Of a stretch of DNA of 64,000 nt, positions 1 to 64,000 are shown piece after piece. The position numbers and the translations under genes were made by a program. Origin of the DNA: Dugong dugon (lineage: Eukaryota > Chordata > Mammalia > Sirenia > Dugongidae); assembly GCA_030035585.1 (NCBI GenBank), contig CM057462.1:92525234-92589233 (forward strand), written 5' to 3'. The notes under the pieces were generated by a model, which saw only the letters and a program-made list of their open reading frames with translations, searched no databases and had not been told where the DNA came from. Numbering within the stretch: the first letter of the stretch is position 1; each line of letters begins with the position of its first letter.

Positions 1-1337
1 GCCCAGCACTGAGTAGTATACATCATAGCTGTTCAGTAAAACCTCACTGGATTTAATTGGTTATGGATTTTGTGTGTCAGTAGGTAGGTAACTCTGTTGT
101 CTCTAAAGGGAGATTCCCTAGTAGAATAATATTCTAACATGGAAGCAGTTATGAAAACACAAAATAGCAGCCAGAGAGGCAATCTAGTTAATGCAATTGT
201 GTATTGGAAAGTTGGAAAGAAGTTAAAAAAATTGAAGGGTGCAATCTGATGGTTGACAACATTTGACAGTATTCTGGCAAGCAGATAATATGTTTCTGAG
301 CAAAAGAAATAGAGATGACAAATTACTCAGTTACATGACCATCTCTTACAATGATGATGAACAGAGAAAAAAAAATTTTTGTCCTTCTGCCATCTCTTCC
401 CTTGCCCTGACACAAGATTGGTTATGGCCATAGATTCTGTTTTGCATGATGAAATTCTGAGTGAATTAGGTTAGGTTGTCTTGAAAACAGTTGGACCAGA
501 AAGCAAAAGGCGTTCTCTCTTTGGAAAGAGGCTTTACTCTGGGGAAGAAGAGCACAGCCGTTTAGGAGGAATCTGGAACTGTGGATGGTCACCTTTTCGG
601 TGAATGAGACCACTATCTCCTTTCTTTTCTTTGTAGGACTAAAAAGGTACCTTTGTAGACCCCAAGCACACTGCCTCACTTTGGTTCTTTTCAGCCCTCA
701 TTTATTGTGTTGTCTCCTGTGTCTACATGTGCTGGGCTGCTATGAAGGTATGAAGACAAATATGACTCGGTTTTGGCCTTCAGGGCTTGACAGTCTAGTA
801 GAAGGAGGCAGACGTACAAACAGACATCCAAGAATCTGAGTTCCTGGCTGTACTGCTACAGGATCTCATTGAGCAAGTCATGCACGTCTCAGGGCCTAGG
901 TTTCCCAGCTGCACAGGGAGAGGATGGGACTAGATGGGCAGGATGATCTGTGAGTTGGAATTGGAATTAACCGGACAGCAATTGGTTTGGTTTGGGTTTG
1001 TGGGTCTATGAAAATCCGAAGCTGTGTGCTGGCCAAGCCTTTACAAACTGAAATGAAGGAAAGCCATTCACCTGATGGCATATTATTTTGTGATGAATTT
1101 CACAGGCTAACTACATATTTGAAACTCAACACTAGCACTATGTTGAAATATAGATGGTGGTACTTGTTCAGTTAACCAAACGGTAAACTTTGCAAAGATA
1201 GCAGAAATGGATATCTGATAATGATTTAATATGGGTACAAAAATTAACGCTGGTGTTAACTACTGTTCTCTCCAGCTCTGCAGTGCCTTTCTGATATGAA
1301 CCTTCATATTAAGTTATTTTCCTTTTTTCCGGAGGAG
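1..1337. other. unassigned unique sequence
   Basis: I see no gene, RNA or recognisable repeat here beyond short A-rich and T-rich runs. Open frames are under 90 codons and show no family resemblance. Part of 880-970 looks vaguely like the tail of an old mammalian interspersed repeat, but not enough to name. Confidence 0.5.
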
Positions 1338-1360
1338 GACCATAGAATGCTAATAAAAAA

Positions 1361-1459
1361 AACCAAACCTGTTGCCGTTAAGTCAGTCCAACTCATAGTG
1401 ACCTATAGGATGGAGCAGAACTGCTCCATAGGGTTTCCAAGGCTGTCACCTTTACAGAA
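1361..1459 (-). repeat. AfroSINE 3' half, minus orientation (part of a split SINE)
   Basis: Read on the minus strand this is the 3' half of the SINE subtype with a gtaaagattacagcc middle: it starts at ctgtaaagg and runs through the tatgagt-type tail to a ggtttggttt end. It stops exactly where the neighbouring plus-strand piece at 1461-1581 takes over, with only about 15 bases of SINE sequence present in both. The pair is best read as one SINE with inverted segments. Confidence 0.85.
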
Positions 1460-1460
1460 A

Positions 1461-1581
1461 GGAGCCCTGGTGACTCAGTGGTTAAGCATTCGGCTGCTAA
1501 CTGAAAGGTTGGCAGTTGGAACCTACCAGCTGCTCCACGGGAGAAAGATGTGACAGTCCACTTCCATAAAGATTTATAGCC
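1461..1581 (+). repeat. AfroSINE 5' half, plus orientation (part of a split SINE)
   Basis: It begins with the full SINE head ggagccctggtgac, keeps a tRNA-like A box region and a degraded B box, and ends at ataaagatttatagcc, the middle of the SINE. No 3' half follows on this strand; it lies inverted just upstream at 1361-1459. This is the arrangement expected from twin priming of a minus-strand insertion. Confidence 0.85.
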
Positions 1582-1599
1582 TGTTATGAGACCACAGAC

Positions 1600-2685
1600 T
1601 AAGAAAGCAGTTGAATCATCTTACTTCTGGCTTTAGAGCCTCATCTTACTATATGTAAGGGCTCTCAACATGTTTCAGGTGACTCAGGAATCTCTGAAAT
1701 TGTGTGTGAAGTTGTATTTTTGTGTCCATGTGGGTTGTTTGGTGTGATTAGGGTAGGGCAAGCACTTGGTGGTTTCTGCACATTATCACTGGTAGAATTC
1801 TATCTGTGGAGACCTTCATTGGCCCTAAATCTGGATTAATATTCTGGGACTGGAAGTTGGTTCATAATTAACCACAGAACAACTGAGTGGCTGTGGAAAC
1901 CTAGAAGAAGTGGACTTTCCAAATATCCCCCTGCCCCTCAAAGCTTTGTTGCTGAGGTGCAGTTGGCCAATGCCTTTGTCTCTTTTTGAAGCTTTCCACA
2001 GTTTTAATCATTTTTTACCCCTTGAAATTTTGGTAACCTCAAAGCTTTTTTTTTTTTTTTTTTTTTTTTTAAGTTCTTCCTTACTGGTTTTGTTCAGAAA
2101 TCAGAAGTTCATAAAGCTTTTTATTACTCTCATCCAATCCAAGAGTTTAGTTTCCCATTTACCTTTTATGAATGTCTTCTTTGTTAAGATGGATCCTTGT
2201 AAAACCTTGTAAAGAATGTTTTATCATATACTAACATAAGAACGAAGTGTTAAAACTAGAAAATCCAGCAGGAAATACACACACACACACATCCGTATAG
2301 GCAGATTAGCATCAGTTCACAGAAATGGAGTGTATCTGCTAGGGAAAATTCTTTAAAGATGGTATCATTTTGATAGTTCTGCTATTTTGTAGCCCTTATT
2401 CTTTGCTGTTCTTTCTTCACAGTTGATTACTCTAGGTAGGTCGTTTTAGGACTGAAAACGGGTCACACGTATTAGGCTGGCCGGAATATTGAAGGGCTGA
2501 CAAAATTCTGCTACAGAATAGTTTTATTAATGCTTTTGGTCCAAATGAGTAATTTAAGTAGCTTGTCTCTTTTGCTGTAATCTGGAAGACTTTACCATCC
2601 CTCTCATCCTTATATATTACAGCACACTTTTGATATAATTTCAGTGTTATCTCCTTTCATGAGGTTGAGGCATTGTCTCTGGAAG
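1600..2685. other. unassigned sequence with poly(T) and short (AC)n
   Basis: Nothing gene-like. It contains a long uninterrupted T run near 2047-2070, probably the reverse of a retroposon poly(A) tail whose body I cannot name, and a short AC repeat near 2277-2290. Confidence 0.45.
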
Positions 2686-2689
2686 CAGA

Positions 2690-2935
2690 TCCCAGCTCTG
2701 TCACTTACGAGCTGTGTGACTATGGGCAAATTTATTTAATATCTCTGAATCTCCCTTTCCTCAAATATCAAAGGAGAGAGTAATAATTACGAGCTTACTC
2801 AAAAGGTTGTAAGGAGTAAGATCAGGCATGTTTTTACGTTTAACACGGACTTTTCACATAGTCAGAACTTTCTAAATCGTGCTGTTGTTATTGTTTCTTA
2901 TGATCATCATCACCATCGTCATCATTAATGTATGG
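2690..2935 (+). repeat. MIR-type ancient SINE
   Basis: The order of blocks fits a diverged MIR: gctctgtcacttacgagctgtgtgac, a region like cttgggcaa, then ctccctttcctca, then a 3' part ending in repeated atcatcat. MIRs are inactive tRNA-derived SINEs found across mammals. Confidence 0.7.
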
Positions 2936-2986
2936 CACATAGTAGGCACCAAACAAATGTTTTATTGGGGTTGACAGTACATAGTT

Positions 2987-3202
2987 GGAGTCCCTGGTGG
3001 GGGGTGGGTACAAATGGTTCGATGTGCTTGATTGCTAACAGAAAGGTTGGAAGTTCGACTTCACCCAGAGATGCGTTGGAAGAAATGCCTGGCGATCTAC
3101 TTCCTAAAAATTATCCATTGAAAAGCCTGTGGAGCACAGTTCTACTCCAACACACATGAGGTCTCCATGAGTCAGAATCTACTCAGCACCAACTGGTGTG
3201 GT
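2987..3202 (+). repeat. AfroSINE, subtype with gcctcagaagaaagg-like middle
   Basis: The head ggagtccctgg, a diverged B box and the tail ccatgagtcagaatctactc are present. Ten-base flanks gtacatagtt (2977-2986) and gtacataatt (3203-3212) differ by one base and look like its target-site duplication. Confidence 0.9.
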
Positions 3203-3212
3203 GTACATAATT

Positions 3213-4530
3213 AGCTTTTGTGACTGAATCGGAGGTTACCAGTGTTTCCTTTTCATTTATTAGATTAACAAGGAGGAAACTGTTGAAAGGAACAAATGAT
3301 GGTTCTACCTTTAAGTCCACGGACTTCATAGTGAGATGGTCTTGAAAGCAAACAATGAAATGTGGCATGTCTGGTGGGGGTGGGGGGTGGGGAAGCAAAA
3401 CCTTGAGGCTGTTTGAAAGGGCAGTAGTTGCGTAGTCGCCCCAATTGCTGAGGTTTTGCTTCCCTTGAATGAGGAGAGTAGAGAGGGGCAGAAAGGTTAC
3501 TGGTTGTGTTCATTAATTTTCTTTCAAGAACTGCCGCATGTCACCAGATTACCCCCCGGCTCCAGGGCTGTTTGGCTGCCTCTTTGCCCACGAGAAGCCA
3601 AAATGTTAAATTGGTAGAGCTTACTAGATCTGACAGAGAAATTCTTCATGTCTGGCCTGGATGTCTAAGTAAATTTGGTGTACTCCTTGTGGTCTGGGGC
3701 AAATGCTGGAAGCTATTAGAATTCTGAACAAAACCCTCCATTCAAAGACTGCTCGTTTCCTGCAGGGGTAATCCAAGTATCAAACATTAAGAAGTATGGG
3801 TGAGGAGAATGTGGCTGCTCATTGCAGACCCCACCAAGGTGTCTAGGACATCTCCCCAAATGACTTAGAATGCTACTTCCACTTGATCATCTTGAATAAG
3901 TGGTTTCTTTTGACAACAAGAGCTCTGCTTTCCTACATGAAGTACAGATGAGAAATTGTTTGAATTTCCTCGTCAGTCAAATTTAGAACACGGAACTTTT
4001 CTCCTTCTCTTGAAGTTCTGGGACTTTAGTTGTTTGTTTTCCTTCTGCTTTCCGTGCTCTTTTCCTTCAGAAATCAGAAAGTATCTTTTATTAGTTAGGG
4101 TTGTAAAGTCTGTTTTAGAGTAGGCTTGTTCAGTGGCTGGAAACTATTTTCTGAAGGCTTTGTGGAGAAGCTATGGTTTATCTCATGAAATATCTGGGTT
4201 TGTCATAAACTGTTTCCTTTCTGTGCAGAAATTTATTTTCTGTGAAATTCCAGGTGCTCTTTTACATAGACTTGAAAGGAATAGATTTGATAGTCAGTTC
4301 AGGGTTTTTTTCCTAAGAATAAAATTTTAGGCATAATGGATTAATTGAGGATGAGATCAGATAAGGTAGATGAAATTACAGGGTAGGCAGAGTGAAAACC
4401 ATTATTTTAATCGATTTTAGTTCCACTGTGTTGTGCAGCCGGTTACTGAGTTGAGTGCTGTGATGCTCTAGCTGGCATCCTGTTCTGCTGCGCACTTATC
4501 ACACTGTATGGTAACTATTTCCTTAGACAG
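3213..4530. other. unassigned unique sequence with a G-rich run
   Basis: No supported gene. A G-rich block at 3375-3392 (runs of five, six and four G separated by T) could fold as a G-quadruplex. The short open frames have no recognisable products. Confidence 0.45.
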
Positions 4531-4534
4531 TGTC

Positions 4535-4660
4535 ACCCCGACTAGACTGTACACTTCTGGAGACAGGGACAAAGGTTCATTCATCATAGTATCCTTAGTC
4601 CATAGCATTACATTAGGCACACAATCGATGCTTTTTAAAAATGAACAAATGAATAAGGCA
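4535..4660 (+). repeat. L2 3' end fragment
   Basis: The phrase order (gagacagggacaaag, then atagtatccttagt, then tagcattac, then taggcacacaatcgatg, then gaatgaa-like end) matches the familiar 3' end of the ancient LINE L2. Confidence 0.6.
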
Positions 4661-5605
4661 TTTTTACAAAACTTAAATGTTAGACGAGGTGGTTGCACAA
4701 AATAAAACCCTAGAGTAGGTTTATTGGACTTCCTCTTAGGTTCTCAACCCTTCTTTAGCCTCCATCTTTGTTTGTTTCCCTTTCTATGAGATGGTTTATA
4801 TAGTAAGACAGGTTTTCTTTTATCCTTAAGGAGTCCAGCCCCATTGCTTAATAGTCAGGGTCATGTGCCTTTCCCCATAGCCTTATAAGATGTGAAATAC
4901 ATGAAATGATAACATCGAATGGGAAAAATTAACTTAGTTGATTTTTTTTTTAAGGAGTTCTAACTACACACAATAGCAAGCGACTCCCTTGTCAGTAGAA
5001 AGCAGGTCTGTGTTATGTCAAAGGTAACCTGGTGCTTCACTTTTGGAGAGTTTTTGTCTTTTCCTCCAAGTTATGCCGACCTCTCAGACAAAAATATTCC
5101 CCATCTAATAAAAGTCAGACCTAATTTATGGACCTGCTCCTGACCACTTGTCCTTTATGCTTTAAAAGAAAAAAAATAAATCTAGAGTAAGATTCACAGG
5201 TGACTGTTGGACCATGTAAATGGTGGGCAGGGGCCAAATATTCCACTTTTCTCGGTTTGCTTATCTTTTCCTGACTCAGTCTGTTTGGGGAATATTGAAG
5301 CTTGTGGAGTGAAGGCTGCTGCAGAGAATAGTACTGTCGTTAGTTCTCTTTAGAAATAAAAACTGTTACCCTCAGTGCCTGGAGGGCCTCATGCTTTGAC
5401 ACCATACAGAAGAGGCCCCAGGCATGGCTGAGGTGAAGCTGCTAATGAAAAAGTCGTTGGTCAGGAAGAATCCTGTTGGGCAAAGCGAAAAGGAGGACAT
5501 TCTGTAATTAGAGGCCTAGGAAAATATTTGTATAGCCTTTTGTTGCCAACACTATGACAACTGTGCTTTCTGTCTGTTCCCCTGGGCTTTCTGTCATTTT
5601 ATATC
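4660..5605. other. unassigned unique sequence
   Basis: No gene, RNA or nameable repeat. It has a few short A or T runs only. Confidence 0.45.
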
Positions 5606-5607
5606 GT

Positions 5608-5770
5608 TCATTCAACAAGTGTTTATTCAATTATCTGCTGTGTGTTTCGTTCACCATAGATTCCAGGGCTTACTTAAGCCAGCTCATAAATGAATGTGTG
5701 GTGACTCAGGTGTGGGTCTGCCTCAAGGATCTTGTCACCTAGTAGGAGAGAGAACTATGAGGCCGAATGA
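5608..5770 (-). repeat. L2-like fragment
   Basis: The block cattcaacaagtgtttattc followed by a degenerate 'cctactatgtgcc' region and 'gatcttgtcacctagtaggagaga' is typical of reversed L2 3' sequence. It is strongly diverged. Confidence 0.5.
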
Positions 5771-5814
5771 GGCAGAAGGGGCCAGTCCATAGGATACAGT
5801 AGGATCTAGAGCAA

Positions 5815-6030
5815 AAGTGTTTGGAATCGGATAGACTCCAGATTCCAAGTTCAAGCTCTACCCTTAGCAGCTGTTTTGGCTTTGGACAAGTTACTCAATC
5901 TCATTGAACTTTGCTTTGTACATTTAAATTGTGGATCATCATTCCTTCCTGGAAGGGTTTCTTCAGGATTTGAAATCAGCTGTGAAACGGTAGGCATTCG
6001 GTAAATGCCAGCTTATTGCTGCCAGTTATT
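5815..6030 (+). repeat. MIR-type ancient SINE
   Basis: The MIR order is readable: 'ttggaatcggatagactccagattc', then 'ttggacaagttactcaatctc', then 'gaaacggtaggcattcggtaaatgccag', then 'ttatta'. Diverged and inactive. Confidence 0.7.
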
Positions 6031-7430
6031 ACTGGAGATGATATCATCATTGGAGAAGTTCAGAAAAGCTCCTGCACTGCCTGTTCAGAGTTGGCGATAA
6101 CCACCCACAGGGAGTGAGACTATCAGGCCATCAGAGAAGTTTCATGGGGGACTGCATCTGAGCTGGGATTGGGAGGGTGAACAGGATTTGGGAATATGGT
6201 GAGGGGCGGATAGGGAACAGAAAGGAAACGATATTCCCAATTTTTTATATATTTTTACACCTTTTTGTTTGTTTTTAGCAACTAGGAAGTCATTTTGCAT
6301 CATATTTATTTGCAGGATGAGAATCAAGTCATTGGGTTACTTAAGCCTTAGCATGAATCCCAGTGCCAAGGATTTTCTGTTTCTTTTGTGGTCGTCCTCC
6401 ACAACTCTCTTTGAATAGCAGCTATTGAATGATGGCAGAGGCTCTTGACCTGGCTATGTTAAAATCTCTGTGCGTTAGTGGGGTTGTCCCTCCAAATCCC
6501 CAGTATGATCAGAGGTATTTTAAAAAATGGCCCCAGATCCTAAGTTCTCATTTGTTTCTGGGAAGGGTGAAAGCCTAGAGGTGTTAGAGCAGGATCATAA
6601 CCTTTGGGCTCACGATTATAGGTGCTTGACAATGATGGCTGTGATCATTATTGATTATTGGTAACTTTTAATAATCCAGAATTTTCATTTGTCAAAGATA
6701 AGTCAGTCCTTGGTGAGTCTGAATACACTGGCATGAGCCCAGTGTTCTTCCATGCTGCCTGCTAACTCATTTTGATTGGGCTACTTTTGGCCTTTGTGAC
6801 CAGCCTATGTGTCTGTGTCTGCCAGTCTCTGTACCAGCCTGCCAAGTCCTTAATGTGCACCTTGACTATCTCTTGTCAGGTCCGCTAAGAAGGGGGCTTG
6901 TATCCTACAGAACAAGTATAAATAGGAGGCTCAGACCACACAAATTTGGTTCACGGTGTTCTCTCTTCTTTGCACCCAGTCTGAATCTTGCTTTTCCACA
7001 CACATTTTGTTTCAGTACAGAATTTAGCCTTGGGGTGTTGTGTTGTTAGGAATCCAGCTTATATCACTGTAGTTGTAATCTTGCTGGTCTTTCTCTGAGT
7101 AGGAAAGCAACACTGTGGAAGTCCCCATCCCATTATTCTAGAACAGATTTTGGGCTCTCAGTAGAAGGAGAGTGCTGTACACAGATTTGGGCCTAGAGGG
7201 ATGGACAATGAAGGAAGGGAAGGTTGTAACTGAATGCATGTAGTTCCTTTTAGAGGAGTGTGTAGGTAAACCCAGATAGGCATCCTCTCGCAGAATTTTC
7301 TCAATGGTTAATGCTTGGCTGACGTGTTATAAAGCTAAATTGTTTATACTTGTGTCACGTAATTATATACTGTGTATGTAACATGCTTTTGAAATTATTA
7401 TTTATTGCACAAACATTATAACAGCGACTG
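6030..7430. other. unassigned unique sequence
   Basis: I find no gene or recognisable repeat. The 6807-7049 frame is short, has no family likeness and is probably chance. Confidence 0.45.
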
Positions 7431-7439
7431 AACTCAAAC

Positions 7440-7575
7440 ACAAGGAAAAATGTGTGTGGGCTCACCATTTATATAAATCAAACATTTATAATAATCCTTG
7501 CCCATGTATCTGTAACTTTTACACATAGTTGAAATCATACTATAGATACCATTTGGTATTCTGCTCCCCCAACTC
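7440..7575. repeat. old L1-like 3' UTR fragment
   Basis: The block acacatagttgaaatcatactatagataccatttggtattctgc-like resembles the recurrent old L1 3' untranslated sequence that also appears near 46.2 and 60.9 kb. Strand and subfamily cannot be fixed by eye. Confidence 0.4.
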
Positions 7576-7579
7576 CTCC

Positions 7580-7580
<1 letters not shown>

Positions 7581-7620
<40 letters not shown>

Positions 7621-7646
7621 GCACACACGCATGCACACACATGCAC
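7581..7646. repeat. (AC)n microsatellite, 66 bp alternating purine-pyrimidine
   Basis: From 7581 to 7646 every base alternates purine and pyrimidine: a pure AC run followed by GCAC, GCAT and ACAC variants. Such runs can adopt Z-DNA. Open frames across it merely translate the repeat. Confidence 0.95.
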
Positions 7647-7699
7647 CACACGGATGCACGCATACACGCATACTCACTCACCTTAGTATTATTTACGTA

Positions 7700-8340
7700 T
7701 ACTTTAAAACTTGTAGTATCTTCCTTTAGACATTTAGCTATACTTAAAAGGGCCTGTGATTCGAACTCTGAGCATCTAGTGGAAGTTTCCACTCTCACTC
7801 CACTCAGGTACTTGCTTTTTCCTTTGTGATGAGAGGAGGAATTAGGGATGGTAGCCAAGAGGGAACTGCCCAGAATCCATTGTCCAAGGCTGTGCTTATC
7901 AGAGTGAAACCTCTTTGCCTTGCATATTCAAGGAAGAGAATTTAGAAGGAAATATTTGAAAGGCTCTGAAATATGGAGGAGAAAGTTCCCTACATAGTTA
8001 GCGTGGAGGAAGATAGAGGCAGGTAAACAGTGACTCAAAGAAGTAGCGTCTTGGTTTAGTCTGGAATGTTTTTGCGCTTAGGTTTCAACGCTTCTGATCC
8101 ACACCTTCCCCACCCCCCCGCCCCACCCCGCGCACTGTTTCTGTCTCTCTCTGTTCTGTGAGGATGAGTATCACTCCTCCGACTGAGGATTAGAGTGGGG
8201 CGTGGGGGAGTAAGATGATAACTTGAAGCTTTCCTAAACTTGCCCAAATGGGCACGATGCAAAGGAGGTTTTCCAAAGAGATGGGGAGGAACTGGAAATG
8301 CAGCCAGGAGTGAGAGGCAGAGGAACCAGTAGAGAAAAGC
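7700..8340. other. unassigned sequence with C-rich block
   Basis: No gene seen. A C-rich block at 8108-8129 has four C runs of four or more and could form a G-quadruplex on the minus strand. Confidence 0.45.
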
Positions 8341-8344
8341 CCTG

Positions 8345-8524
8345 GCTGGCTTTGAAGTCAGACAGCCAAGGTTCAAATCTTTGCTCTGGCACTAGTTTTG
8401 TGGCCTTGGGCAAATTGCTTAACATTTCTAAATTTTTCTGTGAGGAAGATAATTACAGTGCCCACATCACATGGTTGTGGTGAGGATTAAATTGGATAAT
8501 GTAAATAACACGCTTCACATAATG
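8345..8524 (+). repeat. MIR 5' part, interrupted by an RTE
   Basis: The MIR order is clear (ctttgaagtcagacagcc, then ttggcactagttttgtggccttgggcaaattgc-like block, then gaggattaaattggataatgtaaataac). It stops at cataatg (8518-8524) and resumes after 9859, so a later RTE insertion split it. Confidence 0.8.
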
Positions 8525-8708
8525 TTGTTGTTGTTAGGTGCCATTGAGTCGGTTCTGCGACTTTATGTACAACAGAATGAAACACTGCCTGATCCGGCAC
8601 CACCCCACAATCTTTGCTATTGCTGAGCTCATTGTTGCAGCCACTGTGTCATACTATCTCGTTGAGAGTCTGCCTCTTTTCTGCTGACCCTCTGCTTAAC
8701 AAGCATGA
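8525..8708 (-). mobile_element. RTE LINE 3' end (first piece, split by an LTR)
   Basis: Starting from the (TTG)n-like 3' tail, this matches the full-length RTE at 36463 onward: ttaggtgcc, the tail block shared with AfroSINEs, cactgcctgatcc and ttgctgaccctctg. A 7-bp direct repeat cataatg at 8518-8524 and 9853-9859 brackets the whole RTE. It breaks off at aagcatga, where an LTR begins. Confidence 0.9.
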
Positions 8709-9212
8709 TGTCTTAGTTATCTAGTGCCGCTGTAACAGAAATATCATAACTGGATGGCTTTAACAGACAAATTTATTCTCTCACAGTCTAGGAGGCTAGG
8801 AGTCCGAATTCAGGGTGCCAGCTCCAGGGGAAGGTTTTCTCTCTCTGTTGGCTCTGGGGAGAAGTCCTTGTCATCAGTCTTCCCCTGGTCTAAGGGCTTC
8901 TCAGTGCAGGGACCCTGGGTTCAAAGGATATGCTCCCCTCCCGGTTCTTCATTTTTGGTGGCATGAGGTCCCCCTCCTATGCTCAATTCTCTTTTTATAT
9001 TTCAAAAGAGATTGGCTCAAGATACAACCTAATCTTGTAGATTGAGTCCTGCCTCATTAACATAACTGCCTCTAATCCTGCCTCATTAACATCATAGAGG
9101 TTCAGATTTACAACATAAAGGAAAATCACATCAGATCACAAAATGATGGACAACCACACAGTACTAACCAAGTTGATACACATTTTTGGGAGACGCAATT
9201 CAATCCATAACA
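8709..9212 (-). mobile_element. MaLR-like solo LTR inside an RTE
   Basis: On the minus strand it runs TGTTATGGATTGAATTG... to ...ACTAAGACA, with a TATAAAAAGAG-like box. It is alignable end to end with LTR copies at 35697 and 61605. No internal retroviral sequence is present. The RTE resumes collinearly on the other side, so the LTR is the younger insertion. I could not settle an exact target-site duplication. Confidence 0.8.
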
Positions 9213-9852
9213 ATGTCCTTCTCCAGGAACTGGTCCCTCCAGATAACATGTTCAAAGTATGTAAGATGAAGTCTCACCATCCTTGCTTCTGAGGAGCAGT
9301 CTGGCTGTGCTTTTTCCAAGACAGATTTATTTGTTCTTCTGACAGTACATAGTATATTCAGTATTCTTCATCAGCACCGTGATTCAAAAGCATCAGTTGT
9401 TCTTTGGTCTTCCTTATTCATTGTCCAGCTTTCACATGCATATGAGGTGATTAAAAATACTGGGTCAGGTGCACCTTAGTCTCCCATGAGCGTTGAATGT
9501 GGATCCAAGTAAAATGAAATCCTTTACAACTCTAATATTTTCTCTGTTTATCATAATGTTTCTTATTGGTTCAGTTGTGAGGATTTTTGTTTTTTTATCT
9601 TCATCAGTAAGTGCTTCAAGTCCTCTTCCTTTCAGCAAGCAAGGTTGTGCATCTGCATATTTCAGGTTGTTATTGAGTCTTCCTCCAATCCTGATGCTGC
9701 ATTCTTCTTCATATAGTCCAGCTTCTCAGATTATTTGCTCAGCATACAGATTGAATAAGTATGGTGAAAAAGGATACAACCCTGATGCACACCTTTCTTG
9801 ATTTTAAACCATAAAGTATTTGCTCGTTCTGTTTGAACAACTGCCTCTTGGT
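9213..9852 (-). mobile_element. RTE LINE, second piece, 5'-truncated in the RT domain
   Basis: It continues collinearly with 36660-37435 of the full-length RTE: ccttctccaggaactgg, tcaccatccttgcttct, then the degraded complement of the catalytic region. About 100 bp is missing near 9478 and a shorter piece near 9597. It ends at actgcctcttgg, which lies in the RT coding part, so it was 5'-truncated on insertion. No intact frame survives. Confidence 0.9.
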
Positions 9853-9859
9853 CATAATG

Positions 9860-9915
9860 CCTGGTGTAGATAGTAAGTACTCAATAAACATGAAGTGTTG
9901 TTGTTATTATTTCCT
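9860..9915 (+). repeat. MIR 3' part, resumed after the RTE
   Basis: The text cctggtgtagatagtaagtactcaataaa is the expected MIR continuation of the piece ending at 8524. This supports a MIR split by one RTE insertion. Confidence 0.75.
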
Positions 9916-9970
9916 GTTTCACATTATAATCTTTTTGCTTTTCAAACTGATGTTCCTGGACTAAAGTGGT

Positions 9971-10168
9971 AATAACCCATTGCCGTTTAGTCGATTCTGA
10001 CTCATAGCGACCCTACAGGCCAGAGTAGAACTGCCCCATAGTTTCCAAGGCAGTAATCTTTATGAAAGCATGTGCTCCAACCTTCTCCTGCAGAGTGACT
10101 GGTGAGTTGGAACCACTGAACTTTCAGTTAGCAGCTGAGCACTTAACCATTGCACCAGTAGTGCTCCT
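9971..10168 (-). repeat. AfroSINE
   Basis: It starts at the reversed 3' end (aacccattgccg, then the ctgactcatagcgaccctac tail) and ends at the reversed head (accagtagtgctcct). A full-length but diverged copy. Confidence 0.9.
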
Positions 10169-10421
10169 TAACGTGATAATAGGGTCTATGAATTATTTTC
10201 AGTATCTCCAAATCTAAGAGAAATAGATAGTTCTGGTCATTGTAATAAGCACATGGTAGAAAGAGTCTTTCAGAATCGCTCCTGGGGGGAAGAATAACAA
10301 GGGGGATCCTTGGTGTTGAAAAAGTTGGGGCTGCCAGCTCAGGAAGCTAGCAAGCTTTTCAATGAAAGCCTGGGAGTTTCCAGTAATGCTGGGAGTAAAT
10401 AGAGGATATTATGAGCAAAGG

Positions 10422-10647
10422 GGCCCTGGTGATGCAGTGGTTAAGCACTTGGCTGAGAACTGAAAAGTTGGCATTTTGAACCTACCCCATCCCCACCCCC
10501 ACCCCCAACCCCAGCTCCACAGGAGAAAGACCTGGTGATCTGCTTCCGTAAAGATTGCATCCAAGAAAACCCTATGGGGCAGTTCTACTCTGTAATATGG
10601 GGTCGCTGTGAGTTGGGATCGACTCCAGGGCACCCAACAACAGCAGC
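10422..10647 (+). repeat. AfroSINE with expanded C-rich block and RTE-like tail
   Basis: The head ggccctggtgatgcagtgg, the gtaaagattgcatcc middle and the tail ctgtgagttgggatcgactcc are present. The end reads caacaacagcagca, the same short-repeat tail style as RTE 3' ends. Flanks atgagcaaagg (10411-10421) and atgagtaaagg (10648-10658) are an 11-bp duplication with one mismatch. The B-box side carries a run of CCCCA-like units. Confidence 0.92.
10485..10512 (-). other. potential G-quadruplex within an AfroSINE
   Basis: The plus strand has five C runs of four or five bases with one- or two-base spacers, so the minus strand offers five G runs. It looks like a local expansion after insertion, since other SINE copies lack it. 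Confidence 0.7.
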
Positions 10648-10659
10648 ATGAGTAAAGGA

Positions 10660-11590
10660 TTTGAGTGTGTGATACATGTGTTCATTCTCCTGCAGAGCAC
10701 TAGGAGTTGATACACTCTGGAGTCCCTGGTTGCTTAGTTGTGCTCACTGGCTTGTTGAGTGTGCTATCACTGCCAAGTGCCTTCTTAGAAATCGGAAGCA
10801 GTGAGAAAACGTCTAGCCAAATGGAAACCGGTTTCTCTACCCAACTTGGTAGAGCATTCCCTCTAGGCAACGAGATAGGCTCCGGGAGACATTTGTCTTT
10901 ACACTGCCTTTTTTTTTTTTTTTTTAAGCCGTAATTTAAACTGACATCACTTGATTTTGACATTACAACAAGGCTTCTGTAGACTTAACATTATGTTCAA
11001 TTTCCCATGCAAATCCTTATTGGAGATTGATGGATTTACACCAACATGGAAACTGGTTGGAATGGAAACCATCTAGAAAATGATTAGGGAGCTTGAAGCT
11101 TTCTGAAACCGGGTATAGTGTGTATTAAGGCATTATTGTTTCCATAAACTTGTCTTAGCTGAGGTCTTTTAACCACTTGTTTTCTAGTTTTAAGATTGAG
11201 TCACTAATTTGTGCTAATTAGACGCTGTCAAGATTAAACACCCATCTCAAATTGTGCTTGCCGAAGTGTCAGATCTAACCTGAAATGTGGCTTTGCAAAA
11301 TCCTCTGTATAAAACCTGATGGAGAAATAGCAACAAACAAACTGCCTGGTTTCAGCAGAAACTGTCAACGTACACATCTGGGAGGAAATTCATGGTAAAT
11401 ACGTTTTATATTATACCAGGGTGGTCTACAGTAGGTCCCAGCAGTAAACACTTAAATTTTATTACCCTTTCCTGGTAATTTGCATACTTATGTGCCTGGT
11501 GTGAAATGCTGTATACATCAGCTTTTGATGATCTGCTTGTGGATTATCCACTATGAGAATTGTCCCTTAAAAATGGGAAGCAGCAAGGCA
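10660..11590. other. unassigned unique sequence with poly(T)
   Basis: No gene seen. A T run at about 10909-10926 may mark the reversed tail of an unrecognised retroposon. Confidence 0.4.
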
Positions 11591-11594
11591 TAGA

Positions 11595-11820
11595 GGAAAG
11601 AATAGGAGTATTGGAGTCATACAGATCTAGGCAGAAGTTCCAACTCCCCCCTTTCCTGGCTCAGAGGCCAAGTATGTTCCTTAACCTCCTATTGCCTTGG
11701 CTTTCTCACCTGCAACATATGGGTAGTAATATCTATAGAGCAGTGCTATTAAAAAACTTAGTAGAGATAGTGCAAGTAGACAATGCTGCCTGATACATAG
11801 CTGGTGCTCACTAAAGGGTA
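11595..11820 (+). repeat. MIR-type ancient SINE
   Basis: The blocks ggagtcatacagatctaggc, ctcacctgcaacatatggg and cctgatacatagctggtgctcactaaa follow the MIR order. Confidence 0.7.
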
Positions 11821-13030
11821 GACTTAAAGATGCACACATAACTCAATTGAATTCCTCCCATATTTATTCAAGGCTGCCCAGCCTGTCTTTGTCTTTTCTC
11901 CCATTATCAGTTGATGTGTGTTCTTGATTACGTTGATTTTGTCATTGGTTCAGAGAGTGGAAAATAATTACAAAGACAAGCCTACTGCAAGAGAACCCAT
12001 CTGTTTTGCTGCAGGATCAAACACAAATGGTTTTTGGACTGTCCGTTATTTATCTTTCACTTCTTCCCTTCATTAATGGTGCTAATGAAGACATAATTAT
12101 CTTCTTAGACTTTATTAGTCATAATCTTTTTTTTTTTTTTTTTAAATCTCAAAATAACAAGAATATGTTGTGTTGTTATTATCTCTTGGTTTCCAAAACC
12201 CAAAGAAAGACAATGAGAGGGTGAGAGAAGGTGATTTGAGAGGTCATTTACATCCCGGAGATTCTCAGGGTATGTTTATGATTTTATTTTTATAGAGACT
12301 GTTCCTATAGACAAATATTCCCTCTCTCTCTAATTGAATTGGAGAGATGGTAAGTGATGGTAGAGACTTAGTCTGAATTGTTTCCACAAAATCCTGCTGC
12401 GAATTCTCTTTGTGCTTACTTCTGAAGCCACTGATGCTGGATGGAGATTTTACCCTAGTTTAATAAGCTTGCACTTTGATTCACTAACTACCTCTGTTTG
12501 AGTGATTCCAGTTACTGCTAAATAGTGTTTCTGCTTCATGTAGTATTATAAACTATGAGTAAGATACTTTTTGTTGTGAGATTTTCCTTCTCTTTATAGT
12601 GTATTTCCCATTTACACTCCTCCAACCCATTCTTTAAAAAACAAACAAACAAATAAACAAGCAAAAACCTGTACTGAGGTAACATCCAGAATGAGTAAGC
12701 AGCCCAAGGCCAAAGCCTTACCCTGACATAGAGTAGAATCCTGTTACCATCTTTTTACTTGGCTAATTTCGATGGTTTTAGACAGATTCATGCTAATCTC
12801 CCAGTCCCATTTATGGCCACGAAAAGGAAAGAAAAAGATCACTAAAAACTTCCAGGACTGGTTCAGGAAAAATACTCTTTCTCTGTGGAACATTCGTTAT
12901 CCTATCTAGAAAGATACCTTGAAATAGCACAAGATTTTTATTATGTCTTTTATCAAATAAGACATTGTTCAAGAAATTTGAAAATACTAAAACCAAAAAA
13001 CATACTAATATTAATATGAAAATACATACG
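11820..13030. other. unassigned sequence
   Basis: I see no gene. It holds a T run near 12127-12143 and an (AAAC)n-like stretch near 12638-12664. Confidence 0.45.
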
Positions 13031-13034
13031 AATC

Positions 13035-13565
13035 TTTTTTTTTAACATTTTATTATTGTTTAGATGAAAGTTTACAGAGTAAATTCGTTACCCATTCAAC
13101 AATTTATACACAATTTGTTTCGTGACATTGGTTGCAAACCCCTGTATGTGTCAGCATTCTTCCTGCTTCCTCCCTGGGTTCCCTGTGTCCATTCCCCCAG
13201 CTTCCTGTTCCTACTGTCCTTCTGAACTTTGCTTTCAGAAAAATGCTGCCCTTTAGGTTTCATATAGTTAATTGCTCTGAGTGTCCATTCCTCACTGGTA
13301 TAATTGTTCATTTTATACACCTGTCTATCGCATGGCTATAATGTGATCTCCAGGACTGAGTTCACTTCCAGGTTTGAAGCGTGTCTAAGGGCCATAGTCT
13401 TGGGAGTTCCACCAGTCTCTATCAGACCAGTGAGTCTGGTTTTATTTATGAGCCTGAATTTTGTTCTCCGTTTCTTTCCCACTCTGTCCGTAACCTACTA
13501 TTGTGGTCCTGGTCAGAGCCGTCAGTAGTGGTAGCTGGGCACCATCTAGTTCTTCTGGTCTCAGG
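13035..13565 (-). repeat. L1-like retrotransposon 3' tail, copy 1
   Basis: Read on the minus strand, it ends in a poly(A) after aataaaatgtt, preceded by sequence complementary to 'gatgaaagtttacagag' and 'tttcgtgacattggttgcaa'. The same sequence recurs at 20783-21300 and 29768-30300, so it is an interspersed family. I infer an afrotherian L1 3' UTR from the poly(A) and the usual 5' truncation. It ends at ctcagg, the same point as copy 2. Confidence 0.65.
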
Positions 13566-13574
13566 CAAGTGGAT

Positions 13575-14305
13575 GAATCCTAATATTAAAAAAGGAAATG
13601 GAGTAGTTCCTGGGAAATATTGTCTGACTTAAATTTAAAACCATTGCACTGATTTTGATTGGTCTTTTCACCTGGAAGTGCTCATATTCTGGAATGTGTT
13701 TATAGATCTTGACCTCAGATGCTTCCAGACTCAGAAATTGGAAATGTTTTGCTAGAGGGGCCAACAGTGAATGCCTGCTACTTCTATAAACTGGAACCAG
13801 GGCTGATGTGTTATGAGCTGATCTGTGGTCCAGGGGGACCCACAATGCTGATACTACAATTTCTTGTTCAGTGTGAAAACACAAATATTGGACAAGACTC
13901 ATTCTAGGAACAAGATAATTATTAACAGGATATGTTAATTAATTCATTGATGAAAGAGGAATTTGCAGAAAAGGAAGTGGAAGACAGAAATTGCATTTTT
14001 CCTTAATAATTACTCTCTTCTTGTTTTAGAAAGCAAGTAGTCCTTTGGCTTATTTTCAAAGTGTGGTATGTTTCACCTTTGTTCAAACTCGTCAAATTCT
14101 CAACATAAAGCCCACTTGGAACAATTTCTTTTTTTTCTTCTTTTTTTGGTTGCTCCATTTGACCTCTTAAAGATGATTAAGAGCTGTAACTTGTGAGGAT
14201 TTTTTATGGCATTTTTTTTTTTTTGACAATGGTAGTACAGGACAGACAGAATACATGGATCATGGAATCTACCTATGTATTAGTAGGACTTTTGAGGTCA
14301 CCTGT
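13575..14305. other. unassigned sequence
   Basis: Nothing gene-like. It has T-rich runs near 14128-14148 and 14212-14224. Confidence 0.45.
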
Positions 14306-14315
14306 CTAACTTTCT

Positions 14316-14476
14316 GGAGCCCTGGTGGTGCAGCGGTTAAGAGCTCAGCTGTTTACCAAAAGGTTAGCATTTCAAATCCACCAGCCGCTCCTTGGAAGCC
14401 CTATGGGGCAGTTCTACTCTGTCCTGTAGGGTTACTTATGAGTTGGAATTGACTCAATGGCAACAGGTTACGGTTC
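14316..14476 (+). repeat. AfroSINE, short subtype, with exact 8-bp duplication
   Basis: It runs from ggagccctggtggtgcagcgg to ggcaacaggttacggttc and has the ccgctccttggaagccc middle of the shorter subtype. The flanks aactttct at 14308-14315 and 14477-14484 are identical and fix both ends. Confidence 0.93.
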
Positions 14477-14484
14477 AACTTTCT

Positions 14485-15035
14485 ACCCAGTGCAAGAATC
14501 ATCTCTGCTATCTGTTCTTCCTACCTTTGTTGGATAAATTCTGGTAAAGGGCTCTCACTGCTGAGTGAGCAGTTCTTCCACTTTTGAAATGCAAGACTTA
14601 TTGTTAAGCTAGGGAGTGTCTTCTCCGCTCGACACATAATTGGCAATTTGGTAAAAATTGATGAGCAAATGAATGCTGAATCAGGGCTGTTTCCTCATCT
14701 TCTTTGGGTGCTTAAGGCCCTCTTGACATTTTTGGAAGGTGGTTAATGTGTGTCTTCAAAGTTTCCTTGTCCAGGCTAAACAGCCATAATTGCTCCATAC
14801 TCTTAGGACTTCGTTTCCTCGTTCTCTTTTCTTCTTGCTCTCTACTGGACAAATTTCAGTTTGTCAACGTTTTTCTTAAAATGCTGTGAAAATACCCGAA
14901 CGACATGCCCCAGGTAGTGTCCGATGATTACAGAGTACTGGGAGCATTTCCCCTATGATTCTGGACATTGTTATTATCCTATCAATGGAACCACAATTTA
15001 CTGGCCTCCTTGGGGCCACCGTGCTTAAAAAGGCA
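14485..15035. other. unassigned unique sequence
   Basis: No gene, RNA or nameable repeat recognised. Confidence 0.45.
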
Positions 15036-15044
15036 GCACAGTGG

Positions 15045-15280
15045 AGTGGCCAAGAGAACGCTATGGAGCCAACAGCCTGAGTTTGAATTCAAACTCCACC
15101 ACTTATGAAACATATGACTCTAGGCATACCTCTCTCGGTGCCTCAGTTTCCTTATTTCTAAAATTGGGGATAATCATAGTACTTATTTGTAGGGTTATTA
15201 TGAGAATTAAATTAATTCATTCATGCCAAGTACTTACAACCATGTCGGGGACAAAATAAGCACTCTGTGTTAGCTTTTAT
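15045..15280 (+). repeat. MIR-type ancient SINE
   Basis: A well-preserved MIR: tggagccaacagcctgagtttgaattc, then ctctcggtgcctcagtttcc, then agggttattatgagaattaaat, then aagtacttac and agcactctgtgttagc. Confidence 0.8.
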
Positions 15281-15363
15281 TAAACTTTACTGTGAAAAAC
15301 CTGAGGTCTTAGGAGCAGTTAACCTTCTAAGTGAGTCTTTAGGATTAGGCAGGGCTGTGGGAG

Positions 15364-15475
15364 TCTGCTTCCATATAGATTGCCAGCCTTGGAAACCCTA
15401 TGGGGCAGCTCTACTCTGTCCTACAGGGTTACTATGAGTCGGAATCCCCTTGATGGCAATGGGTTAGGGTTTTTT
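15364..15475 (+). repeat. AfroSINE, 5'-truncated
   Basis: It begins inside the SINE at tctgcttccatatagattgccagcc and continues to the usual tail (tatgagtcggaatccccttgatggcaatgggtt). The head is absent. Confidence 0.88.
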
Positions 15476-15487
15476 TGTTTGTATACA

Positions 15488-15670
15488 AACCTGGCTCTGC
15501 CAGTATCTGTGTGTTCTTGGGCAAGTTACTTCACGTCTCTAAGCTTCTGCTTGCTCATCTGCAAAAAGTACATAAAAGAATAAAAATTGTGCCTTCTCTA
15601 TAGAATTGTTGGGAAGATAAAATGAGGTAATATGCATAGTGCTCAGCACATTGTACCCTAGGATTTTTCG
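15488..15670 (+). repeat. MIR-type ancient SINE
   Basis: The blocks ctggctctgccagtatctgtg, ttgggcaagttacttc, ctcatctgcaaaaagt, aaatgaggtaatatgcatag and cagcacattg follow MIR order. Confidence 0.75.
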
Positions 15671-17050
15671 CTAATATCATCATTTGAATTTTTGAGCCCT
15701 AATTAAGATCCTTGAGGGCAGTGGCTGTGTTTTTTTTTTTTTTTTCCCCCATTTTTTAAAATACTTTTGTTGTTGTTTTATTTCTTTGATTTTTAACTCT
15801 ACCTGGTGTGCCATATAAATAAATAAATATAAAATAAATAAACAAGAATAACAAAATAAGTAATAAATAAAATGAAAAATTTATAAAAAGGTAAATATTT
15901 AAATTGAGTTTTCCCTTTTTGCCTTAACTTTGTAGCAGAAAAATAAAATTCTTCTACCCTTGTGAGCAAACTGTGTTCTCACAAGTTTATCACAGTGTTT
16001 GGCCTGGTTGTTCTGAAGAATTCGTTCCGTTTGCCACCATGCACTAATTTACTTGGGCTTCAGGATAAATAAACTTTGCTTGATCAGGTCTCTCGTCATT
16101 AGTTGCTGCCTAGAATTTTAGGGAATATTTAGGCAGGCAACTGCATTGCCCAGCTGGAGGCCTCCCTCCCCTTTCTAATGGCCTGTGAAGTGGGTAAGTA
16201 ATCAGGTTGAGCGACAAAGGTTACAGCCCGTTTTCTAGGGACTCTGGGATTCATTTTTCTTGTGTCCTTGAAGCTTTAAGTAAGTGAGTTTTAAGGTTGC
16301 TGAGAAAGTGGGAGACCGTTTTAAAAAATGGTTTATAGTTATTAATGTGTTCGAATCTTGGTTGGATTTTAAAGGTGGGTGAAACTGCTAAAGTGAGTAT
16401 AAATTAAAACCAGTTAAACAGAGGAGTCCCTCGTCCATTCTGTCTTTGGTGTGCTTAGAATTCCATAAGTTTTATGGGTTTCAAAATACTTGCCTTGTTT
16501 TGAATGTTTCCAATAAGATGGAGTGAAGTGGCTTACACCTCGTGAGATATGGAATTCTTAGCCAGGAATGCTGTTTGGCGCACATATAAAGCGCTGGCCT
16601 CTTGATTCATAAAAAATGTGCGGCTGGTTTCCCTGGGACATGTGCATTATTTTCACAGAGGAATTTCATTTTTCACTCCCTCCCACCCCGCGCATCACTT
16701 GCACATGTTTACAATTCATCAACTGTGATTTCCACAATTTCAGCCCTCTCCTTTCTTAATTCACCTCCCTCCAACTACCCAAAGAGAAAGCGATTATATG
16801 GGGTGGAGGGAAATTTTCTTAACTGCCTCATTTTGCTGCATGTAAAGGGCATGGTGAATTTGAGAAATGGTCTGAGTGTTAGCCCAGATGACTCAACACA
16901 ATTATGAAACAAATTGGAAACTATTTTCATGAAAGAGGGTGTGTGTGAATGTGTTCTTTCTTCCTTCTTTTCTTTGTTTCGTTCATTTGTTCTTTCGTTC
17001 TCTTTCCCTCTCTCTTTTTCTTTCGTCTTTTCGTAGTCATAAGGTTATAT
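15670..17050. other. unassigned sequence with AT-rich and pyrimidine-rich tracts
   Basis: A T run (15731-15746) is followed by an AAATA-rich stretch (about 15817-15880). A pyrimidine-rich tract of TTTC and TTCC units lies at about 16955-17033. The part between, 16000-16800, is free of repeats I recognise, has moderate base composition and could hold conserved non-coding sequence. No exon is evident. Confidence 0.45.
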
Positions 17051-17076
17051 CTGAGGATGACTATATGGAAATGAAG

Positions 17077-17267
17077 GAGCCCTGGTGGCACAGTGGTTCA
17101 GCCCTAGGCTGCTAGCCGAAAGGTTGGTGGTTCCAACCCACCAGCAGGAGAAAGATGTGACATTCTGCTTCCATAAAGATTACAGCCTTGGAAACCCTGT
17201 GGGTTTGCTATGAGCCGGAATCAACTTGATGGCAACAGGTTTTGTTTTTTTTTTTTGGTTTTATTCA
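17077..17267 (+). repeat. AfroSINE, longer subtype
   Basis: It runs from ggagccctggtggcacagtgg through the ccataaagattacagcc middle to ggcaacaggt plus a T-rich tail. The flanks gaaatgaag (17068-17076) and gaaatgagg (17268-17276) are a 9-bp duplication with one mismatch. Confidence 0.92.
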
Positions 17268-17279
17268 GAAATGAGGTTG

Positions 17280-17690
17280 TGCTGCACAGCCTCACCCTCT
17301 AAACCCAAAATACACCAAGTGGAAGACTGCATAGCTCATCCAAGGAGAATCTGTTGTACTGCACTCTTACTTGTCAATGAGGTTGCCAAAAAAAAAAAGT
17401 AAATAGCTAGCTTTGGCTTAGAAAGCGATGACTCTTTTCTGCAATAAAAATAGCACTTTTTTCCTTCTGAAAAATTTTTCTTAGAAAATAAGAACATGCT
17501 GACTTCTCCATTTTAGACATCCAGCTTTCTGTTTTCTAATCAAGTAAGGTCATTTCCCTTTGAAGTTTGGTGTGATGGAAGGAGCAATGGCCTCCAATTT
17601 TGTTCTCATTCAGACACAAATACCCAAAGAGTTAACAGCTTTGCCTAAAGTTGAAAGAAAAATTCCTCGGAGAGGAAAGTTAAATTCCTC
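17280..17690. other. unassigned unique sequence
   Basis: No gene or repeat recognised. A short A run lies near 17388. Confidence 0.4.
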
Positions 17691-17694
17691 TGGG

Positions 17695-17935
17695 TAGAAA
17701 GCCATAGAGGTTAAGAACTTGGGTTTTGGAACCAAATAGACATGGCTCAAATTCTGGCTCTACCACTCCGTATGTGTCTAGGATAGATTGCTTAATCTAA
17801 GCTTCAGTTTCTTCATCAGCATGGTGGGGATATTAACACACACCACCTAAAGTTATTGCAGCGGTTAATGACAGTGTGTATAAGGCACTAGTATAGAACC
17901 CGGCCTGTGATAAGGATAAAATATGTGGTAACATT
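17695..17935 (+). repeat. MIR-type ancient SINE
   Basis: MIR order: agaggttaagaacttggg, ttggaaccaaatagacatgg, ctggctctaccactccg, ttcagtttcttcatcag, then a degraded 3' part ending near cccggcctgtga. Confidence 0.75.
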
Positions 17936-18216
17936 TACTTATTATTATTCCTTTGTTTGTAAAATTGTGCTGAGAGCAGTGGCATTGGCGGGAGAGGGGT
18001 GAAGAGGGGTGTGTGAGACTGTGGGGAGGACAACAGAAATGTTCTGTATAGTGTGGATGAACACTCAGTAAATAGCATTTCTTCTTACTGCAGACTGGAG
18101 AAGACCTCTGTATTTGTCTTTAACATTTCTAGAAAAAAATTGGAGATACTGATATTTAGGGAAGATTTAGACTTGCAATTTAAAGAGGAAAATTTATGAG
18201 TTTCTATATTTAGAAG

Positions 18217-18428
18217 GCGGTCCGTGGGTGTGGAAATGGTTTGCACTCAGCTACTAAGCTAAAAGTTGGTGGTTCTAACCCCACCTAGCAGCACCTCAGA
18301 AGAAAGGCCTGGCAATCTGCTTGGTAAAGATTATAGCCAAGAAAACCCTCTGGAGAAGTTCTATTCTGTAACACATGGGGTTGCTATGAGTTGGAACCAA
18401 CTGGACAGGATTTTTTTTTTTTTTTTTA
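18217..18428 (+). repeat. AfroSINE with exact 9-bp duplication
   Basis: A diverged copy from a degraded head (gtccgtgggtgtggaaatgg) to aactggacagga plus a T tail. The flanks atttagaag at 18208-18216 and 18429-18437 are identical. A second SINE begins a few bases after the right-hand duplication. Confidence 0.9.
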
Positions 18429-18440
18429 ATTTAGAAGAGA

Positions 18441-18648
18441 AAGTCCCTGGGTGGTGCAAATGGTTAATGTTCTTGGCTGCTAGCCATAATAAGGTTGGAG
18501 GTTCAAGTCCACCCAGAGGGGCCTTGGAAGAAAGATCTGGTGATCTACTCCCAAAAAATCAGCCATTGCGAGTCCCATGGAACACAGTTCTACTCTGACA
18601 CACATAGGGTCACCATGAGTCGAATCAACTTGACTGCAACTGGTTTTA
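18441..18648 (+). repeat. AfroSINE, subtype with type C head
   Basis: It starts agtccctgggtggtgcaaatgg, has the aaaaatcagccattg middle, and ends tcaacttgactgcaactgg. It sits directly next to the previous SINE, inside the region of its right-hand target-site duplication. Confidence 0.9.
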
Positions 18649-18649
18649 T

Positions 18650-19375
18650 ATTCAGAAGAAACAATTTATCAGCAATTTTAAGGGAAAGACGCTAAAAGAA
18701 TGAGACCAGTTGCCTTTGATGTCTGCTGTCAAAGTTTATAAACTTTCTGATGAATTTAGTAAGAACATGTCAAACAAGACAAAGACCCTCCTTGTTGAAA
18801 TACTGAGGGATGGTGCCCAGGTGAGGCTTTCCAGGCTGCGTTTGGGTGAGTGTAAAGCCTTCTTTACCTTCAAGCTTGGTTTATAAAGACAGAAACATCC
18901 CTCCTGAGATGAATAATGCTTCCAGAGTGCTTTCCTCCAAGGACCTCTCTGGCGTCTGGCTAAATTTCATGCCGTCTTTTTCTTCTTTACATCTGCTTCC
19001 TTACTCTGCTTTGGCACACAGCCAGAGAGAGTGTGGGCAGATGGTGTGGCTTCGCGGACTCCAGAATGCCCTAGCTACCCTTCCCGGCCAATAAGGAATA
19101 CATAGGAGGGTCTGCCTGCGGAGAACGAGAGAAACGAAGAGATGTTGCAGGACTCATGTGGAATACTTGTGACGGTTTTATTTCCAAACACACCTTAGCA
19201 TTCTTAAGCCTTTTATATTCCTTTATTTCCCCTATGCTTTGAAAACACCATTACCATTACTTGGCAATGAGGAACCTATTGGGAAAAAAACCTAATTGCT
19301 GTCTGCTTAACAATTCCAGGCCATGTAGTGTGTAGCAGAGCTATGACTGGTCTCTGTATATTTGCTCTGTCCCCT
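18650..19375. other. unassigned unique sequence
   Basis: No gene or nameable repeat. The short open frames have no recognisable products. Confidence 0.45.
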
Positions 19376-19379
19376 TCTA

Positions 19380-19870
19380 ATCTATTCACCACACTGTAGC
19401 TGGAATAAATTTTCAAAAACAGAAATCTGATCATGAGCCTTCCATATTTAAAACGCTAATGGCTGCCATTTGCTTATAGGCTAAGGATTGAAATCCTTAC
19501 TATGGCTTAGTTTACAGGACTCTGTGGGTCTGGTCCCTGTCTACCTTGCTGGATTAGCTCTAACCTTTTTCAGCTTTCCCCCTTTCCAGAACACCTAATC
19601 TAAAGATGGAGCGAGCCACCCACACACTCCCTCCTTCATTATTGTTGCTCAACCTTCTGTCTCTTTTTAAGCGCTACTAAGCACTCATCAAAATTTGTTA
19701 CTATTATATATTTGCATGTTTATTTCTTGTCAGCCTCCCCCACAAGTTTGTCAGTTCCATAAGTGTGGAGGCCACCGTCTGATTAGTTGACACTGGATAT
19801 AAAGCCTAGCACATCACAGGTCCTCAACATCTATTTGTTGAACAACTTCATTTATCAATTCATTCATTCC
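19380..19870 (+). repeat. L2 LINE 3' region
   Basis: The succession aatggctgccatttgcttat, ggattgaaatcctta, ggtctggtccctgtctacc, then ccataagtgtggaggcc, then aaagcctagcacatcacagg, then tcaacatctatttgttgaa is the classic L2 3' region and terminus. Non-functional. Confidence 0.75.
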
Positions 19871-19879
19871 TTCTCTAAC

Positions 19880-20425
19880 GGGTTTGATGACCTAATATTT
19901 AAAATGTATGTTGAAAGAACAATTTAATTTTAAAGGAAATAAACCATTAGAGGAGAAATAGGAGCCACAGGAACTTGGAATGAATTAGGTCTTACAGTTG
20001 AGCAAGAACACAAGCTTTGTGTCCCCCGGTAGTAAGGAAGGCAAAAAGGAAAACCCAACAGATTGCTTAATTCCTATTTCTCATGAATGAAAGCTCATCT
20101 AGAGTGATAGATGTTTCCTGGTACTAAAGTTGACCTGAAAATTATACAGTAAATTCATAAAGAAAAAAATATCTAGCTCACATCATGGATGATGTCTTCT
20201 ATTGTGGTTTTGCTAAAGGGACAAGGTTTGTGAGAGAGGGAGTGAGGTGGGATGAAGTGGGAATTAAAGCCTGTGTATGATTTAGAGAGAACTTCAGACA
20301 ATTAAAGAGACAATCTGTGGTTTGAGATGAAGGCTAAGACCACAGACATGGGGACCACTTCCATTTCTGGCAGCATTCTGTGGAACTTCAAGGTATTCTG
20401 TGAAAGAAGGGTTCTCTAGTCAGGA
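19880..20425. other. unassigned unique sequence
   Basis: No gene, RNA or nameable repeat recognised. Confidence 0.4.
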
Positions 20426-20427
20426 AC

Positions 20428-20478
20428 CCATGAGTCGGAGTCAGAATCCACTTGATGGCAACAAACAAGAACAACAAG
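20428..20478 (+). repeat. AfroSINE 3' fragment
   Basis: Only the SINE tail remains: ccatgagtcggagtcagaatcc, then cacttgatggcaacaaacaagaacaac. The AAC-rich end resembles the RTE 3' tail style. Confidence 0.75.
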
Positions 20479-20782
20479 TCAGGCATAGTTACAAAATACT
20501 ATGTATTTCATCCTTGCCTACTCTTAAAGATGTATACCATGTTTTTATGCAAATAACGCACACTTTCTGCGTTTGTTTGCCAGCTGTATTTTCATAAGTG
20601 CACTGTGCTAATTTTTTTTACAGCAAACACATTTTTTTTAGAACTTCCCTCAGCACCGACCTGGGGGAAATGTTAATTTAGGAGTTGGAGAGAGAAAGAA
20701 GAACCAACATACAGGATAAAGGTAGAGAAACTCGGTTATCTATTTTGTTGAGAAGAAATTGAAATAGAATTTCTTAAAAAAT

Positions 20783-21300
20783 AATATTTTATTGTGTTTT
20801 TGGTGAAAGTTTACCCAGCGAATTAGGTTCTCATTTGACAATTACTATACAAATTGTTCAGTGACTGTGGTTACATTTTTCACAATGTATCAGCTTTCTC
20901 ATTAATTCCATTCTGGATGTTTCATTTCCAGTCATCTGGTTTCCCAGTCCTCTTACCCTTTCATCTTTGCTCTAGAGTAATTGTTGACCATTTGGTCTCA
21001 CATAGAGAATTTTTTAAAGGTGTGCAGTACTCATTGGTGATATTCTTTATTTTATGAGCCAATCTGTTATTTAGCTAAAATATGATCTCAGGGAGTAGGT
21101 TCAGTTCAGGGTTTATGGTGTATCTCTGGGTAATAGTCTTGAGGAGTCCTTTAGTCTCAACAGGTCCGGTAAGTCTGGAGTTTTTAATTTGAGTTCTGTT
21201 CCACATTTTTCTCCCCTTCTGTTAAGGTCCATCTGTTGTGGCCCTGATCAGAACAGTCATTAGCAGTAGCCAGGCACCATCTAGTTCTTCTGGTCTCAGG
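20783..21300 (-). repeat. L1-like retrotransposon 3' tail, copy 2
   Basis: Collinear with the copy at 13035-13565: 'attttattgtg', 'gtgaaagtttaccca', 'ctctgggtaatagtctt', 'ggcaccatctagttcttctg', ending at ctcagg. It is strongly diverged from copy 1 but stops at the same consensus position. Confidence 0.65.
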
Positions 21301-21429
21301 AAAGATGACGCTAGAATTTTGTTTTGTTTTATATTGTAGTGGTCAGGTTGTGTTGGGATGGAGGTGTCTAACAAATAAGAGTTAAGGGAGTGAGGGTCTT
21401 CCCTTTATGAAGATGGTGTAGACCACACT

Positions 21430-21680
21430 CACTTCATGGTGGGCCCTAGTGGTTAGGCAGATGGGCTCTGGAGACAGGTTGCAGGGTGTGAATTCAGGGT
21501 CCACCATGTTTCAGCTGGGTGACACAGGGCCTACTTCCTCAGCTGTGAAATGTGGATGGTAATAGTCTCGACAGCAAGCATTTTTCTTCTAAGAGCTAAA
21601 TGTGATGATACTGGTATAGTGCTGAGAACAGGACCTGGTTCAAAGTAAGAGTTTAATAAATATTGGCTATTATTATTGTT
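21430..21680 (+). repeat. MIR-type ancient SINE
   Basis: MIR order: gtggttaggcagatgggctctgg, then cagctgggtgacacagggcc, then tcctcagctgtgaaatg, then tgctgagaacaggacctggtt, ending in an attattattg stretch. Confidence 0.75.
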
Positions 21681-21689
21681 ATTATTGCT

Positions 21690-22200
21690 GATTGAATTTT
21701 GCCAAGGAATTAATAAACATGGAAAGATTAGAGCCCTTAACTCAGAACAAATTTTAGAAACTACTAGTAGCCAAAACATTCTTCTCATGGAGACTTTTCC
21801 AGTTTGAGACAAGTGATAACATGTTCAGAAGCTGACTGGGTAATAGTTTTCTAGCTGGAGAAAATCCTCGAATCCACAATAAGCAGAAAGGACCACACTC
21901 TGTGTTCCTACAGTATTGCTTGTGGAAGTCATGCTATATGCAAGTATATCCAAATCAATAATTATAATTAACTCCAGTGGCTGAACTCAAATTCATCCTT
22001 TATAATCTTTTGAATTATTTCTTTAAAAGATCCTTTGCCTGTAAAAGAGTCTTTTAAGTTAATGTATGACTTTATTGGAGCTCTGCTTGAGGTGTTGATT
22101 CTCTTGCTGATTATGCCAGGTTCTTTTTGGTTTCTAGGCAGTTGAATAAAGAGATGAGGTATCTGGTTGTCTAGCCACTCCAAAGAAAAATTTGCATATC
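21690..22200. other. unassigned unique sequence
   Basis: No gene seen. The minus-strand frame over 21968-22237 runs into the tetranucleotide repeat and is not credible. Confidence 0.4.
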
Positions 22201-22202
22201 CG

Positions 22203-22295
22203 CATCCATTCAACCATCCATCCATCCATCCTTCCATCCATCCTTCATCCTTCCATCATCCCTCCTTCCCTCTCTCCCTCCATCCCTCCATCCAG
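22203..22295. repeat. (TCCA)n/(TTCC)n tetranucleotide microsatellite
   Basis: Repeated ATCC, TTCC and TCCC units with interruptions. It leads into an L2-like 'ccaataaacatttattgacca' stretch at about 22300-22375. Confidence 0.9.
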
Positions 22296-22299
22296 TTCA

Positions 22300-22375
22300 T
22301 CCAATAAACATTTATTGACCACTTACCACTAGCCAAGTACTACTAAACACTTTTCCAATTTATTAAGCACTTTCA
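22300..22375 (-). repeat. L2-like fragment
   Basis: The block 'aataaacatttattgaccac' followed by 'ccaagtactactaaacac' fits the reversed L2 terminus. Short and diverged. Confidence 0.45.
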
Positions 22376-22379
22376 CAAA

Positions 22380-22950
22380 TTTCCAGAATGTGGTTTAAAT
22401 ATACTACTATGAATTCTGTGTACCTCTGAAAGTTACTTATGGAATTGAAGGGGATTTTGTTGTATTTTAACATTCTTAACCACCTCATTTCCAAGTTCTG
22501 TTTTGTTTACGTTATGACTGTGAAAGAGTAATATCGGAGGTTAGATTACGTTTAAGTCCTAAAATATCCATTCCGTAGGTAGAGATACACAGAGAAGGGC
22601 TAATTGCTAAACAATTAGTAATAGTTGGTGATATTGCTGGCCCTTTTTTTCGACCTTTACGTAAGCACAGCTGCCCCTGAACTCTTCCCAGGGGTTATCT
22701 TTCACAACAATGAAGTGTGATAATAAATGAATCTCTTTAGGAATTTTTCTTTATGGTTCAGGCAGCTGCCTCTAAAGAGTGTTCCATGGGGAAGCAATCT
22801 TCGTAATACAAATTTCTTGTAGATAAAACTTTGGCAGACCCATTTTCAACCCTGGGATTCAGACCTCCTAAAATTACTATCGGCTAATGGATATTTTGGA
22901 TACACAAAGCTGAGAAGGCAGTCAAATTGTTTCCAGGCCTCTGAAGGCCC
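22380..22950. other. unassigned unique sequence
   Basis: No gene, RNA or nameable repeat recognised. Confidence 0.4.
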
Positions 22951-23015
22951 TGTGTGTGTGTGTGTGTATATGTGTGTGTGTGCACACGCGCACGCATGCA
23001 CATACATGCACATGC
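22951..23015. repeat. (TG)n to (CA)n run, 65 bp alternating purine-pyrimidine
   Basis: Every base from 22951 to 23015 alternates, moving from TG units through TATA to GCAC, GCGC and CATG units. The TG half can pair with the CA half, so both Z-DNA and a hairpin are possible. Confidence 0.95.
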
Positions 23016-23264
23016 CGATACCACAAAGGGTTATGGACTCAAAGGCCAGTCAGGCCAACCTTCTCAGGGAGCTCCACTCAAGAGTCAGGTGGAGAAAGTT
23101 CTTAAGTAGTGGTCAGCTATTATTCTCTAACATTAAATCACAATTACTGCAAATGGTCAGCCCTTGCCACTACCAGAATTATTTTGCTGGAATATTCAAA
23201 AAAGGACATAGAACCTTATATGTACATAGAAAAATCCATTTTTAAAAAGCTAGCTCTCTAGTAA

Positions 23265-23467
23265 GGAGTCCCTGGGCGGTGCAAATGGTTAATGTGCTTG
23301 GCAGCTAACCAAAAGGTTAGAAGCATACAGTGAAACATCGCAAGAAAAACCTGGTCATTTACTTCCAAAAAATCAACCATTGAAAACCCTATGGAGCACA
23401 GTTATACTCTGACAAACAGGAGGTTGCCATGAGTCAGAATTAATTTGATGGCAACTAGTAAAACTCA
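23265..23467 (+). repeat. AfroSINE with 13-bp duplication
   Basis: It runs from ggagtccctgggcggtgcaaatgg to ggcaactagtaaaactca. The flanks agctctctagtaa (23252-23264) and agctctctggtaa (23468-23480) match at 12 of 13 positions. The B-box region is degraded. Confidence 0.92.
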
Positions 23468-23489
23468 AGCTCTCTGGTAAACAAAATTA

Positions 23490-24180
23490 TTTACTCAACA
23501 GACATTTATTGAGTTAATTTTATGCCAGATACTTTGCTAGGCCTAGCCTACAAAGGTGAGTGAGGCATGGCTTCTGTCCTTAGAAGATTATTAAATAGTA
23601 CCAGTAAAGTAAGTGGAATCTACCAGGTTTCAACTTGAATGTCAGGTCCTATCTGTTGGTGGTGGCTGCCTGGAGGGTTATCTTGGGAAGGATTCTGAGA
23701 CTTCATCTGGACTGGGTGATTAATTAGCACAATCTTCCATAAGTGTAGGAAAGGGGATTAATGGCAGATGTACCACCCATTTGCTGTTCCTGGTCTTCTG
23801 GATGACAGACAGGCAGTTGCAGCTCAGCATGTTAAGTACTAGAGTAGAGAATTGTATGGGATGCTCTGGGAACACCTATGGAACAGAGGATGACTTCATA
23901 GGCAGGTGAAAGTTTGAGCAGTGAAACACTAGGTGAACAAGCAGGTAAAGGGCACTGTAGGCAAAGGAGGCACAGTGAGAACATGGAGACAAGGGAGAGT
24001 AGGATATGTTTGGGGAAAGACAATTGTTCCTGCATAATAGGGAAGATGAACAGCCTTAACTTTGCAATGACTAGTTTACATTGAGGAGTTTGGATGTTAA
24101 CGCCTAGGGGGACTATGAGATAGCCCCGAAGACTGCTGATTTCCTTATAAATATTAATCTGGAAAGAAGGGTCTAGTGGC
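23490..24180 (-). repeat. L2-like sequence, broken
   Basis: The start ('actcaacagacatttattgag', 'gatactttgctaggcc', 'gcttctgtcctta') is the reversed L2 terminus. The later part ('gcacagtgagaacatgg', 'gaggagtttggatgtt') resembles the region that follows it in old L2 copies. Mid portions are not assignable. Confidence 0.45.
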
Positions 24181-24453
24181 ACCTTTTACAGCTCTGGCCT
24201 CTAGCCTGTGTGTACAACCTTGATAGGAATGACTTGATTGGACAAAGATGGCATATATGCTGGTCAAATTAGCGGAAAATGCAGTGTTTGGAAGGATAGT
24301 GAATCTGTGGATGGCTTAATCTGAAACCAGATGTCTCAAATAGTTTGAATCTAACCAGAGAATATGTAATGTGAAAAAATGTAAGATTCTCTGCTTTAGT
24401 CCAAACAACCAGTTGTATAAGAACAGATGGAAGAAGTCTTGGCCTGACAATTG

Positions 24454-24686
24454 TTGTTGCTTTTAGGTACTGTTGAGCCAGTTCCGACTCATAGTGACCC
24501 TACATACAACAGGACGAAACATTGCCTAGTCCTGCGCCATCCTCACAATCTTTGCCGTGTGTAAGCCCATCATCTCTTGAAGATTGGTATCCTAGGCATT
24601 AGTGAGCTGAAATGGACTATTATGGGCCATTTTGAATCAGATAATCATATGGTTTACCATGCCGAAGGTGACAAATTGAAGAGGAA
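24454..24686 (-). mobile_element. RTE insertion with inverted 5' segment (twin-priming structure)
   Basis: Positions 24454 to about 24571 are the reversed RTE 3' end (ggtactgttgagcc, tgactcatagtgaccctac-type tail, gcgccatcctcacaatc). From about 24572 to 24686 the sequence switches to plus-strand RTE endonuclease coding sequence, equivalent to the complement of 39160-39230; it still translates as ILGISELKWT. The flanks tggcctgacaattg (24440-24453) and tggcctgacgattg (24687-24700) match at 13 of 14 positions, so both parts entered as one event. Confidence 0.88.
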
Positions 24687-24704
24687 TGGCCTGACGATTG
24701 CATA

Positions 24705-25765
24705 TGTGAAAAGTTAGATTTTATTATAAGCTCCACCAGTCCACAGTGTGATATGGCCACCAGTCCACCGAGGAAACAGTAACAATAGGCGTAGAGAGTT
24801 AAGAAAGAGAGCTTGGCCTCTTCTGTCATGGTCAGACCACAGAAGGAATGTTCATTTTTGTGTACAGTTTAAAGATAAAAGTCAGTTGGAGCGGGTCCAG
24901 AGGAAAACAGTCAGGATGGAGAAGGTATTTTGGTTGATGATTTGGGGCTAAACCTAGAAAGGGAAGACATGAGGATTGTCTCAGACATTTTAAAGGTTAT
25001 TGGGCATAAGAATTAGGTTTATGTTGTGTGGAATGATGAAAAATATTTCCGGAAAGCAAATTTTAGCTCATCTCTAGGTGACACCTCCAATAATGAGAGT
25101 TTCTTTCAAAATGGAATGGGCTGCGGGCTTCAAGAAATAGTAAATTTCATCTCCCAGAGGGATTATGCAGAGAGTGGGTTCACCCTTACTGGAGATATTG
25201 TAGAAAGGATTTACATATTGGATAGGGTTTTGGGCTCAAAGCCCCTTCCAACTCTGGGATTTTATATTCTAGAGGAAGTATATATATGTATATATATCCC
25301 AACATTGTACTGTCTTTGCTGAAGCCAGTAAACGCAGATCTATAAATTTGAGCCCAACTTTGAAGCTGCGTCTCTTGGTTGAGCTGATTTCTTGTCGGGG
25401 CAGGTTTCTTGACCTGCTGTGATGACACTGGAGCCTTCCTGCCCCTCATCAGGCCCTTCCCTGTTCCATTCTTGGAGCCCCCACCCGCTTTAAAAAAAAG
25501 TTACTTCTTCCCTTGCTTTCTGGGCCACTGACTTCAAAGGCATCCTGTAAAATATATGCTGTGAAAAGAAGGCTCCTTCCTATAAAAATACCTGTGGCCT
25601 GGAGGACAAGACACAAAAAGCTCCATTTCCTGGTGTTAAAAAAAAAAACCAAATGAGACTAATGAGGTACAGTAGTCCAGTGACAAGGGCCAGAAGACAG
25701 AAGGGGACAAGGAAGTCCCCTGGTGATAGGGAACACAAGGTGGAGTAAGGATATTCTTGATGTGT
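24705..25765. other. unassigned sequence, possible CR1/L3-like trace
   Basis: No gene seen. The block near 25225-25270 (ccttccaactctgggattttatattct) resembles the 3' end of ancient CR1/L3 LINEs. The rest is not recognised. Confidence 0.35.
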
Positions 25766-25769
25766 TGTG

Positions 25770-25973
25770 AGATTGTTAACCATTGTCATAGGGCAACATG
25801 TGTAGTAACTGTTAAATGAGAAACTATTTTGTTCTGTAAGCCTTCATCTTAAGTGAGAATAACAGCACAGTTGGAAGAGCGTAGTCAATGTCACTGAACT
25901 GTGTATGTAGAAATTTTTGAAACGGTGTATCTTTGGCTATCTGTATTTTCATCAAAAAAAAAAAAAAAGGTTG
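25770..25973 (+). repeat. retrotransposon 3' tail with poly(A), first of a tandem pair
   Basis: It contains gtcatagggcaacatgtgtag, aaatgagaaactattttg, ctgtaagccttca, gtcactgaactgtgtatg and a final A run. It shares its first half with the next element and with the reverse of the 13, 21 and 30 kb copies, then carries an alternative end also seen at 34585. Confidence 0.65.
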
Positions 25974-25975
25974 AG

Positions 25976-26120
25976 AATTTAGAGGCTTAATATGTTGTGG
26001 GGTTGTTAACCAATGTCATAAAACAACACGTGTACTACTGTTTCATGAGAAACTATTTGTTCTGTAAGCCTTCACCTGAAGTACAATAAAATAAAAAAAA
26101 TAAAAAAATAAAAAAAAAGC
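25976..26120 (+). repeat. retrotransposon 3' tail with A-rich end, second of a tandem pair
   Basis: The sequence aaccaatgtcataaaacaacacg, then gtttcatgagaaactatttg, then ctgtaagccttcacctgaagtac, then aataaaataaaa is the sense version of the start of the 29768-30300 copy. A 5'-truncated L1-like tail is the best reading. Confidence 0.65.
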
Positions 26121-26124
26121 CCCA

Positions 26125-27035
26125 TTTCCCAGCAATGAGCTTTTGTAAAAACCTGTGTTATGAGTGGGTGAAGTGAGCCGGGCTCAGAGAAAAGGCCAGA
26201 AGACACAAGGGAATCCTTTTGCCGATTGGTGTTCTCTGCCATTCGCAACTTTACATAACCCGTGTTGTCTCTGGCCGCCAACACTCTGTCAGATGCTTTG
26301 CCAGCTTCAGCTCTGAGTCAGATTTCTCATGCCGGGTTCATCTTGTTGTTGAATAAATGAAGTTCCCACCATTGTGAAGCTCCTTCCTCCTCCCCTAAGA
26401 GAAATCTTCATCCAAAGGAATCTGGCAGCCATTGTGGATGAGATGGTTAGTGCCGTTTCCCCTCAACAGCTCCAAGAGGAGGGAAGGTGAGGAAGGCTGA
26501 AATGCACATGCTGTCCAGGGATCCAGCTCCTGCTCCCAGTTTCTTCCAAAACCTGCCTGTTAATCACCTGTTTACATTGCCAAGAATGCTTGACTGGGTA
26601 ATGATAGTAGGGGAAAAAAAGCAGTGAAAGGAACATCATAGGCTTTGCTCAAGTGGAGTAATCCCTTCCTGATTTGCAGGCATTTCGGTGGCTTTGGTGC
26701 AGACAGAGTGGCTGGCCTCATTCTTTTTGCGCTAATGGCTAGCGGCCCCCAGAAGGCAGTTGGACTCTTTGTGCGCCTTTGATGTCCCCTCTTCGGTGGT
26801 TCCCACTGAGCTTTGTTGGAATCTTCCATCTCACCTCTTCCCAGTTAGCATTCCTGCCTGCTAGTTCCTGGTGTGACTGTTTGTAGAGTCCGGCTGGTGG
26901 TGTCTGCACCTCTGGATATAACAGGAGGGACGAATAAAGACTAGCTTGTTTCGTCTCTTCTCTCAGTGGCCTGCCCTGCTGCCACAATCCCGGAATGCCA
27001 CAGCAGGAAGGGAACTCAGAGGTCATTGAGCCCAA
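26125..27035. other. repeat-poor unique sequence
   Basis: I recognise no interspersed repeat and no convincing exon. The moderate GC and absence of young insertions over about 0.9 kb make it a candidate for conserved non-coding sequence. Confidence 0.4.
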
Positions 27036-27037
27036 CC

Positions 27038-27185
27038 GTTCAGTTTGGCAATGGGGGAGTAGAGACCAGAAAGATGATGCAAGTTGATCAAGGTCACGCA
27101 GCTAGTTGATGGCAAGACCTGAATCCTTGGCCTCTTGATTCACAATCCAGGGATCTTTATTCTCTCTCAGGTTAAAGCATTGCCC
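27038..27185 (-). repeat. MIR, minus orientation
   Basis: Reversed MIR blocks: 'aatgggggagtagagacc', 'gttgatcaaggtcacgcagctag', 'gatggcaagacctgaatcc'. The pattern 'caaggtcacacagctag' is diagnostic of reversed MIR. Confidence 0.7.
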
Positions 27186-27469
27186 TTTTGAAATGAACAT
27201 ATTCACTCATTTATTTGTTTATTTAAAGATTCATCAAATATTTATTGCACTGTGACAGAGATGAATAAAGTTTGTTTCCGTAAGCAACTCACAGTCCGGT
27301 GCATTTACAGAGATCATTTTGATTCACTGTGGAAATAGCTGGCAAATAGAGGCAAGAAGAAAATGTTATGAGAACTTAGAGTCAGATTTTTTTTTTTGAG
27401 GCGGGGTAGCGGGAGGGAGGATTATATTGGAAAGGAAAAGAAAAGGCATCAGTGTACTCTGGAGAGATG

Positions 27470-27748
27470 ATATAACATAGTGGTGACCAAGAGGGTGGGT
27501 TCTGGAGCCAGACTGTCTGCACTGGAATCTGTACTCTGCCACTTACCAGCTGAGTAACTTCAGAAAGTTGCTTAATCTCTTTGTGCCTCAGTTTTCCACT
27601 GTGAAAAGTAGGAATGCTAACAGTACTTATCTCCTAGGGTTATTGAAGGTGTTCAATGAGTTAATACATGTAAGGCATTTCAAAAGTATACCAGCGTATA
27701 GTTAAAATCTATATGTTAGCTTTATTATGACTACTATCATCATTAGAG
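27470..27748 (+). repeat. MIR, nearly complete
   Basis: One of the best MIRs here: ataacatagtggtgaccaagag, ggttctggagccagactgtctg, ctctgccacttaccagctg, ttgtgcctcagttttcc, then tgagttaatacatgtaaggc and a TATCATCATTAG-like end. Confidence 0.85.
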
Positions 27749-27749
27749 A

Positions 27750-29390
27750 CAAACACCATGTTTCAGTGGTGGCCAAAGATCCAGAAATGTTAACAGAGTT
27801 GTTATGGAAGATGGGGGGTTCAGCTGGGACTCCTCAGAGGGTAACCAGGCATGTGGATGGCGAATGCCAGGTACCACCTAGAGGCAGTAAACAATAAGGA
27901 GTTTAGGGAGAAAGAGGTCTAAAGGCTGGCATTTTTCCTTCATGGTTTTGTCTAAGGTGGGGCCACAGAAGAGTATCATTCAGTTGAAGAAAGAAGGTGG
28001 GTACTGGTTGTGTCTGGGGCCTTAGGGGACCAGTGATATTTTCTGGGCCTGGCCCATCCTCGGGAGAGCTTCCTTCCAGAGGTGGAGACAAATGTACCCA
28101 CAGGTATCTGTGCTCTGGAGAGGTACAGCCACAGGCAGTGGGAAAAGAGGGGGAAGAGCAACATCTTCTGGTGTTATCATCTGTTTCCAGTTCCCTGTCC
28201 TTATTTCTTTAGCATCACTAGCCTGTTTGTTTACTACCTGACAGCGGTTCCTTCCCGTGAATGGATACGCAGACATGATCTTGGATATTGAATCAATGCA
28301 ACAGAGAAGATTTGATTCCTCTGGGTGTGAACCTTCATGTTTTTTGGAGACAAGTTTCATGATAGGATGCATTCTCTTTTGGAAAACAGGCAGCTGCAGT
28401 GGACGGCTTATAAGGTTCCTTCTGTCTCTAACATTCTAATTCTTGGGCCTTGGCGTTATGGATGTAACACACATTGTTTTCACTACTTGCCAGGGATCGG
28501 AAGGCCTGTAGCGTGTAGTAGTTTGTAATTCTGCTGAGGCAAGAGTTTGACAAGAATGAGTCATATAGCTGGTGAGTGAACCTAGCTGACCACCCAGTCT
28601 CTATACTTCAGTTCGTGGCGTTCATGAATCCCGAGTTGCAAAGTCCCTGGGTCTCCTCCTTCAGAATGTGGATGGTCAGCTGCTGTTCCATTTTCCCTTA
28701 GACTTAGAGAAGGAAAATGTTTTCATTCTAAGGTTTACATTTCTCTCTTCTCCAAAAGAGATTTTTATTTAAAAAACTTAGACTCAACCACCGAGCTCCC
28801 AACTGGCAGAGATCCAGCTTAAATGTGGAACATTGAGCATACCCTGAGCCCTGCTGCACGTGTTCATCACCAGGGAGGTGGGATGGGAAGGGGAGTTGAA
28901 CTTTGAACAACTATGAATTATTATACTTACCTGGATATATGATGTTTTTCTACTTTGTATAAAGAAGATGGAAGGATCCTGAACTTTACATACCCCCTCC
29001 TCCTCCCAAATGAATTTCTTGCTTGTTTCAGGTGCTAGGTTGACAGCCCTGGAGACTGAGGCCTTCTGTCTTCTCCTGGGTAGGTCGGGCACTGGCCCCT
29101 GTGGATGGCTTGAAGCCTGTCTCTGGAGAGCGGGCACAGACCTCCTCTGAGGGAGGAAGCTGTGTGAGGGCCCATTTATGAGCTCACCGTTTTTTGCTCT
29201 CTTGTTTCCTGGTTTGTTTTTAATTTTGTTTCGTTTTTCAGGGGGGGAAGGTTAGCAGACTATGCCTTGTCCACCCTCAGTTGCTGCCCTTCCTTCCCTG
29301 AAGAATATGTGGAAAGAGGAAGAGGAGAGTGAGCTTGAGGTCGAAACAGGGGGCCCGGACTTTATTTGGGTACATGAAGTGTTTTATTTG
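27750..29390. other. unassigned unique sequence
   Basis: Overlapping short frames on both strands at 27900-28530 and 28730-29140 have no family likeness and mutually exclusive readings. No splice-flanked exon stands out. Confidence 0.45.
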
Positions 29391-29394
29391 GTTT

Positions 29395-29560
29395 GTTTTC
29401 ATTATTTTTATTGAGATATAATTAATATGCATGAATTTTAAGTGTTCAGTTCAGTCAGTTTTAAATTGTGTGTGCTCATGAAACCACTACCTAAAGCAAG
29501 TTATAGATGATTTCCATCATTCCAGAAAATTCCCTCGTGCCGCTTTTCAGTAAATCTTTT
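29395..29560 (-). repeat. old L1 3' UTR fragment
   Basis: The order 'ttattgagatataattaatatg', 'gtgttcagttcagtcag', 'gtgctcatgaaacc' and 'ttccagaaaattccctcgtgcc' is the familiar reversed old L1 3' UTR. Confidence 0.65.
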
Positions 29561-29767
29561 CCCCCTTCTCCCAGACAATCATTTTCTGACTTATATCACC
29601 ATAGATTATACAAGGACAATTAACAACAAAATAATGCATAAATCCAAGAAGGCTTAACATTTTATCCAGGAGTGTGCTTTCAAAAATCAGAAGGCTGGAG
29701 TTAGAAGCAGGTTTTGCCTTTACCTTCAGCAAATCCTTTTTTTTTTTTAATGATTCTGTTAGTATCC

Positions 29768-30300
29768 TTTTTTAAAAAAATTTTTTTTATTGTACTTTAG
29801 ATGAATGTTTACAGAACAAATAGTTTCTCATTAAACAGTACACATATTGTTTTATGACATTGGTTAACAACCCCACGACCTGTCAACATTCTCCCTTCTC
29901 GACCTTGGGTTCCCTATTACCAGCTTTCCTGTCCTCTCCTGCCTTCTAGTCCTTGTCCCTGGGCTGGTGTACCCCATTAGTCTCGTTTTGTTTTATGGGA
30001 CTGTCTAATCTTTGGCTGAATGGTGAACCTCTGGAGTGACTTCATTATTGAGCTAAAAGGGTGTCCTCGGGCCATACTCTCGGGGTTTCTCCAGTCTCTG
30101 TCAGGCCAGTAAGTCTGGTCTTTTTTTGTGAGTTAGAATTTCGTTCTACATTTTTCTTCAGCTCTGTCCGGGACCCTCTGTTGTGAGCAGTCAGAGCAGT
30201 CAGTGGTGGAAGCCGGGCACCATCTAGTTGTACTGGACTCAGTCTGGTGGAGGCCTTGGTAGCTGTGGTCTGTTAGTCCTTCGGTGGTTTATAGGAGTTC
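29768..30300 (-). repeat. L1-like retrotransposon 3' tail, copy 3
   Basis: It begins with a T-rich run and 'attgtactttagatgaatgtttacag', then 'tttatgacattggttaacaacc', 'ggcaccatctagttgtactgg', and unlike copies 1 and 2 it continues past the ctcagg point through 'ctggtggaggccttggtagc' and 'tgttagtcctt'. Confidence 0.68.
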
Positions 30301-30304
30301 AGTA

Positions 30305-30930
30305 TTTAAAGAACCTGTGCTTAAGTCTTCCTGTATTACCTGTTAATAATTTGTAATCCATTTTTGAAAAAAATGTTCATATATTGGAGTACCCCAATAG
30401 TACTCTAACTGTGTGAATGAAATGTCCTGAAGAGAATATTTTATTTTTCTCTTCTAGGTTAAATGTGGAATTAGATCCCACTTAAAATATTTTGAGATCC
30501 ACAGGCGACACTAATAAACCATGTGAAAGTCTAGTCATGTTTAGGAGGTTGGTGTGTATATGGTGTTTTCCGAGACCATCCCAAGCCACCCTGGCTTACC
30601 ACATCCAGAAAAGGACATTTTTATATACTTGCCTCCACTGCAAGGGGACCTGACCATGGAGATAAATCTTCCCGTCGTGATCTACTTAAGGGAATTTCAT
30701 TTTAGGGAAAGAATTCGGGGAGATTATATGGTCTCTGGCTGGCCCATTAAAAATATAAACATTTATCCACTTTTTAATGTCTATACTAAGCAAATAGTAA
30801 AAGTAACACATACTTCTCAAGCTCCTTTTCTTTGGAGATCTTGGAATATTTCACAGAAACAGGGACTAGTCCTGTTCAGCAATTCCATCTTTTCATTATT
30901 AGGTTGTTACTTTGTCTTACCTGGTTTAAA
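30305..30930. other. unassigned sequence with a 137-codon open frame
   Basis: The frame at 30554-30967 is the longest here outside named repeats, but its product has no resemblance I recognise and its 3' end runs into L2-like sequence. I treat it as chance. Confidence 0.4.
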
Positions 30931-30934
30931 GGGA

Positions 30935-31320
30935 CTCTTCATTCATTTATCATTTATTTTATACTGACAACGTGCTAGAAGTAATAGGTATAAAATTCTA
31001 CTATAGATACTAGGGATGAAAAGATGAAAAAGACAGTTCAATGGGAGAATCAGACAAAAAGAAAGATGATTACATTCCAAGGTAATATTTGATTTATTAG
31101 AAGATGTACAGGTAGGGTACTTTACCCTGGGTAGGAGGTGCTGGAAGATTCCCAGAAGTGGTGATGCCAGAACTGAGTCTAGGAAGATGAGGAGGAGTTT
31201 GTTGAAAGAAGAATCTAAGAAGGGGAAAGGGAAGGTTGAGTTGGTGGTGGAGGAATTCTAGGCAGAGGGAATCATTCACAAAGACACAAATGTGAGAGGC
31301 AACGTGGTCCATATGGGATT
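30935..31320 (-). repeat. L2-like sequence
   Basis: The block 'attcatttatcatttatttt' with 'acaacgtgctagaagtaatagg', then 'gaattctaggcagaggg' and 'aaagacacaaatgtgagagg' fit the reversed L2 end and its typical neighbour sequence. Confidence 0.5.
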
Positions 31321-31324
31321 GACC

Positions 31325-32055
31325 AATTGCCTGGACCCTAACTGACGACCGTCCCTATGCTTCCACAGTTTCAACAACTAAAAAGCTGTATTTTTCTAGG
31401 ATTGTTCTAATCCCAAATGTCATGTCATTTAGCCCAAAAGATTCAGTACATAGCAAGGAGCTCAAAAGATGACAGTTTTTATTATTCTCATCACCATGGC
31501 TAATAATATTTTCAAACTACATTTTCTGCTTGTGAGGAGTTAACATTTGTTATTCATCGTGACCCTTGAGGACACATCTCTGACAAGTCCCATGGGTTCA
31601 CCATGAGTCAGGTGTGGGATCATCTCAAATTAAACCACTTTCTGTTAATCAAACCCACCAAATGCTGATCTTGGAGTTCTTCGGAGCTTCAGCAGTCACA
31701 AGTACCAGTTTGGTAAGAAATTTCCCTTTTTTTGGAAAAATAGCAAAATAAAGAACTTTTCTTTTTTTTTGTGGTGAATCAGAAATACTCTAGAGACTGT
31801 CAAATAGTGACATATGTGAAAATACTTGGGAAAATTATGAAAAGCCTGGTGAGTGCAGGATGGTGGTGAGGAATCCTTTGTCTGAGGCACTCAGGAGTGG
31901 CTGGTGGTGGGGTCACTTGGATATACACCACATAGGAAGAGTGGCAGGTGTGAATGGTTGTGGAGGAATTTCATTTCAGGCTTTGCAAGCAGTCAAAGGA
32001 AGAAAAAACTTGGTTACTTATAGTTTGTCTTTAGTCACCGGTTCCGTTAGTGATT
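31325..32055. other. unassigned unique sequence
   Basis: No gene, RNA or nameable repeat recognised. Confidence 0.4.
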
Positions 32056-32059
32056 TTGT

Positions 32060-32355
32060 TCACTTAACATTTTCATTTAATTGGCATTCGTGAATTCACT
32101 TATTATGTACCAAGGATTGTTGTAGGTGCTGGGAACACAAAGATGATTAAGACATAGTCCATTTTCTTGAGAGTGTCACAATCTAATAGAGGGAAAGGCA
32201 CAAAGAATCTTTTATAACATAGCGCAAAGATAGATCTGAGTGCGGCAGGTATCTTGGGAGTACAGAGCTGAGTATCTGAGTATCTTGGGAGTACAGAGCT
32301 CACTGTATCTGGGAGGGCAGGGGTGGCTCTGGAGGAATGATAGCAGGTTGGGTTT
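32060..32355 (-). repeat. L2-like sequence containing a 31-bp tandem duplication
   Basis: It starts with the L2 signature ('gtgaattcacttattatgtacc', 'aggtgctgggaacacaaagatg', 'agtgtcacaatctaatagaggg'). At 32249 and 32280 the segment gtatcttgggagtacagagct occurs twice with a 31-bp spacing. Confidence 0.55.
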
Positions 32356-32466
32356 GAAAAGAATCCATCTGACCCCAATGAGTCCTTAATAAAGCAAAGA
32401 GAAAGAAACTGGGTGTGACTTACAATGTATGATTTGTACCAAAAACAGTAACATTTTATATTCCTA

Positions 32467-32668
32467 TGTTGTTATGTGCCTTGAGTTGATTTTGGCCTCA
32501 CAGCGACACAATGTGACAGAGTAAAACTGCCCTAGGGTTTTCTAGGCTGTGTAATCTTTACAGGAGCAGATTGCCAGGTCTTTTCTCCCATGGAGCCGCT
32601 GGGTGGGTTCGAACTGCCAACTTTTCTGTTGGCAGCCTAGCGCTTAACCATTGTGCCACCAGAGCTCC
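32467..32668 (-). repeat. AfroSINE with RTE-like tail
   Basis: The reversed 3' end reads gttgttatgtgccttgagttg, closer to the RTE terminus than to the usual SINE end. The body (cctttacaggagcagattgcc-type middle) and reversed head (ccaccagagctcct) are complete. Confidence 0.9.
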
Positions 32669-32676
32669 TCATACCA

Positions 32677-32838
32677 AAAACCCAAACTGGTTGCCGTCTA
32701 GTCGATTCTGACTCATAGCAACCCTATAGGACAGGGTAGAACTGCCCCATAGGGTTTCCAAGGAGTGGCTGGTAGATTTGAACAGCTGACCTGTTGGTTA
32801 GTAGCCTGAGCTCTTAACCTCTGCGCCACCAGGGCTCA
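32677..32838 (-). repeat. AfroSINE, short subtype
   Basis: It runs from aaacccaaactggttgccg to cgccaccagggctc. It lies head to tail with two other minus-strand SINEs. Confidence 0.93.
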
Positions 32839-32897
32839 CAGCTCCTTGTAGACACTTTGAAATATATTGTCAGGGTTGAATATCTACATATTGGAAA

Positions 32898-33111
32898 AAA
32901 ACAAACCAAACTTGTTGCTATCAAGTCGATTCCAACTCATGACGACCCCAGTGTTATAGAGTAGAACTGCTCCATAGGGTTTTCTTGGGTATAATCTTTA
33001 TGGAAGCAGATCACCAGGCCTTTCTTCCATGGCACCTCTGAGTAGGTTAGAACCATCAACTCTGGGGTTAGCAGCTGAGTCATAAACTATTTGCACCATC
33101 CAGGGACCTTG
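32898..33111 (-). repeat. AfroSINE, longer subtype
   Basis: It runs from acaaaccaaacttgttgc through gcagatcaccaggcctttcttcc to caccatccagggac. Third of three same-strand copies within 0.65 kb. Confidence 0.92.
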
Positions 33112-33114
33112 GTT

Positions 33115-33235
33115 ATGTTTATTATCTATTTTACAGATGAAGAAACAGCCTGAGAAACACAGATAGATAAATATTATTTCCCTGAGGTCACCAACCAATG
33201 AGTAGTAACTCTGGGGCTGAAACCCAGCATTTTTT
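33115..33235 (-). repeat. MIR, minus orientation
   Basis: Reversed MIR blocks: 'tattttacagatgaagaaac', 'ctgaggtcaccaaccaatg', 'ctctggggctgaaacccagc'. Confidence 0.6.
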
Positions 33236-33239
33236 TTCC

Positions 33240-34300
33240 CCTTACTGTAAAACCCATGCTTCTGCAAGTCTATATCGGACTAGAACCAGGAGTCCTGGGT
33301 TTGGCTCAACTCTGGCACCACTAATGAGCCCCGTGAACTTGGACAAGTTGTCAGACTTCTCTAAACTTCCATTTTCTCATCTGCAGGATGGAGAGGGCAG
33401 GATTTGAGGTCCTCCCAGCTATGCAGTCTCTGATTCCTAGAAACTGAACAGGGGAAGGGGATGGGGGTGGGTGGATGGGGTGACAGGAGAGACCAGCAGC
33501 TGCAGACACAAAGACTAGCTTTGTGGCAAGCCTTATTTTCAAAGGCACAATCCCTCCCCCACACCCCGACCCAGCCCTTCAGAGGCCCAGTGAAACTGGA
33601 TGTTTGGGTTCAACAGGTACCTTTGCTGAGGACCAACCAGCAGAAGAAAGCACAAAGCAGCACAGCATATTTAAAGATGGATTCGTTTATATGGCATCAG
33701 CCACAGAGGGTATGATTTCCCTGTTTCGGTTTCCCTGCTGCAACAGCGGTGGACATAGTCTATAGCGGGAAGAGTGTTTCTTTGAGGGGCGATGGACTGT
33801 GCTTTTAGGCAGTAAACATCTTCTGGGTGCAGTGTCACTGGGAGGATTTTGTATTGAAAGGGCAGTGAGGCATGAAACCTCAGACTTCTGTGGTACTTCC
33901 TGCTACCAAAGTGATGTCAGAGGCTTGCTGTGTGCTCAGCTCTGGTCCCTATTTCTCAAGCTCTGCTTACATAGCCTGGGAGAGAAGCAGTAGGCATGGT
34001 AACACCTAACTCCTGCAAGAACACACGTAGAGGTGGCGCTCACAGAGTGGGGGAAAAGCCTCCATTAAATCTCACCTTCAACATGGTTATTCACTTTGTT
34101 TGCCTGTGATTGCTTATATGTTGGATGAGTAGAAAAGAGGCTGATTTTTGTCAATTTTATTTCAAGTTTATCCTCCATATGTATAGATCAAAGCGTTTTT
34201 TGTTTGTTTTTGTGGGTTTCTTTGTTTTTTTATTTCTATTAACTGAGTATGGATTCCCCTTTTTTTCTGGTCTTAGCTAGATTTACATGCTTCTGTGATT
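33240..34300. other. unassigned sequence with a G-rich block
   Basis: No supported gene. The G-rich block at 33453-33476 (GGGG, GGGG, GGGGG and GGG with short spacers) could form a quadruplex. The two long overlapping frames at 33461-33765 have no family likeness. Confidence 0.4.
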
Positions 34301-34305
34301 TTAGG

Positions 34306-34522
34306 GGAGTCTCTGGGTGGTACAAATGATTAATGCACTCGGCTGCTAACTCAAAAGTTGGAAGTTCGAGTCCCCCCCCCCCCCCCAGAAGTGCCTCAGA
34401 AGAAAGGCCTGGGATCAACTTCTGAAAAATCAGCCATTGAAAACTCTATGGTTTTCAGTGTTCTACTCTGACACATACGGGATTGCCATGAGTTGGAATC
34501 GACCGTACGGCAACTGGTTAAC
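34306..34522 (+). repeat. AfroSINE with a 15-base C run
   Basis: Head ggagtctctgggtggtac, middle gaaaaatcagccattg, tail ccatgagttggaatcgacc. At 34372-34386, where other copies read ccacccagag, it carries 15 consecutive C. Confidence 0.92.
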
Positions 34523-34584
34523 TAGCTGTTTCTAGGAAATAAGGGAAGTGGCAGTCTTTCCATTTCAGTTAAAGGTGTCAAAGG

Positions 34585-34692
34585 TATTGATAGTCTCCTA
34601 ATATCACTGAACAACTTGCGTAGAAATTGTCAATTGGGGACATGGAAACTTTCACCAAAAACAATAAAATATTACCTTAAAAAAAAAAAAAG
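34585..34692 (+). repeat. retrotransposon 3' end with poly(A)
   Basis: The sequence tatcactgaacaacttgcgtag, tgtcaattggg, tttcaccaaaaacaataaaat and an A run match the alternative end at 25880-25973. Probably an L1 3' end. Confidence 0.55.
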
Positions 34693-34694
34693 TA

Positions 34695-35690
34695 TTGAGG
34701 GTCTCTCGGTGGTACTATCCAAAGTGGATCAAACAGATATGTTTTAAGGATTTATAATATAAGAGAAAGAAATGTGATGATTATGATCAATGCCATTGTC
34801 TTGCTCTCTACAGTAGCCCTCCTATTCATTATTCATTCATTCGTTCATACACACATTGCCTCCTCCCTTTCACACATCACATACATCCCACACTGGTGCA
34901 ATTGATTTTTGTGAACCTGATGTTTAGTCCTATCATGTTCAGAATTGGGCTTCTAGAGCACAGAGTTGATTTCTGGGCTAACTAAGTAAGATAAATAAGG
35001 AAGGATGAACAAAGAGGATCTGAGTCTTCATTGTTTGTACATAGAAACCACTGGCCTGTGTATAATCCCTCCTCCAGGGCACTGGATTCTGAATTTGCAA
35101 AGTGGGAAAGATAGAAATACTAGTTACACATATTCTACACATTGTAGAATAAAAACTGGTGTTTATTTGAGTTGAGTTGCCCATTAGGTTGGAATTTACT
35201 TGGCCAGAAGGTCAAAACCCTTACTCTGACAAGAGTGACACATCTTAAATACACTTTCTTACATCTGTGCTTTGCCAAGTAGGCTAACATCCTTCAAATC
35301 ATTGACGGGGTGTGGGAAAACCTACACTACTTGTTTTCCCTTGGTCCAGAAAACTTCACAGGAGCTTTCAGTTCAGATTATTGATGCTAGCTTAGCGTTT
35401 GCTTTATAATACATATTTGGACGACACATAACACTGACGAAGTTTTTTGGTATAACTGTGTTTTATGTGTGATTTGATCGACACAGGAGTTGAGAAAAGT
35501 GATCAAGCTTTTTAGATAATTTTTCATAATCTCTCAAAATAGAGATGGCACCAAATGGTGTAAGAGTTGGCCAGTGACGATCCTTGGACGTAATTAATAG
35601 AGTGTTACATTCTTGAATGTTTTTATTTTCTTCTTTGAACACAGGACTCAGATTTATAGAGATAACAGTCATCCATTTTTGTACATCATT
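34695..35690. other. unassigned AT-rich sequence
   Basis: No gene or nameable repeat. The minus-strand frame 35463-35672 does not resemble a protein I know. Confidence 0.4.
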
Positions 35691-35696
35691 GCCATT

Positions 35697-36215
35697 CGTT
35701 ATGGATTTAATTCTGTCCCCCTAAAATGTGTGTCAACTTGCCTAGGCCATTGTTCCCAGTATTGTGTGATTGTCCACCATCTTGTCATCCAATGTGATTT
35801 TCCTGTGTGTTGTAAATCCTGTCTCTCTGATGTTAATAAGACAGGATTAGAGGCAGTTGTATTAATGAGGCAGAACTCAATCTACAAGATTAGGTTGTAT
35901 CTTGAGTCAATCTCATGTGAGATATAAAAGAGAAAAGCAAGCAGAGAGACAGGGGGACTTCACAACCCCCAAGCAAGAAGAGCCAGGAGTGTGCATCCTT
36001 TGGACCTGGGGTCCTTACACTGAAAAGCTCCTAGACCAGGGAAGATTGATGACAAAGACCTTCCCCAAGAGCCGACAGAGAGAGAAAGCCTTCCCCTGGA
36101 GCTGGCACCCTGAGTTTAGACTTCTAGCGTCCTCAACTGTCAGAGAATAAATTCTCGTTTGTAAAGCCATCCACTTGTGGTATTTCTGTTATAGCAGCAC
36201 TAGATAACTAAGACA
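35697..36215 (+). mobile_element. MaLR-like solo LTR
   Basis: It starts (c)gttatggatttaattctgtcc, has a TATA box (tataaaag, 35923-35930) and an AATAAA signal (36146-36151), and ends agcactagataactaagaca. The ends match the LTRs at 8709 and 61605. No internal region. The first base of the usual TG start is mutated and flanking duplications are not exact. Confidence 0.8.
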
Positions 36216-36228
36216 CTTTTATTATGTA

Positions 36229-36429
36229 AAGCCAAAACCAGTGGCCATTGGATGGATTCCCACTCATGGTGTCAGAGTAGGACTATGCTCCATAGGATTT
36301 TCAATGGCTGATTTTCAGAAGTAGATTGCCAGGCCTTTCTTCCGAGGTGACTCTGAGTGGATTTGAACTTCCAGTAGTTTTACAGGTAGCAGCCGAGCAC
36401 GTTAACCGTTTGTACCACGCTGGAACTCC
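36229..36429 (-). repeat. AfroSINE
   Basis: It runs from caaaaccagtggccattgg through aagtagattgccaggcctttcttcc to cgctggaactcc. Complete but diverged. Confidence 0.9.
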
Positions 36430-37107
36430 ATTTGTGAGGAAGTGTCATATAATTTTGTCTTTGTTGTTGTTGTTGTTGTTAGGTGCCGTCAAGTCAGTTC
36501 TGACTCATAGTGACCCTACGTCCAACAGAACGAACACTGCCCAGTCCTGCGCCGTCCTCACAGTCGTTGTTATGCTTGATGTCATTGTTGTAGCCACTGT
36601 GTCAATCCATCTTGTCGAGAGTCTTTCTCGCTTTTGCTGACCCTCTATTTACAAAGCATGTTCTTCTCCAGGGACTGGTCCCTCCTGATAACATGTCCAA
36701 AGTAGGTGGGATGAAATCTCACCATCCTTGCTTCTAAGGAGCATTCTGGTTGTACTTTTTCCAAGACAGATTTGTTCATTCTTCTGGCAGCCAATGGTAT
36801 ATTCAGTATTCTTTGCTCACACCGTAATTCAGAGGCATCAATTCTTCTTTAGTTTTCCTTATTCGTTGTCCAGATTTTGAATGCATATGAGGAGACTGAA
36901 AATACCATGGTTTGGGTCAGGTGCAAGTTGGTCCTTAAAGTGACATTCTTGCTTTTTAATACTTTAAAGAGGTCTTTTGCAGCTGATTTGCTGGTGCAAT
37001 GAATCCTTTGATTTCTTGACTGCTATTTCAATGGGTGTTGATTGTGGATCCAAGTAAAATGAAATCTTTGACAACTTCAGTCTTTTCTTCATTTATCATG
37101 ATGTTAC

Positions 37108-37569
37108 TTATTGGTCAAGTTGTGAGATTTTTGTGTTCTTTATGTTGAGTTGTAAACCATACTGAAGGCTGTGGTTTTTGATCTTCATCAGTAAGTGCTT
37201 CAAGTCTTCTTCACTTTCGGCAAGCAAGGTTGTGTCATCTGCATAAGGCAGGTTGTTAATAAGTTTTCCTCCAATCCTGATGCTGTGTTCTTCTTCATAT
37301 AGTCCAGCTTCTTGGAGTATTTGTTCAGCGTGCAGATTGAATAAGTATGGTAAAAGGATACAACCCTGACACACAACTTCCCTGGCTTTAAACCATGCAG
37401 TATCCCCTTGTTCTGTTCGAATGACTGCCTCTTGACCTATGTACAGGTTCCTTATGAGCAGAAGTAAGTGTTCTGGAATTCCCAGTCTTTGCGATGTTAT
37501 CTGTAATTTGTTATAATCCACACAGTGGAATGCCTTTGCATAGTCAATAAAACACAGATAAACATCTTT
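37108..37569 (-). pseudogene. RTE reverse transcriptase, central part, broken
   Basis: The translation contains the RT active-site motif YADD (codons 37234-37245) and the block QGCILLPYLFNLHAEQ. Just upstream, in frame, is IDYAKAFHCVDYNKL; related RTE proteins have FD where this has FH, so the first catalytic aspartate of motif A is lost. A stop (37570-37572) precedes this block. The N-terminal RT motif NKATGIDGIPTEMF lies in another frame at 37890-37932. Confidence 0.88.
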
Positions 37570-39051
37570 CTAGTATTCTCTGCTTTCAGCCAGGATCCAT
37601 CTGACATCAGCAATAATATCCCTTGTTCCACATCTTCTTCTGAATCTGGCATGAACTTCTGGCAGTTTCCTGTTGATACACCGCTACAACCACTTTTGAA
37701 TGATCCTTAGCACAATTTTACGTGCATGTGATATTAATAATATTGCTTGATAATTTCTGCATTCTATTGGGTCACCTTTCTTTGGAATGGGTACAAATAT
37801 GGATCTCTTCCAGTTGACTGATCAGGTAGCTGTCTTCCACATTTCTTGACATAGACCAGTAGACACCTCCGGTGCTGTATCTGTTTGTTGAAACATCTCA
37901 GTTGGTATTCCGTCAATTCCTGTAGCCTTGTTTTTCACCCATGCCTTCAGCGCAGGTTGAACCTCTTCCTTCAGTACTATCAGTTCTTGATCATATGCTG
38001 CCTCCTGAAATGGTTGAACATTGACCAATTCTTTTTTGGTACAGTGACTCTGTGTGTTCCTTCCATCTTCTTTTGATGCTTCCTGTGTCGTTTAACATTT
38101 TCCCCACAGAATCCTTCAATATTACAGCTCGAGGCTTGCATTTTTTCTTCAGTTCTTTCAGCTTGAGAAATGCCGAGCACGTTCTTCCCTTTTGGTTTTC
38201 TAACTCCCGGTCTTTGCACATTTCATTATAATACTTTACTTTGTCTTCTCGAGCCACCCTTTGAACTCTTCTTTTACTTCATCATTTCTTCCATTCGCTT
38301 TCGCTACTCAATGTTCAAGAGTTTGCTTTAGCTACTTGACATTCAAGATCAAGTTTCAGAGTCTCTTCTGACATCCATTTTGGTCTTTACTTTCTTTCCT
38401 GTCATTTTATTGACATCTTGCTTTCTTCATATATGATGTCCTTGATGTCATTCCACAACTCATCTGGTCTTCTTTGGTCGTTAGTGTTCAGTGTGTCAAA
38501 TCTGTTCTTCAGATGGTCTCTAAATTCAAATGGGATATACTCAAGGCCGTGCTTTGGCTCTTATGGCCTTGTTCTAATTTTCTTCGACTTGAACTTGCAT
38601 ATGAGCAATTGATGGTCTGTTCCACAGTCTGCCCCGGCCTTGTTCTGACTGATGATATCAAGCTTTTCCATGGTTTTTGTCCACAAATATAGTTGATTTG
38701 ATTCCTGCGTATTCCATCTGGCAAGGTCCACATGTATAGTCGCTGTTTATATTGTTGAAAAAAAGTATTTACAATCAAGAACTTACCGGTCTTGCAAAAT
38801 TCTATCATAGATCTCTGGCGTCATTTCTATCACCAAGGCCACATTTTCCAGCTACTAATCTTCCTCTTTGTTTCTTACTTTCACATTCTAATTGCCAGTA
38901 ATTATCAGTGCATCTTGATTGCACGTTTGATCAATTTCAGACTGCAGAAGTTTGTAAAAATCTTCAGTTTCTTCATCTTTGGTCTTAGTGGTTGGTGCGT
39001 AAATTTGAATAATAGTCATATTAACTGGTATTCTTTGTAGGCATATGGATA

Positions 39052-39243
39052 TTATCTGACACCGACAGCATTGTACTTCAGCATAGATCTTGAAATATTC
39101 TTTTTGGCTATGAATGTGACTCCATTACTCTTCAATTTGTGATTCCTGGCATAGTAGCCCATAAAATTGTCTGATTCAGAATGGCCAATACCAGTCCATT
39201 TTAGCTCACTAATGCCTAGGATATTGATGTTTATGTGTTCCAC
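39052..39243 (-). pseudogene. RTE endonuclease fragment
   Basis: The frame reads INILGISELKWTGIGHSESDNFMGYYARN, the part of the APE-type endonuclease that carries the conserved glutamate (E in SELKW). It is cut off on both sides by frame breaks. The same protein stretch is seen inverted in the RTE fragment at 24572-24686. Confidence 0.8.
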
Positions 39244-39717
39244 TTCATTTCTGATGATTTCTAATTTTCCTAGATTCGTACTTTGTACATTTCATGTTCT
39301 GATTAGTAATGGATGCTTGCAGTTGTTTCTTCTCAGTTTGAGTCAGGCCATATCAGCAAATGAAGGTCCTGAAAGCTTGATGCCTTCCATGTCATTAGGA
39401 TCGACTCTACTCTGAGGAGGCAGCTCGGCCCCAGTTGTATTTTGAGTACCTTCCAACCCTCAGGGCTCATCTTCCGGCACTATATCAGACAATGTTCTGC
39501 TGCTATTCACAAGGTTTTCCCTGGCCGATTTTTTCAGAAGTAGACTGCCAGGTCCTTCTTCCTAGTCTGTCTTAGCCTGGAAGCTCAGCTGAAACCTGTC
39601 CACCAAGGGTGACCATGTTGGTATTTGAAATACCGGTGGTGAAGCTTCCAGTATCACGGCAACATGCATGCCACCACAGTACAACAAACTGACAGACACA
39701 TGGTGGATTTTGTCTTT

Positions 39718-40375
39718 AAGTTGGTTGTATTTATGGACTTGGAACTTTTGGTAAAGAGCACCACCGCTTAAGAAAATGAACCCTGTATCTTGTTCTCATT
39801 GTTAGAGACTCTTAGGAGTTATTGGGAGGATAATATCGATTTACCTAGTTGAAATTTGAAGTTGAGGCAGGACGGAGCTAGGCTGAGACTGTGGCAGGTT
39901 GAGTCTCCCAGAGAGAAAAGGAGAGACCAAGAATTGATACCCATACATCTGGATTAGATACTCAGTGTGTCGTTAGCTTTTTGAAGTCATTCAATCACAG
40001 ACTGTTTGAGGTGATAGAGAATTGAGGTGCTCTGTTGATCTCTTCTCCCTCCCATTTTACTCTAAGGGAACCAAGGTTCAGAGAGTTAAATCATTGGTCC
40101 TGAACGTATAGCCAGATATTAAATGAACTTGTTGTTTTGTATATTGTTGGAAAACTTTAGAATTTTTTTCTTTTTGTCTTTATTCTAGGTACACTGTCGG
40201 GGTTATTTTCTACTTTGTGTTTCTATTTTTAATTTGTTTGATACTGGGTATGTTTTCTGCTCAGGAAGTAATACTCAGAGACATCTTGGTGATGGCATCT
40301 GTGAGATTAGAGCTAGGACCCTTCCAGGTCCCAGATGCCATCTGTGCAGTAAAAGTGCTCATAGGGTCACTAGAT
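39718..40375. other. unassigned sequence, small reversed MIR trace
   Basis: No gene. Positions near 40050-40120 (ccattttactctaagggaacc, gagagttaaatcattgg) suggest a reversed MIR fragment. Confidence 0.4.
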
Positions 40376-40378
40376 GGG

Positions 40379-40537
40379 CTTGTTGTTAAATGCCATCAGA
40401 TTGGTTTCAACTCATAGCGATCCTGTAAGACAGAGTAGAACTGCCCCATAAGCTTTCCATGGAGTGGCTGATGGGTTCGAACTGCCAACTTTTAGGTTAG
40501 TAGCAAGGAGCAAACTGTTTGCACCACCCAGGGACCT
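40379..40537 (-). repeat. AfroSINE with RTE-like tail
   Basis: The reversed 3' end reads ttgttgttaaatgccatcag, RTE style. The rest runs to ttgcaccacccagggac. A 3' half of one subtype is joined to the head of another, so it is either a mosaic or a diverged copy. Confidence 0.88.
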
Positions 40538-40669
40538 ATTCACTTGATAATTCCTACTATGTTGTTAAAACAAATATACAAATAAATAACACATGTGCTT
40601 TTTCTGAAGTTGTTTTGATAGCTCTTTTGATAGCAGGTAGGATTTTTAAATGACCCTTTTTTGCCTTGG

Positions 40670-40880
40670 TAGTACTGGTGGCACAGTGGTTAAGCCCTGA
40701 GCTGCTAACAGAAAGGTCGGTGATTTGAACCCACCAGTTGCTCCACGGGAGAAAGATATAGCAGGCAGTCTGCTTCTGTAAAGATTACAGCCTTGGAACC
40801 CTATGGTGCAGTTCTACTCTGTTCTATAGGGCTGTTATGAGTTGGATTCCATGGACTCCATGGCAGTGGGTTTTAATGGA
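40670..40880 (+). repeat. AfroSINE, longer subtype
   Basis: It runs from agtactggtggcacagtgg through gtaaagattacagcc to ccatggcagtgggtttt. The flanks tgccttgg (40662-40669) and tgcctttgg (40882-40890) resemble a target-site duplication with one extra base. Confidence 0.9.
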
Positions 40881-40889
40881 GTGCCTTTG

Positions 40890-41410
40890 GAGAAACATGA
40901 ATTACCAGAGCTTTGCACTGATTGTGGTGGTGTTTCTGAGAATGCGACCAATGAACCCTGCATTGCTGTATAATTTTATGTCCAATAACTTGAACACCAT
41001 GTTGTCTGAAACCTTCTCCAAAGTATACACTGGGCCCCTCCTTTGCCCTGGAAGATTTACTTAGCACTTGGTAGGCACTAAAGAATGCCTCCTCCCCCTT
41101 CCTCTTCGTTTTAAATTGACTTGTTGGACTTAGTGTTCCTTCTTTATCTAATCAAGGAGCTGGAGTCTGTTTCCTAATAATGTAACCAAGGTAAGATGGT
41201 GATATTGGCGAAGCACCAGAACTGACTGGCAGGCTGCTGGGGAAAAACTGACTAGTCCAATGGTTCCCAATGAGACAGCCTGAAATTTCTCACAAGCAGA
41301 GACGAGCTGGTCACTGGAAATGCTGAACGGTGTTGTGAATGCATTTAACCCTCTGCTTCAGGAAGAGTGCTGTATGCAAAACCCTGAGTATTTCTTGTAC
41401 ATTCCCGCCT
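40890..41410. other. unassigned unique sequence
   Basis: No gene, RNA or nameable repeat recognised. Confidence 0.4.
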
Positions 41411-41414
41411 CACC

Positions 41415-41640
41415 TTGGAGCCTTATTTCAGATCCAAAATAAGAGCACCAGAGTTCAAATTTTGACTCTATTGATTAATTATTACCTGTTGAGCTTGGGT
41501 AAATCCCTTAATCTCTGTAAGGTTAATAATAACTACCCCAGAGAGCTATTAAATGTGTCAAACGAAGTAATAGGTATGGGAATGCTTGGTGAACTCTGGA
41601 AGGTCATAACAATGCGAGCTGTTATTATTAACAGTATTTT
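41415..41640 (+). repeat. MIR-type ancient SINE
   Basis: MIR order is visible but diverged: accagagttcaaattttgac, gagcttgggtaaatccc, then the gagctgttattattaac end. The 142-codon frame across it is chance. Confidence 0.6.
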
Positions 41641-41889
41641 TTGTAAAATTTTCCTGGCTGCTTCAGCTCTCAGGATTTCTTCCATTCTCAACACTCGCTG
41701 TTGGGTACTGCCCTTTGACCCTTTTATATACCCCTCTGTGATACTGGTTAACCCTTCCTCTGAGTAGACCTACTCTCTCTAGCTAGTTTATGGTTTTAAT
41801 ATTTTTAGTTAATTTTGTGTTATCTTTTAAAATATAACCTTTGATAAAATAAAAACATGCACAACAATGGGAATTTTAAATCATAAGAC

Positions 41890-42060
41890 TGTTTTATTCA
41901 ATAGTTATTGAGCACCTACAAAGCCAGATACTGTGTTAGGTCCTGGGGTACCCAGGCAAATAAGACAGCCCCTACCATGAAGAGACTCCCTATTTGGGGT
42001 TGGGGGGGCAGAGAAGCAGGGTTCACAATAAACAGGTAGAGGAGGAGAGAGGCTTTTCTA
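41890..42060 (-). repeat. L2 3' end, minus
   Basis: The reversed L2 terminus is clear: 'ttcaatagttattgagcacc', 'gatactgtgttaggtcctggg', 'agacagcccctaccatgaag'. Confidence 0.65.
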
Positions 42061-42109
42061 CTGTGTAAAATTGGAGGTGCATTGTGAATGTGTTTTTATT
42101 CTAGACTGT

Positions 42110-42165
42110 TAAGTTATTCACTATTTTTAGTCTTTTTGTTTGTTTGTTTGTTTACTTGTTTCCCC
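42110..42165. repeat. (TTTG)n short microsatellite
   Basis: Four to five consecutive TTTG units near 42136-42155 within T-rich sequence. Confidence 0.8.
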
Positions 42166-42239
42166 GTTCCCCTACTCTCTTTCCTTCAGTACATTTTATG
42201 AGCACCTACTATGGTGCCAGCTACCCAACAGAATATTAC

Positions 42240-42345
42240 CTCCAGGAGGACAGAGATCTTAGTCTCTTTTGTTCATTGCTATATCCGTAGCACCTAGAAC
42301 AGTATCTGGCACGTAGAGGCACTTAATGAATATTTATCAAATGAA
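42240..42345 (+). repeat. L2 3' end fragment
   Basis: The text aggacagagatcttagtctc, gctatatccgtagcacctag, agtatctggcacgtagagg, cttaatgaatatttatc is the L2 terminus. Confidence 0.7.
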
Positions 42346-42795
42346 CTGTCATACTGTATTAGTTAAGGTACACTAGCTGTCATATCTGATAGTCCTCAAA
42401 AACTCAGTGGTGTAGACTAATACAATGAAAGCGTATTTCTACACATGTAAAGACCATTGGCAGTGGGTTGGTAAACTCTACTCCATGCAGTCATTCATGG
42501 TCCCAGAAGGTTCTGTCATCCATCTTCAACGTGTGGCTTTCATGGTCAATCTCCAGCCAGGAGGCAGGGGAGAGATAGAACACAGAGGATTACATGAATG
42601 GGCATTTTTGGCCAGCACTCTGTCGCATGACCATATTTAGACAACTGGAGTGGGGCTGGGGCCAAGGAAATATATATCATGCCGGCCACTTCCCTACAGT
42701 AACTATGTATCTTGAAAAGGGAACAGGACTCTCTGGATATCTGCCCATCACTGCCTCACAAATGAAATGTCATTTGTTGTCTGTTCACACATGGG
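42345..42795. other. unassigned sequence, possible LTR-like piece
   Basis: The start (gtattagttaaggtacactagctg) and 'gtagactaatacaatgaaagcg' recall a retroviral LTR end, but I cannot define borders. No gene. Confidence 0.35.
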
Positions 42796-42797
42796 TC

Positions 42798-42905
42798 TCC
42801 TATACCCTGTCAGCTCCTTAGGGACAAGGGCTCTATCCTCTTCAATTCTGAATCCCTGGTTCCTAGCATACTATAGCAGCTCAATAAATGTTTACTGAAT
42901 TGAAT
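42798..42905 (+). repeat. L2 3' end fragment
   Basis: The text ccctgtcagctccttaggg, caattctgaatccctggttcc, agcatactatagcagctc, aataaatgtttactgaatt matches the L2 terminus. Confidence 0.7.
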
Positions 42906-43078
42906 TAATGAAATTATCTTTCCTTTGGGTACTTGGCACCATAATAGATGCTTAAAAATATTGGTCGAAGGAATCAAAAAATAAAAGAAAAAGGAATTAA
43001 AAAATGTTGCTACAATAAAGGTGTGCCAAATATGGTACCTGGTGCCAATATGGCAGGTGTTTAATAAACATTTATTTT

Positions 43079-43320
43079 AAAAAGGAAGTGAGAAAAAAAG
43101 AAAGAACAAGGGAGAGAAGACAGAAAGGGGAAGAGAAAGAAAGAAGGGAAGGAAGAGAGGAAAGTAAGAAATAATAGTGGGATGAAGAGACAGGAAAGGA
43201 GGGGGTGAGGAAAGGGGGAGGAGAGAAAGGTAGATGAAGGGGTGGGGAGAGAAGAGAAACAGAAAGAGAGAGGGAGGAAGAAAAGGAGGGAGAAGTAGGG
43301 AGGGAGAGAGAGAGAGAAAG
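43079..43320. repeat. 240-bp polypurine tract
   Basis: Roughly 95 percent purine on the plus strand, made of AG, AAG, GGA and GGGA units. Uninterrupted purine runs include 43122-43164 and 43261-43295. Capable of triplex (H-DNA) structure. Frames on the minus strand that encode long Ser/Phe/Pro strings only translate this tract. Confidence 0.93.
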
Positions 43321-43505
43321 CGAACACAGGAGGTTCTTGAGAGGTAAGTTGAACTGCATCATGTGACACAGAGGAGAAGGGTTCCCTGCCTAGGAAGTCA
43401 GGCAGGCTTCCCGGAGAGATCATACTCTTTCGCTTCAGCCCTTCCTGGTCCTTCTGCCTAGCTTCAGTGACTTCGTGATTTGCCCGCCCCTAGGAGCCCT
43501 GCTGG

Positions 43506-43652
43506 AAACCCTGGTGGCGTAGTGGTTAAGAGCTGGCTGCTAACCAAAAGGTCGGCAGTTCGAATCCACCAGGCGCTCCTTGGAAACTGTGCGGCAATTG
43601 TATTCTGTCCTATAGAGTCACTGTAAGTCGTAATTGACTCAACAGCGATGGG
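43506..43652 (+). repeat. AfroSINE inserted inside another AfroSINE
   Basis: It runs from aaaccctggtggcgtagtgg to cagcgatggg. The flanks taggagccctgctgg at 43491-43505 and 43653-43667 are identical over 15 bases. That flank includes the first 13 bases of the SINE that continues at 43668, so this copy landed in the head of its neighbour. Confidence 0.93.
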
Positions 43653-43654
43653 TA

Positions 43655-43786
43655 GGAGCCCTGCTGGTGTAGTGGTTAAGAACTCAGCTGCTAACCGGAA
43701 GGTCTGTAGTTCAAATCCACCAGCTGCTCGTTGGAAACCCTATGGGGCAGTTGAGTGAGAATTGACTCGATGGGAATGGGTTTTTT
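43655..43786 (+). repeat. AfroSINE, target of the preceding insertion, internally deleted
   Basis: Head ggagccctgctggtgtagtgg, B-box region ttcaaatccaccagctgc, then a jump from ccctatggggcagttg to tgagaattgactcgatgg that removes about 25 bases of the 3' part. Confidence 0.9.
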
Positions 43787-43951
43787 GGAAACCCTGGTGG
43801 TGTAGCGGTTAAGACCTATGGCTGCTAACCAAAAGGTCGGCGGTTCGAATCCACCAGGCGCTCGTTGGAAACCCTATGGGGCAGTTCTACTCTGTCCTGT
43901 AGGTTGTCTATGAGTCAGAATGGACTCAACCCCAACAGTTTTGGTTTTTGG
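43787..43951 (+). repeat. AfroSINE, short subtype
   Basis: A well-preserved copy: ggaaaccctggtggtgtagcgg, ggcggttcgaatccaccagg (intact B box), and tatgagtcagaatggactc. Confidence 0.93.
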
Positions 43952-43953
43952 TT

Positions 43954-44013
43954 TAACACAGCCGCTATGAGTCGAAATTGCTTCAACGGCAACAGGTTTG
44001 GTTTTGGTTTTTT
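43954..44013 (+). repeat. AfroSINE 3' fragment
   Basis: Only the tail remains: gccgctatgagtcgaaattg, cttcaacggcaacaggtttgg plus a T-rich end. Confidence 0.85.
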
Positions 44014-44025
44014 GAATACTGAACA

Positions 44026-44232
44026 GGAGTCCCTGGGAGGTGCAAAAGGTTAATGTACTAGGCTGCTAACTAAAAGGTTGGAGGTTCAAGGCCACCCAGA
44101 GGTGCCTCAGAAGAAAGCCTCGGAGATCTAATTCTGAAAAGAAACAGCCATTGAAAACCCTGTGGAGCACAATTCTACTCTGAAGTACCTGAGATCACCA
44201 TGAGTCGGGGTCGACTCAACGGCAACTGGTTT
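44026..44232 (+). repeat. AfroSINE (type C), one of a near-identical pair
   Basis: It begins ggagtccctgggaggtgc and ends ggcaactggttt. The flanks aatactgaaca (44015-44025) and aataccgaaca (44233-44243) match at 10 of 11. From 44048 on it aligns without gaps to 44806-44991 with five differences in 186 bases. Confidence 0.93.
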
Positions 44233-44249
44233 AATACCGAACAAAGATA

Positions 44250-44800
44250 TCTCCCTGTCCTCTGATGGGGAAACAAAGTTATAAATCTCTTGGAAAGTTT
44301 GTTCCTCCATAGAGACCTGTGGAAACAGTACATAAAGTACCCTGTCACCCACAGAGTAGCACTAGGAGGGGCTTTAGGCTTAGCAACACACGTTAGTCAC
44401 ACGCAACCCACCTTCTCCTTCCATGCACAGGGTTCCTCAGTCAGGTTGTTTCTGCGCAGGCGGGATAGTTATTCAGATCTGATGGGTGGACCAGGTGGCC
44501 TCAGTGGGCCTGAGATTACGGTGTTTATTTTGCCTTCCTAATCAGCCTCTCTCACTGCTGGCTCATTGAGCTTCTCTACAAGATCCACATTCAGAAATTT
44601 TTTCAGTGAATTTGATTGACTGCGGCTGCACACACAGACATTGGTATACTACCTTGAGATGCCTACCAGCGTCTCCTCACCACAAACCCAGCACATTGAT
44701 AATTGTAGGCTTGCAACATACACACTTGAATCTTTTGCCCTTTTGTTTTGTTTTATACTTCCTAGTATTATTTTTCCATTGTGCACCTAAATTTGCGTAT
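44250..44800. other. unassigned unique sequence
   Basis: No gene, RNA or nameable repeat recognised between the two similar SINEs. Confidence 0.4.
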
Positions 44801-44805
44801 TTTTA

Positions 44806-44991
44806 GGTTAATGTACTAGGCTGCTAACTAAAAGGTTGGAGGTTCAAGGCCACCCAGAGGTGCCTCAGAAGAAAGGCTCGGAGACCTAATTCTGAAAAGA
44901 AACAGCCACTGAAAACCCTGTGGAGCACAATTCTACTCTGAAGTACCTGAGGTCACCATGAGTCGGGGTCGACTCAACAGCAACTGGTTTA
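44806..44991 (+). repeat. AfroSINE (type C), 5'-truncated, second of a near-identical pair
   Basis: It lacks the first 20 or so bases of the SINE head and starts at ggttaatgtactaggctgc. It shares unusual variants with the copy at 44048 (ctaactaaaagg, gaaaagaaacagcc, gaagtacctgag, gtcggggtcgactc). Confidence 0.92.
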
Positions 44992-45135
44992 CCGAGTGCT
45001 TTCACACGAGTTTTATAAGTGAGGGAACCGAGGCTCGGAAAGGTTTGGTGTCTTGTTCGTGGTGCCTGTGTCAGTCTGAATGGTTCTGAGCCTTAACCAG
45101 CACTCTTGTCAGAGATGCTACAGCCCCTCTGTCAA
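44992..45135 (-). repeat. MIR, minus orientation
   Basis: Reversed MIR blocks: 'agtgctttcacacgag', 'tgagggaaccgaggctcgg', 'tctgaatggttctgagccttaacc'. Confidence 0.5.
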
Positions 45136-45321
45136 AGATGTAGCTGTGAATTCAAACAGCACTCATGGATATGGACCTTGCTGGCACCAGGAAGCATAAG
45201 CAACGTTTAGGTGACGAAAATCTAACTGTGAGTGTTCAGCCAAGAGAGAGAGTTCAGCCGCAAGGAAGAAAGGAATTGTTCTTTGCTATCTGCACAGATA
45301 CCTGCTTCTGCTTGCTGGGTT

Positions 45322-45527
45322 TTTAAACCTGTTGCGGTTGAGTCAACTCCGACTCATGGCGACCCCGTGTGTGTCAAGCAGATCTGTGCTCCACTGGGTT
45401 TTCAATGGCTGTTTTGTTTTGGACAAGATTACCAGGCCTTTCTTCTGAGGTGCCTCTGGGTGACTCGAACCTCCAGCCTTTCAGTTAGCAGCTCTGCGTG
45501 TTAACTGTTTACACCACTGGGGACTCC
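45322..45527 (-). repeat. AfroSINE (type C)
   Basis: It runs from aaacctgttgcggttgagtc through accaggcctttcttctgagg to acaccactggggactcct. Complete. Confidence 0.92.
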
Positions 45528-45529
45528 TG

Positions 45530-46160
45530 CTTGGTTTTTACAAAGTTCTAATTTCTACATGGGATTAAACAATGCAGTTCGGTAAAGCGGCAATTTTAGC
45601 TGTAAAATTGCTAAAACCATAAACTGTTACTCTTGGTTTTAGATATCAAACCGGGTGAAGGGGTGGGGGGCACTTCTTAATGTAAGAGAAGGGAAAATCA
45701 CTTAAATATCAGAATGGACACCATATGGCAGTTTTTGTTTTCTTTAAAAGAGAGGGTGTTATTTCTTCCCTCTAGATTCCAGTAACTGTCTGTCACCACA
45801 TAATCCTGGACTGGGAGAAGTATCGGGGGATTTAGGATTTACTGAGACTGCTGTTGCTGAAATTCACTTTATAAGATACCACTGTTTACTCTTTCTACTA
45901 ATTTCCATTCTTACCTGTGACTCTGATTTGATTTGAGAAAAGATATTTCTAAGAGGCCCATTCTTACCGTTATGGAAAGCAAAAGTTTAACTGTGTTTGC
46001 CCTTTAATTTTCTTTGGCTGGGCATCTGGTAACTATGTATCATAGAGTGAAATAATCATAGGACTGAGAGCCACAGGGCATCTAAGAGATCAGGTAGTGC
46101 TGCCCCCATCCCATGGACTGGAAAACTGAGGCCTGATGTCGTTGATACTAATAATAATTG
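45530..46160. other. unassigned unique sequence
   Basis: No gene. A faint reversed MIR trace lies near 46090-46140 (catggactggaaaactgagg). Confidence 0.4.
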
Positions 46161-46169
46161 CTGTTTTTC

Positions 46170-46960
46170 TTATGATAAAGGTTATATAGCAAACTATAGA
46201 GAAAAAAACTGTAATCCCGTGTCTAAAGGGAAGCCACTGTTAATATTTTCCACCAGCCTACTTTCTATTCTTATACATATATATTAATTTGACATCTTAC
46301 TGTACATATCTGGTATTTTGTTTTTTGCTTTCAAAACTTATTTTATTCATCGAAAACACCACACATTCTATTAACCAATCTGCATATCTAAATATTTTTT
46401 TATACACTATTTCAAAGATGTTGCTACTCACACTGTAACTTCTAATTCAGCATATTTTAATATCTTAATAGCGCTGTAGTCTCTGGATTTAGCTTCTGAA
46501 TTTTATTTATTAAAAATTTTTATTCTAGTAATATATATATAAAATTTGGCATTTTAGCCACTTTAAGTAAACCATTCAGTCGCATTAATTACATTCACAA
46601 TATTGTACAACTTTCATGTTATCTACTTCTAAAAATTTTCCTCACCCCAAACAGAAACTCTGTCCCCATTTAGCGGTAACTTCCTATCCTCTCTCCCCCC
46701 AGCCCTTCTTAACCTCTAATCTACTCCCTGTCCCTATTAATTTGCCTAATGCTAGATATTTCATATAAGTAGAGTAATATAATATTTGTCCTTTTGTGTT
46801 TGGCTTATTTCACTTAGCATAGTTTCAAGGTTTATCCACGTGGTAGCATATGTGAGAACTTCATTCCTTTTCAGGGTGGGATAATATACCATTTATGTAC
46901 ATACCACGTTTCATTTATCCATTCATCTGTTGATGGATGTTTGCATATACTTATTTTAAA
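46170..46960. repeat. old L1 3' UTR sequence
   Basis: Two old L1-type stretches follow one another: 'gccactgttaatattttcc' with 'tgacatcttactgtacatatc', then 'cacaatattgtacaactttcatg', 'gtttggcttatttcacttagc', 'aaggtttatccacgtggtagc', 'tttatccattcatctgttg'. These are common reversed L1 3' motifs in mammals. Confidence 0.7.
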
Positions 46961-47039
46961 ATGTGATTTCTAAAAGTGGAAATATAGCATGAACATTTTC
47001 CCATGTTATCATTTCTTTCTGCGTTCATTCAGTGATGCT

Positions 47040-47180
47040 AGCTAACACTTAACGTGGCTCTTTCTGTGTGCCAGGCGCTCTTTCATGCACACTATGAATA
47101 GTAACTCATTTAATCCTTAAGGTACAGAGGTATTATACAGCCCGCGGGTCATACAGTTAGGAAATGGTGCCTGAATAGGC
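47040..47180 (-). repeat. MIR, minus orientation
   Basis: Reversed MIR 3' part: 'gtgtgccaggcgctctttc', 'aactcatttaatccttaagg', 'gtcatacagttaggaaatgg'. Confidence 0.65.
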
Positions 47181-47184
47181 AAGC

Positions 47185-47845
47185 ACGCTGCGCAACTTCT
47201 CTGTCCCCAAGGACCTAGCATAGCTCCTGGCCTGCAGTAAGCTAGCAACCCTAAGAGCTGAGTGAGCGTTGGTGTTTAGAAGACCGACTCTATGAATGAG
47301 AAGAGGATCCTCCTGGTTTTGGAAATGACTGTGATCATACTTGACATGTGAGTTACTCACTAAAGTTTCTGTGCACAGCAGAGCTTATGCCAACAAGGAC
47401 TGTGAACTGGCCGCTGAACTCCTGCAGGTTTGCAGAGGTTGTAATACAGCAGCTTTATATTTGGCCTTGTATGTTGTTGGCTGGCTCGCCTTTACCCCCA
47501 ATTTGCACTCCTTTACTAAGTCAGCATTCTGTGTTGGTAGCTGGGTGTATGCTTAAGGGCCTGGAGCATTCCTTAAAGTGTTTTGGGATTTCTAGCCAAA
47601 CGGACTCAGTAAAAATTAATCCCGCTTTTCAGGTTCCAATAATGTTTTTAAATAGTTCTATGAGAAGATTTTGTCTTAAATCAATGAACAGTCGAGTCCA
47701 AATGAATTTTTAATTAAAAAAAAGGTACACACATTCCTGATTATAGAGTAAAATCTCTTTTTATTGATTTTTTCCTGAAGAGCATATAACGGAGCTTTTT
47801 AATTATGTGCTTTGCTTCTCTGCTGCCGAGAGTAATTCATTCTCT
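47185..47845. other. unassigned unique sequence
   Basis: The frames at 47341-47713 in two phases have no family likeness. No gene supported. Confidence 0.4.
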
Positions 47846-47849
47846 AAGG

Positions 47850-48010
47850 AATAGATGACTTCTTTCCATTCATTTATTATTGAATACAACTACCATGAGA
47901 TAGGCGTTGTGCTAGGTAGTGGCTGTACTTAGTCTAATCAGACAGATCCCCTGCCCGCAAGAAGCTAACAATCTAGTGAGGAAGAAAGATAAATAAAAGA
48001 ATCACAAATA
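47850..48010 (-). repeat. L2 3' end, minus
   Basis: The sequence 'tccattcatttattattgaa', 'gataggcgttgtgctaggtag', 'ctgcccgcaagaagctaac', 'aatctagtgaggaagaaag' is the reversed L2 terminus. Confidence 0.7.
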
Positions 48011-48014
48011 CAGT

Positions 48015-49556
48015 GTCCTAAATTTTACAATAAAGGACAGTGAGTGTGTGAAGGTAGACGTAAGAAAACACCTCTTTATGGTGATGTTATTGAAACATCC
48101 AAACCATGATGTATTTAAGTTATACTTTTGAGCGTTGGACTTCAAGGCTTTCCTAAATATATCCACTCTGAGTCTGTAGGTGTAGGCAAATAGTGTACCC
48201 CTGGCTTTAAAGAAATTCTTTGCCAATCACCTATTTAAAAGGAAAAGGAGGAAAATTGTCATATGCAAAGTTTTAAATATAATTCAAAGAGTTTCACATG
48301 AATTTATTAAATCAACAGTACCATCCCAACTCCAGGTTAATTAGATTTGAGCAGCCAATAAGAGACTTTTTTTTTTTTTCCTGATAAATAGGAGGGCTGT
48401 ATCTATGTAGTGCTGGGTATATGTAATGGGAGCTTAGGGATTGCTTGTGTCTCATGAGTGGCACTTGTGGTTGGAAGTGCCCTAAACAGGGAGTTAAGAG
48501 GTGTGGATTCCAAATCTCGCTCTGTCACTAACCTCAGTTGTATCAGAATCTGCATTCAGCTATGAGTTACAGACCTGAAAAATATCGGCTTAAGAAGTTA
48601 TGGAGAAACATGTTACTTACTGTTCTCATGTAACGAAAAGACTGGCTGGAGACAGGCAGTAGAGAACTGCCGTTTCCACTCCACAAGGTCATCAAGGACT
48701 CTTTCTAGGGCAAACGGTAATGCAACAAAGTAGATCTCAAAATAATAAAATGTGCAAACACTCATTGAAGCTGGAGATTTAAAAAGCTGTCACAGATTTC
48801 TTTTTCTGATTTGATGTATGAGTCACTGGCAAAACCTATGTATAATACCTGCTCTCCCACCATCATGGAAAAACTCATCCTCCTGAGATTCTGGCTTTTG
48901 GCCTCGATTGTTCTTGGGAAAAGAGAGTGAAGATGAGAGTATAATTTAAAATTAGGGAAGAAAGGAACTGGTTCTGCAATTACAGACATAGCCAAACTTG
49001 AAGAAAAATGAGGAAATTTCACCATAACTTCTAGTCTAATCCCTCAAATTACAAAGCTGTTGTTTTTTAACTTGCTAATAATCCAAATAAAACAATGCAC
49101 TTGAGAGTAGTAGGACTATGGAGAAAAGAGAGTATGATCATTACTACTGATACCTAACCAGCTATGTAATCAAACCTTCCCATTTAGAATGCCCTTCCGT
49201 AACCTGCATTCCTGTTGTCATTTCCGCTAGACCTCTTACAAGCACAGGTGAAACACAACACCCTTGCAAAATGGGTAAGAACAGGTCTTGGTGAATGGAA
49301 TTGCTTGGAGGCCTTTGTCTAGGTCACTAACCAAAAGAAACAGGTGTAGAAAACACATCCACCTTTATGAACATTGCAAAGTAAACTGCCTGTTCATACA
49401 CGTGCTCAGCCTCACAGGTACAGGTTCTGATAACCTGAGACCTACTCCTAGGCATTGCTTACAGGACTGATCACTCCTCGTATATTCTTTTTTGTAGAAA
49501 GCAGTGATCATTTTAGAGGCATATGCTTTCACCTCAGGAGCACACGTGCTGTCAAG

Positions 49557-49587
<31 letters not shown>

Positions 49588-50000
49588 TAAAAGACATTTT
49601 ATGTTTGCCTTGGAGTGACCTTTCCAAGAATCTCACACAGATTGTGGATATTCAGGCCTGTTCTGTGGATTTCTGTTAAGTGCAAATCCAGCTGTGTCAG
49701 TTCCCTTAACCCCTCCTGTGCCTGCTCAAGGTTACGCATTGCAGTCAGTGGGGCTTTTAGCTCTTTAGAAAGTTGCCTGAGGGTAATTATCCAGATGCAC
49801 CTGGGTGGGGTTTAACCCCTTATACCCCCACCCTCTCCACCAGAGTCACAGGGGAGATTCCAGTGTGCAAGAGAGGCACAGTTAATGAAATCACTTCCTT
49901 CTCTTGAGGTTATTTGATCTTGTCAAACAATACTTTTTACAGGACACGTGTGCTTTAGTTTTATTTTAAGGTTCTGAAATAACAGTCTCCATTTTGCTCA
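48015..50000. other. mostly unassigned sequence with (TG)n
   Basis: No gene. A diverged MIR fragment may lie at 48470-48545 (tgtggattccaaatctcgctc). A TG microsatellite sits at 49557-49584. The rest is not recognised. Confidence 0.4.
49557..49584. repeat. (TG)n microsatellite
   Basis: About fourteen TG units without interruption. Confidence 0.95.
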
Positions 50001-50014
50001 CCGCAGAGGCATAC

Positions 50015-50186
50015 GCGGAGCCCTGGTGGTACAGTGGTTAAGAGCTAGGGCTGCTAACCAAAAGGTCGACAGTTTGAATCTACCAGGTGCTCCTTGGAAA
50101 CCCTATAGGGCAGTTCTACTCTGTCTTGTAGGGTTGCTATGAGTTGGAATTGCCTTGGTGGCAACAGGCTTTTTTTTTTTTTTTTA
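50015..50186 (+). repeat. AfroSINE with exact 8-bp duplication
   Basis: It runs from ggagccctggtggtacagtgg to ggcaacaggc plus a 15-base T tail. The flanks aggcatac at 50007-50014 and 50187-50194 are identical. Confidence 0.94.
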
Positions 50187-50198
50187 AGGCATACTCAA

Positions 50199-50414
50199 GG
50201 AGCTCTGGTGGTGGTGCAGTGGTTAAAGCACTTGGCTGCTAACCGAAAGGTTGGCGGTTTGAACCAACCAGCCACTCTGCAGGAGAAAGATGTGGCAGTC
50301 TGCTTCTGTAAAGATTTCAGCCTTGGGAACCCTATGGGGGCAGTTCTACTCTGTTCTATAGGGTCGCTATGAGTTGGAATCGACTTGACAGCAGTGGGTT
50401 TGGGTTTGGTTTGG
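50199..50414 (+). repeat. AfroSINE stacked on the previous copy
   Basis: A longer-subtype SINE (ggagctctggtggtggtgc to cagcagtgggtttgg) starts four bases after the right-hand duplication of the first. Its right flank (aggcac) again resembles the same target word. Confidence 0.93.
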
Positions 50415-50424
50415 AGGCACAAAG

Positions 50425-51965
50425 AAGAAAACCCTCTTTGGGTTACAGCTGAAATTTTATTGGTGTTTTGTCGAAAGAAAAGCCACAGATTTTCCCAAAT
50501 CAAAGTAAAAGTGAATACTATAACACCACTTTATTTTGACTCAAAGGCAGAAGAGAGAAGTCGTGAAAATTTAATTCAAGGAAGACCGGGAGAAAACCAG
50601 AATGACTGCCCCAGAAATGAAGATCCAGCTGTTGTTCATTAGCTGGATTCTGGGAGACGGGAAAGTAAGTTGTTTGAAAAAAACCAAAATATTAAAATGC
50701 TCAGCTAGAAACACCTCTCTCCATAACTCTCACCCCCCAGATACAGCAGGTCTCATGCTGGAAACAAGGGAAATGTCTCATAGGTTTCAGATATTCTAGG
50801 TGCAAAGTGTGTTATCATTACTCTCTCGGAGCATGGTGCCTGTGGTACACTCACAGGTTGTTTAAAAAACACAAATTTAATTTGGTGCACACACAGGCTA
50901 TTCACTAATAGTGATTCTTCCATAAATACTGTGTTCGTCGAATCAGAGCCGGAACACACAAGAAGCTCCCAGGGTGTTAGCACGTGGAAAGTAGATAGCA
51001 AATAATAAATAGAGAAGTTCGTGTATCAGTGTTCACTCTTAAAGAACAGCTTCATGATGGAAAGTCAGTGTTTACTTTGATATCACTGGGTGGGCACATC
51101 TTAGTGTTAGCAGGTGCTCTGTGGTTAAGGTGCTGGGTTCACATCGCCACTTCAGGTCTGGTGCCGTGTGGCTGTTCTCTTCCCCCCTCTCCCTTCCTCC
51201 CTTAATATACTTTGAGATTTTGAATCCCCCTTTTAAATCTTGGTAAACTTTAACAGTGTTTTCTGTACCTAGCAGTGGGCAGAGTTCCTAAAGTTCAGGT
51301 GGAGTTCTTGCCAGGAACTTGAAGCACTCCTCACCTGTGGATTCAGTGTAATCAATCTGGAGGGTCTTTAGAAAACAAACGTTAGCCAGCACCGGGCTCA
51401 GGTGGTTAGTAGTAAGTCTTACATCTCGGGGGCAGTTCTCTTCGTCCTGGTACCAAGGGAAGAGAGAGAAATCTGTTTTTGTTGCTCCTCAGTCTTATCT
51501 AGGAATTTAAAAGTCCTCCCACGTCCAAAATCTGTATTCTCCTGTATCTCAAACTCTTCAGTCTTCTGATCTTCCTTACTTCTTTAAGACCGTAGTATCT
51601 ATGCATACGTGGTGCCTCGTTGCTTCGATAGTGTTTTCGTTTATATTATCATGCTTGTTCCTCAAAACAGTTCCATCAGGCAGCTCTATTATCACTCCCT
51701 ATTTAAAGATGAGGAAACCGAGGTCCAGATTTGCTGAAATGATACAGGTGTGAGGCTCATATTCTTTCACTGCAAAAATGAATGCTTCTCTCACTTTGTT
51801 TATATACAAGGAGAAGAGGCAAAGAAAAGAATGAGGTCAAATTAGAAACAGAATACAGATATGCTGCTTCCTGCATGGTGCAGGAGCTCAGGCCTGTGAT
51901 TCCCAGCATGTTTTTATATGAGGACCTAGTTTTCTTTTGCAAACAAGAAGTTTGTTATTTTATTA
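50425..51965. other. unassigned sequence with small MIR trace
   Basis: No gene. A reversed MIR fragment is likely at 51660-51775 (ctatttaaagatgaggaaaccg). At 51110-51150 a short piece (gtgctctgtggttaagg) recalls a SINE head but is too short to call. Confidence 0.4.
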
Positions 51966-51969
51966 CATA

Positions 51970-52320
51970 ACGGCAATACAAATGAGCAAAAAGATAATAA
52001 AATGTACTGATATTCCAGTGATAATCGCTATTAACATTTGGGTGTAATAACTTTTCAGACTTTTATTTCCTTTTCATACATTTAGGTGAAACTCTGGTGG
52101 CGTATAGTTAAGTGCTACACTTGCTAACCAAGGGGTCGGCAGTTCAAATCCACCAGGCGCTCCTTGGAAACTCTATGGGGCCATTCTACTCTGTCCTATA
52201 GGGTCACTATGAGTCAGAATCGACTCAGCAGCGACGGGTTTGGTTTTTTGGTTTATGTGTGTACAAATGTGTATTCAACAAGATATACTTTGTTTGTGTA
52301 CACTGTTTAAGGACTCATCT
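51970..52320. repeat. old L1-like 3' UTR, split by an AfroSINE
   Basis: The part 51970-52085 (gtgataatcgctattaac, gggtgtaataacttttcagac, tttccttttcatac) and 52252-52320 (gtgtgtacaaatgtgtattc) read as one old L1 3' UTR interrupted by the SINE at 52086. The motif matches 46170 and 60880. Confidence 0.55.
52086..52251 (+). repeat. AfroSINE, short subtype
   Basis: It runs from tgaaactctggtggcgtatag to cagcgacgggtttgg plus a T-rich tail. The tail is close to consensus (tatgagtcagaatcgactc). Confidence 0.92.
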
Positions 52321-52324
52321 TTAA

Positions 52325-52890
52325 TGATAAAAATGTGATGGACTTCTCACTGACAGTTGTATGAGATACAGATTATGCAGCTCCCCAGATTGGCTGCACC
52401 CTGCCTTCCTCTCTTGCCCTTGGCCACTTGCTGGGTGGAGAACTGGCTGCCACCTCATTCCCCAGGCAAGCCTGCAGCACAGCCTGCATTGCACCCCTTG
52501 CAGCAGAGTTTGGCAGTGTCGGCACCTAGGACTGACCTAATTTGTGCCACGGAAGCCCTGGACTCAGATGAAGAGTCAGGACACAGATGAAGCACTGTGC
52601 CTGAGGCTGGCTCCTCCAGCAACTCTCCAGAGGAGCTGGCTACTACAGCCTTGAAGTGCAGGGGATTTAAGGCCTATAGGTGAACCTTTGCCAAGGAGAG
52701 ACAGAAAATGCAGAGACTATTCTGAGCCATGATGGGGTTCCATACAGCCTTGTCCTGGTGACTGGACAACCAGTGAAGGTTCTTGGGAAGCTGTGGCAGC
52801 TTGGTAGTACCTTGCATTTATTTGTTCTATCTGCTTTCTTACCTCACCTCCCTTTTTCCTTCTTTCACACCCTGGGATTGCAACCCCTCC
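52325..52890. other. unassigned sequence
   Basis: The frame 52357-52590 is rich in Pro, Leu and Ala but resembles no protein I know. The local GC is higher than its surroundings. I cannot name a repeat or a gene. Confidence 0.4.
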
Positions 52891-52905
52891 CCTCCATAAA
52901 GCTTT

Positions 52906-53304
52906 TATTGTTGTTGGTTGCTGTTTAGTTGGCACTGACTCATGGCAACCTCATGCACAATAGAACAAAATTATTGCCTGGTCCTGCTCCATCTTCATGA
53001 TCATTGGTATGTTCAAGTCCATTGTTGTGGCCACTGGGTATTCTGAGGGCCTTGTAAGCTAGGGGCTCGTCTTTCAGCACTATATCAGACAGTATTCTGT
53101 TGTGATTCGTAGAATATTCGTTGGTTAATATTTACAAGTCGCTGGTCAGGGCTTTCTTTCTAGTCTATCTTAATCTGGAAGCTCCGCTGAAACCCGTCTC
53201 CCATGTGTGACCCTGCTGGTATTTGAAATACCGGTGGCATACCTTCCAGCATCATAGCAACATGCAAGCCACCACAGCATGACAAACTGAGAGACTAGTA
53301 GCGG
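52906..53304 (-). mobile_element. RTE with both termini and a large internal deletion
   Basis: The left 142 bases align to the RTE 3' end (tttagttggcactgactcatgg; tattgcctggtcctgctcc; attgttgtggccactg). The next 257 align, in the same orientation, to the RTE 5' end (39440-39706: agcactatatcagacag, tggtatttgaaataccggtgg, accacagcatgacaaactg). About 2.8 kb between them is absent. The flanks ccataaagcttt at 52894-52905 and 53305-53316 are identical, and the 5' end coincides with that of the full-length element. Confidence 0.92.
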
Positions 53305-53319
53305 CCATAAAGCTTTAGT

Positions 53320-54185
53320 AGGTATGTTTTTCCTCAGTTTTGCGCCCCTCCCCTTGCCAGGGAACTGAGCTAAATGATGGTCATTATAGTATCTTTCTGT
53401 TGAATAAATAAATATGAAAAAAGAAAATACCAAAAATTCAGTCACTTTACATGAGCGTGGATTTTATTAATTACAACGGCATCTGTATACACTTGAAGAG
53501 AAGTAGTATATGGATATTATCATCAAATACCACTTGATGATAGGTGAATTAAAGGACTCCTTCAAGCAACTCCATCCTCCCGGCACCCCCTTGCCCTGGA
53601 GAAGGTCTGAAAGCTAAGGTTGGGTTGTTTAGGTGAGATATAGGCCATGACAGCTATTTTACTTAACTTGACCTTCTTGCTGCAGTTAAAGATTTTCAGA
53701 CATAAACCTCAGTCCATCCAGCCTCTTCCTCCTGCTGTTTTTCAAGTGTGTGAGGTTTTGAAGTCCACACACGTTTTCCCAGGGTGAGGCGCTGTACATA
53801 TCTGGGTCAGCTTTATTCCAGTTTTTTTTTTTTCTTTCCAGTTAATCAGTGTAACTGCTACTTAAAACCATGAAGAAAATGGAATCAATATCTTGGAAAT
53901 GCTAGAATGTGATTTATAGTTGTTTATTCTCCTCAGCCTCACTTCCTGGGCTTATTTTTAAGGATTTAAAGGGTTTTGACAATCTGTAAGAGTGTCTGGC
54001 ATGTTGCAAAAGAAAAATACTGTCTGTTCTCTAATATGAAAGAGCTTTTACAATGTGCTACCTGTTCTGAAAATATGTGGGAGAATGGGGAGGGAGAGGG
54101 GAAATGAATTTTAGAGAATCAGGCCACTCATGTGCTGATTAAAGTTCTCTTAATAAGACACTTTAGTGCCCTTAATCTATTAAGT
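53320..54185. other. unassigned sequence
   Basis: No gene or nameable repeat. A T run lies at 53821-53832. Confidence 0.4.
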
Positions 54186-54189
54186 GGCA

Positions 54190-54297
54190 TTCATTGTGCT
54201 CTTTTGCTTTTTGAGGGCAGGGACACTGTCTTATACATCTTTGTGTTTTCCAACAGTTATTGTTGCTGTGGTTGTTAGGTGCCAGCAAATCGACGCT
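54190..54297. repeat. L2 trace followed by RTE 3' end scrap
   Basis: The text 54210-54250 (tttttgagggcagggacactg, atctttgtgttttcc) is L2-like. At 54258-54297 ttgctgtggttgttaggtgcc is the RTE 3' end in minus orientation, only about 40 bp long. Confidence 0.55.
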
Positions 54298-54381
54298 ACA
54301 GAATAAGACCTAGTTTCTACATTCAGGGTTTGTAAATTTGCAGGGTAACTAGGATAAGATTAGTACACAGAAACATAAACT

Positions 54382-54546
54382 GTTGTGTTGTTGTTGTGTG
54401 CCATTGAGTGAATTCCGACTCATAGCATCTCTACAGGACAGAGTAGAACTGCCCCATAGGGTTTCCTAGGAGCGGCTGGTGGATTTGAACTGCCAACCTT
54501 TTGGTCAGCAGCTTGAACTCTTAAACACTGTGCCACCAGGGCTCCT
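54382..54546 (-). repeat. AfroSINE with RTE-like (TTG)n tail
   Basis: The reversed 3' end reads tgttgtgttgttgttgtgtgcc instead of the usual ggtttggttt, then a normal short-subtype body and reversed head (ccaccagggctcct). The flanks gaaacataaact (54370-54381) and gaaacatatact (54547-54558) match at 11 of 12. Confidence 0.93.
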
Positions 54547-54559
54547 GAAACATATACTA

Positions 54560-55080
54560 GAAAGCGGACTATGAGAGAAGCCATGATGTAAGGCCACCAA
54601 ATCGCTCCGGCAGTTCGTAGGAGGGTGGGCAACTCCTGATGGAGGGAACCAGGGGAGGCTTCATGAGGGAGGTGACATTTGACCTGGCCTTGAAGGATCA
54701 GGGTTTGAATGAAATATAGGCTGAAAAAAATGGACAGTCCTGGTTTTTGGCTTTTTCTCCCCCTAAATTGCAAAATGGTGGTTCTATTGACTTCTGGTTT
54801 AGGGGAGAGGTTGGCATAGTGAAAATTTTTCTAGTAGAGCAGCATGGCTCCCTTGAGCCTTTAAGTTTCACTTACCTTTTCCATGAGACATCTCAGCCTT
54901 TGTAATTAAAAGTAAAATTTTAATTGAGAAAGTAATGATCGGTGGTTTGGAAAGCAATAAAAATTATGGTGTGTGTGTGCGGGCACGCCTTCGGATGTCT
55001 AAGGTGACAGAAACCAACTGAGAGATGGTTTGAGCCTCTTTACTGACATGATGCTTCAAAACCTTTGTCCTCAGTTTTTT
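54560..55080. other. unassigned sequence
   Basis: No gene. Near 54650-54720 the text (gacatttgacctggccttgaagg) resembles old L2-associated sequence. Confidence 0.4.
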
Positions 55081-55084
55081 TAAC

Positions 55085-55300
55085 TGAGAGCGCCTGTGGC
55101 ATAGCCCCTGGAATTAGACAGACCTGGGTTTGAGCCCTTAAACTTACTCACTCCTGTGGAGTGGCCTAACGTCCCAGAGCCTCAGTTTCCTCATCTGTGG
55201 AGATAAAAATAAACACCTCTAAGGGTTGTTGTTTTGGGCATTAGAACAACACCATGATTATTAGTAGATACAGTTCGTTGTAGTATTGTATCATTATTTT
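55085..55300 (+). repeat. MIR-type ancient SINE
   Basis: MIR order: tgtggcatagcccctgg, attagacagacctgggtttgagcc, cagagcctcagtttcctcatctg, then a diverged 3' part. Confidence 0.7.
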
Positions 55301-55489
55301 GTTTTAACTAGTAAAACCGTTAGAACCAGGAAAAGGAAGAAACAAAAAAAACTGAATGAATAAAGTTCAAGCCATAAAGCATTAAAAGGAACACTTTGAT
55401 CTATACAAGGGATATGCTGAGGGGAATGGGAAAGGAATTCCCGCTCAAGCTGTATCAGGTTTTAGTGTGAGGAAGAGACTGGATTTTTC

Positions 55490-55990
55490 TATTAAACGTT
55501 TCTTGAACTTCTATCATATGCCAAGCTCTTGGGGGTGGGGGTGGGGGTGTTGCTGTGGGGACATGCAGAGGTGAATTAAGGCATGGTCCTAATCCCTGCC
55601 CTGAAGAGATTACAGTCTCCTGGGGAAGAGAAAGATTATTATAATGGAAGGAGAAACCCTGTTATAATGCAAGGAAAAAAATCCCCATTCTAAACACGGT
55701 ATTAGTGAAGTGCTATGAGAGCTGGAGAAAGTTACACAGGTTCCAATTTAGGTTTGCTCTTGAAGGATGAGCAGGAGTTCACCAGGCGGGGCGGAACAGT
55801 CCAGGAAGGATAGACAAGATGTATAATGGCAAAGAGACACAAAAGTGCAATGACACTCTGCTGGGTGCTCTTGGTTGTGGCTGGAATATTACATTTCAGG
55901 GAGTGGGGAGAGGTGGGTTAAGTAGTACAAGGCTGAGGTGTATCCTTGATGCTGCTGGGCTAAGACATTGGATTGCCTCTTTATAGTTTG
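55490..55990 (-). repeat. L2-like sequence
   Basis: The start 'cttgaacttctatcatatgcc', 'ggtcctaatccctgccctgaag', 'gattacagtctcctgggg', then 'ttaggtttgctcttgaagg', 'tcaccaggcgggg' fit the reversed L2 terminus and its usual neighbour. A G-rich block at 55531-55560 could form a quadruplex. Confidence 0.6.
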
Positions 55991-55994
55991 GTGT

Positions 55995-58295
55995 GGTCAT
56001 AGGTCTTTTTAAGGAAGGGAATGATATGGGCGGTTCTCATCTGGTGCTCGTGCATCTCTTCTCCCTGTGTTTTTGAGTTGGAATGCTGCCACTGAAGGGC
56101 CCCCACCCAAAACTCAGTGCCATGGAGTCAATTCCGACTCACAGGGCAGAGGAGGAGAAATCTGAAGGCATTCCTGGGGAGATGCAGATATCCTTTATTT
56201 TGGCTGGGATTAACAAAACAAATTAACCTGGGGTGTGAGGAGAAGCTCTTCAGATAAGAAATGGGCCTGGGGTTGCAGACAGTGATGCCAAATCTTCCCT
56301 GTCTTTACTTGACTGGGTCGTTTATTTTTATTTTTTTCACCTCTCTTTTAAAACTGTTTTATTTCTAGTAAAAAAGGGCCCCACCTTTTGGAATGCAGTA
56401 TGATTTTACTTCTGGTAAGAAGTGAAGAAAATTTAGCTTTTGGATTTTTCTGTGCTTGATAAAGGGCATAGTATGTCAATGCAGGTTACAAAACTCTATC
56501 TCCAGCACGATTTTCAAAATATATACGCACATAAAAAGATGGAGAAAATATACCCCAAATTGCCCTTTGGGTATGGGATTTTCTTCTATGTTTTCCACTT
56601 TTCTTTTTTCAGGGAGCAAATAAAAACTTAAATATTTTAAACGAAAGTTCCCAGTGTAATGTCTGTTCAACCTCAGGGAAAAACAAAAACAAAAACAATT
56701 TCTTGTGGGGAGAAGGAGTTATAGAATTAGGGGCAGATCGTGTGTTTTGGGAAGAGTCTGGCTTCTCTCTTGTCGATATCTCTCGCTGGGATATTGGTAA
56801 AGATTCTGATTGTTCTTTCATTCTTCATTCAACATGTATTTATTGAGCAACTACTCAGCAACCAGGCGCACCTTTTTGGGCAGGCTTATTTCGGACTGGT
56901 GGCCAATCCCTGGCCTGTCCCACCTCCTCCCTTGGAGATCTTAGCTGGGCTCAGTGTGGCCACAACACCCTGTGGTTCTGTCATCACCTCTCTTGCTGAG
57001 AGGCTGCTCCAGAGCCCTGCATAAACAAACTGTCCAGGCTGTTTGGAAAAGAGCTGGGGAAAGACAATAATAAACCCAGGAGGATGGCATGACCAAGGTG
57101 GTTCACGCTGACAGTTTTTAATGGCTTTTCACACACCATGAGCACTTTATTGTTTATGCTTCAAGAAGCTGCCCTTACACGGCTGCCTGTAAGTGCCAGC
57201 CTCTCCAGGGGAGCCTTCCCTAACGCTGCAGGCTCAAGTTCAAGGGAAGGCTCTGGTGGTTTCTTCTGAGAACAGACATAAATATCAGAGGCCTCTGTGC
57301 CTATGTCAGGGGCTGTGGTTTAGGTGTACAGAAGAGAGGGCTAAGTTCTAACTAAAAGCTGTACTAGGTATTTTGAAAAACCTATTTAAGATTAAAGAAT
57401 AATTAGCCTTCACAAGCTCTCACTTTCTCCTTTTCTGCGTGAGACGAGTAACTAGAACCCTGAAATGAACCTGAGTGTTTAGGAGGGTGAAGCACAGAGG
57501 GAAATGTGTTATTAGAAACAGCCTTTTTAGTTGTGACAGATTATGTGTGAAATTTTGTGGACAGACCCAGAAGGCTGTGATGACTTCAAGAATGTTCAAG
57601 TGTGGCCGAGCTAGGAAGGCAGAGGGAAGGAGAAGCCTGCCATGCCTAGTTGATTGTGTAGCTTAGCCTCCTAGGGGGAGGGTAGGTGGGAGGACAGACC
57701 GAGGAGCACGCTCCAGGCTGCTGCTGAGTGCGGGCTTCTCCACTCCAGCATCCTGGCTCATGGCAGAGGTCAGAATCCCTTTAAGGTGAGAGAATGAGAG
57801 AGAGAGAGAGAAAGCAAGCTAGCAAGCAGTTAGGCAAACCTGAGAATCTGTAACTATGGTGGAAGTTGAGGTAGTAAGACAGTCCAAATCCCTAAAGCCT
57901 TTTCATAGTTGAATCCTGGCCTTATCTTTCTTGATTATTGTATTAGCTTGTCCAGCCACCAAACGTTTCATGCATACTTGACCCTCAGATCCCTCCTTCT
58001 CTGCCTGGCAAGCTCCAAATCCTCCTTGAAGGATGAGTGCAGAAGTGATCCGTGAAACCTGAGCCATTTTTAAATGGGTTTTAATCTGCCCCCTTTTCTC
58101 TTCATCCCTGCCCCAGCCCTCCCCTAGGCAGAATCAATCATTCTTCCATGCCAGTTGGCTCATGAGCATTGCCAGAATTGACAGTCACAACATGGGAGAG
58201 CAGATGGGGTCTGAGAGCCTCTTGAGGAAATTGGCACAGGATCACATGAGATAATATGTGCAGAAGGTATTTGCAAAGAGCAAAGCACTGTACCA
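55995..58295. other. mostly unassigned sequence
   Basis: No gene. A SINE tail scrap lies at 56114-56148 (cagtgccatggagtcaattccg, minus). A short GA microsatellite is at 57796-57811. The remainder is unrecognised. Confidence 0.4.
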
Positions 58296-58299
58296 GTGT

Positions 58300-58555
58300 G
58301 GCCATAACTACACTTTACTGAATACATCGTGCTCAGCATTAACTCACTAAAATCTCACGACGATTGCTTGAAGCTAGGTAATGGTCATCTTCCTTTTAAA
58401 GATGAGGAAGCTGAGTCTCAGGCAGGTAAGGAAGCAGTCTGCCCAAGGTCACGTAAATAGTAAGTGGCTAAGTTTAGCCACTTAATTTCCAAGCTGGGTT
58501 TGGAATTTAAACGCAGTTCTGACTCTGCAGTCTTAGCTCACTGCACCATATTGCC
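58300..58555 (-). repeat. MIR, minus orientation, long
   Basis: Reversed MIR: 'cattaactcactaaaatctcacg', 'taaagatgaggaagctgag', 'ctgcccaaggtcacgtaaatag', 'ctgcagtcttagctcactgcacc'. Confidence 0.75.
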
Positions 58556-58559
58556 AGGC

Positions 58560-58990
58560 CTGTGGGGAACACAGACATGAAGGAGACATGGGCCTTGCCT
58601 TCAAAGCTTCCAGTCTCAGGAGGTGAAGTAAGGCTGTCACAGCCAGCTGTGTAAAGTGTAGGGTGGGATAAGGTTTATAGGAAGGGTGCACATAACAAGT
58701 GTTTGGAGAGCTGAGCTATTCCCCAGGGAGTTAAAGAGGCTTTGTGGGGAGGAGTCACTTCACCTGCACCTTCGGGGTAGGGTTTTCATAGCAGTGTTAG
58801 AAAATAGGGAATAGGAAACACTTTTGATTGTCACAGTGATTGGCAGGGGATGAATTGTAAAGGGATGTGGTATTACTAGTATTTGGCATCCCTGGATAAA
58901 TATGCTAAACATCTTGCAATGTGTGGGTCGTAAGGGCTTTGGAACCTGCCTTCAAACCCTGCTGAGAAGTTGCATTTCTAAAAGTGCCCA
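58560..58990. other. unassigned sequence
   Basis: No gene. Parts resemble old L2-associated sequence (58575-58630, acatgaaggagacatgggcc) but not firmly. Confidence 0.35.
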
Positions 58991-58997
58991 GGAAGTT

Positions 58998-59088
58998 ATA
59001 CATAAAAATCACCTGAGGCTCTTCTTAAACGTAGATTCTGATTCAGTATGTCTGGGGTGGAAATGCAAATTCTCAGCAGGGGTTTGAA
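58998..59088 (+). repeat. MER5A-like DNA transposon fragment
   Basis: The blocks aaaaatcacctgaggctc, attctgattcagtatgtctgg and ggtggaaatgcaaattctcag match the interior of the MER5A type of hAT transposon. Inactive. Confidence 0.6.
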
Positions 59089-59094
59089 CTGGAA

Positions 59095-60055
59095 CAAACT
59101 GATTCCAAGTCCTGGGGTCAGTCCAGCCCAAGAAAGAATTGTCCTACCCTAAAAGCCAATATCTGCTATTAAGAAACTGTGGACTCTCACTCTTAAGAAT
59201 ACATGTGCAGACTTCCCTACAGGCCACCCCTAGTGTCCTTCTGGGGGGCCTGGTTTTGTTCTTGGCACCTACCTCCCCTGACCAGACAATCTAGAATGTT
59301 CTAGTTGCTCTATCCTCAATCCACATTTAGCCTCCAGAAACTGTTTATGCTGCTTCCAAAGTATATCACTGAAAATAAAGATTCCTGCCCTATTTTTCAT
59401 CCTCTAATCCTTAACATCCAGTATCCTCTGCAGCTGAGGCCACTTAAAGGAAAAGCCTGCCCTTGTGGGTTTTCATAACCTTCCTCGTAGCAGGAACAAT
59501 AACTGCAAAATGATCTGTGTGATCTGGCTACCATTGTGATAGGGAAGAGGCAAAAAAGAGCATTAATCAGACCAGGGGCTTCTCAAGACAGGCTCACCAA
59601 GGTGGAAAACCAACTGGCATATAACTGTGGAGAAAGTTTGAAAGGAGTAGGAGATTGGGGGTGGGCAGTAGGGGTTGAGGAAAAGCCTAATAACATGGTA
59701 ATAGGAGATAACAGAGTACAAAACCCCATTGAAGCCCGGAATAAAAGAGCCCAGTGCTTCGCAAATACAGGATTGAATGAGTTTCGTGTTTAATGTAAAT
59801 ACACCTGCCATTTGTTCTCTGAAGCATTGGTTACAGGTTTTGAGATAAAATAGAGTTTTGAACACTGTGCCAGTGTAATTTGCCATTGCCCGTGCACAGA
59901 CTGTACACTTTGTTCCCAAGCAGTCCCAAGAGGTAAAATATTGGCCAGCTCGAAGTTCTCACCTCCTGACTCTTCCTTCTGCCAACTCTGTTTCCATCTG
60001 CCCCTCATCTCAGACCTCTTGGCTAGAAGCACAGAGCAGAGGGAAGGAAGACACT
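59095..60055. other. unassigned unique sequence
   Basis: The frames at 59536-59793 (plus) and 59563-59919 (minus) overlap in opposite directions and neither resembles a known protein. Confidence 0.4.
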
Positions 60056-60059
60056 AAGC

Positions 60060-60870
60060 TAGGAGTAATATGTGCCCATATTGCTAAACTAGGTCATTTT
60101 TCTCTCCTGTTTCAAAGCTTCCCACTGCATTAAGGATAAAGACCAAAACCTTCTCCCTGTCCTGCAGAGACCCTGCCTGCTCTCTGCCTCAAGTCCACCA
60201 TTCTCTCCTCAGTTGCTCAACTGCAGCCACCCAGGCCTGCTTTCAGTTCCTAGACTCTTACTCTGCTCTGTCCAACCTCAGGGCCTTTGCTGCTCCTCTT
60301 CCCAAAAGTGTCCTTCTCTTCCTGCCTCCTTCACCCTTCAATTCCTCTTTCTCTAACCAGGTGCTGTTGCGTCAATTCTGACTTGTGGCAACCCCATGTG
60401 TGTCAGAGTAGAACTGTGCTCCATGAGGTTTTCAGTGGCTGATTTTTCAGAAGTAGATCACCAGGCCTTTCTTCTGGGGTGCCTCTGGGTAGAATCGAAC
60501 ATTCAATCTTTGGATTAGCAGCCAAGTGCATTAACTGTTTGCACCGCCCAGGGACTTCCCACTTTCTATATATCTGCATTGTATATAACTTCTTTAGGGG
60601 AGCTTTTCTGGAATGCACGCCCACACCAGAAAAGATTGGGTCCCCTCTCATACTTGGTCACGGTGCCCTGTACTTTTCCTTCCTGGGTCTTGTCCCAGTC
60701 TATAATTATATATCTGTGTATATGTCTTGATTAATGTCTCCCTCTTCCACTAGAATGTGAGTTCCGTAAGGGTATGTCTGCTTGGCTCTCCATGGTACTT
60801 CTGGCACCCAGCACAAGCCTGACATGGTAGGTAGTCAGTATTTGTTTAATAAATGAAAGATTGAATGTAT
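60060..60870 (+). repeat. L2 3' region, split by an AfroSINE
   Basis: The parts 60060-60350 (cattaaggataaagaccaaaacc, tgccctgcagagacc-like, ctcagggcctttgctgctcc) and 60740-60870 (agaatgtgagttccgtaaggg, gcacccagcacaagcctg, gtttaataaatgaaag) are one L2 end, interrupted by the SINE at 60355. Confidence 0.75.
60355..60556 (-). repeat. AfroSINE (type C) inside an L2
   Basis: It runs from accaggtgctgttgcgtc through aagtagatcaccaggcc to caccgcccagggac. Complete. Confidence 0.92.
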
Positions 60871-61035
60871 TATGGATACATTAGAAAATACAAATAAGCA
60901 AAAAGGAGGAAAAAAATATAAAAAGAAGTTGTAATCTTATTACACTTTCAATTTTTTGGTATGTAACTTTTCTAATTTTTTTCCCTCTTCTAAAAAACAA
61001 TGTTATAATTTTTTCACTTAATAATATTGTAAACA

Positions 61036-61242
61036 AGAAGCCCTAGTGGCACAGTGGTTAAATACTTGGTTGCTAACCAAAAGGTCAGCGGTTCAAACCT
61101 ACCAGCTGCTCTATGGGAGAAAGATGTGACAGTCTGCTTCTGTCTGTAAAGATTACAGCCTTGGAAGCCCAATGGGACAGTTCTACTCTGTTCTATTGGG
61201 TTACTATGAGTCAGAATCAACTGGATGGCAATGAGTATTTTT
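61036..61242 (+). repeat. AfroSINE with 13-bp duplication
   Basis: It runs from gaagccctagtggcacagtgg to atggcaatgagtattttt. The flanks aatattgtaaaca (61023-61035) and aatattgtgaaca (61243-61255) match at 12 of 13. Confidence 0.94.
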
Positions 61243-61315
61243 AATATTGTGAACAGGAATAAATAGCTATTAAATTTTTAAATTTATCATCATTTTATTT
61301 AACTAATCCCTTATT

Positions 61316-61437
61316 GTCTACGGCCATACCACCCTGAACGTGCGCAGTCTCATCTGATCTTGAAAGCTAAGCCGGGTTGGGCCTGGTTAGTACTTGGATG
61401 GAAGACTGCCTGGGAATACCAAGTGCTATAGGCTTTT
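61316..61437 (+). pseudogene. full-length 5S rRNA-derived sequence
   Basis: It starts gtctacggccataccaccc and ends ataggctttt, 121 bases plus one T, the length of a complete 5S rRNA with its T4 stop. Against my memory of mammalian 5S it differs at about fourteen sites, most C-to-T or G-to-A. The internal promoter is mostly kept: agctaagc (box A region) and ggttagtacttggatgg toward box C. It is not a normal gene copy: it lies within one target-site duplication together with the SINE that follows directly. Confidence 0.93.
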
Positions 61438-61541
61438 AGAGCCCTGGTGGTACAGTGGTTAAGAACTTGGGTGCTAACCAGAAGGTCAGCAGTTCTCTAC
61501 GAGTCGGAATCGACTTGACAGCGACTGGTTTGGTTTTTAAA
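61438..61541 (+). repeat. AfroSINE part of the chimera, internally deleted
   Basis: It starts at the SINE head agagccctggtggtacagtgg, reaches ggtcagcagttc in the B-box area, then jumps to tctacgagtcggaatcgac, losing about 60 bases, and ends gcgactggtttggttttt. The deletion lies between two gcagttc words present in intact copies. Confidence 0.9.
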
Positions 61542-61604
61542 CCCTTATTGGATATTTTGATTGTTTTTGATCTGTGTTGTGCTAAGCATCCTTATATAAA
61601 CATC

Positions 61605-62018
61605 TGTCTTAGTTACCTAGTGCTGCTATAACAGAAATACCGCAAGTGGGTGACTTTAACAAACAGAAATTTATTTTCTGACAATTTAAGAGGCTAGAAG
61701 TCCCAATTCAGGGCACTGGCTCTATGGGAAGGCTTTCTGTCTGTTGACTCTGTGGGAAGGTCCTTGTCTCTTTTCAGCTTCTGTTCCTTGGTTCCTTGGC
61801 AGTCTTTATGTGGCCTGGCATGGATCTTCCCCCATCTCTGCTTGCTTGCTGGCTCAGTCTGCTCTTTTATATTTCAAAGGAGATTGATTTAAAACACATC
61901 CTACGCTGATATGGCCTCATTAATAACAAAGAAAACTCATTCCCAAATGGGATTATAACCATAGGTATAGGGGTTACGATTTACCTGTGGTTAGGGGGAC
62001 ACAATTCAATCCATGACA
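61605..62018 (-). mobile_element. MaLR-like solo LTR with 5-bp duplication
   Basis: On the plus strand it runs TGTCTTAGTTACC to AATCCATGACA, i.e. TG...CA borders. The flanks acatc at 61600-61604 and 62019-62023 are identical, the 5-bp size expected for ERVL/MaLR integration. A reversed TATA box (tttatatttcaaagg region, about 61866) matches the other LTR copies here. Confidence 0.88.
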
Positions 62019-62234
62019 ACATCCTTGAGCAATTACCAGATGGTTTCCTCAGGATAAATCCCTAGGCAAAGAATATCTGGGTCAAAGGGTATGTCCATTT
62101 TAAGCTATCAGTGATGCCAAATTACTCCCCAGGAAGGTTGTAATAGATGACACTGTCACCCAGCAGTATATGGAGCTTACATCTTTTGTTGAGTCTTTGA
62201 TTTGAAGATTATATTTTCTGAACTTAAATCTGGG

Positions 62235-62620
62235 TGTATGGTCTATTGCATCATGAAAAAATGATGCAAAATTATAAAAAATGGTATCATGTTTACATAT
62301 ACAATTAAAGTGTTATCAAAAAGGAGTATATGATGTGAAATCAGGACTGACTGCTCAGGAAAATGGAGACAGATGGCACTCTAGGCCATGTCTGGAGAGC
62401 CCTGGCCACAGGAAATGGCTGTGGCTGGTGGAGGGGCAGGCAGTGAGACTGTTGAAGAGTTGCCACCTGCGCCTGGTGGAAGCAAACTTTGTTGTGGGGA
62501 AAGCTGTAGTGGTGGCATTGTGGCAGGACCTTTGCTGGCTCAGTGATGTGGGCAAGCAAGATGGCTGCTATGGGGATTACCTGCAAGCTTCAAGGGCTGA
62601 TGGGGTGATGACTAAGAGTG
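62235..62620. other. unassigned sequence with a 145-codon frame
   Basis: The frame 62281-62718 resembles no protein I know, and its last part is a translated SINE fragment. It is GC-rich compared with its flanks and may be an unnamed repeat. Confidence 0.4.
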
Positions 62621-62627
62621 GGGAAAA

Positions 62628-62683
62628 CCAAACCAAACCAGTTGCTATCGACTCAATTCCGACTCATGGCAACCCCTTGTGTG
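62628..62683 (-). repeat. AfroSINE 3' fragment
   Basis: The reversed tail accaaaccagttgctatcgac, tcaattccgactcatggcaacc is present. The rest of the SINE is missing. Confidence 0.8.
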
Positions 62684-62847
62684 GGTGGGCAGAGAATCCC
62701 TTAGTGCTGCTTTACTAGCCTAGTGCTGGGGCAGGGAGAAGGAGAAAGCAGGACCCAAGAGAGGGCTATTGTTCTAAAATCAGAAATCACCAACACCATC
62801 CATCTCTTGAACTCTTGTTTGGTCCTCCCCCTTGTGGCTGACCTTAA

Positions 62848-63060
62848 AGGTCCCTGGGTGGTGCAACTGGTTTGTGCTCGGTTGCTAATCAAAAGGTTGG
62901 CAGTTCTAACCCCTCAGAAGTCCCACAAAATAAAGGCCTGGCAATCTGCTTTCATGTAAAGATTACAGCCAAGAAAACCCTATGGAGGTCAGTTCTATTC
63001 TGTAACACATGGGGTCACCATGAGTCGGAATTGACTTGACAGCAATAGGGTTTTTTTTTT
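62848..63060 (+). repeat. AfroSINE
   Basis: It runs from aggtccctgggtggtgcaac through gtaaagattacagccaag to cagcaataggg plus a T-rich tail. The B-box region is shortened. Confidence 0.9.
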
Positions 63061-63254
63061 GTTTTTTTGGTGGCTTTCCTTGTTGTTAACCCTGATGTGG
63101 GTGCCTTTGTCTTGTGGTAACTAAAGCTAGACCCAGGTTGGATCTGGGTGGCTGGAACAGGAAGAAGTTTTAGGAATTTATGTTAGAGATTCACCATTTT
63201 GTACTTTCTGCTGAAGGGTCCCTCCGTGAGTCAGGATAGCTGAAGGCTAACCGT

Positions 63255-63455
63255 ATTTCAACAATCCCCACCACACACTGAATGCTCAGTAAGAGCAGAC
63301 ACAGTAGGCTACATGCACCTCACACCTATCCAATGAAGTAGTCAGCACTATTACTGCCAATTTACGGACTAAGTAGTTGAGACTTGGAGAACGTCAAAAC
63401 CAGAAGTTGAACGCAGGTTTGTCTGACTTCAGAGCCTGTACTTTTTTACCACTCA
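63255..63455 (-). repeat. MIR, minus orientation
   Basis: Reversed MIR blocks: 'actgaatgctcagtaagag', 'cctatccaatgaagtag', 'actattactgccaatttacgg', 'gaagttgaacgcaggtttgtctg', 'tttttaccactca'. Confidence 0.7.
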
Positions 63456-63459
63456 TTTT

Positions 63460-64000
63460 GAAGAATCTCAGTAGGTTCTTAAGAACAAGGCACGCTACTC
63501 TCTAGAGCATTTGTGACCCAACAGTATGAATTGAAACAAGGCAAGCTCTGTGCTCCCGTTTGGGGAAAGTTAATATTCACATGCTCTCGAGAATTTAGGA
63601 GCTTGGTAAAAACTTACTATTAAACATGGATTTTCTTCAATTCCTTTTGTTTAGAGATTTTCTTGTGAAACACTCTATGTACTGTGCCTCTCTCTGAGAC
63701 TTCAGTGGTGCCAGAGACCGTTAGAGAGTTTGTGTAAATACAGAGAGGGCCAAATGCTGCCCACACAAGATGTGCAGCGTGAGGCTGAGTGTGTGTGATT
63801 GTGCAACAGTTCCATGGCCAGCCCAGGGCTCCCCATGCAGTGTCCCACGACCTCATTCTGGTCCGCAGGTTTGCGGACCGAAGATCCTGTCAGAGTTCAA
63901 GTTGGTTTTGTTCTATAGGTAACTTGGACTCTATCCAGGCATGAAACAAAGACAGGCACGAGGGTATACCTTTAACAGTTCATCCTAAAGATGCTACATT
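63460..64000. other. unassigned sequence with a perfect hairpin
   Basis: No gene. Positions 63860-63879 form an 8-bp perfect stem (ggtccgca with tgcggacc) around a ggtt loop. Confidence 0.45.

Follow-up and report, generated by a model that had tools for sequence, protein, structure and literature searches.

A full-length 5S rRNA copy joined to the head of an AfroSINE in the dugong genome, probably a single RTE-type retroinsertion

A locus in the dugong genome carries a 5S rRNA copy and a SINE placed end to end within L1-like sequence. The arrangement raises the question of how the two came to stand together: by one insertion of a chimeric cDNA, by two insertions that happened to meet, or as one copy of an element that was already dimeric. 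The 64,000-nucleotide stretch of DNA that was analysed, hereafter the window, contains the chimera and many other copies of the same SINE, which serve as its comparison set. The coordinates of the relevant features are collected in Table 1.

Table 1. Features of the chimeric insertion, its host sequence and two control SINEs
Feature	Coordinates	Strand	Basis
T stretch upstream of nick (Tn of Tn-TA)	61293..61296	+	TTTT located 8-11 nt upstream of the T in the TA step
5' TSD TAATCCCTTATTG (core CCCTTATTG 61308-61316)	61304..61316	+	12/13 repeat
5S rRNA copy, full length plus fourth T	61316..61437 (121 nt to 61436)	+	Rfam; T run
Pol III terminator TTTT, between the halves	61434-61437	+	T run at 5S end
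AfroSINE half, head AGAGCCC (for GGAGCCC) to tail GGTTTGGTTTT	61438..61537	+	alignment to window copies
3' TSD TAAACCCTTATTG (core CCCTTATTG 61542-61550)	61538..61550	+	12/13 repeat
Host L1-like sequence, left part, resuming at 61551	61268..61316	+	empty-site alignment to L1 text
Host L1-like sequence, right part	61551..61605	+	empty-site alignment to L1 text
Neighbouring ordinary AfroSINE (SINE at 61040), control, 18-bp TSD 16/18	61022..61259	+	TTTTTT-N7-TA; 13/14 in uniform search
Control AfroSINE (SINE at 43506), exact 15-bp TSD TAGGAGCCCTGCTGG, inside the head of another AfroSINE	43491..43667	+	TTT-N9-TA

The 5S half is complete. The Rfam model 5S_rRNA (RF00001) matches positions 61316-61434 with 84.9 bits (gathering threshold 38; E 1.1e-16) over model positions 1-120 of 120. 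The AfroSINE head, AGAGCCCTGGTGG, begins at 61438, directly 3' of the TTTT ending at 61437, and the junction reads ...GGCTTTT/AGAGCCCTGG, with a spacer of 0 nt and no A-tail between the halves. The first-pass annotation had described a complete 121-base 5S sequence adjoining an AfroSINE head without a spacer, and that description holds. The junction sequence of the chimera is GGCTTTTAGAGCCCTGG. Both halves have the same (sense) orientation, with the 5S on the 5' side and the SINE on the 3' side. The insertion has no poly(A) tail, and one further T of the SINE tail is counted with the 3' target-site duplication (TSD). Compared with the human 5S sequence used as reference, the dugong copy has 14 differences in 121 positions, seven of them at CpG. 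Promoter boxes A and C carry two changes each and the IE carries none. Four T's stand at the 5S end, versus three in the 121-nt human reference; the fourth may be a hint that the 5S part derives from an untrimmed transcript.

There is no second 5S in the 64-kb window, since 61316-61434 is the sole Rfam match at the gathering threshold. A permissive Rfam search of the window returned six rows, which are the 5S and five sub-threshold miRNA or snoRNA matches. Sub-threshold matches to mir-297 (both strands) and mir-466 at 22951-23015 are likely a simple repeat. Separately, ARAGORN (bacterial settings) called a tRNA-Ser (gct) at 18445-18523, between AfroSINE fragments; no Rfam tRNA was found there up to E 1, and the call is doubtful.

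The insertion is bracketed by a direct repeat. The core CCCTTATTG occurs exactly twice in the window, once at each outer end of the insertion. Two matches of this core are not rare in themselves, and were reached in 28 of 100 shuffles. More telling is the placement of the repeat at both ends, which was assessed with random pairs of sites in the window at the same spacing, the 5' ends being allowed to vary within 1 base and the 3' ends within 6 bases. The score of the outer TSD was equalled at 10 of 4000 such pairs, and at 5 of 2000 AT-rich pairs. The 9-bp duplication given in the first-pass annotation is thus exact and present at both ends, but it understates the repeat: extended to 13 bp it contains one mismatch, and the fuller TSD starts at 61304 rather than 61308. 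The final G of the 5' TSD doubles as the first base of the 5S, and the start of the TSD is uncertain over 61304-61308. Removal of the insertion restores a better host sequence. The emptied site scored 61 against L1 reference text across the join, whereas the filled sequence scored 44 and the maximum in 300 letter shuffles was 49, in agreement with the earlier claim that L1-like text is continuous across the site. Just downstream, at 61608-62020, lies an interspersed repeat (TTAGTTACCTAGTGCTGCTATAACAG ... GGGGACACAATTCAATCCATGACA), which resembles one of the common mammalian repeats.

The integration site is informative about the enzyme. For RTE-clade LINEs and their SINEs a Tn-TA signature has been described at the integration site, with T's some ten bases before the TSD begins and a TA step at its first base, and an elephant RTE has a similar pattern (PMC13295347). 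With its TSD starting at 61304, the chimera reads TTTT-N7-TA, and among the candidate starts 61304-61308 the signature fits at 61304 alone. The base rate of the signature is 0.0072 per position and 0.021 within +/-1 base; in the local sequence, with the T window set slightly narrower, it is about 0.012. By our own arithmetic, the fit of the chimera alone has a chance probability between 1 in 17 and 1 in 140, given that only one of the five candidate starts agrees with the signature.

The other AfroSINE copies place this fit in context. A uniform TSD search was applied to all 19 copies, with the chimera's own score (at least 9) as the cut. Four of the 19 have TSDs at or above that score, and in three of these four the signature lies exactly at the TSD start. 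The remaining one, the SINE at 32669 (minus strand), has a 10/10 TSD without the signature, and its repeat, GTTTTTGG, overlaps with the tail of the SINE next to it. The signature is absent from all 15 weaker-scoring copies, among them copies with repeats of 11/12, 8/8 and 8/8; many of these 15 repeats may be chance repeats and not true TSDs.

L1, instead of RTE, could be proposed as the maker of the insertion, as both 5S/L1 chimeras and L1-made 5S retropseudogenes are documented (PMC13174262, PMC5322556). The site argues otherwise. The L1 nick motif TT/AAAA has at least three mismatches in six bases at every start tested (61303-61309), and a poly(A) tail is absent. In addition, the 3' half belongs to a SINE partnered with RTE (PMC5322556), and the human 5S/L1 chimeras typically carry a truncated 5S in antisense (PMC13174262). 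An L1 origin is therefore regarded as extremely improbable.

If the two halves had arrived at different times, they might differ in divergence. With CpG, TpG and CpA positions excluded, the 5S differs from human 5S at 5 of 81 positions. Under the same mask, the SINE half differs at 4 of 59 positions from the deleted-type consensus and at 6 of 58 from the full-middle consensus. No difference between 5S and SINE divergence is seen (Fisher p = 1.0 and 0.53), in samples small enough that they could hide a real one. The lack of an age difference is as expected for one event.

The main competing account of the anatomy supposes two insertions: first a 5S retropseudogene with an A3 tail and CCCTTATTG as its TSD, and then, at the 3' end of that pseudogene, an AfroSINE that has its own TSD of 8 bp. 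An inner repeat does flank the SINE alone, GGCTTTTA at 61431-61438 versus GGTTTTTA at 61532-61539, matching at seven of eight bases, and could be read as the TSD of the SINE. That reading would leave 5S-TTTTAAA-CCCTTATTG, in which the tail is plausible. To this extent the first-pass statement that no duplication lies between the halves is not strictly correct. However, the inner repeat is best explained as a coincidence of the 5S terminator with the SINE's own tail, because GGTTTTT belongs to that tail: it is present in 15 of 45 listed 3' ends of SINEs (the list is redundant, and the chimera is on it), for example in the copy at 52162. An inner repeat of this score or better is also commoner by chance, having occurred at 129 of 4000 random pairs (read from a histogram, with slightly different search ranges) versus 10 of 4000 for the outer TSD. 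The inner start and the outer start at 61308, which two insertions would use, fit neither Tn-TA nor TT/AAAA. Finally, two insertions would require a hit exactly at the end of the 5S, and the halves show no age difference. Two separate insertions are unlikely on this evidence.

The SINE half deserves closer description. The SINE copies of the window are taken here to be AfroSINEs. Both the tRNA-type head and the AfroSINE 3' part of the chimera align with the window copies (18 others, some of them cut), and the 3' part matches the tails of other AfroSINEs in the window. Relative to the deleted-type AfroSINE consensus of the window, the chimera has a net internal deletion of about 60 nt (counted by eye), which spans GCAGTTC to TACGAGTCGG and removes the tRNA-type B box. 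The first-pass description of the SINE half had made no mention of it. This deletion is unlike any among the 18 other aligned copies, and the sequence just past the deletion point is kept in all 18, some of which are cut short at the 3' end. It presumably arose in the same reverse transcription or later.

A different deletion, of about 45 nt in the middle of the element, is common to 8 of the 19 aligned copies. A middle deletion was reportedly described by Nikaido in 2003 as the mark of the AfroSINE subfamily of Hyracoidea, Sirenia and Proboscidea, and its presence here points to a paenungulate host. The chimera itself falls into neither the deleted, paenungulate-type subfamily nor the full-middle class, and its own deletion covers the diagnostic one. 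At the 12 consensus-distinguishing columns where the chimera has a letter, it is of the deleted type at five (40, 57, 64, 68 and 246) and of the full-middle type at six (41, 46, 232, 237, 238 and 240), and it has neither letter at one (73).

Other arrangements of SINEs in the window were noted. An AfroSINE trio at 43505-43950 was considered as a set of end-to-end SINE-SINE jumps; the first member is instead a nested insertion, bounded by an exact TSD of 15 bp, while the other two joints may be of either kind. On the minus strand at 32478-32838, a deleted-type AfroSINE (32682-32838) has apparently inserted into the head of a full-middle one, flanked by a 9/10 TSD, AGGAGCTGTG/AGGAGCTCTG. Very similar SINE-like pieces at 44048-44226 and 44806-44984, about 758 bases apart, suggest a local tandem duplication.

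Alternatively, the locus could belong to a dimeric 5S-AfroSINE family, or it could have been copied from a source locus at which read-through transcription had already joined both parts. A precedent is Ped-1 of the springhare, a 5S-headed SINE moved by an RTE-clade LINE (PMC3747384), although nothing direct points to such a family here. The anatomy is hard to reconcile with one. A TTTT terminator separates the halves and the B box of the SINE is lost, which together make a poor design for an amplifying dimer. The internal deletion sets the SINE half apart from the aligned copies, and 64 kb that hold many AfroSINE copies contain one 5S match. Judged from its sequence, this copy appears to lack a promoter that could read through the whole unit, given the TTTT at 61434-61437, the changes in boxes A and C, and the deleted B box. 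A copy of such a family or source locus is accordingly considered improbable. More improbable still is the specific case of a paenungulate dimeric family, with a 5S-type promoter ahead of a tRNA-type one, to which this locus would belong as a decayed copy with an internal deletion. A scan of viral contigs for the junction returned 59 stretches, 0 of 59 with similarity to 5S or AfroSINE (E 0.01), which are chance matches; viral-contig scans with an AfroSINE 22-mer and with an L1 target-site 22-mer returned 0 each. Because of the anatomy of the chimera, the product looks like a dead pseudogene, neither a working gene nor an amplifying SINE.

Taken together, the results indicate that the chimera is probably a retroinsertion made in a single RTE-driven event, with a template jump from AfroSINE RNA to 5S RNA. 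A single RTE-type insertion is supported because of the outer TSD, the Tn-TA site, the absence of poly(A) and the lack of an age difference between the halves. The same features uphold the proposal of the first-pass annotation that the pair was inserted as one unit with the layout of U6-L1 chimeras and an RTE-type mover. From them we infer the template jump itself and the identity of the enzyme. In the proposed sequence of steps, an RTE-clade reverse transcriptase, presumably of the RTE1 type in Afrotheria, would nick a Tn-TA site within an old L1 remnant, and target-primed reverse transcription would start on the 3' tail of an AfroSINE RNA. Copying would reach, or nearly reach, the 5' end of the SINE RNA, where the enzyme would jump, end to end, to the oligo(U) that terminates a 5S RNA on its 3' side. 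The 5S would then be copied through to base 1, and the outer TSD would close the insertion.

Other routes to a joined template would give the same DNA product, namely a read-through 5S-SINE transcript or RNA ligation. In the latter case, a 5S RNA would first be ligated to a SINE RNA, as in the RtcB proposal for L1 chimeras, and the fused RNA would then be reverse-transcribed by RTE. The end-to-end sense product would be as expected. However, the 3' oligo(U) of 5S transcripts is an ordinary end and is not known to carry the cyclic phosphate on which RtcB acts. Prior ligation is named beside template switching for sense chimeras (PMC13174262), but for this locus it seems very unlikely.

One proposed origin of new SINEs is a switch of template by a LINE reverse transcriptase. 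The dugong locus would preserve the trace of such a switch made by RTE-type machinery, together with its TSD and an integration site of the RTE type. Several known systems resemble it in part. U6 chimeras have been described with L2, with L2-driven SINEs (platypus U6-Mon-1 and anole U6-AnolisSINE2, for both of which L2 is the presumed mover of the SINE) and with RTEX-2 in anole (PMC4476161). Like the dugong chimera, they combine a small Pol III RNA with a retroelement in one event, involve stringent-type LINEs, and have been attributed to proposed template switching; they differ in that the RNA is U6, whereas here it is 5S joined to an AfroSINE, with RTE as the presumed mover. The same source gives ten elephant U6 copies joined to a repeat. 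It also lists two opossum U6-RTE/RTESINE1 candidates, in which the U6 is 5'-truncated and no obvious TSD is reported, in contrast to the full-length 5S and TSD of the dugong chimera (PMC4476161).

Among 5S-derived sequences, the human 5S/L1 chimeras also unite a 5S and a retroelement in one insertion, and 20 of the 27 cases have TSDs of 7-17 bp (PMC13174262). Unlike the dugong chimera, which is sense and full-length and has a SINE/RTE partner, they typically contain a truncated 5S part (positions 46 and 90) in antisense orientation, with L1 as the partner. This contrast concerns one locus, and no rule is drawn from it. Tailless 5S retropseudogenes likewise have a 5S copy, a TSD and no oligo(A), but their 3' ends are truncated at single-stranded regions and L1 is named as their source, whereas here the 5S is complete and is followed by a SINE (PMC5322556). 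Ped-1 shares a 5S-derived part and a mobilising LINE of the RTE clade, Bov-B, but it is an amplified family; here one locus is seen, with the 5S ahead of a tRNA-type SINE head (PMC3747384). WEIRD-MgSINE of Magnaporthe grisea is also a fusion of a non-coding RNA and a LINE-borrowing SINE, flanked by 12-bp direct repeats. It involves another RNA and another LINE, and its SINE is 5'-truncated, whereas the SINE of the dugong chimera is joined at its head (PMC2104539).

A search of the literature at the level of titles and abstract starts, with most subscription papers outside its scope, found, among the papers listed, neither a 5S-AfroSINE chimera nor any afrotherian case in which a full-length sense 5S is combined with RTE machinery and a SINE as partner. 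The kind of event is already known, as U6 chimeras with SINEs and RTE and 5S/L1 chimeras have been published; what appears to be new is this combination.
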